From an uncultured Opitutia bacterium (GTDB lineage: Bacteria > Verrucomicrobiota > Verrucomicrobiia > Opitutales > Opitutaceae), in NCBI GenBank assembly GCA_903825285.1, contig CAIJZY010000022.1, forward strand, positions 1 to 47,236: a DNA stretch of 47,236 bases, in the 5' to 3' direction. Below the pieces are notes generated by a model. It was given only the letters and a program-made list of their open reading frames with translations. It was not told the origin of the DNA and searched no databases. The position numbers and the translations under genes are program-made. This document shows positions 1 to 47,236 of this stretch, in pieces; the first letter of the stretch is position 1; each line of letters begins with the position of its first letter.

Positions 1-1278
1 CTCGTCGGCATGCTCAACCTCAACGGCTCCCTCACCAAGGCCGGCGTGAAGTACTCCACGCTCTGGAGCGCCGACTTCACCGACGACTTCTTCCTGAAAA
101 ACCTCGCGGGCTGGCTCAAGACGGGCGTCGTGCGGCACGCCGCCAGCCACGTCCGCCCGCTCGCCAAGGCCCGCGTCCCGGCCAAGGCCCGCGCGATCGC
201 ACGGCAGGTCGCCGCCGACCTCCGCCGCCGCAAGTCCATCATGGGCGTCTTCGACGAGGGCTGCATGGGCATGTTCAACGCCATCATCCCCGACGAGCTC
301 CTCTTCTCCACCGGCGTCTACAAGGAGCGCCTGTCCCAGTCGGCCCTCTACTACGGCGCCACCCAGGTCAGCGACCAGGAGGCCCGCGGGGTCTACAACT
401 GGCTCCGCGCGAAGGGCATGAAGTTCCACCTCGGGACCAACGAGGACACCGACCTCACCGAGGCGCAGGTGCTCTGGCAGTGCAAAACCTACGTCGCCGC
501 GCTGCGCATCGCCGACGAGTTCGGCTGCGAGACGATCGGCATCCAGTACCAGCAGGGGCTCAAGGACCTCCTGCCCGCCTCCGACCTCGTCGAGGGCCTG
601 CTCAACAACTCCGACCGACCGCCCGTTGCCAATGCCCGCGGCGAGATCATCCGCGACGGCCTGCCGCTCACGCACTTCAACGAGGTGGACGAGTGCGCCG
701 GCCTCGACGGCCTGCTGACCAACCGCGTGCACACCGCCCTGGCCCAGCCGGTCGAGAACACGCTCCACGACCTGCGCTGGGGCGACTACGACCGCAGCGG
801 CACCACCAAGGACTATGTGTGGGTGTTCCTGATCTCCGGCAGCGCGCCGCCGGCGCACCACATTGACGGCTACCGCGGCACCGACTCGCTGCGCCAGCCG
901 TACATGTACTTCCGCCTCGGCGGCGGCACCGTGCGCGGCATCGCCAAGCCCGGCGAGATCGTCTGGAGCCGCATCTTCGTCGAGGGCGGCAAGCTCAAGA
1001 TGGACCTCGGCCGCGCCAAGGTCATCACCCTCCCGCGCGCCGAGACCGAGCGCCGCTGGAAGGAGACGACCGTGCAGTGGCCGATCATGCACGCGGTCAC
1101 CTACGGCGTCACCCGCGACCAGATGATGGCCCGTCACAAGGCCAACCACATCCACGTCGCCTACGCGAACTCCGCGGCCGAGGCCGACCTGGCGATGTAC
1201 GCCAAGGCCGCCCTCGCCGCCGAGCTCGGACTCACCGTCTCCCTCTGCGGCACCAAGGCCGACGGCGCGAAGTTCTGA
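1..1278 (+). CDS. L-fucose isomerase-like protein (5' truncated by window edge)
   Basis: The frame is open to the first base of the window, so this is the C-terminal about 425 residues of a longer protein; the ATG at base 10 is probably internal. The sequence resembles the fucose/arabinose isomerase family (COG2407), which interconverts aldoses and ketoses with a divalent metal in the cytoplasm. Supporting stretches are [20 protein letters not shown], with acidic residues where the family binds metal, and the late HHIDGYRG and [10 protein letters not shown] segments with His residues. Whole family members are usually about 450-600 residues, so only a short N-terminal part should be missing. 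It is followed by a strong terminator-like palindrome. The exact sugar cannot be read from the sequence; L-fucose is suggested by family resemblance and would fit the aldolase-type BMC about 40 kb away. Confidence 0.75.
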
Positions 1279-1303
1279 CCCCCCTCCCGGCCGGTCCTCT
1301 TCC

Positions 1304-1336
1304 AAGCGGAGCCCGCGGGCTCCGCTTGTTGTTTTC
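1304..1336 (+). terminator. Rho-independent terminator after the fucose isomerase-like gene
   Basis: A perfect 24-bp palindrome at 1304-1327 (core GCGGAGCCCGCGGGCTCCGC) is followed by GTTGTTTTC. It starts 26 bp after the stop codon and can form a very stable hairpin with a short U-rich tail. Confidence 0.75.
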
Positions 1337-1504
1337 ACCACGAAGGGCACGAAGCACACGAAGACAAAGGCTCCGGTCTTCGCGGGCTTGGCGGCCTTCG
1401 CGGTGAAATGGATTGGAATCGATCCGACCCACCGCCAAGGCCGCGAAGATCGCCAAGACCAGGGCGGCTTGGGCTTCGTGCGCTTCGTGTCCTTCGTGGT
1501 GAAC
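1333..1504. repeat. Nested inverted repeat, copy 1 (A-B-B'-A')
   Basis: Outer arms A (about 1334-1363, CACGAAG-type heptamers) and A' (about 1473-1504) are near-perfect reverse complements. Inner arms B (about 1388-1407, GGCGGCCTTCGCGGTGA) and B' (about 1430-1457, CCGCCAAGGCCGCGAAGAT) also pair. The whole 170-bp element could fold into one long hairpin. The same architecture recurs at 7094-7251. It fills nearly all of the gap before the GH32 gene and holds no convincing coding sequence. Confidence 0.8.
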
Positions 1505-1535
1505 CCATGCTTTTCGCTTCCTTCACCGGGGAAAC

Positions 1536-2891
1536 TTGGCTGCGCTCACGCCCGTGTCCTCCGCCGCCCGGCCCGCCTACCCCGCCCTCGCCGACCCCGC
1601 GCGGCCGGCGTGGCACTTCGGGCCGCCGGCGCAGTGGATGAACGACCCCAACGGTCCGCTCTGGCACGACGGCTGGTGCCATCTCTTTTATCAGCACAAC
1701 CCGACCGGCGAGGTCTGGGCCGACATTCACTGGGGCCACGCCCGCAGCCGCGACCTCGTCCACTGGGAACACCTGCCGCTCGCCCTCCGTCCCCAGCGCG
1801 CGCTGGGCGAGGGCCATTGCTACTCGGGCAGCACCGCGCTCGACGCCGGCGGCACGCCGCGGATTCTTTACACGAGCGTGGCCCACGACCCGGTCGGGGC
1901 CGGGAACCAGGTCATCGCCTCGCCCACCGACGCCGGACTGCTGGGTTGGACGCAAGACGTGGCCGCGCCGTTTCTCGACCTCGCCACGCACGACGGCCCG
2001 GACTTCGGGCGCGAGTGGCGCGACCCCTTCGTCTTCCGCGCCGAGGGCCGCACCTTCCTCATCCTCGGGGCTCGGCTTGGCGACGAGTCCGTGATCCCGC
2101 TCTACGAAAACCCCGACGGCCACCTGCGCCGCTGGACCTACCGCGGTATCCTCCACCGCGCGCCAGTTAAGGAGACGGTCTTCTTCGAGTGCCCCAACCT
2201 GGTCCGGCTCAGGGAAAAATGGCTGCTGCTCACCTCCCCCGTCCGCGAGGTCGAGTGGTGCAGCGGCACCCTGGACCTCGCCGCGTATGCGTTCCACGTC
2301 GAGCGCCGCGGCCGGGTTGACGAGAGCGACAGCTACTATGCCACGCAGACGCTCCTCGAGCCCTCGGGCCGCACGGTCCTCTTCGCGTGGGTCCAGCGGT
2401 TTCCCCAGAACCGCGGCTGGAACGGCCGCCTCGGTGCGCCCCGCCGCATCTGGCTCGATGCCGCCGGCGACCTCTGCGCCGAGCCGATCGCGGAACTTGC
2501 CGTCCTCCGCGGCGCCGCGGCCCGCTTCACCCCGCAATCACTCGGGCCGGCAGGCATCACGCTCGCCCTGCCGGGCGACGCCTCGCACGAAGCCGAGCTC
2601 ACGCTGTCGCGCGATCCCGCGGCCACGGTGCGCCTCGAGGTCGCCGGGGTGACCATCCTGCTTGGCCCCGAGGGCGTCCAATTCGACGGCCGTCCTGTCA
2701 AGCGCCTGCCTGACGGCGCCACGGCCCGCGTCCACTGGCTCCTCGACCGCTCCCTGCTCGAGATCTTCGTTGATCACCACGCCTGCTACACGCGCGTCGT
2801 CCCCTTTCCGCCGTCATCCACCGCGCGGCTCGCCTCCACCGGCTCCGCCCGCCTCGACACCGGACGCGCCTGGCCCCTCCAGTCTTGCTAG
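1536..2891 (+). CDS. Glycoside hydrolase family 32 (fructosidase/invertase type)
   Basis: This enzyme hydrolyses beta-fructosidic bonds in sucrose, inulin or levan by a retaining mechanism. The three GH32 signatures are present in order: WMNDPNG near residues 34-40 (Asp nucleophile), WRDPF near residue 162 (transition-state stabiliser) and FFECPNL near residue 218 (general acid/base Glu). A beta-sandwich region follows, ending in LLEIFVDHH, which is typical of the family's C-terminus. At about 451 residues the length is normal. No signal peptide is evident, so it may act in the cytoplasm. The start is uncertain: a TTG at 1536 has GGGGA a few bases upstream, while GTG at 1554 is an in-frame alternative; no in-frame ATG precedes the catalytic motif. 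No sugar transporter lies next to it. Confidence 0.93.
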   Translation: MAALTPVSSAARPAYPALADPARPAWHFGPPAQWMNDPNGPLWHDGWCHLFYQHNPTGEVWADIHWGHARSRDLVHWEHLPLALRPQRALGEGHCYSGSTALDAGGTPRILYTSVAHDPVGAGNQVIASPTDAGLLGWTQDVAAPFLDLATHDGPDFGREWRDPFVFRAEGRTFLILGARLGDESVIPLYENPDGHLRRWTYRGILHRAPVKETVFFECPNLVRLREKWLLLTSPVREVEWCSGTLDLAAYAFHVERRGRVDESDSYYATQTLLEPSGRTVLFAWVQRFPQNRGWNGRLGAPRRIWLDAAGDLCAEPIAELAVLRGAAARFTPQSLGPAGITLALPGDASHEAELTLSRDPAATVRLEVAGVTILLGPEGVQFDGRPVKRLPDGATARVHWLLDRSLLEIFVDHHACYTRVVPFPPSSTARLASTGSARLDTGRAWPLQSC

Positions 2892-2923
2892 GTTCAATCT
2901 CCCAACTCCCATCTCCCAAAAAA

Positions 2924-3184
2924 ATGTCCGACCTCCCACCCCTCCCCGCCGAGCCCACGCCCGGCCTTTACCGTCACTACAAGGGCAACGATTATCGAGT
3001 GCTGCACCTCGCACGGCACTCGGAGACGCGCGAGCCGCTCGTCGTCTACCAGGCGCTCTACGGTGAGCACGGCATCTGGGTCCGCCCCGCGGGGATGTTC
3101 ATGGAGACCGTGACGGTCAACGGCCGCACCGTGCCGCGGTTTGCGAAACTCGCCCGCGATTCCGCCCCAACCGCGGGCCGCTGA
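2924..3184 (+). CDS. DUF1653 family small protein
   Basis: An 86-residue protein with the DUF1653 pattern: GLYRHYKGNDYRVLHLARHS near residue 13, then LVVYQALYG, IWVRPAGMF and a conserved ending around RFAKL. The family is small, soluble and of unknown biochemical function. It is common in many bacteria and often described only as a beta-rich, SH3-like domain. The ATG at 2924, in MSDLPPLP, fits the domain boundary better than a TTG at 2885 that overlaps the end of the GH32 gene. It lies 32 bp after the GH32 stop and could be co-transcribed with it, although nothing indicates a shared role. Confidence 0.85.
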   Translation: MSDLPPLPAEPTPGLYRHYKGNDYRVLHLARHSETREPLVVYQALYGEHGIWVRPAGMFMETVTVNGRTVPRFAKLARDSAPTAGR

Positions 3185-3207
3185 TCCCGCCGCGGACTTG
3201 GGCCTGC

Positions 3208-3240
3208 CCTCGAATTTCGGATTTCCACCTTCGGAATTCC
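3208..3240 (+). repeat. Start-proximal repeat D, copy 1
   Basis: The stretch contains CCCTCGAATTTCGGATTT followed by CCACCTTCGGAATTCC. It ends 16 bp before the glycerate kinase ATG. Related copies in the same orientation end shortly before the ATGs at 4509, 6091 and 28333. Confidence 0.75.
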
Positions 3241-3256
3241 CGCTCATGGGTGAACC

Positions 3257-4426
3257 ATGCGCGCGCTGCTCGCCTTCGATAAGTTCAAGGACGCCCTGAC
3301 CGCGCGCCAGGCCTGCGACGCCGCGGCCGCCGCGCTGCGCCGGCGACAGCCTGCGTGGGCACTCGACCTCTGCCCGCTCGCCGACGGCGGCGAGGGCTTC
3401 GCGGCGATCCTCACCGCGGCCGCGGGCGGCACGATGACCACCCTCACCGTCACCGGCCCGCGCGGCGCGCCGGTGGACGCCGCCTACGGACTCGTGCCCT
3501 GGTCCCGCATCCCGGCCGCCGCGCGCGCCCGGCTCGCCCTGCCTTTCTCCCCGGAGCCGCACGCCGAGGTCGCCGTGATCGAGATGGCGGCGGCCAGCGG
3601 ACTCGCGCTGCTGCCGTCGGCGGAGCGCGACCCGTGGCAGACCACGACCCTGGGCACGGGCCAGCTCCTCGCCGCGGCCGCGCGGTCCGGCGCCGCGGTG
3701 CTTGTGCTCGGCGTCGGCGGCAGCGCCACCAACGACCTCGGGCTTGGCGCGCTGAGCGCCCTCGGCCTGGAATTCGTGGCCGCGGCGGGCGACCTCGTGC
3801 GACCGCCGGTCCCGGCCCGCTGGGATCGCATCGAGCGCATCGCCGGCGCCGTGCCGCGCTCGCTGCCCCCGATCCGCATCGCGTGCGATGTCGCCAACCC
3901 GCTCCTCGGCCCCCGCGGCGCCGCCGCGGTGTACGGCCCGCAGAAGGGGCTGAAACCGGGCGACCGCGCCCAGCTCGACCACGCTGCGGCGCGGCTGGGC
4001 CTGCTCCTTTGCCAGCATGCCGGAATGCCGGACGCGCTGATGGAAGCCTCCGGCGCCGGCGCGGCCGGCGGGCTCGCCTTCGGCCTGATGGCCGGGGCCG
4101 GCGCCACGCTCCTGCCCGGCTTCGACCTCGTGGCCGCGTGGCTCGACCTCGACGCCCGGCTCGCCGCCGCCGACCTCGTCCTCACCGGCGAGGGCCGCTT
4201 CGACGACAGCTCGCTCAGCGGCAAAGGACCCGGCGCCGTCGCCGCCCGCGCCCTCGCGCTGGGCAAGCCCGTGCAGGTCTACGCCGGCCAGATCGCCGCC
4301 GCGAATTCGCACCCCGGCCTCGCGCTCCATGCCATCACCCCGCCCGGGCAATCCCTCGAGGACGCGCTGCGGGCCGCCGCTGCCAACCTGGAGGCCGCCG
4401 TTGACGGCGTGGCCGGTCGGCCATGA
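3257..4426 (+). CDS. Glycerate kinase (glycerate 2-kinase family)
   Basis: A 389-residue cytoplasmic kinase that phosphorylates D-glycerate with ATP, feeding it into lower glycolysis. The family pattern is clear: N-terminal FDKFKDALTARQ, then PLADGGEGF near residue 37, GVGGSATNDLGLGALSALG near residue 154, GPQKG near residue 231, GAGAAGGLAFGL near residue 267 and LTGEGRFDDSSLSGKGPG near residue 311. The length matches the GlxK/GarK family. The gene follows a D repeat. A possible partner two genes downstream is the D-2-hydroxyacid dehydrogenase at 6091, which could reduce hydroxypyruvate to glycerate; that link is inferred from proximity only. Confidence 0.95.
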   Translation: MRALLAFDKFKDALTARQACDAAAAALRRRQPAWALDLCPLADGGEGFAAILTAAAGGTMTTLTVTGPRGAPVDAAYGLVPWSRIPAAARARLALPFSPEPHAEVAVIEMAAASGLALLPSAERDPWQTTTLGTGQLLAAAARSGAAVLVLGVGGSATNDLGLGALSALGLEFVAAAGDLVRPPVPARWDRIERIAGAVPRSLPPIRIACDVANPLLGPRGAAAVYGPQKGLKPGDRAQLDHAAARLGLLLCQHAGMPDALMEASGAGAAGGLAFGLMAGAGATLLPGFDLVAAWLDLDARLAAADLVLTGEGRFDDSSLSGKGPGAVAARALALGKPVQVYAGQIAAANSHPGLALHAITPPGQSLEDALRAAAANLEAAVDGVAGRP

Positions 4427-4448
4427 AAAGGAGGCGGCTCGGACTTCT

Positions 4449-4480
4449 TTCGGATTTCCGATTTTCGCCTTCGAATTTGC
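4449..4480 (+). repeat. Start-proximal repeat D, copy 2
   Basis: The stretch contains TTTCGGATTTCCGATTTTCG followed by CCTTCGAATTTGC. It lies 28 bp before the ATG of the NamZ-like gene and is a diverged copy of the element at 3208, in the same orientation. Confidence 0.65.
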
Positions 4481-4508
4481 CCTCCCCCTCACCAACTTAG
4501 CGCCCGAC

Positions 4509-5882
4509 ATGCCCGGTCACTGCCGCCCGCTCCCCTTGAAGCACCTCTGCGCCCCCGTCCTCCTGCTGCTCGGCCTCCTCGGCTGCAGCTCATCGCAGGC
4601 CCCCACCCGGCCCGCGACCGCGACGCCCGCCGCGCGCCCCGCCCCCGCCGCCCCGGTGGTCGTCACCACCGCGCCCGCCGCGCCAGTGTACCCGGTGATG
4701 CTCGGCATCGACGTGCTTGAGTCCGAGGGCTTCGCCTCGCTGCGGGGCAAGCGCGTGGGTCTGCTCACCCATCCCGCCGGCGTGAACCGCCGCGGCGAAA
4801 GCACCATTGACGTCCTCCGCCGCGCCCCGGGCGTGAAGCTCGTCGCGCTCTACGCGGTCGAGCACGGGCTCTACAACGAGCTGCCCGCCGAGACCACGTT
4901 CCCGGACAAGGTCGACGCCCGCACGGGGCTGATGGTGTACTCCCTCTACAACGCCAAAACCCAGCACTTCGTGCCGACCCGCGCGCAGCTCAAGGCGATC
5001 GACGTGCTCGTCATCGACCTCCAGGACATCGGCGTCCGCAGCTACACGTTCAGCGGCGCGATGAAGACCGCGATGCGCGTCTGCTTCGAGAACGACAAGG
5101 AGGTGATCGTGCTCGACCGGCCCAATCCCCTCGGCGGGCTCAAGGTCAGCGGGCCGCCGCTCGACGCGCAGTGGGTCAGCGACGTCGGCCGCTTCCGCGT
5201 GCCCTACGTGCACGGCCTCACCATCGGCGAGCTCGCGCTGATGGCGAAGAACGCGCCCGGCGTGCTCGGCACCTCCGACGCCGTCCGCGAGCGCGGCAAG
5301 CTCACCGTGGTGCCGATGCGCGGCTGGCGCCGGGCCATGCGCTGGCCCGAGACCGGCCTCACCTTCGTCCCCACGTCCACCGCGATCCAGGACTTCGGCG
5401 CGGTGGAGGGCTACGCCATGACCGGCCTGGGCTGCATCATCGGCGGCTTCAGCCACGGCGTCGGCAAGCAGTACCCGTTCCGCGGCATCTCGCACGCGAC
5501 CGCGAAGATCGACGTCGTCGAGAAGGAGCTGCGCGCGCTCAACCTCGCCGGGCTCCAGTTCCGCCGCGTCAGCGCCCCCGATCGCAAGGGCAACCCCGCC
5601 ATCGGCCTCTACGTCGAGATCACCGACTACGACGAATGGCAGCCCATCGACCTCAGCTTCCAGCTCATGAAGCTGGCCTGCAAGCTGGAGCGCCGGAACC
5701 CGTTCGCCACCGCCCCGGCCCCCGAGCGCCGCACCTTCCTCGTCCACATGGGCACCAGCGCGTTCTTCAACGACCTCGTGACCAAGGGCGCCGCCGTGGA
5801 TGTCGACGCCTGGCTGCGCACCTGGCGCGAGCAGGCGAAGATCTACCAGGAACAGAGCAAGCGCTACTGGCTCTACCGCTGA
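4509..5882 (+). CDS. namZ: NamZ-like exo-beta-N-acetylmuramidase (DUF1343), lipoprotein
   Basis: This 457-residue protein belongs to DUF1343, the family of NamZ (GH171), which releases MurNAc from the non-reducing end of peptidoglycan fragments. Supporting stretches are GIDVLESEGFASLRGKRVGL, LTHPAGVNRRGEST, AVEHGL, VIDLQDIGVRSYTF and VLDRPNPLGG. From the ATG at 4509 the protein begins with a lipoprotein signal: basic residues, a Leu-rich core and LLGC with Cys26, so it is probably anchored at the outer or inner membrane facing the periplasm. An Ala/Pro/Thr-rich linker of about 40 residues follows. An upstream in-frame extension exists, but it would bury the signal peptide and overlaps glycerate kinase, so I rejected it. 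The role is probably cell-wall recycling or scavenging. Confidence 0.9.
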   Translation: MPGHCRPLPLKHLCAPVLLLLGLLGCSSSQAPTRPATATPAARPAPAAPVVVTTAPAAPVYPVMLGIDVLESEGFASLRGKRVGLLTHPAGVNRRGESTIDVLRRAPGVKLVALYAVEHGLYNELPAETTFPDKVDARTGLMVYSLYNAKTQHFVPTRAQLKAIDVLVIDLQDIGVRSYTFSGAMKTAMRVCFENDKEVIVLDRPNPLGGLKVSGPPLDAQWVSDVGRFRVPYVHGLTIGELALMAKNAPGVLGTSDAVRERGKLTVVPMRGWRRAMRWPETGLTFVPTSTAIQDFGAVEGYAMTGLGCIIGGFSHGVGKQYPFRGISHATAKIDVVEKELRALNLAGLQFRRVSAPDRKGNPAIGLYVEITDYDEWQPIDLSFQLMKLACKLERRNPFATAPAPERRTFLVHMGTSAFFNDLVTKGAAVDVDAWLRTWREQAKIYQEQSKRYWLYR

Positions 5883-5909
5883 GCCGCCGCGCGACGCGGC
5901 GGGAAGCAC

Positions 5910-6086
5910 GAAGGCGAAAATTCGAAATTCGAGGATAGCTCGAACCGATTAGACGGGAGGAAATTTTCAGGGGCCGGGTTTCTGGCAACTGGAACCGGGC
6001 CCTGGATGGCAACGGCTAGGCTTTCCCTCCGGAGCTTGGCCCCTCATGCTTCCCTCGAATTTCGAATTTCCGCCTTCGGATTTCTC
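5910..6086. repeat. D'/D inverted repeat pair before the dehydrogenase gene
   Basis: An inverted copy at 5910-5934 (AAGGCGAAAATTCGAAATTC core) faces a direct copy at 6052-6086 (CCCTCGAATTTCGAATTTCC core) across about 117 nt. The direct copy ends 4 bp before the ATG at 6091. The D' arm begins shortly after the stop of the NamZ gene. The intervening sequence shows no coding potential that I trust. Confidence 0.75.
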
Positions 6087-6090
6087 AATC

Positions 6091-7089
6091 ATGCCCACCT
6101 CCCTCCTGGTCATCGTCACCCCTGACGAGCAGTCCAAGTTCCTCCCCGCGCCCGTGCTCGCCGAGCTGCGCGGCTACGCGGCGGCTTTCCAGCTGATGGA
6201 CCCGACCGGACTCGACACCGCCGGCTTCGCCCGCGCGCTCGCGGCCGCCGACCCCGAGGTGGTCCTCGCCTGCTGGCGCACGCCGGCCTTCCCCGCCGCG
6301 CTGCCGCCGCGGCTGCGCTACGTCTGCTACCTCACCGGTTCGGTCAAGCACATCGTCACCCGCGCCCACCTCGAGCGCGGCCTCCTGCTCACCAACTGGG
6401 GCTCGGCCATCAGCCGCATCGTCGCCGAGTGCGCCCTCTTCCACACGCTCTGCTGCCTGCGTCACGCCACGCGTTACACCTTCCTCCTCCACCGCGAGGG
6501 CGGCTGGCGCGATCACTGGGAGCAGGTCGGCTCGCTCTTCGAGCGCCGCGTCGGCATCCACGGCTTTGGTCCGGTCGCCCGCGCGCTCGTCGGGCTGCTC
6601 CGGCCGTTCCACTGCACCGTCTCGGTCTTCGCGCCCGACGTGGACGACGCCGTCGCGCGCCAGCACGGCGTGCGGCGCGCGGAGTCGCTCGACGACCTCT
6701 TCGGCACGAACGACGTGCTGATCGAGCTCGCCCCGCTCATCCCGGCCACGATCGGCACCGTGACCGAGCGCCACCTCCGGCTCATCCGCCCCGGCGGGGT
6801 CTTCGTCAATGTCGGCCGCGCCGCCATCGTGGACGAGGCCGCGCTCCTGCGCATCGCCCGCGAGGGTCAAATCCAGATTGGGCTCGATGTCTTCGTCGAG
6901 GAGCCGCTCCCCGCCGGCAGCCCCTTCCGCGGCCTGACCAACGTCAGCCTCTCCCCGCACATCGCGGGCCCGACCCTCGACCGCTATCCCGACGCCACCG
7001 CCCTGGCCCTGCGCAATCTCCGCGCCTACGCCGCCGGCCAGCCCCTCGAGGCCCGCATCACGCCGGAAATCTTCGAGCGGTCGAGCTGA
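6091..7089 (+). CDS. D-isomer-specific 2-hydroxyacid dehydrogenase
   Basis: A 332-residue NAD(P)-dependent reductase/dehydrogenase of the D-2-hydroxyacid family, cytoplasmic. The Rossmann glycine motif is GIHGFGPVARAL. The catalytic set is visible: Arg in VNVGRAAIVDE, Glu in DVFVEEPL and His in LSPHIAG, in the expected order. The substrate is not determined; hydroxypyruvate/glyoxylate is suggested by the nearby glycerate kinase. The N-terminal substrate domain is diverged. The ATG at 6091 gives MPTSLLVIV, a normal family start. A possible upstream start lies inside the repeat and was rejected. A nested repeat element follows the stop codon. Confidence 0.88.
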   Translation: MPTSLLVIVTPDEQSKFLPAPVLAELRGYAAAFQLMDPTGLDTAGFARALAAADPEVVLACWRTPAFPAALPPRLRYVCYLTGSVKHIVTRAHLERGLLLTNWGSAISRIVAECALFHTLCCLRHATRYTFLLHREGGWRDHWEQVGSLFERRVGIHGFGPVARALVGLLRPFHCTVSVFAPDVDDAVARQHGVRRAESLDDLFGTNDVLIELAPLIPATIGTVTERHLRLIRPGGVFVNVGRAAIVDEAALLRIAREGQIQIGLDVFVEEPLPAGSPFRGLTNVSLSPHIAGPTLDRYPDATALALRNLRAYAAGQPLEARITPEIFERSS

Positions 7090-7093
7090 CCAG

Positions 7094-7251
7094 GTTTTCA
7101 CCACGAAGATCACGCAGTGCACGAAGCCCGGACCTGGCCTAGCTTCGCGATCTTGGCGGTGAACTGGTTTGATGAGTAACCGGTGTTACCGCCAAGGCCG
7201 CGAAAATGCGCGAAGGTCAGACTTCGTGTGCTTCGTGCCCTTCGTGGCGGA
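7094..7251. repeat. Nested inverted repeat, copy 2 (A-B-B'-A')
   Basis: Outer arms lie at about 7095-7126 and 7222-7250 (CACGAAG-type and its complement CTTCGTG). Inner arms lie at 7143-7163 (CGATCTTGGCGGTGAA core) and 7186-7215 (TTACCGCCAAGGCCGCGAAA core). Arm order and spacing match the element at 1333-1504. It occupies most of the 298-bp gap between the dehydrogenase and the TIM-barrel gene; the remaining 130 bp show nothing recognisable. Confidence 0.78.
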
Positions 7252-7387
7252 ATCCAGCCCACGAACAATCACCCCGGCGCCCGTGGCTTTTCCCTTGCCG
7301 CTCCGGGCGCGGAAGGCGAAATCTCCCAGTGGACGCCGCGCCGCGCGGACGCCCCGTTAGCTCCCCAACCCCCAACCGCTGCACGCC

Positions 7388-8431
<1,044 letters not shown>

Positions 8432-8438
8432 GATCCGA

Positions 8439-8525
8439 TTAAGCGCAAAGTCGCGAAGGGGCGAAGGTCGCGCGAAGCAACCTCCCTTTGCTCAGACCTT
8501 GGCGACCTCGCGTCTTCGCGCTTAG
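8439..8525. repeat. Imperfect inverted repeat (GCGAAG family)
   Basis: The arm at 8439-8459 (AAGCGCAAAGTCGCGAAGG) and the arm at 8498-8525 (GCGTCTTCGCGCTTAG core) are imperfect reverse complements. Together they fill the gap between the TIM-barrel gene and the oxidoreductase, ending 13 bp before its ATG. A partial relative with a GCGCAAAGGACGCGAGG core occurs near 32202-32230. Confidence 0.6.
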
Positions 8526-8538
8526 TTCCTTCATCCCT

Positions 8539-9696
8539 ATGAATCGTAAACTTCGTTTTGGCATGATCGGCGGCGGCCGCGGCGCATTCATCGGCGCGGT
8601 CCACCGCATTGCCGCCATCATGGATGGCAAGGCCGAGCTCGTCGCCGGCGCGTTCTCCTCCGACGCCGCCCGCTCCAAGGCCTCCGGGGCCGACCTCTTC
8701 CTCGACCCGGCGCGCGTCTACGGCAGCTACGCCGAGATGGCCCGCGCCGAGGCGAAACAGCCCGCCGCCCAGCGGCTCGACTTCGTCATCATCGTCACGC
8801 CCAACCACCAGCATTTCCCGCCCGCGAAGCTTTTCCTCGAGAGCGGCTTCAACGTGGTCCTCGACAAGCCCGCCACCTTCGACCTCGCCGAGGCGAAAAA
8901 GCTGCGCGCCGTCGTGAAGCAGACGAGAAAGGTCCTCGTCCTCACCCACAACTACACGGGCAACGTCATGGTCAAGCAGGCCCGCGAGCTCGTGCGCAAC
9001 GGTGCCGTCGGCGCGATCCGCAAGGTGGTCGTCGAGTACCCGCAGGGCTGGCTCAGCACGTTCCTGGAAAAGACCGGCCAGAAGCAGGCCGACTGGCGCA
9101 CCGACCCGAAGCGCAGCGGCGCCGCGGGCTGCATGGGCGACATCGGCACGCACGCCGAGAACCTCGCACGCTACATCACCGGCCTGCACATCGACTCGCT
9201 CTGTGCCGACCTCACCACGTTCGTGAAGGGCCGCAAGCTCGACGACGACGGCAACGTCCTCGTGCGCTACCGCGGTGGCGCCAAGGGCGTGCTGCACTCC
9301 TCGCAGATCAGCATCGGCGACGAGAACATGCTCAACATCCGGGTCTACGGCACCAAGGCCGGCCTCGAATGGCGGCAGGAGTTTCCCAACGAGCTGGTCG
9401 TGAAGTTCGGCGACCAGCCCCGCCAGACCTGGCGCCGCGGCAACGGCTACATCTGCGACCAGGGCAAGAAATTCACCCGCATCCCTGCCGGCCACCCCGA
9501 GGGCTACCTCGAGGCGTTCGCGAACATTTACCTCGAGGCCTTCCGCGCCATCAGCGCGGAGGTCGAGGGCAAGCGCCCGCCGAGGGACCTCGACTTCCCC
9601 ACCATCGACGACGGCGTCGAGGGCATGGCGTTCATCGAGACCGTCGTGAAGAGCTCGAAGCGCGGGGCGCGTTGGCTGAAATTTCCGAAGGCCTGA
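8539..9696 (+). CDS. Gfo/Idh/MocA family oxidoreductase
   Basis: A 385-residue NAD(P)-dependent sugar or cyclitol oxidoreductase. The Rossmann start [17 protein letters not shown] sits at the N-terminus. [11 protein letters not shown] and VVLDKPATF follow in the order typical of the family, the latter replacing the usual EKP with DKP. A likely catalytic segment is [19 protein letters not shown] (Asp and His), as in glucose-fructose oxidoreductase relatives. The ATG at 8539 starts directly on the Rossmann strand; a longer in-frame version would read through the upstream repeat and was rejected. Probably part of the same catabolic pair as the TIM-barrel protein before it. Confidence 0.93.
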
Positions 9697-9706
9697 CCGC
9701 GATGGC

Positions 9707-9737
9707 TGTAGGGCGGGGTCAGCGACCCCGCCCTACA
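9707..9737. repeat. Intergenic hairpin between convergent genes
   Basis: Perfect 14-bp arms (TGTAGGGCGGGGTC and its complement) flank a 3-nt loop. The hairpin sits in the 42 bp between the stops of the oxidoreductase and msrB. It has no T run on either side, so it is a stable REP-like hairpin that may act as a transcript-end stabiliser rather than a classic terminator. Confidence 0.8.
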
Positions 9738-9738
9738 C

Positions 9739-10341
9739 TTACTTTCCGACCTGGTTCTTCGCCACCCACGCCTCGTACTCCTTGCGCGGCATGAAGCGCA
9801 GGGACGCGCTGTTGATGCAGTAGCGCAGGCCGGTCGGAGCTGGGCCGTCGTCGAAGACATGGCCGAGGTGCGCGCCGTCCACGTTGCAGTGGACCTCCGT
9901 GCGCGTCATCCCGTAGCTCACGTCCACCGTCTCGCCGACGAACGCACGCTCGATCGGCTTGGTGAAGCTCGGCCAGCCCGTGCCGCTTTCGAACTTGTCG
10001 CGGCTGTCGAAGAGCGGCGTCTCGCTGCACACCGAGAAATACACACCGTCCGCGTGGTTGTCCCAGTACTCGTTCTGGAACGGCGGCTCGGTCCCCTGCT
10101 GGCGCGCGACCTGGAACTGGCGCGGATTGAGCCGCTCCCGCCACTGGGCGTCCGTGAGCTGCACCTTGGCCTTGCTCATGTCGATCACGACGTTCGAGGG
10201 CAGGCCGCAGGCGGAGACTTCACCGGGCTTGCACTGCAGGGCGTCTTTGGCGGAGGAGGTGGATTTCATGTCAGATTGGGCGCAGGCCGTGAGGGCCAGC
10301 GCGGAAAAAAGCGGAAACAGCCGGATTCGCAACATGCCCAT
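9739..10341 (-). CDS. msrB: Peptide-methionine (R)-S-oxide reductase, lipoprotein
   Basis: A 200-residue MsrB that reduces methionine-R-sulfoxide in damaged proteins. Motifs in order: [39 protein letters not shown] and [11 protein letters not shown] with the catalytic Cys. The two CxxC pairs that bind structural zinc in many MsrBs are not complete: the first site reads SVCSETPLF and the second [13 protein letters not shown], each with one Cys, so this is probably the zinc-free type. From the ATG at 10341 it has a hydrophobic signal ending LTAC, indicating an exported lipoprotein guarding envelope proteins. A longer start at 10407 would run into the repeat and spoil the signal peptide. Confidence 0.93.
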
Positions 10342-10382
10342 ACGAGTAGTCAGCCGGGGAAAATATTCCAGCCAAGGCAGTA

Positions 10383-10458
10383 GGCCCACGGAATACACCG
10401 AAGCCAAAGATTGATCGGCTCGGGAGCCCTTCCGTGTGTTCCGTGTATTCCGTGGGCC
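10383..10458. repeat. Inverted repeat C next to the xseA stop
   Basis: Perfect 16-bp arms GGCCCACGGAATACAC (10383-10398) and GTGTATTCCGTGGGCC (10443-10458) are separated by 44 nt. The right arm touches the xseA stop codon. A single arm of the same family (GTGTATTCCGTGGGCAC) lies at 34335-34351, beside another transcript end. Confidence 0.85.
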
Positions 10459-10459
10459 C

Positions 10460-11743
10460 TCACTCCTCCGCCTTCACCTTCACGGAGCCGTCGCTGAATT
10501 CGTTCGTGAGTCGCTGGCCGGGCTTGACCGCCGCGCGGCGCGCGACCGGCCGGCCGACCTCGTCGCGCACGATCGCGAACCCGCGGTTGAGCACCGACGC
10601 CGGGCTCGCCGCCTGCAGGCGCTTGTAGAGCGAGAGCAGCTGGTGTGAGCCGAGCTGCACCCGCGCCTCAGGTGAGGCCTGCGCCAGGCGCGACCGGATC
10701 TCGCCATATTGCTGACGCCGCAGCTGCACCGCCGACCGCAGCGCCGACACGAGGCGGTTCGCGCAGTCGTCGAGTCGCAGGAAACCCTGCTCGATCTGCG
10801 TCGCCGGCGACAGCAGCCGCAGCCGCGACCGCGCGTGGTCGAGCCGCTCCGTGGCGCGCGCGAGCGCGCTCTCGCCCGCTGCCGTCATCGCGGTAGCCGC
10901 CTGCGCCGCCCGCGCGGCGCCGTCCACGAACCGGCTGGAGATCAGTTCCGCCGCCCCGCTGGGGGTCTCGGCCCGGACGTCGGCCGCAAAGTCGCACAGG
11001 GTGAAGTCGATCTCGTGGCCCACCGCCGAGATCACCGGCACCGTGCAGCCCGCCACCGCGCGCACCAGCACCTCCTCGTTGAAGGCCCACAGGTCCTCCA
11101 GACTCCCGCCGCCGCGCCCGATCACCAGCAGGTCAAAGATCCCGAGTGCCTGCGCCAGGCCGAGCATCGCGGCCATCTCCGCCGCCGCGCCCTCGCCCTG
11201 GACCTTCGCCGGGAGCACCACGAGCCGGCCGCGCCAGCCGCGCCGGGACAGGATCCGGATGAAGTCCTGCACCGCCGCGCCCGTCGGCGAGGTCACGAAA
11301 CCCACCGTCGCCGGCATCGCCGGGATCGGCCGCTTCTTCTCCGGGGCGAACAGGCCCTCCGCCGCCAGCCGCTGCTTCAACCGCTCGAACTCCTGCTGCA
11401 GCCGGCCCACGCCGTCCTCGATCACCGCGCGGACGATCAGCTGGTACTGCCCGCGCGCCTCGTAGACGCTCACCTCGCCGTAGGCCACCACCTGCTGGCC
11501 GTCGCGGAGCTTCACCGTCTGCCGCGCCGCGTCGCCGCGGAACAGCACCGCGCTCAGCTGCGCCCCCGCGTCCTTCAGCGAGAAATACACGTGCCCGCTC
11601 GCCTGCGCGCGCAGGTTCGACACCTCGCCGCGCACCCAGCCCGGCCGGATCCCCTCCTCGAGCAGCGTCTTCACGCGCCGCGTGAACTCGCTCACGCTTT
11701 CCGCGCGCGCACCCGAGTCGCCCAGATCGAGTTCAGCCTTCAC
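10460..11743 (-). CDS. xseA: Exodeoxyribonuclease VII large subunit
   Basis: This 427-residue protein is the large, catalytic subunit of exonuclease VII, which degrades single-stranded DNA in the cytoplasm during repair. The N-terminal OB-fold is visible in [15 protein letters not shown] and [20 protein letters not shown]. The core includes [36 protein letters not shown] and [19 protein letters not shown], all hallmarks of XseA. The C-terminal helical part is relatively short. Its start overlaps the end of the TVP38-like gene by 11 bp, so translation may be coupled. The small subunit xseB is not seen in this window. Confidence 0.97.
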
Positions 11744-12407
11744 GCTTCAGAAAACGCTGCCGCAGAAAATGCACCGCCACCACGGCCACGACGATCACGC
11801 CGATGCCCGCCACGACCGTCTTGAAATTTCCGTTCAGCACGCCGCGCCCGAGCACCACCGCACCCACGGCCCAGGGGAGCGTGCACAGCCACGACACCAG
11901 CAGGTACTGCCGGAACGGCACCTCGGCCAGGCCGAGGATGTAGCCCTGCACCGTGTACGGCGGACCGGGGGTCAGACGCACGAGCAGCGTGACGGTCAGC
12001 GAGGTCGCGGGCGTCACCGCCGGCACGCCGTAGCCGTACCGCTTCAGCAGCCCGGTCAGGACCGGGCGGAGCGCGTATCGCGCGAGCCAGTAGATCAGGG
12101 AGAGGTTGACCGCGACGGCCGCCATCACCGCGACGATCACGCCCCAGAGGCCCATCGTGGGGGCAAACGCCTCGCCCGCGGGGATCGTGAACGCCATCAG
12201 CGGCAGGCCCGCCGCCGGCAGCAGGGCCAGGGCCGTGAAGAAGAGTCCCGGACCGGCCCCGCGGATCAACGCCAGGCCGCGGTCCACCAGGTCCCGGAGG
12301 TCCAGCCCGCGCATGACGAGCACGGCCACGACCAGCAGCAGGACTACACCAATGGCCAGCTTGACGATCGGGAGTTTCCTCGGCGGAACCGGGGTGGCGG
12401 ACGACAT
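11733..12407 (-). CDS. TVP38/TMEM64 (DedA-like, SNARE-associated) membrane protein
   Basis: A 224-residue integral membrane protein with about five to six hydrophobic segments. The core LPAAGLPLMAFTIPAGEAFA followed by RLTPGPPYTVQGYILGL corresponds to the re-entrant-loop region of the VTT/DedA domain. Members are linked to lipid scrambling and membrane homeostasis; the exact function is unknown here. The ATG at 12407 gives MSSATPVPPRKLPIVKL followed by the first membrane segment. The longer open frame to 12506 reads through an intergenic repeat and was rejected. It overlaps xseA, which lies downstream on the same strand. Confidence 0.85.
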   Translation of the reverse strand: MSSATPVPPRKLPIVKLAIGVVLLLVVAVLVMRGLDLRDLVDRGLALIRGAGPGLFFTALALLPAAGLPLMAFTIPAGEAFAPTMGLWGVIVAVMAAVAVNLSLIYWLARYALRPVLTGLLKRYGYGVPAVTPATSLTVTLLVRLTPGPPYTVQGYILGLAEVPFRQYLLVSWLCTLPWAVGAVVLGRGVLNGNFKTVVAGIGVIVVAVVAVHFLRQRFLKREG

Positions 12408-12473
12408 GCGCGGAGCCTGCCCGCCCCGCCGCGCCACCGTCAAGCACCCGCTCGGCGGGACCCGATCCGGGCG

Positions 12474-12501
12474 CACCACCAAGATCACGAAGCACACGAA
12501 G
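12474..12501. repeat. Single arm of repeat family A
   Basis: A CACGAAG-type arm (AAGATCACGAAGCACACGAAG core) lies between the divergent TVP38-like gene and the O-antigen ligase-like gene. It is an isolated half of the outer arm seen at 1334, 7095 and 34149. Confidence 0.7.
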
Positions 12502-12514
12502 TCCAAGCCTCGTC

Positions 12515-14668
12515 ATGGCCGCAGGCTTGCCCGGGCTCGAGCGGGCCGCTGTGATGGCCGCAATGACGCGCCCCGCCGACTCCGCCTCCCGCCTGGCCCT
12601 GGGGCTCGGCGTCGCCGGGGCCGCCGCCCTCGCGGCCATCACCCTCGCGGATCCCGGCGCGACGCGGATGCACGCCTGGCCCTGGTCCCTCGCCTATGTG
12701 CTGGCGTTGCTCGTCCCTTCGGCCGCGCTGGTCCTCCGCGCCTATGCGCCCACGCGCCCGCTGCGCACGCCGCCGCGGCCGTGGTTCCACCTCGTCCTCG
12801 CCGGCGGCGCCGCCGTGCTCGTCTCCGCCTTCGCCAGCCCCTACCGCGGGCCCGGCCTGCTCGGCGCCGCGCCGCTGCTGTCCGCGCTCGCGCTCTTCCT
12901 CGTGACATTTGACTGGCTGCACGCCGACCCTGCGCAGGGGGAGGCGCGTCGCCGCCGGCTGCGCCTCGCCCTCGGCGCGTTCCTCGCCCTCGTCGCCTTC
13001 GTCAGCCTCGGGAGCTGGCTCGGCGACCTCCCGCGGCTGGCCCCGGCGGAGATCTTCGCCGCGCGCAACCCGCACCCGCTCGGCCACTCCAACTACACCG
13101 CGGGACTCGCCGTGCTGATGCTGCCGACGTTTGCCGCGCTGGCGCAGTCCGCCCACGGCCGGGCGCGCCTCGGCTGGGCCGCCGCCGCGCTCCTCGCCCT
13201 CGGGCTCCTCTTCACCAGCGGCAGCCGCGGCGGCCTCGTCGGGCTCGGCGTCCTCCTGCTGGGCGCGCTGCTCGCCTCCCGGCTGGGCGTGAGGCGCACG
13301 CTCGGCTTTGCCGTCCTCGCCGCCGCCGCCTGCCTCCTGCTCGCCTATGCCAACCCGCGCACCCGCGCGCTGCTCCACGGCGCGGATGCCGCCGCGCTGA
13401 GCGCCAGCACCATCCAGCGCACCGCCATGGCCCGGGCCGGGCTCGCCCTCGGCGCCGCGCGGCCGCTGCTCGGCTGGGGTCCTGGCGCCACGCCGTTGGC
13501 CTATCCCAAATTCCGCGCCGGGCTCGACGGCGGCGTCGAGGACGCCCTTCAGCTCCACAGCCTGCCGGTGCAGCTCTGGGCCGAGCTCGGCCTGGTCGGC
13601 CTCGCCGGCCTGGCTGGGCTGCTGGTGCTCATCGCGCGCCACGCGCGGCGCGATCCCACCGCGGCCGTGACGCTCGCCGGCTACCTCGCCTTCGCGCTCT
13701 CCGACTACCAGCTCGACGTCCCGGTCTTCGCCTTCGCCCTCGCGCTCCTGGCCGCCCTGCTGGCGCCGCCCGCCGAACCGGCGGCCGCGGTCCGGTCGCG
13801 GGCCCTCGACTGGTGTCTTCGGCTCACGGCCCTCGCCTATCTCGCCTTCGCGCGGCCCGATCCGACGCCGGCCATGAACGTCCATGCGCTGGCCCTCGCC
13901 CGCGACCCGGCGCAGGCTCCGGCGGCCGCCGAGCTGCTCCGCACGTCGCTCGCGGTCAACCCCGACCAGGAGATCGCGCACTTCAACCTTGGCTGGCTGC
14001 AGGTCGTGAATCAGCCCGACGAGGCCGAGCGCCACTTCCTCGCCGCCGCCCGGCTCGTGCCCGACAAGGGTGGCGTGTATTTCGGCTTGGGCCTGGCACG
14101 ACTCAACCAGGGCCGGCAGGAGGAAGCCGCCCGGGCGCTCGCGCTCGAGTGCCTCAACGACCCGGTCTTCCTCGTCTCCCCGTGGTGGCGCAACCCCGCT
14201 CTCCGGCCGCTGTGGCCTGGCACACTGGGGCTGCTGTACCGTTTCCTGGCCGAGGCCGCCGGGTCCGACGGACTGAAGACCCCCGCCGCCGCCAAGGAGC
14301 TCGCCTACACCGCGGCGCTGGTCCGCTGGATCGAGGGCACGGCCGCGCCGGGTGAAATGCTTGCCGCCGCCAACACCGCGCAGCGCACCGCCTTCTTCGC
14401 GCGCCGGCCGCCGCGGCCGGCGTTTGCCGACGCCCCCGTGAGTCTCCTGCACCGCGAGCGCACCGCCTACCCAGTGCTGATGCGCAACCTCGACCTGCCA
14501 ACGCCGGTGGACCTTTTCGCCGTCCAGGAAAACGCGCTCGCCGTCGGCGAGTACCGTTTCCTTTTCCCGCAGAAAGGCTGGCTCCCGGCGCCGCTTCTGC
14601 TCGGATTCCTGCAGGAACGTCTGCTGCCCCAAGGTGACCCCATCTCCCTCCCGCCAATCCATCCGTGA
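12515..14668 (+). CDS. O-antigen ligase/polymerase-like membrane protein with TPR region
   Basis: A 717-residue protein with about ten to twelve hydrophobic segments in its first 440 residues and a soluble C-terminal part. The central region has RNPHPLGHSNYTAGLAVLML and LLFTSGSRGGLVGLGVLLLG, typical of the Wzy/WaaL O-antigen ligase superfamily, including an Arg in SRGG. The C-terminal part contains helical TPR-like repeats (SLAVNPDQEIAHFNLGWLQV, LVPDKGGVYFGLGLARLNQG). It probably polymerises or transfers polysaccharide in the periplasm. Its start is uncertain: ATG at 12515 lies just after the repeat, while ATG at 12554 is an equally good in-frame choice. Its end overlaps the sugar transferase gene by 35 bp, which suggests coupled expression. 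Confidence 0.85.
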   Translation: MAAGLPGLERAAVMAAMTRPADSASRLALGLGVAGAAALAAITLADPGATRMHAWPWSLAYVLALLVPSAALVLRAYAPTRPLRTPPRPWFHLVLAGGAAVLVSAFASPYRGPGLLGAAPLLSALALFLVTFDWLHADPAQGEARRRRLRLALGAFLALVAFVSLGSWLGDLPRLAPAEIFAARNPHPLGHSNYTAGLAVLMLPTFAALAQSAHGRARLGWAAAALLALGLLFTSGSRGGLVGLGVLLLGALLASRLGVRRTLGFAVLAAAACLLLAYANPRTRALLHGADAAALSASTIQRTAMARAGLALGAARPLLGWGPGATPLAYPKFRAGLDGGVEDALQLHSLPVQLWAELGLVGLAGLAGLLVLIARHARRDPTAAVTLAGYLAFALSDYQLDVPVFAFALALLAALLAPPAEPAAAVRSRALDWCLRLTALAYLAFARPDPTPAMNVHALALARDPAQAPAAAELLRTSLAVNPDQEIAHFNLGWLQVVNQPDEAERHFLAAARLVPDKGGVYFGLGLARLNQGRQEEAARALALECLNDPVFLVSPWWRNPALRPLWPGTLGLLYRFLAEAAGSDGLKTPAAAKELAYTAALVRWIEGTAAPGEMLAAANTAQRTAFFARRPPRPAFADAPVSLLHRERTAYPVLMRNLDLPTPVDLFAVQENALAVGEYRFLFPQKGWLPAPLLLGFLQERLLPQGDPISLPPIHP

Positions 14669-16082
14669 GACCGCCGTCCCGCTGGCCCTGCTGGCGGGTG
14701 ACACGCTGGTCACGCTGGCCGGCCTGGCGCTGGGCTGGTGGCTGCGCTACGCCTCGCCGTTCGCGCGGTACGGCATCGCCGTGCTGGACGCCACCTTCGC
14801 GCGCTACCTGCCGCTGCTGCTCGTGGGCGTCGCCCTGTTGGTCGGCGCCTTCGCCCAGTTCGGGCTCTACGACTCGCGGCTGCTGCTGCGCCGCTACCAG
14901 AGCCTCAACGCCATCCTCAAGGGCGCGGCCTTCTGGCTCGTCGCCTACCTCGGTGTGTCGCTCGTCCTGAAGTTCGACCCGCCGATCTCGCGCCTCTTCG
15001 TCGTCGAGGCCTTCGTCTGCGTCGTCGCCTTGCTCACCGCCTGGCGCCACCTCGCCTACCTCGCCCTCACCCGCCGCGCCCTGCTCGGCCGGCTGCGCCG
15101 GCGCGCGGTGCTGCTGGGCTGGAACGACGACGCCCGCGCCCTCGCCGCCGAGATCGCCCGCGACCCCGCGCACCCCTTCGCACTGGCCGGCCTCGTCACC
15201 GGCCCCGGCGACGCCCAGGCGCTCGCGGCCGAAGCCGCCGCCGCCCGCCCGCCGGTGCTCGGCGCCGTCGATGACCTCGCCGCCATCCTCGCGCGCGAGG
15301 CACCCGACCTGCTCATCGCCACGCGTCTCGACCTGCCGCGCGCCGAGATCCGCGCCATCGTCGAGACCTGCGAGCGGGCCTACGTCGAGTGGAAGATCGT
15401 GCCGGGCGCGTTCGACATCTTCCTCAGCGGGCTGCGGCTCCAGACCATCGGCCGCGTGCCGGTGCTCGGGATCGAGGAGCTCACGATCAACCGCCTCTTC
15501 AACCGCGCGCTCAAGCGCGCCGTGGACCTCGTCGGCGGCGCCGTCGGCCTGGTTGTCTCCACCCCGCTCGTGCTCGTGTTCGCCGTCCTGATCAAGCGCG
15601 AGTCGCCCGGCGGCCCGGTCTTCTTCCGCCAGACCCGCGTCGGCGCCGGCCACCGGCCCTTCACGCTGTGGAAGCTGCGCACCATGGCGCCGGGCGCCGA
15701 CGCCCATGACGACGCCCGGCAGAGCACGGCGCGCGGCGACCCGCGGCTCCTCCGCATCGGTGCGTGGCTTAGGCGCTGGAACCTCGACGAGCTCCCGCAG
15801 TTCTGGAACATTCTGCGCGGCGACATGAGCCTCGTCGGCCCGCGGCCCGAGCGCCCGCACCACGTCGAGCAGCTCGCCGGCGCCATCCCGCATTACCTGC
15901 CGCGCCACCTCGTGCGGCCCGGCCTCACCGGGTGGGCCCAGGTCCGCGGCCTGCGCGGCGAGAGCGACCTCGTGCTCCGCGTGCAGCACGACATCTACTA
16001 CATCGAGAACTGGTCCATCTGGCTGGACGCGCAGATCATCCTGCTGACGCTCGTCCGCTGGCGCGACCCGAACGCGTACTAG
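14634..16082 (+). CDS. Initiating sugar transferase (WcaJ/WbaP type, polyprenyl-phosphate)
   Basis: A 482-residue membrane enzyme that transfers a sugar-1-phosphate to undecaprenyl phosphate to start polysaccharide synthesis. It has about four N-terminal membrane segments, a Rossmann-like middle domain, and the catalytic bacterial sugar transferase domain from about residue 283. That domain shows KRAVDLVGGAVGLVV (re-entrant helix), PVFFRQTRVGAG, FTLWKLRTM, NLDELPQFWNILRGDMSLVG with the DE pair, GPRPERP and RPGLTGWAQVRG. The start is a GTG inside the end of the preceding ligase gene. No upstream ATG option exists in this frame. Confidence 0.95.
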   Translation: MTPSPSRQSIRETAVPLALLAGDTLVTLAGLALGWWLRYASPFARYGIAVLDATFARYLPLLLVGVALLVGAFAQFGLYDSRLLLRRYQSLNAILKGAAFWLVAYLGVSLVLKFDPPISRLFVVEAFVCVVALLTAWRHLAYLALTRRALLGRLRRRAVLLGWNDDARALAAEIARDPAHPFALAGLVTGPGDAQALAAEAAAARPPVLGAVDDLAAILAREAPDLLIATRLDLPRAEIRAIVETCERAYVEWKIVPGAFDIFLSGLRLQTIGRVPVLGIEELTINRLFNRALKRAVDLVGGAVGLVVSTPLVLVFAVLIKRESPGGPVFFRQTRVGAGHRPFTLWKLRTMAPGADAHDDARQSTARGDPRLLRIGAWLRRWNLDELPQFWNILRGDMSLVGPRPERPHHVEQLAGAIPHYLPRHLVRPGLTGWAQVRGLRGESDLVLRVQHDIYYIENWSIWLDAQIILLTLVRWRDPNAY

Positions 16083-16149
16083 CGTCCGAGCCGGGCGCGA
16101 CGGCACGCCGCCGTCGAACTCACCGCCGCCGGGCACCAGGTCCGCGGCT

Positions 16150-17061
16150 TCATAGCGGCTGCACGCGCCGGCGCCCGCGGCGCGCCGCCCGCCAGCGCGC
16201 GACAATCTTCCACAGGCCGAACGCTGCCGTGTACTTCCAGCGCACCCAGGCCAAGTTCCCGGGATTGAAATGCTTCAGGTAGACGTCGCGGTTCGCGTCA
16301 AAGATCGCAGTGGACATCGCGGCGTACTCCTGAGCCACGCTCACACCCTTGAGGTGAGTGATCCGCATGGCGCCGTCGTAGACGATGCGCCAGCCCGCCC
16401 GTGCGACGCGCACGCACAGGTCGAGGTCGTCGCCGTACATGAAGAACCGCTCGTCGAACACCTTGCCGTCCGGCGCCACCGCGGCCAGCGCGGCCCGCGG
16501 CGCAAGCATGAAGGCGCCGTTGATCGCCCCCACGTCATAGGTGCCGGCCGCCGGGAGGTGTGTGAGGTTGTAGCCCGTGAACCAGGCCATGCGGGGAAAC
16601 GCCTTCGCCAGTCCGCTCGCCCGGCAAAAACCGTCCCAGAGCGTCGGGATGCCCCGCCGGCACGCCAGGTCCATGGATCCGTCCGCCAGCTCCAACCGTG
16701 GCGAGATCAGCCCGATGCGCGAGTCCGCCTGCAGCCGCGCCACGCAGTGCGCCAGCGCGGGTGTGTTGCTGACGGTGTCGGGGTTGAGAAACAGCACGTG
16801 GTCGCCGCGGCTCCGGCCATAGCCGAGATTGTTCGCGCGCCCAAACCCGAGATTCGACTCCGCCGGCAGGTAGTGGACCCACGGAAATTGCGACGTCACG
16901 ATCGCCCCGGTGCCGTCGCCGGGCGAGTTGTCCACCACCACCACCTCGACCGGCCGGTCGGCCAGCGCGCGCGGCAGCGAGGTGAGGTTGGCCGCGATTT
17001 CCCCGCCGGACCGGTAGGCGACGATGACGATGGAGAGGATCGGCGTGTTCGGCGTGGACAC
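16150..17061 (-). CDS. GT2 family glycosyltransferase (rhamnosyltransferase-like)
   Basis: A 303-residue GT-A fold glycosyltransferase. Near the N-terminus it has ILSIVIVAYRSGGEI and VVVVDNSPGDGTGAIV, the nucleotide-sugar-binding start. ESNLGFGRANNLGYGRSRGD and VLFLNPDTV provide the metal-binding region, followed by GAINGAFMLAPRAAL and FFMYGDDLDLCVRVARAGW, as in WbbL-like rhamnosyltransferases. The GTG at 17061 puts the start just before the first beta strand; the open frame continues to 17283 but crosses into the divergent gene, so I rejected that extension. It is divergent from the GT2 gene at 17096, only 34 bp apart. Confidence 0.9.
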   Translation of the reverse strand: MSTPNTPILSIVIVAYRSGGEIAANLTSLPRALADRPVEVVVVDNSPGDGTGAIVTSQFPWVHYLPAESNLGFGRANNLGYGRSRGDHVLFLNPDTVSNTPALAHCVARLQADSRIGLISPRLELADGSMDLACRRGIPTLWDGFCRASGLAKAFPRMAWFTGYNLTHLPAAGTYDVGAINGAFMLAPRAALAAVAPDGKVFDERFFMYGDDLDLCVRVARAGWRIVYDGAMRITHLKGVSVAQEYAAMSTAIFDANRDVYLKHFNPGNLAWVRWKYTAAFGLWKIVARWRAARRGRRRVQPL

Positions 17062-17095
17062 GCCCCGACGCTGTGCGATGCTGCCAGTGAACGCA

Positions 17096-17842
17096 ATGCC
17101 TCCCGACTCGCCGCCGCTTCTCAGCGTGATCGTGGTCTGCCGGAACCCGGGCCCGGGCCTCGCAGCCGCCCTGCAGAGCATCTGGGCACAGCACGGGCCC
17201 GCGCCCGAGCTGGTCGTCGTCGACGGCGCCTCCACCGACGGCACCGCGGAGTGGCTCGCCCGGCACCGCGCCGAGATTTCCACCCTGATCGCGGAACCCG
17301 ACCGCGGGGTCTACGACGCGATGAACAAGGGCGTCGCCGCCGCGCGCGGCGAGTGGGTGCTGTTCCTCGGCGCCGACGACGCGCTCGCCTCCGACCTCGT
17401 GCTGGCAGAGACGGCGATGACGCTGGCCCAGACCAACGGCGGCGTGGTCGTAGGCGAGGTCGCCTACACCGACGGCCGCGTCTACCGCCTGGCCGCGGCG
17501 CCAAACCCGCGGGCGCGGAACTTTGTCCACCACCAGGGCGCGTTCTACCGCCGGAGCCTGTTCGCGGAGCACGGGCCGTTCGACACCAGCCTGGCCGTGA
17601 TGGGCGACTATGACTTCAATCTCCGGCTCTGGCAGAGCCACGTGCGCTTCAAGGCCTGCGCGCTGGCCGTCGCGCGCTGCCGCCCGGGCGGAATCAGCGA
17701 CCGCGGCCGGTGGCAGGGCTATGGCGAGGAGATTCGCGTGCGCCACCGCCACTTCGCGTGGTGGCAGTGCTGGGGTTGGGACACGGCCAGCGTCCTCCGC
17801 TACCTGCGCAAGCGGATCGTCCGCAGCTTCGTGAGAACCTGA
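17096..17842 (+). CDS. GT2 family glycosyltransferase
   Basis: A 248-residue GT-A glycosyltransferase. Motifs: LLSVIVVCRNPGPGLAAALQ, LVVVDGASTDGTAEWLARH, IAEPDRGVYDAMNKGVAAA and WVLFLGADDAL, in the order of the WcaA/colanic-acid-type transferases, with the GADD segment in the DxD position. It is cytoplasmic or membrane-peripheral. The ATG at 17096 gives MPPDSPPLL directly before the first strand. Its 3' end overlaps the convergent glycosyltransferase gene at 17800 by 43 bp. The sugar donor and acceptor cannot be told. Confidence 0.9.
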   Translation: MPPDSPPLLSVIVVCRNPGPGLAAALQSIWAQHGPAPELVVVDGASTDGTAEWLARHRAEISTLIAEPDRGVYDAMNKGVAAARGEWVLFLGADDALASDLVLAETAMTLAQTNGGVVVGEVAYTDGRVYRLAAAPNPRARNFVHHQGAFYRRSLFAEHGPFDTSLAVMGDYDFNLRLWQSHVRFKACALAVARCRPGGISDRGRWQGYGEEIRVRHRHFAWWQCWGWDTASVLRYLRKRIVRSFVRT

Positions 17843-18864
17843 CCCGACCAGCGGCCCGCGCCGAGGCGCAGGTTGAAAAACGCGTCACCGACGCGCAGCC
17901 AGTCCCCGCCAAACACAACCCGCAGCGGCAGCGCCCGCCAGTAGGCGCGCCCGCGCCGCGCCGGCCGGCGCGGGAAGTCGAACCCCGGCCGCCGCGCCGC
18001 GATCTCGGCTCGCGCCCGCTCCAGCGCCCGCCAGTATGGCCCGTAGAGTGCGCGACGCAGCCGGCCGGGCATGACGCCGTAGTCCAGCTGTCCTGACTGC
18101 CACCACCACGTGCCCCAAACCGGCCGGAAACGCGCGTAGTGGAACAGCACCACCGGCGCGTCGTCCACCCGCACCACCCCGTCCGCCGCGCATTCGTACC
18201 GCCGGCCCGCCCAGTTCCACGGCGCGAGGTTCACGCCCGCGTCAGGCAGCACCAGCAGCCGCCCGCCCAGCCGCTCCGGCCAGACGTCGAGGTATTTCTG
18301 GTCGGCGTACCGGCCGGGCTCGATCCGGTCGTGGCACCACGCGAGACACTCCTCGCGCCAGGTGTCGAGGCAACCGCGGCCAGCATCATCGTTCGCAAAC
18401 ACGAGCAAACCGACGTTGAAGTGCCCGTGCTGCTCATAGTGACGCAGCCACGAGGGAAACCGGTGGGCCGTGATGAGCACGCTCGCCTTGGCCTCATCCA
18501 GCGCCGCAAAGATGCCAGCCGGGCTCGCCAGAAAAAACATGTCCGCATCGAGGTACGTGAGGCGCTCGATCGCGGGTTGCGCGCGGAGCAGCCAGCGCGG
18601 CCAGCACGGCGAGAGCGTGAAGTAGTACTCGACCTGCGTGCGGTCCGCCTTCGCGGCCGCCAGGCCGGGATCGTCCGCCTCGAGCTCCGCCAGCGGCACC
18701 ACGCGCAGCCCGGGCCCGCCGATCTCGCGCAGCACGGCGGCGGTCTCGTCGTCCAGCGCCAGCACCCACAGCACGGCGGCCGGGTCGTGCGCCGCGAGCG
18801 AGCGCGCGAGCGCCAGGCCCGGGATCAGGAAACCGCGGTCGAAGTAGGTGCAGTAGTGATTCAT
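17800..18864 (-). CDS. Putative glycosyltransferase (nucleotide-diphospho-sugar transferase fold)
   Basis: A 354-residue protein starting MNHYCTYFDRGFLIPGLALA, the usual opening of GT8-like or nucleotide-diphospho-sugar transferases. The middle has ERLTYLDADMFFLASPAGIF, with DAD as the probable metal-binding DxD. Later it has HGHFNVGLLVFANDD and YADQKYLDVWPERL. Asp and His in APWNWAGRRYE and VVLFHYARFRP are probably part of the active site. The sugar is unknown. Its ATG shares the stop codon of the FkbM gene (TGATG), so it is the last member of the minus-strand chain. Confidence 0.8.
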   Translation of the reverse strand: MNHYCTYFDRGFLIPGLALARSLAAHDPAAVLWVLALDDETAAVLREIGGPGLRVVPLAELEADDPGLAAAKADRTQVEYYFTLSPCWPRWLLRAQPAIERLTYLDADMFFLASPAGIFAALDEAKASVLITAHRFPSWLRHYEQHGHFNVGLLVFANDDAGRGCLDTWREECLAWCHDRIEPGRYADQKYLDVWPERLGGRLLVLPDAGVNLAPWNWAGRRYECAADGVVRVDDAPVVLFHYARFRPVWGTWWWQSGQLDYGVMPGRLRRALYGPYWRALERARAEIAARRPGFDFPRRPARRGRAYWRALPLRVVFGGDWLRVGDAFFNLRLGAGRWSGQVLTKLRTIRLRR

Positions 18865-19823
18865 CACGTGACAACGCGCCGCAGGCGCCGCGCGAGCGCC
18901 GCCGGCAGGCCGCGGAACATTGCCCACCGCAGGCTCCGCGCGCTCGCGGCGCCGAGTTCGGCAAACAGCGCGCCGCCAAACCGCCGGGCGCCCGCGTCCG
19001 CGACGGTCAGCGCCTGGCCGGGTTGGTCCGCGATCGTCGCGAACACCCAGCCGAGCAGGTAATCGCGGCGCCCGAGCGCCGCGGGCTCGCCGCCGAACTC
19101 GCGGAGAAAGCGGACGTTCACCCAGGCCGGCGCCGTCGGCGCGAGCCGCCGCGCCCAGGCCGCGCCGCGCGCGCCGAGTCGCGCCGCCAGCAGCTCGGGC
19201 CGGCCCCGCGGCGTGCGCCCGACCTCCAGCCCGGCCAGCCAGAACGGCTCCGCGGCCATCGTCGCGAGCACGTCGCCCAGCTTGTCCTCGCCCTCGTAGG
19301 CATCCATCAGCCCGGGCTCGAACTCCGCCGCCAGCAAACGCTCGCGCCATGCCGCCGGCAGGCTCCGGTACAGCCGCGCATCCAGCCCCTGCGTGTCGCA
19401 CTTGAGCCAGTCCACGCGCTCGATGCCCTGTGCCGTAAGCGCGGCAGCGATCGTGGTGGCCGGAAACTCCGTCGTGGCCGTCACCGCGAACTGGTCCGCG
19501 AACGCCCAGTCGGCGAGCGCTGTGGCGTTCGGCCGCAGGGTGCTGGAGCACTGGGGGGAACGGGTGAGGTGCAGCGCCTGCCGCCCGCCGGCGGGAGTGT
19601 CCGGCACGGCGAGGCCGGGGCAGAAGATCCAGCGGGCAAACCGCCGCGGGGCCGCGCCCAGCGGGGCGGTCTCGCGCGGATCGGGCTCGAAGCCGATACC
19701 GATCGCATGACGCGCAAGCCGCCGCCAGGCCGGCGGCAGCCCGCCGGCCGCGCCGACGTCCACGAGCACCGGCGGGGCGGCGCGCAGCTCGGGCTCGGCC
19801 AGGACCCGGTCAATCCAGTTCAT
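18864..19823 (-). CDS. FkbM-like SAM-dependent methyltransferase
   Basis: A 319-residue methyltransferase resembling the FkbM family, which O-methylates sugars or lipids. The SAM-binding segment is PPVLVDVGAAGGLPPAWRRL, followed by GIGFEPDPRETAPLG with an acidic residue at the end of strand 2. The later strand DWLKCDTQGLDARLYRSL is typical of FkbM (the WLKxDTQG stretch). Overlaps of 4 bp at both ends (ATGA at 19823 with the upstream gene; TGATG at 18864) place it firmly in the flippase-led operon, so its probable role is decorating the surface glycan. Confidence 0.82.
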   Translation of the reverse strand: MNWIDRVLAEPELRAAPPVLVDVGAAGGLPPAWRRLARHAIGIGFEPDPRETAPLGAAPRRFARWIFCPGLAVPDTPAGGRQALHLTRSPQCSSTLRPNATALADWAFADQFAVTATTEFPATTIAAALTAQGIERVDWLKCDTQGLDARLYRSLPAAWRERLLAAEFEPGLMDAYEGEDKLGDVLATMAAEPFWLAGLEVGRTPRGRPELLAARLGARGAAWARRLAPTAPAWVNVRFLREFGGEPAALGRRDYLLGWVFATIADQPGQALTVADAGARRFGGALFAELGAASARSLRWAMFRGLPAALARRLRRVVT

Positions 19824-20638
19824 CGCGCCCCCTTCCGTCGCCACAGCAGCCCGGTCGAGGCGTAGCGACGCCGGTCGACCGGCCAGACCGCCTCCGCGGC
19901 AAATTCGTGCACGAGTTCATACCGGCCTTCAAACCGCGCCAGGAACTTTTCGCGATTGAAAAACCAGACCGGGTAGCTCGCGGAATAGATCTCGGGCGGC
20001 ACGCGCTGCACCGCGATCCGGTCGGGCGCCCGCTCGTGCAGGGGCAGGTTGTTGAGCAGGATCCAGGGGAAACCATGCGCCTGCCACGCGGCCAGCTCGG
20101 CCGCCGGGTCCGGCAGGTACTGAAGCGCCGTCGAGGCGAGCACCACGTCGTGGGGCCCCGCGGCCTCCGCCGCCGCCACGCTCGGAAAAAATCGCAGCGG
20201 CGTGCCCGCCGCGAACTCCGGCCCGGCCGCGACGAATGCCGGCTGCTCGACCACGTCCCACGCGAGTCCGGGGAACGCCGCCAGCTCCCGGCGGTGCCGC
20301 CAGTAGGTGGTGCCGAGCGCGCCGCCAAAATCGAGCACGCGCAGCGGCCCGCCTCCCGCCGCCAGGCGCAGTGCTTCCAGCAGGCCGGGCTCCGGCGCCG
20401 GCTCGGCAAAGGTCACCCCGTCGCGCTCGTAGGCCGCCGCTCCATCCTGCACCGCGCGGGTCGCCGCCGCCACGCGCGCCACGATGGCCGCGTCGTCATA
20501 GCCGCCGCTCGCGGCCCGCGCCGCGGCCCACGTCGGGTAGTCGCCCTCAAACCAGCGCCAGCCGAACCACGTCCGCGCGAGCGCGCGCAGCGGGGCGGGC
20601 ACGACGGCCTTGGCGGCCCTGCGCCACGCGCCGCTCAT
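19820..20638 (-). CDS. Methyltransferase, TIGR04325 family-like
   Basis: A 272-residue protein that resembles the TIGR04325 putative methyltransferases found in surface polysaccharide loci. It has an N-terminal region with WFEGDYPTWAAARAASGGYD, then RVLDFGGALGTTYWRHRREL as the SAM-binding glycine loop. VVLASTALQYLPDPAAELAA is the usual post-motif with aromatic and acidic residues, followed by WILLNNLPLHERAPDRIAVQ. It is joined by ATGA overlaps to the glycosyltransferase upstream and the FkbM gene downstream. The methyl acceptor is unknown. Confidence 0.82.
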   Translation of the reverse strand: MSGAWRRAAKAVVPAPLRALARTWFGWRWFEGDYPTWAAARAASGGYDDAAIVARVAAATRAVQDGAAAYERDGVTFAEPAPEPGLLEALRLAAGGGPLRVLDFGGALGTTYWRHRRELAAFPGLAWDVVEQPAFVAAGPEFAAGTPLRFFPSVAAAEAAGPHDVVLASTALQYLPDPAAELAAWQAHGFPWILLNNLPLHERAPDRIAVQRVPPEIYSASYPVWFFNREKFLARFEGRYELVHEFAAEAVWPVDRRRYASTGLLWRRKGAR

Positions 20639-21528
20639 GCGTCCCCCCGCCGGAGCGCGCCGGCCACGCGCCGGGCGAGCCGCGCCCACCACGGGCGCGG
20701 CGGATAGGCCGCGGCCCAGAGACGGCGGCAGTCGGGATGCTCCACCAGCTCCGGCCAGACAGCGGGCGGCGGTGGCGCCACGTCCAATGGCGGGTTGCGC
20801 CACTCGTCCGCGCCGGCCGCGTGCGTCGCGCCGGCGTCGAATCCGATGTGCTCGACCAGGCTCCGCGGCGGCCGCAGGCAGAGCCCGCCGGCCGCGAGGT
20901 GATGGTACAGCCAGCGCACCGCCCAGATGTTCTTGCGGGCCTCGACCCGCGCCATTGCCGGAAGGTCGGAGCCGTACGCGTCGGGTGCCACGCCGCGCGC
21001 CGCGGCCGCTTCCATTCGCTCCACGGCATTGGTCCCGGCCACGCCGCGCCAGCTGCGCGCCCAGGTGCCCCACCCCCAGCATTCCGCGCGACCGTCGAAG
21101 TACGGCGCCCCACCCAGCCCCGCGGGCGTCACCCGCGGATGCGTCCACGCCGTCACGCTCAGCACGCGCGGGTCGTCCGCGTAGCGCGCCAGCGCCGAAC
21201 TGAGCCACGCATAGGCGCCCGGGACGGCCACAAGGTCGTCCTCCCACACGATGAAGGCGTCGTGCCGGGCCGCGACCTCGCTGATCCCCGCGACGACGTT
21301 GCGGCCGAGGCCCAGGTTGACGGGCCGCTCGGTCAGCTGCATGTCGCACCAGTCAACCGCCCGCAGCAGGGCACGGGTCTCGGCCACGGCCGCGGCGTCG
21401 GCGGCGCCCCGGGCGCCGTCGGCGAACGCGAGCACGCGCGGCACATGGTTGGCGCGCAGCGCGGCCAGCGTGCGCGCCAGGTGGGCGGGCCGCGCGAAGG
21501 CGAAGAGCACGACGGGGGGAGGGTTCAC
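20635..21528 (-). CDS. Putative glycosyltransferase (GNT-I-like)
   Basis: A 297-residue protein beginning VNPPPVVLFAFARPAHLART, the opening of a GT-A glycosyltransferase. ERPVNLGLGRNVVAGISEVA and FIVWEDDLVAVPGAYAWLS give an EDD metal-binding motif as in the GNT-I-type family. The segment AECWGWGTWARSWRGV is also shared with bacterial glycosyltransferases of polysaccharide loci. The start is a GTG at 21528 that overlaps the flippase stop by 4 bp (GTGA); a longer frame upstream would lie inside the flippase gene. Confidence 0.78.
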   Translation of the reverse strand: MNPPPVVLFAFARPAHLARTLAALRANHVPRVLAFADGARGAADAAAVAETRALLRAVDWCDMQLTERPVNLGLGRNVVAGISEVAARHDAFIVWEDDLVAVPGAYAWLSSALARYADDPRVLSVTAWTHPRVTPAGLGGAPYFDGRAECWGWGTWARSWRGVAGTNAVERMEAAAARGVAPDAYGSDLPAMARVEARKNIWAVRWLYHHLAAGGLCLRPPRSLVEHIGFDAGATHAAGADEWRNPPLDVAPPPPAVWPELVEHPDCRRLWAAAYPPRPWWARLARRVAGALRRGDA

Positions 21529-22850
21529 GGCCGGCGAAGGTGGCGCCACCCGAGCACCGGCACGAGCAGCGCGCGCGTCTGCATCCAGCCGGTCTCGCGG
21601 ACCGCGGCGAGCCCAAACGACGACAGCCACGAGGCCAGGGCCTGGGAGACGACGGTCGCGGCGGCGGCGCCGAGCGGGCCCCAGCGCGGGATGACGAGGA
21701 AGTTGAGCCCGATGTTAAGGGCGGCGCCGGCGAGGGTGGCGGCGAGGTAGAAGCGCTGCAGGCCCTCGTTGACCAGCCACTGGCCGCGCGCGACGCCGAG
21801 GAACACGAACACGCTGGACCAGATGTGCACGGCGACGATCGGCCCCGCGGCGGCAAAGGCCTCGCCGTAGGCCGCGCGCACGATCACGCCGGCGGCGAGC
21901 GCGAGGGGAATGGAGAGCGCGTAGGCCACGGCGGCGTTGAGGTCGTAGTAGTGCTGGAGGCGCGCGCGGTAGTCGGCGGCGCCGCGCGCGCGGGCGCGCC
22001 ACAGCGCCGGGAGCAGGCTTGAGGCCAGCGCGAGCGGGAGGAAGTACCAGATCTCCGTCAGCCGGCTCGCCGCCGAGTAGATGCCCACCGCGGCCGGGCC
22101 GGCGAGGTGCCGCAGCATGACCTCGTCGATCTTCATGTACACGACGACGGCGAGCCCGGCGAACATGAGCGGCCACGCCTCGGCCGCGAGCCGGCGCATC
22201 ACGGCGGGCTGGGCGGCGCGCCAGGCGAAGCGCAGGCCGGCGCCGCGCGCCAGCAGCGCGATCCCGGCCGCGGCCAGCGCCGCCTCCAGCACCACCACGC
22301 CGGCGAAGGCCGCCAGCGGCGCGTCGGTGCGCACGAGATAGATCCGCAGCGCCGCGCCCGCGGCCAGCGCCACCGTCTGCGCCACCACCGAGCGCTTGGC
22401 CTGCAGGTGCGTCTGCAGCCACAGGTCCGGCACGAGCAGCGCGGGCGAGAAGAGCGTCAGGCCGAGGATGACCAGCAGGCGCGGTTCCTCCCCCGACCCG
22501 AGCCGGCCGGCAAGGCCGAGCGCAGCCAGGACGCCGAAGGCCGCAAGCCCGGCGAACAGCCGCAGCACGGCGCTGCTGGCGAGGAGCCCGGCCGTGTCGG
22601 CCGGAGCGGCCAGCAGGTCGCGTTTCACCACGGCGTCGAGGCCGAGGGCGGCGACGCCGCCGGCGAGGGTGACGATCGCCGTGCAGTAGCTCAGCTCGCC
22701 CAGCCGGGACGGGCCGAGGTGGCGCGCGACGATGAAGCCGACGACCACCCCGAGGAGGAAGCGCACGGCGCGCTCGGCGAGGAGCCACCCGAGGTTCGTC
22801 GCGGCGCGCTGAAAACCCGGCTTTGCCAAGACGTCGGCCAGCTGCTGCAT
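21525..22850 (-). CDS. Polysaccharide flippase (Wzx-like, MOP superfamily)
   Basis: A 441-residue membrane protein with about twelve to fourteen hydrophobic segments, matching the O-antigen flippase family that moves lipid-linked oligosaccharide across the inner membrane. Typical pieces are GVVVGFIVARHLGPSRLGEL near the N-terminus, LVVYMKIDEVMLRHLAGPAA in the middle and IYSAASRLTEIWYFLPLALA after it. The ATG at 22850 is 10 bp from the divergent ATG at 22861, so the promoters of both genes must lie within the opposite coding regions. It leads a five-gene minus-strand chain with 4-bp overlaps. Confidence 0.9.
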   Translation of the reverse strand: MQQLADVLAKPGFQRAATNLGWLLAERAVRFLLGVVVGFIVARHLGPSRLGELSYCTAIVTLAGGVAALGLDAVVKRDLLAAPADTAGLLASSAVLRLFAGLAAFGVLAALGLAGRLGSGEEPRLLVILGLTLFSPALLVPDLWLQTHLQAKRSVVAQTVALAAGAALRIYLVRTDAPLAAFAGVVVLEAALAAAGIALLARGAGLRFAWRAAQPAVMRRLAAEAWPLMFAGLAVVVYMKIDEVMLRHLAGPAAVGIYSAASRLTEIWYFLPLALASSLLPALWRARARGAADYRARLQHYYDLNAAVAYALSIPLALAAGVIVRAAYGEAFAAAGPIVAVHIWSSVFVFLGVARGQWLVNEGLQRFYLAATLAGAALNIGLNFLVIPRWGPLGAAAATVVSQALASWLSSFGLAAVRETGWMQTRALLVPVLGWRHLRRP

Positions 22851-22860
22851 TCGGGGCACG

Positions 22861-24672
22861 ATGAGTTCCGCCCCCAGCCCGGTCAAGGCCGCCACCGTCG
22901 CGGCGCTCGAGCTCATCCTGCTCACCGCGGCCGTCTGGCTGCTGCGGGGCTACGTGTGGCCCACGCTGAGCAACGTCGAGGTCGCCACGCTGCAGGCCCG
23001 CCTCGACCCGCGGCTGTTCGCGTCCGACTTCGCCGTGCAGGAGGCACTGCGGTTCTCGCCCCGCTTCTACTACAACGAGCTGATCCTGCTGCCGGCGCGG
23101 GCCGGGGTGCCGCTGGCCTGGGCCTTCGCGGGGTGGCACCTCGTGGCGCTCGCCGTGATCCTCGGCGCGGTCCGCGCGCTCGGCCGCGCCGCGGGGCTCG
23201 GCGCGTTCGCCACCGCGGCGCTGGGCGCGTGGCTGCTGACCGTCGGCATCGGCACGCTCGGCGGCGTCTATTTCTACACGCACGCGCCGGTCCCCGCCGT
23301 GTGGGCCGGGGCCGCGGTGCTGGCCGGGGCGGCCGCCGCCGCGCGGGGCCGGACCGCCGCCGCATTCGCGTGGTGCGGCGCCGCGGCGCTGCTGCAGTTC
23401 CTCGTGGGCTTCTACGCCGGACTGCTGGCGCTCCCGCTGCTGCTCCGCGCATCCAACCGGACGCGGCTCGCGGCCCTGGCCTGGTGGGGGCTCGGGCTGG
23501 CGCTGGTCTATTTGCCGATGCGGTGGGTGGACGGCACTGGTCCAGCGCTGATGGACAATGCCAACTTCGTAGCGATCTACGCGCAGCTGCGCCTGCCGCA
23601 CCATCTCGTGCCGTCCGCCTGGGGCTGGGCCGTGTGGGTGCAGGCGGCGGCATTCTATGGCGGCGCAGCCTGGTACCTGGGGCGCACTTCCGGGGAGCGT
23701 CTACCGAGCGAACGGCGGCTCCTCGGCCTGACCCTCGCGTTCACCGCCGCCGCCCTCGCGCTGAACTACCTCTTTGTCGAGCTGCACCCACTCGCGCTCG
23801 TGGCCAAGCTCCAGCCCGGCCGCATCACCCCGCTCGCGCAGGGCGTGGTGCTCGGGCTGCTGGGGACCCGCGTGGAGGCGCGCGCGGCGCGACGCGACTG
23901 GCTGGGCGCCGTCCTCCTCGTGCTCATCCCCTGGACCCTGTTTCCCGGCTTCCTGCTGGCGCTCGCGGCCGTGCTGGTGCCGCCGCGCGACGCGCCGGCT
24001 GGATCCATGTGGCGGACCTGGCTGCTCGCGCTCGCGGTGCTGCTGGCGTTCCAGCCGTTCGATGCATCGCTCGCGACGCGCGGGCTGCGCTACGGGCTGT
24101 GGGCGGCGCTCGTCGCGGTGCCGCTCGTCGCGGCCTGGCTCCGCCGCCGGCCGGAACTGCTCGCCCTTGCGGCCGCGGCCGCCGTGGTGATCGCGGCGGT
24201 CGCCGTGCGGGCGGCGGCGCGCCCGGACTGGCCGCCGTTCCTCGCGGCGCGGTTTGCCCCCGACGCCCGGCCGACCGACGCACCGGGGCGGCTCGGGGCG
24301 CGGTTTGGCGGGCAGGCGCCGGCGGATGCGCTCGTGCTCGTGCCGCCCGCGGGCGAAACTTGGACCTTCAAGCTCTATGCGCGGCGGGCGACGGTCGTGG
24401 ACGACAAGAATTCGCCGTTCACCGACCGCGGTTTGCGCGAGTGGAAGGCGCGCATGGACGCCGTGCTCGGAGCGCCGCTCGAGCGCATCATTGATCCCGT
24501 GGCGGCCTGGGCCGGACGGTCGCCGGCGGCGCTGCAGGCCGTCGGCGCGCATTATGGCGCGCGCTACGTGCTGACCCGGGACGAGTGGCATCCGACGTTG
24601 CCAGGACGACGGATCGACCGCGATTCGGGGTGGAGCCTGTGGGAGCTGGCCGGCACCGGGGGCCGGGAGTGA
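22861..24672 (+). CDS. Large polytopic membrane protein (DUF6798-like, GT-C-like)
   Basis: A 603-residue protein with about ten hydrophobic segments and a C-terminal soluble part of roughly 130 residues. Segments such as FSPRFYYNELILLPARAGVP, LRLPHHLVPSAWGW, LQPGRITPLAQGVVLGLL and PFTDRGLREWKARMDA recall DUF6798-type membrane proteins, which look like polyprenyl-sugar-using GT-C enzymes but are uncharacterised. I cannot identify a catalytic residue with confidence. It lies in the glycan locus, divergent from the flippase, and is followed by a GT2 gene that could supply a polyprenyl-phosphate sugar. The family call is from memory and moderate. Confidence 0.7.
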   Translation: MSSAPSPVKAATVAALELILLTAAVWLLRGYVWPTLSNVEVATLQARLDPRLFASDFAVQEALRFSPRFYYNELILLPARAGVPLAWAFAGWHLVALAVILGAVRALGRAAGLGAFATAALGAWLLTVGIGTLGGVYFYTHAPVPAVWAGAAVLAGAAAAARGRTAAAFAWCGAAALLQFLVGFYAGLLALPLLLRASNRTRLAALAWWGLGLALVYLPMRWVDGTGPALMDNANFVAIYAQLRLPHHLVPSAWGWAVWVQAAAFYGGAAWYLGRTSGERLPSERRLLGLTLAFTAAALALNYLFVELHPLALVAKLQPGRITPLAQGVVLGLLGTRVEARAARRDWLGAVLLVLIPWTLFPGFLLALAAVLVPPRDAPAGSMWRTWLLALAVLLAFQPFDASLATRGLRYGLWAALVAVPLVAAWLRRRPELLALAAAAAVVIAAVAVRAAARPDWPPFLAARFAPDARPTDAPGRLGARFGGQAPADALVLVPPAGETWTFKLYARRATVVDDKNSPFTDRGLREWKARMDAVLGAPLERIIDPVAAWAGRSPAALQAVGAHYGARYVLTRDEWHPTLPGRRIDRDSGWSLWELAGTGGRE

Positions 24673-24748
24673 CCACCGGCGGGGGACCGGTTGAACCTTG
24701 CTTCTTGTCACTGGGCGCGGAGCGCGGCTACCGTGCCTCCCTGTCGGC

Positions 24749-25438
24749 ATGAAGCTCTCCATCGTCATCCCCTGCTACAATGAAGCCAAGACCATCCGCG
24801 CCATCGTTGACCGCGTCCGCCAGGCGCCGGTGGCCGACAAGGAGATCATCATCGTGGACGACTGCTCGCGCGACGGCACCCGCGACCTGCTCCGCACGCA
24901 GATCGCGCCCCTGGTCGACCGGGTGATCTACCACGAGGTGAACTGCGGCAAGGGCGCGGCGCTGCGCACGGGCTTCGCGGCGGCGACGGGCGACGCGGTG
25001 ATCGTGCAGGACGCGGACCTCGAGTACGACCCGCAGGAGTACCCGCGGCTGCTCAAGCCGATCCTCGACGGCAAGGCCGACGTCGTCTTCGGCTCGCGCT
25101 TCATGGGCGCCGAGGCGCACCGCGTGGTCTATTTCTGGCACATGGTGGGCAACAAGTTTCTCACGCTGCTCTCGAACATGTTCACCGGGATCAACCTCAC
25201 GGACATGGAGACCTGCTACAAGGTGTTCCGCCGCGACGTGCTGGCCAAGATCACGATCGAGGAGGACCGCTTCGGCTTCGAGCCGGAGATCACCGCGAAG
25301 GTGGCCAAGCTCGACTGCGTCATCTACGAGGTCGGCATCAGCTACTACGGCCGCACCTACGCCGAGGGCAAAAAGATCGGCTGGCGCGACGGCTTCCGCG
25401 CGCTCTGGGCGATCGTGAAGTACAATGTGTTCCGCTAG
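24749..25438 (+). CDS. GT2 glycosyltransferase, dolichol-phosphate-sugar-synthase-like
   Basis: A 229-residue GT2 protein: [20 protein letters not shown] at the N-terminus, [33 protein letters not shown] and [19 protein letters not shown] with the DAD metal motif, as in DPM1-type enzymes making polyprenyl-phosphate mannose or glucose. A later stretch, [20 protein letters not shown], is also a hallmark. No C-terminal membrane segments are present, unlike the paralogue at 27226. The ATG at 24749 begins directly with the first strand. Confidence 0.93.
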
Positions 25439-25511
25439 CACCCGCTAGCCCGGCGCCGCGCCTCATCCGCCAGTTGTTCCTTTCTCCCCGCGTTCCGGCG
25501 GTTTCCCTCCC

Positions 25512-27221
25512 TTGATCCCGGTCCTCCTCGTGTTCCTGCTCGTGACCTTCGGCCTCGCGTGGCCGCTGGCGTCGCGGCTGGCGCTCGACCCGGCTGAAAA
25601 ACTCGGCGCGACCGTGGCCCTGTCCCTGCTCGGCGCCTACCTCGGGTCCTTCGCGCTGTACTTGCTCAAGCTGCCGTCGGCGGCCTACTGGCTGCTGCCG
25701 CTGCTCGGCGCCGCGGGCCTGCTGGCGGGCCGGCGCACGCTGGCCGCGATGCTGGCCGACGCCGACGCACGCGGGCTCCTCGCGGGCTGGGGACTGCTCG
25801 CGGCCTGGTGCCTCGTCTGGCTCGCGACGATTGTCTCGTACTCCGGCGGCGGCTGGACGGGAGACTGGTACGAGCACTGGGAGCGCGCGCGCAATTTCGC
25901 CGAGCACTGGCCGACGGACGCCCGCTTCCTCGGCTACGCCGAAATGCCGGCGCGGCCGCCGCTCGCCAACCTCGTCACCGCCGGCCTGCTCGGCCCCCTC
26001 GGCCTCACCTTCCCCCGCTACCAGCTGCTCACCACGCTGCTCAACACGCTCGCGTTTTTCCCCGCCGCCCTGCTCGCGCGGCGGTTCCGCGCGGCGGCCG
26101 GCGCGGTGCCGGGCGCGGCCGCGACCGCCGCCGTGCTGGCGGTGCTGCTCATGCTCAACCCCTCGTTCGTCCAGAACGCGACCTTCGCGTGGACGAAGCT
26201 GATCGCCGCGGGGTTCGTGCTCAGCGGCCTGTATTTCTTTCTCCGCGCGCATGATGCCGACGCCCCCGCCGCGGCCGGCCCGCTCTGCGTGGCCAGCCTG
26301 GCCGCGGGACTGCTCGCGCACTACTCCGCGGGCCCCTACGTCGTGCTGCTCGCCGCGGCCTGGCTCTGGCGCGGACGCGCGGCGGCGGACCGCCGGACCT
26401 GGATGCGGCGGACCGCGCAACTTGCCCTGCTCGGCGGGCTGATCCTCGCCACCTGGTTCGGGTGGTCCATCGCGGTCTACGGCGCGCACTCGACCTTCCT
26501 GGCCAACACCACCGTGACGGCCGCCGAGGCCTACCGCGGCAGCCCGCTGGGCAAGATGGTCCTGAACCTCCGCGACACCCTCGTGCCGCACTTCCTGCGC
26601 TCGATGGACGACCCGCTGATCGCGCAGACCAATCCGTGGGGCCATGTGCGCGACTGGTGCTTCCAGCTCTATCAGGTGAACCTGTTCTTCCTGTTCGGCA
26701 GCGTGGCGTGGCTGGTCCTCATCCGGGAACTCGTCCGCGGCGCCCGGCAGGCCCCGGCCGGCGTCCGCCGGTTCTGGCTGTTTTTTGCCGGCGGCGCGGT
26801 CGCGCTCGGCGTGGCGGTGCACGGCGCCCGCGACCAATGGGGCCTGGCGCACATCTGCCTGGAGGCGCTGCTCCTCGCCGGGCTGGCCTACCTCGCGGCG
26901 CAGTGGCCCCGGCTGGGCCGCGGCTGGCGCGGGCTGCTGGCAGCGGGGGCGGCGCTGGACCTCGGGCTGGGGATCGGGCTGCAGTTTGCCACGCAGTCCG
27001 GCGTGCTCGACCGCTGGCTCGCGCCCGGCCGGCCGCTGCTGGACGAGATGCACACCTACTCGGATTCCACCTTCATGAACTTTGCCGGCAAGGTGGTCCA
27101 TCAGCTCCAGTTCCTGGCCGACGTCCTACGGCCCGCGCCCGCGCTTGTGCTCGCGCTTCTGGGCGTCATCCTCATGTTTGCCCTGACCCGGGCGCGCCCC
27201 TTCGGCGCCCCTTCCGACTGA
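25512..27221 (+). CDS. Polytopic membrane protein, probable GT-C glycosyltransferase
   Basis: A 569-residue protein with about a dozen hydrophobic segments. After an N-terminal membrane pair, a loop holds GGGWTGDWYEHWERARNFAE, with acidic residues where GT-C enzymes keep catalytic Asp/Glu. GYAEMPARPPLANLVTAGL resembles GT39/ArnT-like polyprenyl-sugar transferases. It is followed by a GT2 polyprenyl-phosphate sugar synthase gene 4 bp after the stop, so the two probably act together: one charges the lipid with sugar, the other transfers it in the periplasm. The start is TTG, as no upstream ATG is available. Donor and acceptor are unknown. Confidence 0.78.
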   Translation: MIPVLLVFLLVTFGLAWPLASRLALDPAEKLGATVALSLLGAYLGSFALYLLKLPSAAYWLLPLLGAAGLLAGRRTLAAMLADADARGLLAGWGLLAAWCLVWLATIVSYSGGGWTGDWYEHWERARNFAEHWPTDARFLGYAEMPARPPLANLVTAGLLGPLGLTFPRYQLLTTLLNTLAFFPAALLARRFRAAAGAVPGAAATAAVLAVLLMLNPSFVQNATFAWTKLIAAGFVLSGLYFFLRAHDADAPAAAGPLCVASLAAGLLAHYSAGPYVVLLAAAWLWRGRAAADRRTWMRRTAQLALLGGLILATWFGWSIAVYGAHSTFLANTTVTAAEAYRGSPLGKMVLNLRDTLVPHFLRSMDDPLIAQTNPWGHVRDWCFQLYQVNLFFLFGSVAWLVLIRELVRGARQAPAGVRRFWLFFAGGAVALGVAVHGARDQWGLAHICLEALLLAGLAYLAAQWPRLGRGWRGLLAAGAALDLGLGIGLQFATQSGVLDRWLAPGRPLLDEMHTYSDSTFMNFAGKVVHQLQFLADVLRPAPALVLALLGVILMFALTRARPFGAPSD

Positions 27222-27225
27222 ACCC

Positions 27226-28170
27226 ATGCCCGTCCCAAAAATCGCGATCGTCATTCCCGTGTTCAACGAGGCGGCCGTGCTGCCCGAGCTGTGCGCGCGG
27301 CTCGATGCGCTGTTCGCGGCGCAGCCCGATTGCGCGTGGGAGGCAATTTTGGTGGACGACGGCAGCCGCGATAGTTCGGCGGCGCTGATCCGCGCGCAGG
27401 CCGCGCGCGACCCCCGCTACCGGCTGGTGGAGCTGTCGCGCAACTTCGGCTTCCAGAGCGCGCTGTCGGCCGGCCTGGCCCGGGCGGACGGCGCGGACGC
27501 GGCCGTGACGATGGACGCCGACCTGCAGGACCCGCCGGAAATCATTCCTGAACTGGTCGCCGCCTGGCGCGGCGGCGCGGAGATCGTGCGGGCGACGCGG
27601 CGGTCGCGGCGCGAGACCGGCCTGCGGCGCGCGGGCTTCGACCTGTTCCACTCCCTCTACGGCAAGCTCACGGACTACCCCATCGAGCCGAACTCCGGCA
27701 CCTTCGGCCTGCTCGGGCGGGCAGCGATCGACGCCTTCAACGCGCTGCCGGAGCGGCACCGGTTCTTCCCCGGGCTGCGGGCATGGATCGGCTTTCCCAC
27801 CGCGGATGTCCCCTACGACCGCCAGGAGCGCGCGGCGGGCCAGCCGCAGCAGAGCCTCCGGCGGCTGGCGCGCTATGCGATGGACGGACTCTTCAGCTTC
27901 TCGTACCTGCCGCTGCGCGTGCTGACCTACTGCGGCGTGAGCATTGCGGGCCTCGGGTTCGCCGCGGCGGTGTTCTATGCGGTGCGGCGGATCCTCGGCA
28001 TCGAGACCGCGCCGACCGGCTACACCACCCTCGTCACCCTCCTGCTCTTCCTCGGCGGCGTGCAACTCGTGGGCATCGGCATCCTCGGCGAGTACCTCGG
28101 CCGCATTTACGACGAGGTGAAGCACCGGCCGCAGTACATTGTGAAAAAAACGGGTGGGGACCGTCGGTGA
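27226..28170 (+). CDS. GT2 glycosyltransferase with C-terminal membrane segments (GtrB/ArnC-like)
   Basis: A 314-residue GT2 enzyme with IAIVIPVFNEAAVLPELCAR, AILVDDGSRDSSAALI, LSRNFGFQSALSAGLARADG and AVTMDADLQDPPEIIPELV (DAD metal motif). PIEPNSGTFGLLGRAAID follows. Two C-terminal hydrophobic segments (SIAGLGFAAAVFYAV and TLLLFLGGVQLVGIGILGEY) and a closing EYLGRIYDEVKHRPQYIV are characteristic of GtrB/ArnC polyprenyl-phosphate-sugar synthases. It begins 4 bp after the GT-C gene, so they form one operon. Confidence 0.94.
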   Translation: MPVPKIAIVIPVFNEAAVLPELCARLDALFAAQPDCAWEAILVDDGSRDSSAALIRAQAARDPRYRLVELSRNFGFQSALSAGLARADGADAAVTMDADLQDPPEIIPELVAAWRGGAEIVRATRRSRRETGLRRAGFDLFHSLYGKLTDYPIEPNSGTFGLLGRAAIDAFNALPERHRFFPGLRAWIGFPTADVPYDRQERAAGQPQQSLRRLARYAMDGLFSFSYLPLRVLTYCGVSIAGLGFAAAVFYAVRRILGIETAPTGYTTLVTLLLFLGGVQLVGIGILGEYLGRIYDEVKHRPQYIVKKTGGDRR

Positions 28171-28180
28171 GAAGCCCGCA

Positions 28181-28330
28181 GAAGAAAAATCGAAATTCGA
28201 GACGAAGCGCCGACCTGAATTCACGAATGGATCACGGAGCGGATGAGTTCGGTTCGCGGGCCTTCAGCACTCGGGCCCGTTGCCGCGCGCTTCCCTCGAA
28301 TTTCGGGTTTTGACGTTCGAATTTCCTCCC
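28181..28330. repeat. D'/D inverted repeat pair before a membrane protein gene
   Basis: An inverted copy at about 28183-28203 (AAAATCGAAATTCGAG core) faces a direct D copy at 28291-28330 (CCCTCGAATTTCGGGTTTTG core) across about 90 nt. The D copy ends 2 bp before the ATG at 28333. The arrangement copies that at 5910-6086. Confidence 0.75.
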
Positions 28331-28332
28331 TC

Positions 28333-30606
28333 ATGCCCTCCCTCGGCCGTTTCCGTCTCCCCGTGCTGATGCTGGCGCTCGGCTCGGCCGCGCTCACGGT
28401 CGCGGCGGGCATGATGCTGTTCAGCTCGTTCATGCTCTACGACGACGAGGGCTACGTGCTGCTCTCGCTGCGGAACTTTGCGGAGCACGGACGGCTGTAC
28501 GGCGACGTCTACAGCCAGTACGGACCGCTGTCGTATGTGGTGTACGGCCTCCTCCACTGGCTGGGCATGCCGCTGACACACACGGCGGGGCGGCTGCTGA
28601 CGCTTGGGCTGTGGAGCGGCGCGGCGACGCTGTGCGCCTGGCTCGTCTGGAAGGCCACCAAGCACAGCGCGTGCATGCTGGCCACGCTCTCGGCGACGTT
28701 TGTCTACCTGTGGATCATGATCAGCGAGCCGAACCATCCGGGCGGCCTGATCGCGTTCCTGACGGCAGTGATGGCGGTGTTCGGCTACCGCTGGCTGGAG
28801 TCCGGGCGCTGGACGGCGTGGGGCCTCCTCGCCGGGGCGGGCGCCGCGGCGCTCGTGTTCACCAAGATCAATGTCGGCGCGTTCGCCACGCTCTCCGCCG
28901 CGGGCCTGCTCCTGCTGCACCGCCCGCCCGCGCGGCTCCGGACCGCGATGCCGTGGATCATCGCGCTCGGGCTGATGGTGCTGCCCTTCGGACTGATGCG
29001 CCCACTCCTAACCGCGCCGTGGGTGCGGACCTATGCGCTCACCTTCGCCTTCGCGGCCGTGCCCGTGGCCTTCACGCTCGGGCAGCGGCCGTGGATTAAT
29101 CCCGCCGACCCGGACGCGGATCCCGGCGCGGGCAGCGGGCGGGTCTGGCTGACCGCGCTCGCCGCGGGCGTGGCCGTCGCGGTGGTGGTCGCCGGCATCA
29201 TCCTCGCGCGCGGCACCACGTTCGCGGAACTGGCGGACGGCATGGTGCTCGGACCGTTGCGGCACCCGGGACACTTCAGCCTGGAATTCCCCTGGCCGCC
29301 CGGCGTGCTGACCCTGGGGTCGGCGTCGCTCGGGCTGTACCTCCTCATCCTCGCCGCCCTGCGGCTCGGCTGGACCGACCGCCTGACGGTGGACTCCCTC
29401 GTGGCCTCGCTGCGGCTGGTGGCAGCGGCGGCCTTGGGACTGGCGATCGCGCGTTTCCCCGGGACGAGCCCGGACAACCTCGTGTTCGCGTACGCGCTCC
29501 CCACGCTGTGGCTCTTCCTGTGGCCGCTGGCGGCGGAGGAGCCGGGCGAGGTCACGGCGCGCGCCTGGCTCGGGCTGCTGTTTCTCGGCCAGTGGCTGCA
29601 TCCATTTCCCGTGCCCGGCAGCCAGATTGCCTGGGGCACCTTTCTCGCGCTGCCGCTGGCGGCGATCGGCGGCTGGCAGGCGGCGAGCTGGCTCGGCGGG
29701 CGGCACGGGCGGTTTTTCACCTTCGCGCGCACGCAGGTCCTCGACCTCACGCTGACCTTTGTCCTCGTGCTCCTCGCGGTCGTCACCGGCAACCGCCTCG
29801 CGCAGATCGGCGCGCGCTACCTCGAGAGCCGGTCGCTCGACCTCCCCGGCGCCGAGGCCGTGCGCCTGCCCGACAGCACCACCGCGCTATACCGCCTGCT
29901 GGCGGTCAACGCGGAGGTCCACGGCGACCTGCTGTACTCGCTGCCCGGGATGTTCAGCTTCAACCTCTGGACGGGGCTCCCGGCTCCGACGCTGGCAAAC
30001 GTCACGCACTGGTTCTCGCTGCTCGACGACGCGCAGCAGGACGCGATCATCGCCGTGCTCGCGGCGCACCCGCGCGCGTGCGTGATTGTGCAGGCGGGAC
30101 ACCTCGACTTCCTGCGCCAGCGTCATCTCACGCCCGGCGGCCGGCTGTACGACTATGTGATGAGCCGGTACGAGACGGCGTTTGAGATCGACGGCTTCCA
30201 GTTCCGCGTCCTGCGCGGGCGCCGGATCGCGCCCCTGTTCACCGCGGAGGTGTTCGCGTCCCGGTCGGCTTCCCCCAACACGCCCGACACGATGGTGAAG
30301 CTCCTGCTGCTCCTGCCGCCTGGCCAGGCCGTGGGCGGCGTGGCGGTGGCGACGATGGATGACCGTGAGCAGGCGCCGCTGGAGCTGACCGCGGCGAATG
30401 CCCGGGTGGAAATCACGCCCATCGATCTGGAGGGCCGCGCCCGCGGCCCGGCGCAGGCGGCGAAGTTCCCCTGCACACTCTCGGGCCCGTCGGAGGTGGC
30501 GGTCTACTTCGACCGCGCCGGACGCGGCTTCTCAGACGCGCGCACCTACCTGATCGTCCGCGACCCCGCCGGGGCCGAGCTGGCGCTGGTCCGGCTGCGG
30601 CCATGA
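28333..30606 (+). CDS. Large polytopic membrane protein, probable GT-C glycosyltransferase
   Basis: A 757-residue protein with about ten to twelve hydrophobic segments and a soluble C-terminal half. The first periplasmic loop has FMLYDDEGYVLLSLRNFAEH, where DDE fits the acidic catalytic motif of GT-C enzymes of the ArnT/PMT type. VYSQYGPLSYVVYGLLHW follows. The soluble part contains PTLANVTHW and a tail with beta-strand character of unknown role. It follows the polyprenyl-phosphate sugar synthase gene at 27226. The ATG at 28333 comes just after a D repeat; a longer frame starting at 28243 passes through the repeat and was rejected. Confidence 0.78.
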   Translation: MPSLGRFRLPVLMLALGSAALTVAAGMMLFSSFMLYDDEGYVLLSLRNFAEHGRLYGDVYSQYGPLSYVVYGLLHWLGMPLTHTAGRLLTLGLWSGAATLCAWLVWKATKHSACMLATLSATFVYLWIMISEPNHPGGLIAFLTAVMAVFGYRWLESGRWTAWGLLAGAGAAALVFTKINVGAFATLSAAGLLLLHRPPARLRTAMPWIIALGLMVLPFGLMRPLLTAPWVRTYALTFAFAAVPVAFTLGQRPWINPADPDADPGAGSGRVWLTALAAGVAVAVVVAGIILARGTTFAELADGMVLGPLRHPGHFSLEFPWPPGVLTLGSASLGLYLLILAALRLGWTDRLTVDSLVASLRLVAAAALGLAIARFPGTSPDNLVFAYALPTLWLFLWPLAAEEPGEVTARAWLGLLFLGQWLHPFPVPGSQIAWGTFLALPLAAIGGWQAASWLGGRHGRFFTFARTQVLDLTLTFVLVLLAVVTGNRLAQIGARYLESRSLDLPGAEAVRLPDSTTALYRLLAVNAEVHGDLLYSLPGMFSFNLWTGLPAPTLANVTHWFSLLDDAQQDAIIAVLAAHPRACVIVQAGHLDFLRQRHLTPGGRLYDYVMSRYETAFEIDGFQFRVLRGRRIAPLFTAEVFASRSASPNTPDTMVKLLLLLPPGQAVGGVAVATMDDREQAPLELTAANARVEITPIDLEGRARGPAQAAKFPCTLSGPSEVAVYFDRAGRGFSDARTYLIVRDPAGAELALVRLRP

Positions 30607-30671
30607 TTGTTCCGCCGCGGCGGATGATCGGGATTTGACCCCCGCGCGGCCGCCCCTACGGATTCACCCCC

Positions 30672-31514
30672 ATGAACGGACCCGCCAAGGAAGAGCGCGA
30701 CCTGAGCTTCCAGCCCGTCGCAAACCCCGCGCCCCGGGTGCTGACCCGCCGGCAGATCGATTTCTACAACGAGTTTGGCTACGTGGCGCCGTTCCAGGCC
30801 TACACGCCGGCGGAGGCGGAGAACAACCGCGCGTACTTCGACGACCTGCTCCGCAAGGTCCAGGCGGCACGGCACGACCTCGACGCGTACTCGGTGAACG
30901 GCTTCCACGTCTGCTGCCGGGGACTGTACGACATCGTGACGCATCCGGTGATCCTCGACCACGTGCAGGACATCATCGGGCCGGACGTGGTGTGCTGGGG
31001 CAGTCATTTCTTCTGCAAGCAGGCGCACGATCCGCGGAAGGTCGCGTGGCACCAGGACGCCTCGTACTGGCCGCTGTCGCCGGCGCGCACGGTGACGGTG
31101 TGGCTGGCGATCGACGACGCCGACCGGGAGAACGCCGCGATGATGTTCCTGCCCGGTACGCACAAGCAGGGCCACCTGAAGTGGCGGCAGGTGGCGAAGG
31201 ACCAGGCCGTGCTCAACCAGGAGATCGAGAACGTCGAGCAGTTCGGCCAGCCCGTGTACGACGAGCTGAAGGCCGGCCAGTTTTCGCTGCACGCCGACAT
31301 GCTGGCGCACGGCTCGGAGCCGAACCGCTCCGATCGCCGCCGCTGCGGCCTGACCATCCGCTATTGCCCGCCCATCGTGCGCGCACTGAATCACCGCTGG
31401 GCCTCGGGCGCGATCCTCTGCCGGGGCCAAGAGCCCGCCGCCCACTGGGCCCGCAACCCCCGCCCGCCGGGCGAGGACGTGAGCGTCATCATCCAGGCCA
31501 TCGGGGCGAATTAA
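30672..31514 (+). CDS. Phytanoyl-CoA dioxygenase (PhyH)-like Fe(II)/2OG oxygenase
   Basis: A 280-residue protein of the PhyH family of iron and 2-oxoglutarate-dependent oxygenases. The iron ligands are visible as His-x-Asp in KVAWHQDASYWPLSP and a distal His in LHADMLAHGSEPN. A later Arg in RRRCGLTIRYCPP is a candidate for 2-oxoglutarate binding. The jelly-roll core is about the size of the family. It lies after the glycan genes, so it may hydroxylate a sugar, lipid or amino acid, but nothing shows the substrate. After its stop the sequence changes character (AAGGTGT repeats and lower GC). Confidence 0.88.
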   Translation: MNGPAKEERDLSFQPVANPAPRVLTRRQIDFYNEFGYVAPFQAYTPAEAENNRAYFDDLLRKVQAARHDLDAYSVNGFHVCCRGLYDIVTHPVILDHVQDIIGPDVVCWGSHFFCKQAHDPRKVAWHQDASYWPLSPARTVTVWLAIDDADRENAAMMFLPGTHKQGHLKWRQVAKDQAVLNQEIENVEQFGQPVYDELKAGQFSLHADMLAHGSEPNRSDRRRCGLTIRYCPPIVRALNHRWASGAILCRGQEPAAHWARNPRPPGEDVSVIIQAIGAN

Positions 31515-31582
31515 GGGGCAAAGGTTAAGGTGTAAGGTGTAAGGGCCAAAAGAGTGGCAACGCGAAGGGGCCTTCTGAGTCC

Positions 31583-31879
31583 TCAGGTGTGCATCGCCTT
31601 GATGGCGCAGGCACCCTCCTGCAGCGAAATCCAGACCAGGCTGATCGCGCCCACCATGAAATAGACTTTCTCGTCACCCTCCAAGGCGAGTTGCAGCTCG
31701 CCGGTGGCCACGCAACGCCAGAACATGCGAACCCCACCGAAGGCGCCCGGACCCATGAGAAACACCTGGATGCCGTGCTTCAGCTGCGGCGTCTTACTGC
31801 GGCACACGGCCGCGACGACATTGATCGCGACCAGAATCACCCCGGCTACGAGAGAGGCGGTGAGGCTGAGATAAGTCAC
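31583..31879 (-). CDS. Small membrane protein, unknown
   Basis: A 98-residue protein with a hydrophobic N-terminal segment (LSLTASLVAGVILVAINVVA) and a second one near residue 72 (VYFMVGAISLVWISL). I do not recognise it. It overlaps the preceding small gene by 4 bp (ATGA), so the two were probably kept together. It lies in the lower-GC segment. The weak coding evidence and lack of homologues I know keep confidence moderate. Confidence 0.5.
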   Translation of the reverse strand: MTYLSLTASLVAGVILVAINVVAAVCRSKTPQLKHGIQVFLMGPGAFGGVRMFWRCVATGELQLALEGDEKVYFMVGAISLVWISLQEGACAIKAMHT

Positions 31880-32127
31880 TTTTTCTTCTCATCCACGCGG
31901 CGAGACCAGAATCCGAAGGCCGCGCCGGCGAGGCCGGCGATCAATGCCACGACCGGGCCGGCGAGATCATTGCCCACAATCGCCGCCCCCGAGCCACACG
32001 TGATGGCCGACGTGATCGCAGGGACAACCCAGCTGAGGCCGTCCAACTTCGGGGCGCCCAGCTTCGCCGGCAGGACCTGTTGCGGAGTCGTCATCGTCGG
32101 ACGCAGAACCAATTTCGCCGCCCTCAT
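31876..32127 (-). CDS. Small membrane protein, unknown
   Basis: An 83-residue protein, or 72 residues if it starts at ATG 32094. It has a hydrophobic middle (LAGPVVALIAGLAGAAFGFW) and a basic, charged end (SRRVDEKKK). I do not recognise it. Its stop overlaps the next start by 4 bp. No clear ribosome-binding site supports either start. It is located downstream of the bidirectional-looking terminator at 32261-32300, so it is a separate transcript from the LysE/DUF5069 unit. Confidence 0.5.
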   Translation of the reverse strand: MRAAKLVLRPTMTTPQQVLPAKLGAPKLDGLSWVVPAITSAITCGSGAAIVGNDLAGPVVALIAGLAGAAFGFWSRRVDEKKK

Positions 32128-32431
32128 ATTTCAACGGAGAATTAGCCGTGCGGCCTCTTTACTGCCAAGGGCACTGGAACTACCAATGCATTGGTGAATT
32201 TGGCGCAAAGGACGCGAGGAGTGCGAAGGAACACCCAATTTTGGGGCCCATGGAGAGACTAAAAACAAAACCCACTACCTTTAAGTAGTGGGTGGTTTTT
32301 GCCCGCCTACGGGCGTTGCGGTATTTAGGGCTGCGGCAGAAAAGCATCCAACCTCAACGCGGCTGTCAATTGTAACGCAGCATGACGAGCCAGGCATCAT
32401 AAATTCATTGTTCAACCTAGCCCAGCGCTGC
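32128..32431. other. Intergenic stretch holding a terminator and a repeat fragment
   Basis: About 300 bp with no convincing gene. It contains a partial GCGAAG-type repeat near 32202-32230, the terminator hairpin at 32261-32300 and otherwise low-complexity, lower-GC sequence. Short open frames on both strands cross it but look like chance. Confidence 0.6.
32261..32300 (-). terminator. Terminator hairpin, T-run on both strands
   Basis: An 8-bp stem (CCCACTAC/GTAGTGGG) at 32271-32278 and 32285-32292 has a 6-nt loop. On the minus strand it is followed by TTTTGTTTTT, and on the plus strand by a T5 run, so it can work both ways. On the minus strand it ends the LysE-DUF5069 transcript. Confidence 0.85.
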
Positions 32432-32883
32432 TCATGCCTCCCCGCCAAACGAGACGTAGTCATCGAGGTCCAAGTGATCGCACCAAGTCTGGATATCCTC
32501 TCGCGCCGGGCCGTAGTGATCGATGCGCTCGGCCAGCCAGGCATGTCGGGCCCTGCTTCCAGGGCCTTGGCGATCCAGCCAAGCCGACCACTCGGCAATC
32601 TCAGCAGGTGTGCGGCGCGGATTCAGGTGCGCCATGACCCATGCGAGCATTTCGCTGTCGGTCTTACCGGACTTTACCGCACTCAATAATTTCTTCGGAG
32701 CAATTCCTGTGTAGGAGAAAAAAACTGGTCCATCATGGTGTCATACTTGTACTCGCCATTTGTACCCGCAGCCACGGCACGGGCCTTGTCGAGCAGGCGA
32801 GGCAAATGCGCGAAACCACCCAGCTGTACCCGCGGACTACGCGGCGGGTGTTTCGTCAAATCTGGATGAGAAAAATCCGTCAT
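32432..32883 (-). pseudogene. DUF5069 family protein, interrupted by a frameshift
   Basis: Two adjacent minus-strand frames together give one DUF5069 protein. The first part starts MTDFSHPDLTKHPPRSPRV and holds RVQLGGFAHLPRLLDKARAV and YKYDTMMDQ. The second part continues GIAPKKLLSAVKSGKTDSEM and ends near YVSFGGEA. The break is at a run of seven T (plus-strand A7, 32718-32724). Adding one T joins the frames as DQFFFSYTGI and restores about 150 residues, close to the normal length. So this is a one-base loss, a sequencing error, or a gene read by slippage or -1 frameshifting. It lies 17 bp after the LysE-type gene, on the same strand. Confidence 0.85.
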
Positions 32884-32900
32884 GCTTGGACTCTGCGTGC

Positions 32901-33542
32901 CTACCGAGTTGGAACCGATGACAAGAGCAGCTTGATGCCCAGCAAACCCATCACGCCGCCGGCCAGGCGATCCAGGCTGGTCTTGCAGCGCAGATACGTG
33001 CGCCGCGGCGTTGCGGTGGACAGGGCGAGGGCGACGATGGCGTACCAACCTGCCTCGATGGCAAAAACGAGCGCGGGCAGCGTGATCGTCACGCCGCGCG
33101 GCAGATCCGGGGGCAGCAACGCAGCGAAAATGCTGCCGTAGACCACGAGCGTTTTCGGATTGCTGAGCTGGGTCAGCAGTGCCCGGAAAAAGGCACCGCG
33201 AGTATTTTCCACGGCCAGACTTTCCTCGTTGGTGTCAGCCATGGGTTGGCTGGCCCCACGCCAGAGGCAGATGGCGAGGTAGATCAAGTACAGGGCGCCG
33301 GCCGTTTTCAAAATAGCATAGAGCCAGGAGAGATTGGTGAGCAGGGCCTTCAAGCCCAGCATCACCAGGATCGCAAAGATTACCCCGCCCACGCCCATGC
33401 CCAACGCGGCCGCCAGGCCCTCCCGTCGTGAGCCCGCGATGGAGGTGCGGGCCACCAGAAGAAAACTCGGGCCGGGACTGATGGCTCCGACGGTCAAGGC
33501 GCCCAGCAGGGTCGCGAGGGAGAGGATAAGCGTCATGGGCAT
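32901..33542 (-). CDS. LysE/RhtB family amino-acid exporter
   Basis: A 213-residue membrane protein with about six hydrophobic segments. The conserved start LLGALTVGAISPGPSFLLVA (the SPGP motif) followed by RTSIAGSRREGLAAALGMGV is typical of LysE/RhtB exporters, which move amino acids such as homoserine, threonine or lysine out of the cell. Later AFFRALLTQLSNPKTLVVYG is also a family mark. The DUF5069 gene is downstream on the same strand. Substrate unknown. ATG at 33542 or 33536 are both possible starts. Confidence 0.92.
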   Translation of the reverse strand: MPMTLILSLATLLGALTVGAISPGPSFLLVARTSIAGSRREGLAAALGMGVGGVIFAILVMLGLKALLTNLSWLYAILKTAGALYLIYLAICLWRGASQPMADTNEESLAVENTRGAFFRALLTQLSNPKTLVVYGSIFAALLPPDLPRGVTITLPALVFAIEAGWYAIVALALSTATPRRTYLRCKTSLDRLAGGVMGLLGIKLLLSSVPTR

Positions 33543-33794
33543 CGAGATGGACGTGGCAATTCATGGCCGCAGCCTTCGCTCCTCGCCGCAGAGCTCCGGC
33601 CATGGCCGTAAAATCTGGAGCCAGCTAGTGCGTGCCGCCCCCTCCATTCCGCAAGCTCCGATTTCTTCACCAGCAGGTCATATCACATATCGGCCCACCG
33701 ACGACAGGACACCCATGCTGGCCTGCTTTATCACCGCGCTCCAGGCGTGCCGAAGTTGCGTTCGTGGGTACCCGGGCTCAGCGTGGCGGGCGTC

Positions 33795-34130
33795 ATGATG
33801 GAACCGAAGGCGCGCCGGCGGGTGTTTTGGCAGGGACTGGCGTGTGCGGTCGCGGCGCCGGTTTGGATGTACGGCGTGGGCCGGGCGCTGGCGCCGTTTC
33901 CGGCTCCGTTGACCGGATGGCTGCGCGGGCTCGCGCTGGGACTGCTGGCGATCGGTTTCCTGATCGCGCTGGCGGCGGTGTGGCGGCTCAGCGTCGCGCG
34001 CGACCGCCGGTGGGATCTGCTCAGCTTCGCCGCGGCGGGACTGCTGCTGTTTCCCGCGGTCCCGGTGCTGCTCATGCTCCTTTTCCTGATCGTGAGCGGC
34101 CTCGTGGGAAAGATTTACGGCGGCACCTGA
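33795..34130 (+). CDS. Small membrane protein, unknown
   Basis: A 111-residue protein with about three hydrophobic segments: VFWQGLACAVAAPVWMYGVG near residue 8, WLRGLALGLLAIGFLIALA in the middle and LLLFPAVPVLLMLLFLIVSG near the end. Basic residues at the start (MEPKARRR) suggest cytoplasmic N-in topology. No family is recognised. ATG at 33795 or 33798 starts the gene; a longer frame from 33747 is less likely. The 252-bp gap upstream, divergent from the LysE-type gene, holds no motif I can name. Confidence 0.7.
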   Translation: MMEPKARRRVFWQGLACAVAAPVWMYGVGRALAPFPAPLTGWLRGLALGLLAIGFLIALAAVWRLSVARDRRWDLLSFAAAGLLLFPAVPVLLMLLFLIVSGLVGKIYGGT

Positions 34131-34148
34131 GCGGGGAATCCCAATCGC

Positions 34149-34308
34149 GGGTCACCACGAAAGGCACGAAACACACGAAACCGATCACTGATTGGCTTCC
34201 GTTGCCGACCGTTGTGCTTCTGGTCAGCGGACAGAGAATACCGGGGGAGTTGTGTCACTGCTTACGAGTCTGCAGTTTTCGTGTGTTTCGTGCCTTTCGT
34301 GGTGACCC
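34149..34308. repeat. Perfect 32-bp inverted repeat (family A) with a 96-nt interior
   Basis: Arms at 34149-34180 and 34277-34308 are exact reverse complements (core CACGAAAGGCACGAAACACA). The 96-nt interior has no coding potential. The element is the best-conserved example of family A in the window and looks like a small non-autonomous element or a long hairpin. Confidence 0.9.
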
Positions 34309-34321
34309 CGGATCGGATCAT

Positions 34322-34380
34322 TTCCGCGTGTTCCGTGTATTCCGTGGGCACAAAAAAGGCGCGGGCCGGAGCCCGCGCCT
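34322..34380 (-). terminator. Rho-independent terminator of the M13 peptidase, with repeat C arm
   Basis: On the minus strand a 10-bp GC stem (AGGCGCGGGC with loop CGGA, at 34357-34380) is followed by TTTTTT (34352-34357). It ends the M13 peptidase transcript 20 bp after the stop. On its far side lies a single arm of repeat C (GTGTATTCCGTGGGCAC, about 34335-34351). Confidence 0.9.
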
Positions 34381-34400
34381 GAGTGAAGAGGTGGTGACGC

Positions 34401-36407
34401 TTACCAGATCGTGACCCGGTCGGCGGCAGGACGGCGCATCGGGGCGCCCTCGGGGACGTCGAACGCCTTGGCGAACTCGTCGAGGTTCGAGAGCGGGCCG
34501 TTGGCGCGGTAGTTGCCGGGCGAATGCGGGTCGGTCGTGACCTGCAGGCGGAGCGTCTCGGGCCGGAAGTTGATCCGCCACACCGTCGCGTAGCCGAGGA
34601 AGAAGCGCTGCTCGGGCGTGAAGCCGTCGATCTTCGCGCGGCTCTTGCCCTCGAGCGCCTTCTGCAGCGCGCCGTAGGCGACGCGCAGGCCGCCGAGATC
34701 GGCGATGTTCTCGCCCTGGGTGAGCTCGCCGTTGACGTGGAGGCCGTCGAGCACGGTGTAGCCGGAGAACTGCTTCACGATGCCGGCGGCGCGGACACTG
34801 AAACGGTCGGAGCTGGCCTGCGTCCACCAGTCATTGAGGTTGCCGTGCGCGTCGGAGCGCCGGCCGCTGTCGTCGAAGCCGTGCGTCATCTCGTGGCCGA
34901 TGACCACGCCGATGCCGCCGTAGTTGACCGCGTCGTCGGCCTTCGGGTCGAAGAACGGCGGCTGGAGGATGGCGGCGGGGAAGACGATCTCGTTGTTGGT
35001 CTGGCTGTAGTAGGCGTTGACGGTCGGGGGCGTCATGCCCCACTCCGTGCGGTCCACCGGGCCGTTGATCTTGGCGAGGTCGCGGGCCTGCTCGAAGGCG
35101 CGGGCGGCGAGGACGTTGGCGAGGTAGGACTGGCGCGTGACGGTGACCTTGCTGTAGTCGCGCCACTTGTCGGCGTAGCCGATCTTGACGGTGAAGGCGG
35201 CGAGCTTCTCGATCGCCTTGGCCTTGGTGGCGTCATCCATCCACGGCAGCTCGAGGATGCGGTCGTGGAGGGAGGCGCGGAGATCGTTTACGAGCTGGAT
35301 CATCCGGGCCTTGGAGGCGGGCGGGAAGTAGTCGGCGACGTAGAGCTGGCCGAGGGCCTCGCCGAGGTTGTCGTCGACGACGGAGACCACGCGCTTCCAG
35401 CGCGGACGCATCTCGGTGGTGCCGCTGAGGATGCGGCCGTTGAAGGCGAAGTCCTCCTGGACGAACGCATCGCTGAGATAGGGGGACGTGGAGCGGAGCA
35501 GGTGCCAGCGCAGGTAGGCGCGCCAGTCGGCGACCGGGACGGAGGCGAGGGCGGACTCGAAGCCCTTGAAAAAGTCGGGATGGGACAGGTTGACGTCGAC
35601 GAACGCCGGGGCGCCAACGGCGGCGAAGTAGGCCTTGAAGTCCACGGCGGGCGTCGCGGCCGCGGCGGCGGCGAGCGTCATCTTGTGGTAGCTGGCGTAG
35701 GGATTGCGGAGCTTGACGCGCGGCAGGGAGCCGAGGGCGAGCTTGGTCTCCAGGGCCATGACGGCGGCGGCGTTCACCTGCGCGACGTCGGCGGGCTCGC
35801 CGAGGAGAACGAAGAGCTTGGCGATGTGGCCGACGTACTGCTGGCGGATCTTCTGGGACTTCTCGTCGTCGTTGAAGTAGTAGCCGCGCTCGGGCAGGCC
35901 GAGGCCGCCCTGGGCGAGGGTGGCGAGATTCAGGTCGCTGTTCTTCCGGTCGGGGCTGGCGCCGAAACGGAAGCCGCAACTGACGCCGAGGGAGTGGAGG
36001 TGGGCCACCGCGGCGAGGACGTCGGCGGGGTTCTTGATCGCGGCGATGCGGTCGAGCTCGGGCTGGAGCGGCTTGAGGCCGGCGGCGTTGACGGCGGCCT
36101 CATCCATGCCGCTCGCGTAGAAGTCGCCGACCTGCTGCTCCACCAGCGTGCGGCCGGCCGGCTTGGCGGCGACGCGCTCGCAGATCGTGTGGAGGTTGAC
36201 GACGCTCAGGTCGCGGAGCTCGTTGAATGCGCCCCAGCTGCCGTACGCGGCCGGGATGGGGTTGCTCTTCAGCCACGTGCCATTGGCGAAGTGGTAAAAG
36301 TCGTCCTGCGGCTTAACCGTCAGGTCGAAGTTCTTGGGATCGAGCGCCGCCTGCGCGGACGCGCCGAGGAGAAGCGCGGCGGCTGCCGCGAGGATGAGCT
36401 TTCGCAT
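34401..36407 (-). CDS. M13 family metallopeptidase (PepO/neprilysin-like), secreted
   Basis: A 668-residue zinc endopeptidase. The zinc motif HEMTH lies in GVVIGHEMTHGFDDSGRR and the third ligand in TQGENIADLGGLRVAYGAL (ExxxD); both are typical of M13. NAYYSQTNNEIVFPAAILQP is the usual substrate-groove segment before the zinc motif. The C-terminus ends in VTIW, the family's usual closing Trp. From the ATG at 36407 a signal peptide is evident (MRKLILAAAAALLLGASAQA), so it is exported to the periplasm or outside. A longer frame to 36482 was rejected as it buries this signal. It lies 96 bp after the BMC operon's last gene with no clear terminator between. Confidence 0.97.
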   Translation of the reverse strand: MRKLILAAAAALLLGASAQAALDPKNFDLTVKPQDDFYHFANGTWLKSNPIPAAYGSWGAFNELRDLSVVNLHTICERVAAKPAGRTLVEQQVGDFYASGMDEAAVNAAGLKPLQPELDRIAAIKNPADVLAAVAHLHSLGVSCGFRFGASPDRKNSDLNLATLAQGGLGLPERGYYFNDDEKSQKIRQQYVGHIAKLFVLLGEPADVAQVNAAAVMALETKLALGSLPRVKLRNPYASYHKMTLAAAAAATPAVDFKAYFAAVGAPAFVDVNLSHPDFFKGFESALASVPVADWRAYLRWHLLRSTSPYLSDAFVQEDFAFNGRILSGTTEMRPRWKRVVSVVDDNLGEALGQLYVADYFPPASKARMIQLVNDLRASLHDRILELPWMDDATKAKAIEKLAAFTVKIGYADKWRDYSKVTVTRQSYLANVLAARAFEQARDLAKINGPVDRTEWGMTPPTVNAYYSQTNNEIVFPAAILQPPFFDPKADDAVNYGGIGVVIGHEMTHGFDDSGRRSDAHGNLNDWWTQASSDRFSVRAAGIVKQFSGYTVLDGLHVNGELTQGENIADLGGLRVAYGALQKALEGKSRAKIDGFTPEQRFFLGYATVWRINFRPETLRLQVTTDPHSPGNYRANGPLSNLDEFAKAFDVPEGAPMRRPAADRVTIW

Positions 36408-36503
36408 AGGCCGGCGATCCAATCCTTCCCGGCGGGCGACGACGAACATTTTTTCATCGCCGCGGCCCAGCGGCTTGCCCAATGCCCCGCCCGCCGGCGC
36501 GGC

Positions 36504-37346
36504 CTACTTCAAGTGCTGGCGCGTGAAGGCGATGGCCTGGCGGACGAAGGCGTCGCCGTCGGGGCAGACATTCTGGAAAATGCCGCGGCGCCAGCCGAAG
36601 TCGCCGAGGCCGGTGTTGTAGCCCTCGAAGCCGACGTACGCGCACTTCGTGGCGGGCAGCGCGCCGAAGACGGCCGGCCACGGGATGAGTCCGCCGCCGG
36701 GCACGCCGCGGTCGTTCTCGCAGGCGTGCAGGCCCCAGAGCCGGTCGCCGACCGCGCGGATGTCGGCGGCGAAATCGCGGACCTCGGTCACGAGGTGATA
36801 GGTGTCGAGCAGGATGTGCAGGTTCGGGTGCGCCGCGGTGTTCACGAGGTTCAGCATCTGCCGCGGCGTGTTGACCACGTGGGAGCGAAAGCGGCTCATG
36901 GGCTCGAGCACGATCTTCACCCCGGCGCGCTGCGCATACTCGGCGAGCGCGTGCAGGCCCTCGGCGGTGCGGGACTGCTCGTCCGGCGGCGGGCGGCGCT
37001 TCAGGACCTTGCCCGGACGGCCATAGAGCGCGCCGGCGTAGGCGACGGCGCCCAGCTCGGCGGTCTGGTCCACGATGCCCTGGTGAAACTCCAGGGCGCG
37101 GCGGCGGTTGACGGGGTCGTCGTCGGAAAGGTCGGCGCCGTCGGGCCAGGCGCCGCCGGGTCCGACCAGCAGCATGAGCCCGTTGGCCTCGGCGGTGCGC
37201 CGCGTGAGGGCGGCGGAGAAGTGCACGTCCAGTCCGACGGACAGCTCGATCGCGTCGAGCCCGAGCCCGCGGGCCCGGTCCAGCAGCCCGACCTCGGAGT
37301 CGGACCAGCGTTCAGTCCAGAGATAGATGTGCGCGCCGATTTTCAT
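36504..37346 (-). CDS. Sugar epimerase-like TIM barrel protein (tagatose/psicose 3-epimerase type)
   Basis: A 280-residue TIM-barrel protein. Metal-site segments include KIVLEPMSRFRSHVVNT (Glu), NLHILLDTYHLVTE (Asp/His), LWGLHACENDRGVPGGG (His) and YVGFEGYN (Glu). The HACENDRG stretch resembles D-tagatose or D-psicose 3-epimerases and hydroxypyruvate-isomerase-like enzymes. It is the last catabolic gene of the BMC operon, 35 bp after the PanE-like gene. It could convert a keto-sugar or its derivative upstream of the aldolases. The exact substrate cannot be told. Confidence 0.85.
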   Translation of the reverse strand: MKIGAHIYLWTERWSDSEVGLLDRARGLGLDAIELSVGLDVHFSAALTRRTAEANGLMLLVGPGGAWPDGADLSDDDPVNRRRALEFHQGIVDQTAELGAVAYAGALYGRPGKVLKRRPPPDEQSRTAEGLHALAEYAQRAGVKIVLEPMSRFRSHVVNTPRQMLNLVNTAAHPNLHILLDTYHLVTEVRDFAADIRAVGDRLWGLHACENDRGVPGGGLIPWPAVFGALPATKCAYVGFEGYNTGLGDFGWRRGIFQNVCPDGDAFVRQAIAFTRQHLK

Positions 37347-37381
37347 GAAAGGGAATCAAGGCCCGGGCATTGGGCCCGCCG

Positions 37382-38296
37382 TCATTTGAGCGTGGTTTGT
37401 TTCAATTCGGTGTAAAGCCGCGCCAGCTCGGGCATCGCGACGCCCGCCGCCTGGCCGCGGCGGAGCGGCTCGCCCCAGATGGCCTCGAGCTCGATCTCGC
37501 GGCCGGCGAGGAAGTCCACAAGGCTCGACGGCTGGTAGGCGCCGATCGCAGGCGTGCGCTCGATCTGCGCGCAGATGAACGCCTCGGGCACGGTGTGACC
37601 CAGCGCCCGCGCGGCGGCGGCGACCTCGTCCATCAGCACCCGGACCCGCGCGGCCAGCGGCGGCGAGGCGAGGATCCGGTCGGTGGTGATCCCGCCGGCC
37701 ACGACGGCGAGGCCGTTGAACGGGACGTTCCACACCAGCTTGCGCCAGCGCGCCTCGGCGAGGCTGTCCTCGGCGTGGGTGCGGACGCCCGCGGCGGTGA
37801 GCAGCGCGGCGAGGGCGCGGGTGCGGTCGGTGGCGGGGCCGGCGCATTCGCCCAGGTGGATCGTGCCGGGATGAAAGCAGGTGATCTCGCCCGGTGCGGT
37901 GCGCGTGGCCGCGATGAAGCAGAGTCCGCCCAGGGTGCGGCCGGCGCCGGCGATCGCGGCGATCGCCTCCTCGTTGCCGAGGCCGTTCTGGAGCGTGACG
38001 ACCAAGGTGCCCGCGTGCAGCAGCGGCGGCAGGAGCCGCGGCAGCTCGCGGTTTGCGGTGGCCTTGAGCGTGACGAAGGCCAGGTCCACCGGCCCGATCT
38101 CCTCCGCCGTGCCGAACGCCGCGGCCGGCGCGAGGACCTGCGTGCCGGCCTGATCCACCAGCCGCACGCCGTGCGCCCGCACGTGCGCCAGCTCGCCGCG
38201 CATCAGGAAGCGCACGTCGTTGCCGGCCAGCGCGAGCCGCGCGCCGTAATACGTGCCGATGGCGCCGGCGCCGACGATGGCGATGGAGTCGAACAT
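37382..38296 (-). CDS. PanE/ApbA-like 2-dehydropantoate 2-reductase family protein
   Basis: A 304-residue NAD(P)-binding reductase. The N-terminus has IAIVGAGAIGTYYGARLALA (glycine-rich loop), VTLQNGLGNEEAI is the typical second motif, and RWRKLVWNVPFNGLAVVAGG holds the catalytic Lys seen in ketopantoate reductases. Length is normal. It lies 12 bp after the bifunctional aldolase/dehydrogenase gene, so it is probably part of the operon, where a 2-keto acid reductase for pyruvate/lactate chemistry is more plausible than pantothenate synthesis. That substrate idea is inferred from context; D-2-hydroxyacid dehydrogenases of this family are known. No encapsulation-like helix is seen. Confidence 0.86.
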   Translation of the reverse strand: MFDSIAIVGAGAIGTYYGARLALAGNDVRFLMRGELAHVRAHGVRLVDQAGTQVLAPAAAFGTAEEIGPVDLAFVTLKATANRELPRLLPPLLHAGTLVVTLQNGLGNEEAIAAIAGAGRTLGGLCFIAATRTAPGEITCFHPGTIHLGECAGPATDRTRALAALLTAAGVRTHAEDSLAEARWRKLVWNVPFNGLAVVAGGITTDRILASPPLAARVRVLMDEVAAAARALGHTVPEAFICAQIERTPAIGAYQPSSLVDFLAGREIELEAIWGEPLRRGQAAGVAMPELARLYTELKQTTLK

Positions 38297-38308
38297 GGTT
38301 CTGATCGG

Positions 38309-40501
<2,193 letters not shown>

Positions 40502-40521
40502 TTTTAGGAAGTGGCGCGTGG

Positions 40522-40642
40522 CGGGTAGTGAGTGGAAACCCGACCGTCAGCGGTTGCCGTTAAGCCAATTTACAGTAGTGGGACGATGGCGCAAGAAGCA
40601 GGACCTCGAACCGCAGGCATGCGGTTGCGTGCTCGCTACCCG
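40522..40642. repeat. Imperfect inverted repeat (CGGGTAGTGAG) between operon genes
   Basis: The arms CGGGTAGTGAG (40522-40532) and CTCGCTACCCG (40632-40642) pair except for one base. They lie in the 156-bp gap between the two aldolase genes, the largest gap inside the BMC operon, and could shape or split the transcript. Confidence 0.6.
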
Positions 40643-40657
40643 CTCCTGCTCCCAGCC

Positions 40658-41716
40658 CTATTTCCCGGCGATCGATTTCAGGATCTGCGCGGTGATCTGC
40701 TGGACGACGGCCTCGATCTGCGGGTCGGCCGGGGTGGATTCCGGCGCGGCGGGGGTCGCGCAGACGGTGGCGGGCCGGAAATCGGCGCTGTCACACAGCT
40801 CGCACTCCTTGAGGCCGGCGCGCGGGTCGGGCATGCCGAGCTTCTGGCGGAGGTTGATGAGATCCTTGGCCTGGCTGCCGGTGAAGCGGTGCAGCCCGCC
40901 GCCGAGGCCGGCGGCGATCCAGACGGTGCGGCAGTAGGAGTCGATGTTCTCCATCTTCCAGTAGGCATCCTCGACGTCCTTGCCCCAGACGATCACCCCG
41001 TGGTTCTGCATCAGGACGGCCTGGTGGACCTTGCCGACCTCGCCGACCTCGGCCGCGTTGGCGGGCGTGCCGGGCGTCTGGTACTTGGCGACGCCGATCT
41101 TGCCGAGGAACACCTCGGCCTCGGGGATGAGGCAGGACGGGATGTCGACGTTGGCGATGGCGAAGGCGGTGGCGTGCGGCGGGTGGGCGTGGACGCAGGA
41201 CTTGGCCGCGGGCTGGCGCTTCATGATGCCGAAGTGAGTCAGCGCCTCGCTGGTGCGGACGCGCGTGCCGGCGAGCTGCTTGCCGTCGAGGTCCACGAGG
41301 CACATGTCCTCGGGCTTCATGAAGCCCTTGCAGATGAGCGTGGGCGTGCAGAGCGCGAGGTTGTCGCCGACGCGGATGGTGATGTTGCCGCCGTTGCCGT
41401 CGGTGTAGTCGCGGGTCCAGAGCCGCTGGCCGATGTCGCACATGCGGGCCTTGAGCGTCTCGATGGCGGGCGAGTGGAAGAAGCGCTCGATCTCGGCGGG
41501 CGTGCGCGGATCGGTGCCGGGCGCCCACTTGAACTCGTATTCGGGCGTGCTGGGCGCGCCGCCCTTGGCGGGCGCGGCGGCGGCGCCCTTGAAGGCGGGC
41601 TGGGCGCGGCCGCTGAGCACGTCGCGGGCGGACGGGGTGAGGATGGCGCCGGCCGGCGGCTGTTCCCCCTTGCGGAGGAGTTCTTCGGCTTCGCGGGCAG
41701 TGATGACGTTGGCCAT
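40658..41716 (-). CDS. BMC class II aldolase (fuculose/rhamnulose-1-phosphate aldolase type)
   Basis: A 352-residue zinc aldolase for splitting a 6-deoxy-ketohexose-1-phosphate to DHAP and lactaldehyde inside the shell. The core (about residues 80-270) has GNGGNITIRVG (phosphate loop), SCVHAHPPHATAFAIA and MQNHGVIVWGKDVEDAYWK (metal His residues). It is longer than ordinary aldolases of this class (about 215-230 residues). The N-terminal extension contains ILTPSARDVL, a motif shared with other BMC enzymes. The C-terminal extension has a CELC pair, a Pro/Ala linker and a final amphipathic helix (DPQIEAVVQQITAQILKSI), matching an encapsulation peptide. Confidence 0.95.
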   Translation of the reverse strand: MANVITAREAEELLRKGEQPPAGAILTPSARDVLSGRAQPAFKGAAAAPAKGGAPSTPEYEFKWAPGTDPRTPAEIERFFHSPAIETLKARMCDIGQRLWTRDYTDGNGGNITIRVGDNLALCTPTLICKGFMKPEDMCLVDLDGKQLAGTRVRTSEALTHFGIMKRQPAAKSCVHAHPPHATAFAIANVDIPSCLIPEAEVFLGKIGVAKYQTPGTPANAAEVGEVGKVHQAVLMQNHGVIVWGKDVEDAYWKMENIDSYCRTVWIAAGLGGGLHRFTGSQAKDLINLRQKLGMPDPRAGLKECELCDSADFRPATVCATPAAPESTPADPQIEAVVQQITAQILKSIAGK

Positions 41717-41728
41717 GGTGAAAACGGG

Positions 41729-42028
41729 TTAGCGGGTGGGAGGCGTGTAGAAGATCTCGTCGACGATGGCGGCGTTGAACGCGTCCACCGGCGTGGGCTG
41801 GTCGAACGGGGCGGAGGCCTCGGCGCCCTCGGTAAAGCCGATGACGTGGCCCTGGCCGGCGCCGAGATTGTCGTAGACCACGACGCTGCTGCCGGCGGCG
41901 AGCGGCGTCATCGCCTTGCCGGCGAACTCGGCGGCGGTGAACGGCTGCACGAGCAGGAACCGGGCGCCGCGGTAGGCGGGATCCTGCTTGGAGAGCGTGA
42001 CGCGCCCGATGACATGGCCGAGGCGCAT
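41729..42028 (-). CDS. BMC-P shell vertex protein (EutN/CcmL family)
   Basis: A 99-residue pentameric shell protein that caps the vertices of the microcompartment. The start MRLGHVIGRVTLSKQDPAYR followed by ARFLLVQPF, and VVVYDNLGAGQGHVIGFTEG with AIVDEI near the end, follow the EutN/CcmL pattern. It lies 2 bp after the BMC-P gene at 42031. It is the most diverged of the three BMC-P proteins in this operon, with an unusual insert after EGAEASAPF. Confidence 0.92.
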   Translation of the reverse strand: MRLGHVIGRVTLSKQDPAYRGARFLLVQPFTAAEFAGKAMTPLAAGSSVVVYDNLGAGQGHVIGFTEGAEASAPFDQPTPVDAFNAAIVDEIFYTPPTR

Positions 42029-42030
42029 GG

Positions 42031-42306
42031 TCAGGCGTTCTCCCGGTCCCGCGCGTCGACGATCGCGAGGATGATGTTGCGCAGGGGCGACTTCGGGTCG
42101 CCGACGTGGTCGCGCGTCTTGGAGCCGTCGGTGGAGATCAGCACGCGCTGGTGTTGGCCGGCGCTGAGCGGGTCGAGCGCGAGGATCGGAGCGCCCTCGC
42201 TGCGGCCCGTGTCGTCGATCGGCTGGCAGATGACCGAGCGGCAGCCCACCATGCTCGGATGGCAGACGGTTGAGACGATCACTCCGTCGACGCGCGCAAG
42301 GATCAT
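42031..42306 (-). CDS. BMC-P shell vertex protein (EutN/CcmL family)
   Basis: A 91-residue vertex protein starting MILARVDGVIVSTVCHPSMV, followed by SVICQPIDDTGRSEGAPIL, and with RVLISTDGSKTRDHVGDPKS and LAIVDARD at the end. It is shorter, with a loop (TGRSEG) different from the other two BMC-P copies, and several Cys residues near the N-terminus. The gene starts 4 bp after the aldehyde dehydrogenase stop. Confidence 0.92.
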   Translation of the reverse strand: MILARVDGVIVSTVCHPSMVGCRSVICQPIDDTGRSEGAPILALDPLSAGQHQRVLISTDGSKTRDHVGDPKSPLRNIILAIVDARDRENA

Positions 42307-42310
42307 GGGC

Positions 42311-43795
42311 TCAGTAGATGCGGAGGTTGTCCACCATCACGCAGCGGCGCGTGCGGGTGAAGGTGCCGGGGTTGGAGATGCCCTCGCCGGTGGTGGTGGC
42401 GATGGAGTAGCTCAGGTAGCCCTCGCCGCCGAGGCCGAGGCCGGCGACGCTGGGGCCATTCTTGACGAAGAGCGTGGTGTCGAGCGCGCGCGCCATCTGC
42501 GTCATGTGGTCCACGTTGAGCGAGTGGATGATGGCGGAATGCTTGTAGCCGTGCTCGGACTGCTTGGCGTACTCGATCGCCTGCGCGATGCTCTTCACGC
42601 GGACGACCGGCAGCATCGGCATCATCTGCTCCTCCATCACGAACGCATGGTCCACGTCGGTCTCGGCGAAGAGCATCGGCGTGTTGGCCGGGACGTTCGC
42701 GCCCGCGTGGCGGGCGAGGACGGCGGCGTCGGCGCCGACGAGCTGGCGGTTGAGCACGGCGTGCGAGCAGCCGCCGGCGTCCTTGGACGTCGTGAAGGCC
42801 GCGGCCGTGAGCTTGGCCAGCTGGCCGGCGTTGAGCTGGACCGCGCCGGCGCCCTGGAAGCACTCCATGAACTTGTCGGCGTACTGCTCGAGCACGAACA
42901 CCTGCTTCTCGCCGATGCAGAGGAGATTGTTGTCGAAGCCGCCGCCCTGGATGATGTCGCGGGCGGCCTTCTTGAGGCAGCCGGTGCCGTCGATGATGAC
43001 GGGCGGGTTGCCGGGGCCGGCGCAGATGGCGCGCTTGCCGGACTTCATGGCGGCGCTGACGACGCCGGGGCCGCCGGTGACGAGGAGGATGTTGACCGCC
43101 TCGTGCTTCGTGAGCGCGGTAAAGGTGTCGAGCGTCGGCTTGAGGACGGTGCAGACGAGATGCTCGATGCCGAGGGCGGCGTGGATCGCCTCGTTGTAGG
43201 TCCGGACCGCGAGGGCGGCGGAGCGGGCGCCGCCGGGGTGCGGGTTGAAGACGACGGCGTTGCCGGCGGCGACGATGTTGATGATGTTGCCGCTGAGGGT
43301 CGGGATGGAGTGCGTGACCGGGAGGATGGCGCCGATGACGCCGAAGGGCGTGTGCTCCTCCATGGTGATGCCGTGGTCGCCGCTGAGGCCGTAGGGCTTG
43401 ATCCACTCGACGCCCGGGACGAGCTTCACGATCTGGAGCTTCTCGATCTTGTGCTCGAGCCGGCCGATCTTGGTCTCCTCGAACTCGAACTTGCCCCACT
43501 CGACCGCGTGGGCGGTGACGAGCTCCTTGACGATCTCGACGACCTTGGCGCGGCCGGCGACGCCCTTTTCCCGGAGCTGCTCGAAGGCGGCCTGGGCGGC
43601 GACGCAGGCCTCGTTGACGTCTTCAAACACGCCGAAGCGGCCGGCGCGCGCGGAGGGCGCGGCGGCGCGGGCGGGCGCCGGGGCCGGCGCGGAAGGAGCG
43701 GGGGCGGGCGACAGCACCGGCGAGCGGCCGAGGCTGCGCATCACGTCCTCGACCACGGCCCGCAGGGCCTGTTCATCGAGTTGGAGGGAGCTCAT
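42311..43795 (-). CDS. CoA-acylating aldehyde dehydrogenase (PduP/EutE-like), BMC-targeted
   Basis: A 494-residue aldehyde dehydrogenase that oxidises lactaldehyde or a similar aldehyde with NAD+ and CoA to the acyl-CoA. The catalytic Cys is in FDNNLLCIGEKQVFVLEQ. The Gly-rich NAD-binding region (LLVTGGPGVVSAAMKSGKRA) and VIGAILPVTHSIPTLSGNII fit the PduP/EutE group. The first about 20 residues form an amphipathic helix (LDEQALRAVVEDVMRSLG) followed by a Pro/Ala-rich linker, the layout of an encapsulation peptide. It sits between BMC-P genes on both sides. Confidence 0.96.
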   Translation of the reverse strand: MSSLQLDEQALRAVVEDVMRSLGRSPVLSPAPAPSAPAPAPARAAAPSARAGRFGVFEDVNEACVAAQAAFEQLREKGVAGRAKVVEIVKELVTAHAVEWGKFEFEETKIGRLEHKIEKLQIVKLVPGVEWIKPYGLSGDHGITMEEHTPFGVIGAILPVTHSIPTLSGNIINIVAAGNAVVFNPHPGGARSAALAVRTYNEAIHAALGIEHLVCTVLKPTLDTFTALTKHEAVNILLVTGGPGVVSAAMKSGKRAICAGPGNPPVIIDGTGCLKKAARDIIQGGGFDNNLLCIGEKQVFVLEQYADKFMECFQGAGAVQLNAGQLAKLTAAAFTTSKDAGGCSHAVLNRQLVGADAAVLARHAGANVPANTPMLFAETDVDHAFVMEEQMMPMLPVVRVKSIAQAIEYAKQSEHGYKHSAIIHSLNVDHMTQMARALDTTLFVKNGPSVAGLGLGGEGYLSYSIATTTGEGISNPGTFTRTRRCVMVDNLRIY

Positions 43796-43820
43796 GGGAT
43801 TTCAAGGACGCGGCGCGCCC

Positions 43821-44132
43821 TCACTTCTTGGCGGGATAGATCTTCTGGTTGAGGACATCGACGGCATCGACGATGCCGACGACGACGGCGTCCACCGGCA
43901 GGGATTTCATGCCGGTGGCCTGGCGGGCGGAGCTGCCCTGGCAGAACAGCACCACCTCATCGAGGCCGGCGCCGAGGGTGTCGACGGCGACCACCGTGTT
44001 CGCGCCCGCGCGGAACTGGGTGGGGTTGGCCTCGTCCACCAGGAGCGGGCGCAGCATGACCAGTTTGCGGCCCGTCATGGCCTCGTCCTTCTTGGTCGAG
44101 ACCACGGAGCCGATGACGCGTGCGAGGAACAT
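43821..44132 (-). CDS. BMC-P shell vertex protein (EutN/CcmL family)
   Basis: A 103-residue vertex protein: MFLARVIGSVVSTKKDEAMT, GRKLVMLRPLLVDEANPTQF, VVAVDTLGAGLDEVVLFCQG, then VVGIVDAVD. This is the most typical EutN/CcmL member in the operon. The gene lies 27 bp after the upstream BMC-H gene and 25 bp before the aldehyde dehydrogenase. Confidence 0.95.
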   Translation of the reverse strand: MFLARVIGSVVSTKKDEAMTGRKLVMLRPLLVDEANPTQFRAGANTVVAVDTLGAGLDEVVLFCQGSSARQATGMKSLPVDAVVVGIVDAVDVLNQKIYPAKK

Positions 44133-44159
44133 GGGGAGGAGCCGGCCGCGGGCGCCGGG

Positions 44160-44456
44160 TTATTTCTTGGCGGCGACGGCGAACTTCGGGAGGACCACGC
44201 CGACCTCGTCGTGCGGCCGCGGGATGACCTGGACGCTGACGACCTCGCCGACCGTGCGGGCGGCCTGGGCACCGGCGTCGGTGGCGGCCTTGACGGCGGC
44301 GACGTCGCCGATGACGACGGCGGTGACGAGCGCGTTGCCGACCTGCTTCATGGGGCCGGCGAGCGTGACGTTGGCGGACTTGAGCATGGCGTCGACGCCC
44401 GTGACGAGGGCGGTGAGACCGCGGGTTTCGAGGAGACCGATGGCTTTCGAGGACAT
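44160..44456 (-). CDS. BMC-H shell protein (hexameric)
   Basis: A 98-residue single-domain hexamer-forming shell protein: [20 protein letters not shown], then the pore loop in [20 protein letters not shown], and [17 protein letters not shown] near the end. Its pore loop reads GNA, unlike the GGG and GSG of the other two BMC-H proteins here, so its pore chemistry probably differs. The gene follows the acetate kinase. Confidence 0.95.
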
Positions 44457-44502
44457 AAGGATGGTTGGGTTGAAGTTAAAGGGTGGGTGCGGGGCGGGTT
44501 AG

Positions 44503-45699
44503 TTAGTTGGACTGCTGGGCTAAAATGGACCGGCGGGTCTCGCGGGCGACGACGAGCTCCTCGTTGGCGGGGATGACGAAGACCCGCACCTTGGAGCCGG
44601 CGGCGGAAATCTCACCCTCGGCGCGGGTGGCGGCGTTCTTCACGGGGTCGAGGACGAGGCCGAGCTGGTCGAGGTCGGCGCAGATGGCGGCGCGGAGGCC
44701 GGGGTTGTTCTCGCCGATGCCGGCGGTGAAGACGAGGGCGTCGGCGCCGTTGAGCGCGAAGAAGAGGGCGCCGATCCAGTGGCGGGCCGAGTGCACGAGC
44801 ACGTCGAGGGCGAGCTGGGCGCGGGCGTCGCCCTTTTCCGCGGCGGCGCGGATGTCGCGCAGGTCGTTGCTGACGCCGGAGAGGCCGAGCAGGCCGCCCT
44901 CCTTCGTCATCTGGCGCTCCGTCTCGGCGAGCGAGAGCCCGAGCGTCTTCATCACGAACGGCACGGCGGCGGAGTCGAGGTCGCCGACGCGGTTGTTGTG
45001 CGGCAGGCCGGACTGCGGGCTGAGGCCCATGCTGGAGCCGACGGCGACGCCGTCGCGCATGCCGGCGACGGAGCTGCTGCCGCCGAGGTGGCAGGAGATG
45101 ACGCGGAGCGGCGGGCGGCCGGCGGCGACCGGGGCGGGGCCGGCCTGGTAGAGGCCGCGGACGCGCTCGGCGATGTCGTCGCGGCCCAGCAGCTCGGCGG
45201 CACGCTCGGCGATGAACTTGTGGCTGGCGCCGTGGAAGCCGTAGCGGCGGACGCCGGCGCGGTACCACGCCTCGGGGACCGCGTAGCGCGTGGCAGCGGC
45301 GGGCAGCCACTGGTAGAACGCGGTCTCGAAGAGCGCGACCAGCGGGACGCCCGGGAGCTTCTCGCGGAAGCGCCGGATGCCCTCGGCGTAGGCCGGGTTG
45401 TGGGCCGGGGCGATCTCGCGCATGCCCTCGAGGGCGGCGATGGCGCGGTCGTCGGCCGGCACGCAGCCGGTGAGGTCCTTGCCGAGGACCGCCTTGAAGC
45501 CCACGCCGTGGACATCGGCGGTGGTCCGCAGGTGGCCGGCGGCGCGCAGCTCGGCGAGGCAATCCTCGATCGCCTGCCCCTGGTTGCTCACGCGCTCGTA
45601 GCCGCCCTTGGCGAGCAACGACGCCTCCCCCGCCCCGTCGAAGCGAAACAGACGGAACTTGAAGGAGGTGGAGCCGAGGTTGGCGACGAGGATGTTCAT
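44503..45699 (-). CDS. ackA: Acetate kinase family protein (acyl-phosphate to acid plus ATP)
   Basis: A 398-residue kinase of the acetate/propionate/butyrate kinase family, in the usual last step of the BMC pathway. Recognisable pieces are ILVANLGSTSFKFRLF (usually NxGSSSxK), RRYGFHGASHKFI (usually YGFHGTSH), SCHLGGSSSVAGMRDG, SSMGLSPQSGLPHNNRVGDL and LVFTAGIGENNPGLRAAICA. Several conserved positions differ from ordinary acetate kinase, including the loop that usually reads MMGTRSGD. So the acyl group is likely something other than acetate, such as lactyl-phosphate; this is inferred. It is within the shell operon but has no clear encapsulation helix. Confidence 0.9.
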   Translation of the reverse strand: MNILVANLGSTSFKFRLFRFDGAGEASLLAKGGYERVSNQGQAIEDCLAELRAAGHLRTTADVHGVGFKAVLGKDLTGCVPADDRAIAALEGMREIAPAHNPAYAEGIRRFREKLPGVPLVALFETAFYQWLPAAATRYAVPEAWYRAGVRRYGFHGASHKFIAERAAELLGRDDIAERVRGLYQAGPAPVAAGRPPLRVISCHLGGSSSVAGMRDGVAVGSSMGLSPQSGLPHNNRVGDLDSAAVPFVMKTLGLSLAETERQMTKEGGLLGLSGVSNDLRDIRAAAEKGDARAQLALDVLVHSARHWIGALFFALNGADALVFTAGIGENNPGLRAAICADLDQLGLVLDPVKNAATRAEGEISAAGSKVRVFVIPANEELVVARETRRSILAQQSN

Positions 45700-45745
45700 C
45701 GGGCGGCGGGGCCGGCGGGAGGCCGGCGCTCCAGCCTGGACGAGC

Positions 45746-46039
45746 TTAGGCCGCGGGCGTCTGGAGCCACTTGCCGAGACCGGCGAGCTCCTCGTGCGGA
45801 CGCGGGATGACCTGGACGGAGACGACCTCGCCGACCTTGGAGGCGGCTTCGGCGCCGGCGTCGATCGCGGCCTTGATGGCGGCGACGTCGCCGCGGAAAA
45901 ATGCGCACACGTAACCGCTGCCGACCGCCTCGTAACCGGTCATGGTCACGCTGGCGGCCTTGAGGGCGGCATCCGCGGCTTCGAGCATCGCGCAGAGGCC
46001 TTTGGTTTCAATGAGTCCGACTGCTTCCTGGTTTGCCAT
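45746..46039 (-). CDS. BMC-H shell protein (hexameric)
   Basis: A 97-residue hexameric shell protein: [20 protein letters not shown], pore region [20 protein letters not shown], then [20 protein letters not shown]. The pore loop is GSG, the classical type in PduA-like proteins. Two Cys residues are near the pore and the first helix. It lies 23 bp after the BMC-H gene at 46063. Confidence 0.95.
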
Positions 46040-46062
46040 ATAGAAGAGAGTTGAGGTTGCGG

Positions 46063-46332
46063 TTAGAGGCCGACGTTGCGGAGCAGTTCGGCGTGCGGGC
46101 GGGCGATGACGTGGGAGCAGACGAGCTCGCCGACGCGCTTGGCGGCCTGGCTGCCGGCGTCGACCGCGGCCTTGATGCTGCCGATGTCGCCCTTGACGAT
46201 GACGGTGACGAAGCCGCCGCCGATCTGGATCTGGCGAACGAGCGTGACGTTCGCCGCTTTGACCATGGCGTCGCTGGCTTCGACGCTGCCTACATAGCCT
46301 TTGGTTTCTACCATGCCGATGGATTCACTCAT
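46063..46332 (-). CDS. BMC-H shell protein (hexameric)
   Basis: An 89-residue hexameric shell protein: [20 protein letters not shown], pore region [20 protein letters not shown], then [17 protein letters not shown]. It is closest to PduA/EutM-type shell proteins, with GGG in the pore loop. It is the second gene of the operon, 45 bp after pduL. Confidence 0.95.
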
Positions 46333-46377
46333 GATGTATTGGGTGGATGAGGGTTGAGGGGGTGCGGAAAGGGAGGG

Positions 46378-47058
46378 TTATTGCTTGAGCAGCTCGACGG
46401 GCGTGTCGGGCCGGAGGGCGCAGGCGTTGCCCTCGTCGGTGTCGATGTGCACCTCGAGCTTGAACTCGGGGTCGACACGCACGAGGAGGCGGTCGAACGT
46501 GGTGGCGCACGGCCCGCCGACGCGCAGCCGCATGAAGTCGCCGGCCTTCACGCCGTGGAACGCGGCGGCGTCGGGATGCATGTGCACGTGCGGCGCGGCG
46601 CGGATGACGCCCTCGGGCATCTCGAAGAAGCCGTTCGGCCCCATGAGCATGCAGCCGGGCGTGCCGGGAATGTTGCCGGAAAAACGGATCGGCGCCTCGA
46701 AGCCCAGCGCGATCGAGTCGGTGAGCGCCAGCTCAACCTGGTTCAGGGTGCGGCACGGACCGAGAATGCGGAGATTGGAGATCACGCGGCTGCGCGGGCC
46801 GATCAGCGTGACCGTCTCCTTCGCCGCAAACTGGTCCTTCTGGTAGAGCCACTTCAGCGGCGTCAGCTTCGCGCCCTTTCCAAAGAGCGCCTCAACCGCC
46901 TGCGGCGTGAGGTGGCAATGCCGCGCACTGATGTTGACCAGCAGCGGATTCGGCGCCCGGACCGCGTGCGGCATTTCCTTGCCCAGGCGCTGGTAAATCG
47001 ACCGCCGAACGAGGTGTTCAATCTCGACTTTGTGAGGCGATGGAGGGGGTAAGGACAT
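46378..47058 (-). CDS. pduL: PduL-like phosphate acyltransferase, BMC-targeted
   Basis: A 226-residue PduL-type phosphotransacylase that converts acyl-CoA and phosphate to acyl-phosphate, recycling CoA inside the shell. The two-domain PduL pattern is clear: ISARHCHLTPQAVEALFG (HxH metal ligands), APHVHMHPDAAAFHGVKAGD (second His cluster) and LEVHIDTDEGNACALR at the C-terminus. The N-terminal EIEHLVRRSIYQRLG segment is amphipathic and matches an encapsulation helix. It is the first gene of the operon and is divergent from the regulator at 47162. Confidence 0.96.
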   Translation of the reverse strand: MSLPPPSPHKVEIEHLVRRSIYQRLGKEMPHAVRAPNPLLVNISARHCHLTPQAVEALFGKGAKLTPLKWLYQKDQFAAKETVTLIGPRSRVISNLRILGPCRTLNQVELALTDSIALGFEAPIRFSGNIPGTPGCMLMGPNGFFEMPEGVIRAAPHVHMHPDAAAFHGVKAGDFMRLRVGGPCATTFDRLLVRVDPEFKLEVHIDTDEGNACALRPDTPVELLKQ

Positions 47059-47161
47059 GACGCAAGGATAGCGATTTCGTCCAGATACCGCCCAAATTCT
47101 TTCATTTAGTCAACGAAAACATTGCAATATCTTCCAAAACTTTCCAACTTACTCCACATCG
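47059..47161. promoter_or_regulatory. Divergent control region between pduL and the DeoR-type regulator
   Basis: This 103-bp gap is much more AT-rich than its surroundings. It contains an imperfect 19-bp palindrome at 47100-47118 (TTTCATTTAGTCAACGAAA, seven of nine pairs match around G47109). Inside it, on the minus strand, is a TTGACT (47113-47108) that could be the pduL -35 element. Three related hexamers, TTGCAA, TTCCAA and TTCCAA, start at 47122, 47132 and 47142, exactly one helical turn apart. These are candidate operators for the adjacent regulator. No clear Shine-Dalgarno is seen for pduL. Confidence 0.6.
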
Positions 47162-47236
47162 ATGCAAGCTGAAGAGCGACAGTCCAAGATAGAACTCTAT
47201 CTGCAAAAGGCTGAATTCGCATCACTTGAAGAGCTC
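47162..47236 (+). CDS. DeoR-type transcriptional regulator (3' truncated by window edge)
   Basis: The first 25 codons are seen. They read MQAEERQSKIELYLQKAEFA followed by SLEEL, a standard opening of a DeoR-family helix-turn-helix domain (residues of the type RxxxIxxxLxxxxxxSxxEL). Such regulators usually respond to a phosphorylated sugar and control adjacent catabolic genes. Its divergent position against the BMC operon fits the layout known for planctomycete/verrucomicrobial sugar BMC loci. The rest of the gene lies beyond the window, so the ligand domain cannot be seen. Confidence 0.75.
   Translation, partial: MQAEERQSKIELYLQKAEFASLEEL

What the first reader, a model, noticed from the sequence alone, without database searches (positions are those of the whole stretch)
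36504..47236. BMC operon for 6-deoxy-sugar aldolysis, plus accessory genes
pduL, three BMC-H, three BMC-P, a CoA-acylating aldehyde dehydrogenase, an acetate-kinase-family gene, a class II aldolase and a divergent DeoR-type regulator are seen on a continuous stretch. The type is known from planctomycetes and verrucomicrobia (L-fucose/L-rhamnose degradation). Here three further catabolic genes follow on the same strand with short gaps: an aldolase/SDR fusion, a PanE-like reductase and an epimerase-like TIM barrel.
Basis: partly seen in the sequence, partly recalled or inferred. Interest (0 to 1): 0.8.

Follow-up and report, generated by a model that had tools for sequence, protein, structure and literature searches.

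The report
Sugar-degrading microcompartment operon with satellite
The window carries a known type of protein-shelled bacterial organelle for breaking down fucose and rhamnose, and looking around it turned up missing parts on other contigs and a sister form of the organelle that seems to work without its usual core enzymes.

Summary
47058→36504 (minus strand) encodes PduL, three BMC-H, acetate kinase, three BMC-P, CoA-aldehyde dehydrogenase, class II aldolase, then RhaEW, a PanE-like gene and a TIM barrel. Core order matches 16 of 16 PVM loci taken from other genera of the family: a new member of a known kind. Corrections: DeoR is only 25 codons here. Contig C62 overlaps the window end by 141 exact bases and continues DeoR–PduS–PduT-type BMC-T. 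The lactate/malate dehydrogenase common in such loci is missing. PanE is probably CoA-precursor synthesis.
Beyond the reading: an unlinked operon on C14 (pyruvate-type aldolase–bicupin, 2-hydroxyacid dehydrogenase, SDR, TIM barrel, long-linker BMC-T). In 10 relatives it goes with its own BMC-H×3, BMC-P×3 and aldolase (one contig in nine), and no PduL or PVM-type aldehyde dehydrogenase was found in those genomes, one closed. In six, ours included, that shell block is absent and a PVM locus present. In another genus the pyruvate-type aldolase and a related BMC-T head the PVM operon. I read the C14 operon as a substrate module sharing the PVM shell; its chemistry is inferred.

The parts
46378..47058 (-). 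pduL, phosphate propanoyl/acyltransferase (PTAC)
   Evidence: PF06130 E 5e-67; NF011652 228 bits over cut-off 209; the only PF06130 match in the genome
46063..46332 (-). BMC-H shell protein 1
   Evidence: PF00936 E 4e-26
45746..46039 (-). BMC-H shell protein 2
   Evidence: PF00936 E 1e-26
44503..45699 (-). acetate/propionate kinase family (putative lactate kinase)
   Evidence: PF00871 E 5e-88; TIGR00016 286 bits, just under its cut-off of 293
44160..44456 (-). BMC-H shell protein 3
   Evidence: PF00936 E 5e-22
43821..44132 (-). BMC-P vertex protein 1
   Evidence: PF03319 E 1e-28
42311..43795 (-). CoA-acylating aldehyde dehydrogenase, N-terminal encapsulation-peptide-like helix
   Evidence: PF00171; NF011927 575 bits; N-terminal 14-mer amphipathic, 0.9% of shuffles reach it
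42031..42306 (-). BMC-P vertex protein 2
   Evidence: PF03319 E 5e-21
41729..42028 (-). BMC-P vertex protein 3
   Evidence: PF03319 E 3e-18
40658..41716 (-). class II aldolase, signature enzyme; C-terminal encapsulation-peptide-like tail
   Evidence: PF00596 E 1e-44; fuculose-phosphate aldolases among the PDB hits; tail seen by eye in 22 of 22 PVM loci, 4.7% of shuffles as amphipathic
38309..40501 (-). RhaEW-type rhamnulose-1-phosphate aldolase/SDR lactaldehyde dehydrogenase
   Evidence: TIGR02632 979 bits, NF006189 1085 bits, both over cut-off
37382..38296 (-). PanE-like ketopantoate reductase
   Evidence: PF02558/PF08546; TIGR00745 216 bits over cut-off 141
36504..37346 (-). AP_endonuc_2 TIM barrel, epimerase/isomerase-like
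   Evidence: PF01261 E 1e-28; D-psicose 3-epimerase model 119 bits, below cut-off 300
47162..47236 (+). 5' end of deoR (25 codons), continues on C62 (67-858)
   Evidence: sequence; 141-base exact overlap with C62
47130..47147 (+). candidate DeoR operator (TTCCAA repeats) between pduL and deoR
   Evidence: region aligned in 8 loci; pattern exact in 5 of those genomes and one mismatch in the other 3; only match in the window with up to 2 mismatches, 0 expected
47096..47236 (.). 141 bases shared with the start of contig C62, which adds PduS (C62 about 953-2269 +) and PduT-type BMC-T (2278-2829 +)
   Evidence: families

Best explanation
The window holds the main operon of a PVM-type microcompartment for 6-deoxy-sugars in an uncultured member of Verrucomicrobiota (nearest named relatives: Opitutae/Opitutaceae/Verrucomicrobia MAGs). 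Shown: gene content and order, the contig overlap, conservation, absence of the usual lactate/malate dehydrogenase, presence of PduS and a PduT-type BMC-T with a cysteine at the cluster site. Inferred: class II aldolase splits fuculose-1-P/rhamnulose-1-P into DHAP and L-lactaldehyde inside the shell; aldehyde dehydrogenase, PduL and the kinase turn it into lactyl-CoA, lactyl-P and lactate with ATP; NAD+ is regenerated by PduS passing electrons out through the PduT-type pore instead of by lactate dehydrogenase; RhaEW is a parallel, probably cytosolic route for rhamnulose-1-P. A second, unlinked operon (C14) carries a pyruvate-type aldolase with a bicupin, a 2-hydroxyacid dehydrogenase, an SDR, a TIM barrel and a long-linker tandem BMC protein. 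It corresponds to the 5' part of a locus that in sister genomes has its own complete shell, with no PduL or PVM-type aldehyde dehydrogenase found in the genome. In the window's lineage that shell block is missing, and I infer that this module now uses the PVM shell as a substrate extension that delivers an aldehyde (most likely lactaldehyde from a 2-keto-3-deoxy-6-deoxy-sugar acid).
For: Core order in 16 of 16 other family loci and 6 of 6 group A. Join: 141-base identity; DeoR-PduS-PduT collinear in L129, L130, L131, L132 and L154. Lactate/malate dehydrogenase (query from G007) in 4 of 6 group A at 83-100% identity, absent from ours and G003. Cysteine of PduT-type BMC-T aligned in the solved relative 3nwg. 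Module sharing: of 16 genomes with the pyruvate-type aldolase at 75% identity or more among 200 in the family, 6 have PTAC and aldehyde dehydrogenase hits and 10 have neither; the 10 are all the BMC-P-positive genomes of the sample with neither. In some searches, 6 genomes have 7 BMC domains and 8 have 5, never both shells. A neighbour gene (fam17) follows BMC-T directly in 4 of 6 group A, and follows BMC-T, shell block and aldolase in 7 of 8 group B with sequence beyond. In G095 an HpcH aldolase with an encapsulation-peptide-like N-terminus, a bicupin and a two-domain BMC protein (35% identical to ours) directly precede pduL on the same strand. Satellite genes in group A show pN/pS 0.19-0.38 in the three pairs tested.
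Against: The candidate DeoR operator is absent from the satellite loci (fewest mismatches 4-6 of 18) and the group B AraC gene and its conserved upstream stretch are absent from group A, so nothing shows that main operon and satellite are expressed together. The satellite enzymes of group A have no clear encapsulation peptide, and the one on the G095 aldolase is not significant (14% of shuffles). PduS/PduT were seen in only 2 of the 16 other family loci, in G001 they are far from the main locus, and four group A genomes keep both PduS/PduT and the dehydrogenase, so replacement is not clear-cut. Family models do not separate rhamnonate-, glucarate- and HpaI-type substrates (all below cut-off). 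The family-wide dehydrogenase search scored at most 7 candidates a genome.
Confidence: 0.62

Rival explanations
1. Ordinary PVM locus only: the C14 operon is an unrelated cytosolic pathway whose BMC-T is an inherited leftover with no link to the PVM shell.
For: No shared operator, no clear encapsulation peptides on the C14 enzymes, different contig.
Against: BMC-T kept in 6 of 6 group A genomes and under purifying selection in the three pairs tested although six other shell genes are gone from that place; HpcH aldolase, bicupin and a related BMC protein head the PVM operon in G095; a DHDPS-family aldolase with a conserved encapsulation-peptide-like tail directly precedes this BMC-T in 13 of 67 more distant loci.
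Confidence: 0.22
2. Direction reversed: the short satellite is ancestral and group B gained a shell block, AraC and aldolase by insertion, then lost its PVM locus.
For: B shell and B aldolase each form one clade (support 1.0 and 0.998), as one acquisition would give; the PVM locus is widespread in the family (83 of 200 genomes have both BMC-P and PTAC).
Against: The satellite tree mixes A and B, and its B-only branching, read without a root, agrees with the shell tree (some nodes weak), as expected if the block travelled with the satellite and was lost about three times.
Confidence: 0.25
3. Group B is not core-less in function: an unlinked, unrelated aldehyde dehydrogenase or acyltransferase does the job.
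For: Only the PVM aldehyde dehydrogenase sequence (E 1e-10; 1e-30, at most 7 candidates scored a genome) and PF06130 were searched; other ALDH or Pta types were not.
Against: Microcompartment aldehyde dehydrogenases are mostly encoded with the shell genes and related to one another (PMC8217296, passages; exceptions such as ACI exist); no query of mine hits one in the group B loci.
Confidence: 0.35

Closest known systems
PVM bacterial microcompartment (PMC4207490, PMC8217296, PMC8857213; passages read)
   Same: class II aldolase, PduL, CoA-aldehyde dehydrogenase, acetate-kinase-family gene, DeoR regulator, BMC-P triplet; three BMC-H and three BMC-P as reported for marine Verrucomicrobiota; also reported in freshwater Verrucomicrobia MAGs (PMC5615132, passages) and an Opitutaceae isolate (PMC12388122, passages)
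   Different: no lactate/malate dehydrogenase in locus or genome; PduS and PduT-type BMC-T beside DeoR; RhaEW, PanE, TIM barrel downstream; extra satellite with a second BMC-T
GRM5 / PVM-like loci (PMC4207490, passages)
   Same: DeoR regulator, PduS homologue, class II aldolase for fucose and rhamnose
   Different: no glycyl radical enzyme seen among the genes annotated here; gene order is that of PVM
ACI microcompartment of Acidobacteria (PMC8217296, passage)
   Same: group B loci share class II aldolase, 2-hydroxyacid dehydrogenase and three BMC-P
   Different: ACI has an aldehyde dehydrogenase on a satellite; none of the PVM kind found in group B; pyruvate-type aldolase-bicupin and long-linker BMC-T not mentioned for ACI in the text seen
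EUT-module satellite loci (PMC8217296, passage)
   Same: a BMC-T plus aldehyde-generating enzymes away from the main locus, proposed as substrate extension
   Different: pyruvate-type aldolase instead of ethanolamine enzymes; tandem BMC with conserved linker instead of EutL-type permuted BMC-T
ARO microcompartment of Actinobacteria (PMC10470539, passages)
   Same: a microcompartment whose aldehyde dehydrogenase is not of the CoA-dependent family and lacks an encapsulation peptide, so a departure from the standard core has a precedent
   Different: ARO still encodes an aldehyde dehydrogenase; aromatic substrate
RhaEW aldolase/dehydrogenase (PMC3870299, passages)
   Same: window 38309-40501 is an aldolase/SDR fusion of this family (TIGR02632)
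   Different: here encoded behind microcompartment genes; the passages read do not mention microcompartments

Membership tests
PVM microcompartment | class II aldolase signature enzyme in the locus | tested here: met
   PF00596 E 1e-44; fuculose-P aldolase relatives
PVM microcompartment | core: CoA-aldehyde dehydrogenase and PduL-type PTAC | tested here: met
PVM microcompartment | both BMC-H and BMC-P genes, BMC-P triplet | tested here: met
   3 BMC-H, 3 BMC-P; [quoted passage not shown]
PVM microcompartment | DeoR-family regulator and acetate-kinase-family gene | tested here: met
   kinase in window; DeoR across the contig join
PVM microcompartment | lactate/malate dehydrogenase as NAD+ recycler (a prediction in Axen 2014; not treated here as defining, being in 10 of 16 other family loci) | tested here: not met
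   absent from locus; best genome hit 26% identity, E 2e-10, elsewhere
PVM microcompartment | required for growth on fucose/rhamnose, shells visible | not testable with these tools
   needs culture
PduS/PduT electron conduit | RnfC-like flavoprotein with 4Fe-4S domain next to a BMC-T with pore cysteine | tested here: met
   PF01512, PF13534, PF10531; Cys aligned in 3nwg; TIGR02526 only 118 bits, cut-off 250
PduS/PduT electron conduit | electron transfer across the shell | not testable with these tools
   none
RhaEW | aldolase fused to SDR, full-length profile over cut-off | tested here: met
   TIGR02632 979 bits over 2-676 of 676
ACI microcompartment (for group B loci) | aldehyde dehydrogenase on a satellite locus | tested here: inconclusive
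   no PVM-type aldehyde dehydrogenase hit in the 10 group B genomes; an ACI-type one was not searched
Satellite locus (Sutter 2021) | shell proteins and enzymes away from a main locus with BMC-H and BMC-P | tested here: met
   C14 operon with one BMC-T; no BMC-P there

The most novel reading that the evidence does not exclude
Group B is a microcompartment that needs no coenzyme A: a pyruvate-type aldolase splits a 2-keto-3-deoxy-6-deoxy-sugar acid into pyruvate and lactaldehyde, the SDR oxidises lactaldehyde to lactate (as the SDR half of RhaEW does), and the 2-hydroxyacid dehydrogenase reduces pyruvate to lactate, so NAD+ cycles inside a closed shell and PduL, acylating dehydrogenase, kinase and electron export all become dispensable. 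In the window's own lineage the shell of this organelle was dropped and its cargo module moved into the PVM shell: repeated organelle swapping within one genus.
Probability: 0.2. Interest if true: 0.82.

Novelty: new variant of a known kind. Interest (0 to 1): 0.55.

Why it matters
The locus alone is one more PVM organelle. What matters is the comparison it opens: within one genus, genomes carry either a PVM organelle with the full metabolosome core or a shell with two aldolases and neither PduL nor the acylating dehydrogenase, while the same satellite operon stays in both. That makes two open questions testable in close relatives, one of them a closed genome (G062, another genus of the family): what a shell is for when the standard core is absent, and whether cargo modules can move between shells. 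It also ties a tandem BMC protein with a conserved linker to pyruvate-type aldolases in Verrucomicrobiota and Planctomycetota.

Tried and rejected
Rejected: that PanE replaces the missing lactate dehydrogenase, because L127, L150, L153 and L158 have both. Rejected: that the G095 pyruvate-type aldolase is broken; aldolase and bicupin are two separate open genes there, which I take to account for the '3 TGA'. Rejected: common control of main operon and satellite by DeoR; the operator pattern is exact or one mismatch off in 8 PVM loci, 4-6 mismatches off at best in 15 satellite loci. The hydrophobic-moment test for encapsulation peptides (18 termini typed in, five without a usable 14-mer) had little power: only the aldehyde dehydrogenase N-terminus, the window aldolase C-terminus and, unexpectedly, the TIM barrel C-terminus reached 5%; the G095 aldolase (14%), three DHDPS tails (6, 7 and 29%), PduL (12%) and the G062 aldolase (9%) did not, so other encapsulation-peptide calls rest on position and conservation by eye. 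First rpoB tree used wrong frames and was discarded; the repaired one lacks 6 of the 23 genomes asked for and is weak, but shows A and B mixed. The fold of the fam17 protein was useless (mean pLDDT 30); it has no Pfam match. Idea that the satellite SDR is RhaW-like: only 24% identity to the SDR half of RhaEW, so that step of the novel case is by superfamily only. Literature: Erbilgin 2014 is not held and supplements could not be read, so whether Sutter's supplement already lists a group B-like type is unknown; searches (listings) and the passages read gave none.
Full report
Observation. The window is the whole of contig C22 of a 3.74 Mb, 62-contig assembly, 96% complete. The regulator is the exception: the contig ends 25 codons into it. 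Contig C62 starts with the last 141 bases of the window, letter for letter, and goes on with the rest of DeoR (67-858; HTH_DeoR and DeoRC domains), a PduS/RnfC-like flavoprotein with a 4Fe-4S domain (about 953-2269), a BMC-T (2278-2829), and panC on the other strand. The same order DeoR-PduS-BMC-T stands on single contigs in L129, L130, L131 and L132, so I take the join as safe.

What the main operon is. Its core order pduL-H-H-ackA-H-P-AldDH-P-P-aldolase is found in all 16 loci that I took from other genera of the family (picked by me from the PTAC and BMC-P hits) and in all 6 loci of what I call group A. Of 200 family genomes, 98 have BMC-P, 86 have PTAC, 83 both. This is the PVM type, for which lactaldehyde from fucose and rhamnose is the inferred aldehyde (PMC4207490, PMC8217296, PMC8857213; passages; the founding paper is not held). 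Differences: the lactate/malate dehydrogenase (PF00056) found after the aldolase in 10 of 16 other loci and 4 of 6 group A loci is missing here and from the genome, where the best hit is 26% identical. PduS and the PduT-type BMC-T are present in 6 of 6 group A genomes (in G001 far from the main locus, inside a 302 kb contig) and in 2 of the 16 other loci within the stretch taken. They could recycle NAD+ by exporting electrons; a cysteine aligns at the cluster site. That function is inference, and four group A genomes keep both solutions.

The three extra genes. 38309-40501 is a full-length TIGR02632 protein far above cut-off. RhaEW proteins from Chloroflexus and Bacillus turn L-rhamnulose-1-phosphate into DHAP and L-lactate with NAD+ (PMC3870299, passages), so this is a second route for rhamnose that need not release lactaldehyde; it has no encapsulation signal that I can see. 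The PanE-like gene recurs next to these operons, with panC on the other flank, in L127, L150, L153 and L158 (PF02569 checked here and in L158); I read the pair as CoA-precursor synthesis. The TIM barrel is epimerase-like, unassigned, and is followed by an M13 peptidase here and, by sequence, in L127.

A satellite operon. A genome-wide search found a second BMC-T on contig C14, last in an operon of HpcH/HpaI aldolase fused to two cupins, 2-hydroxyacid dehydrogenase, SDR and TIM barrel. A scan of the 84,980-species collection with this BMC-T gave 121 confirmed places, of which the best 80 were kept. 13 are close (73-84% identity; Opitutae, Opitutaceae or Verrucomicrobia MAGs); all 13 show the operon as far as the contig reaches, L025 only from the SDR on.

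Two kinds of genome. Among those 13 plus ours, 6 (group A) have 7 BMC domains, a PVM main locus and the satellite elsewhere; 8 (group B) have 5, and there the satellite runs on into three BMC-H, three BMC-P and a class II aldolase, L026 being cut after the first BMC-P. PTAC and the acylating aldehyde dehydrogenase are found in 6 of 6 and in 0 of 8, all candidates scored. In the 200-genome family sample the satellite aldolase is found at 75% identity or more in 16 genomes (a 17th, G095, at 40%): 6 with PTAC and dehydrogenase hits, 10 with neither. Those 10 are exactly the BMC-P-positive genomes with neither. They are the 8 above (matched by contig and coordinates), G209 (its shell genes and aldolase operon lie on two contigs) and G062, a closed 4.3 Mb genome whose locus is complete. 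For G062 and G209 the dehydrogenase rests alone, which scored at most 7 candidates a genome. Six of the 10 belong to one genus, so they are not independent; the others come from four genera. Five further BMC-P-positive genomes lack PTAC but have a dehydrogenase hit; two of these (G144, G161) carry a different, more distant BMC locus. Three BMC-P-positive genomes (G071, G148, G172) have PTAC but no dehydrogenase hit, and three (G027, G100, G121) have PTAC without BMC-P; I put these down to incomplete assemblies without testing it.

How A and B are related. A gene of unknown family (fam17) follows the group B aldolase in 7 of 8 loci with sequence beyond it, and follows BMC-T directly in 4 of 6 group A loci, not in ours or G003: the shell-and-aldolase block is present or absent between the same two neighbours. 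A divergent AraC gene is present in 8 of 8 group B loci that reach far enough and in 0 of 6 group A (one 30% partial hit in L018). Shell proteins and aldolases of group B form single clades (support 1.0, 0.998), while the satellite proteins of A and B are interleaved, needing about three changes, some nodes being weak. I favour repeated loss of the block in lineages with a PVM locus; the reverse is a live rival. The aldolase C-terminal encapsulation-peptide-like tail is seen by eye in 22 of 22 PVM loci and is missing in 8 of 9 group B loci, G062 keeping it. Satellite genes of group A show pN/pS 0.19-0.38 in three pairs, like three main-operon genes (0.15-0.43).

Link of module and organelle. 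In G095 (another genus) an HpcH aldolase with an N-terminal helix resembling an encapsulation peptide, a bicupin and a two-domain BMC protein 35% identical to the satellite BMC-T stand directly before pduL in a complete PVM operon; the helix is not significant by hydrophobic moment (14% of shuffles), and that BMC protein has a linker but not the linker motif below. In 13 of the 67 more distant loci a DHDPS-family aldolase directly precedes the satellite BMC-T family and ends in a conserved helix-like tail (6, 7 and 29% of shuffles for the three tested). In 11 more an AP_endonuc_2 TIM barrel precedes it; in L048 a PVM locus ends about 3 kb upstream; the neighbours of the rest were listed but not annotated systematically. 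So a pyruvate-type aldolase is paired with this kind of BMC protein in two different enzyme families. The family keeps a linker motif (E..pL..Q.VV) between its two domains in the alignment of 80 sequences. Its model (pLDDT 89, pTM 0.86) fits the engineered tandem BMC-H fusion 6NER (TM 0.70-0.72) better than natural BMC-T such as PduT (0.36-0.40).

Mechanism. For the main operon I follow the published PVM scheme. For the satellite, the catalytic residues of the HpcH aldolase, SDR and TIM barrel are present by eye from recalled motifs, and an alpha-L-fucosidase-like gene lies upstream in five of the 13 close loci (the one scanned is just below the Pfam cut-off). Lactaldehyde as product is the simplest link to the PVM core in G095, but family models do not single out a substrate. 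In group B the SDR and the hydroxyacid dehydrogenase could balance NAD+ between lactaldehyde and pyruvate without CoA; this is a proposal. The hydroxypyruvate-isomerase-like score of the TIM barrel (35-37 bits) would also allow a tartronate-semialdehyde route.

Verdict. The given finding is a good but ordinary PVM locus, slightly misdescribed at its end. The surroundings are more interesting than the locus. I did not find the group B architecture in the searches and passages named, but the supplement of the 2021 catalogue, which groups loci lacking the dehydrogenase as BUF, was not readable.

Noticed in passing
window 37382-38296 and L013 2981-3844: panE-like and panC genes flank the BMC operon on both sides here and in several other genera: CoA-precursor genes beside a CoA-using organelle.
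   Followed up: partly
L151 10721-14851: GntR/FCD regulator, HpcH aldolase with EP-like N-terminus, bicupin and a two-domain BMC protein head a complete PVM operon in another genus.
   Followed up: yes
L053 7967-9663 and 12 other loci among L030-L096: DHDPS-family aldolase with conserved C-terminal EP-like tail directly before the long-linker BMC-T in Planctomycetota and Verrucomicrobiota MAGs.
   Followed up: partly
L135 3326-6562, L136 8209-11446: A different BMC locus (aldehyde dehydrogenase 40-42% identical to the window's, BMC-T, BMC-P genes) in two genomes without a PTAC hit.
   Followed up: no
L148 about 10700-12300: Roughly 1.6 kb extra between BMC-P1 and the aldehyde dehydrogenase in a PVM locus of a one-contig genome.
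   Followed up: no
L069 9273-10358, L078 10082-11164: Enolase-superfamily gene (sugar-acid dehydratase-like, all named models below cut-off) downstream of the long-linker BMC-T; such enzymes can make 2-keto-3-deoxy acids.
   Followed up: partly
window 34401-36482: M13 peptidase 21 bases after the TIM barrel on the same strand; a like neighbour is seen in L127.
   Followed up: partly
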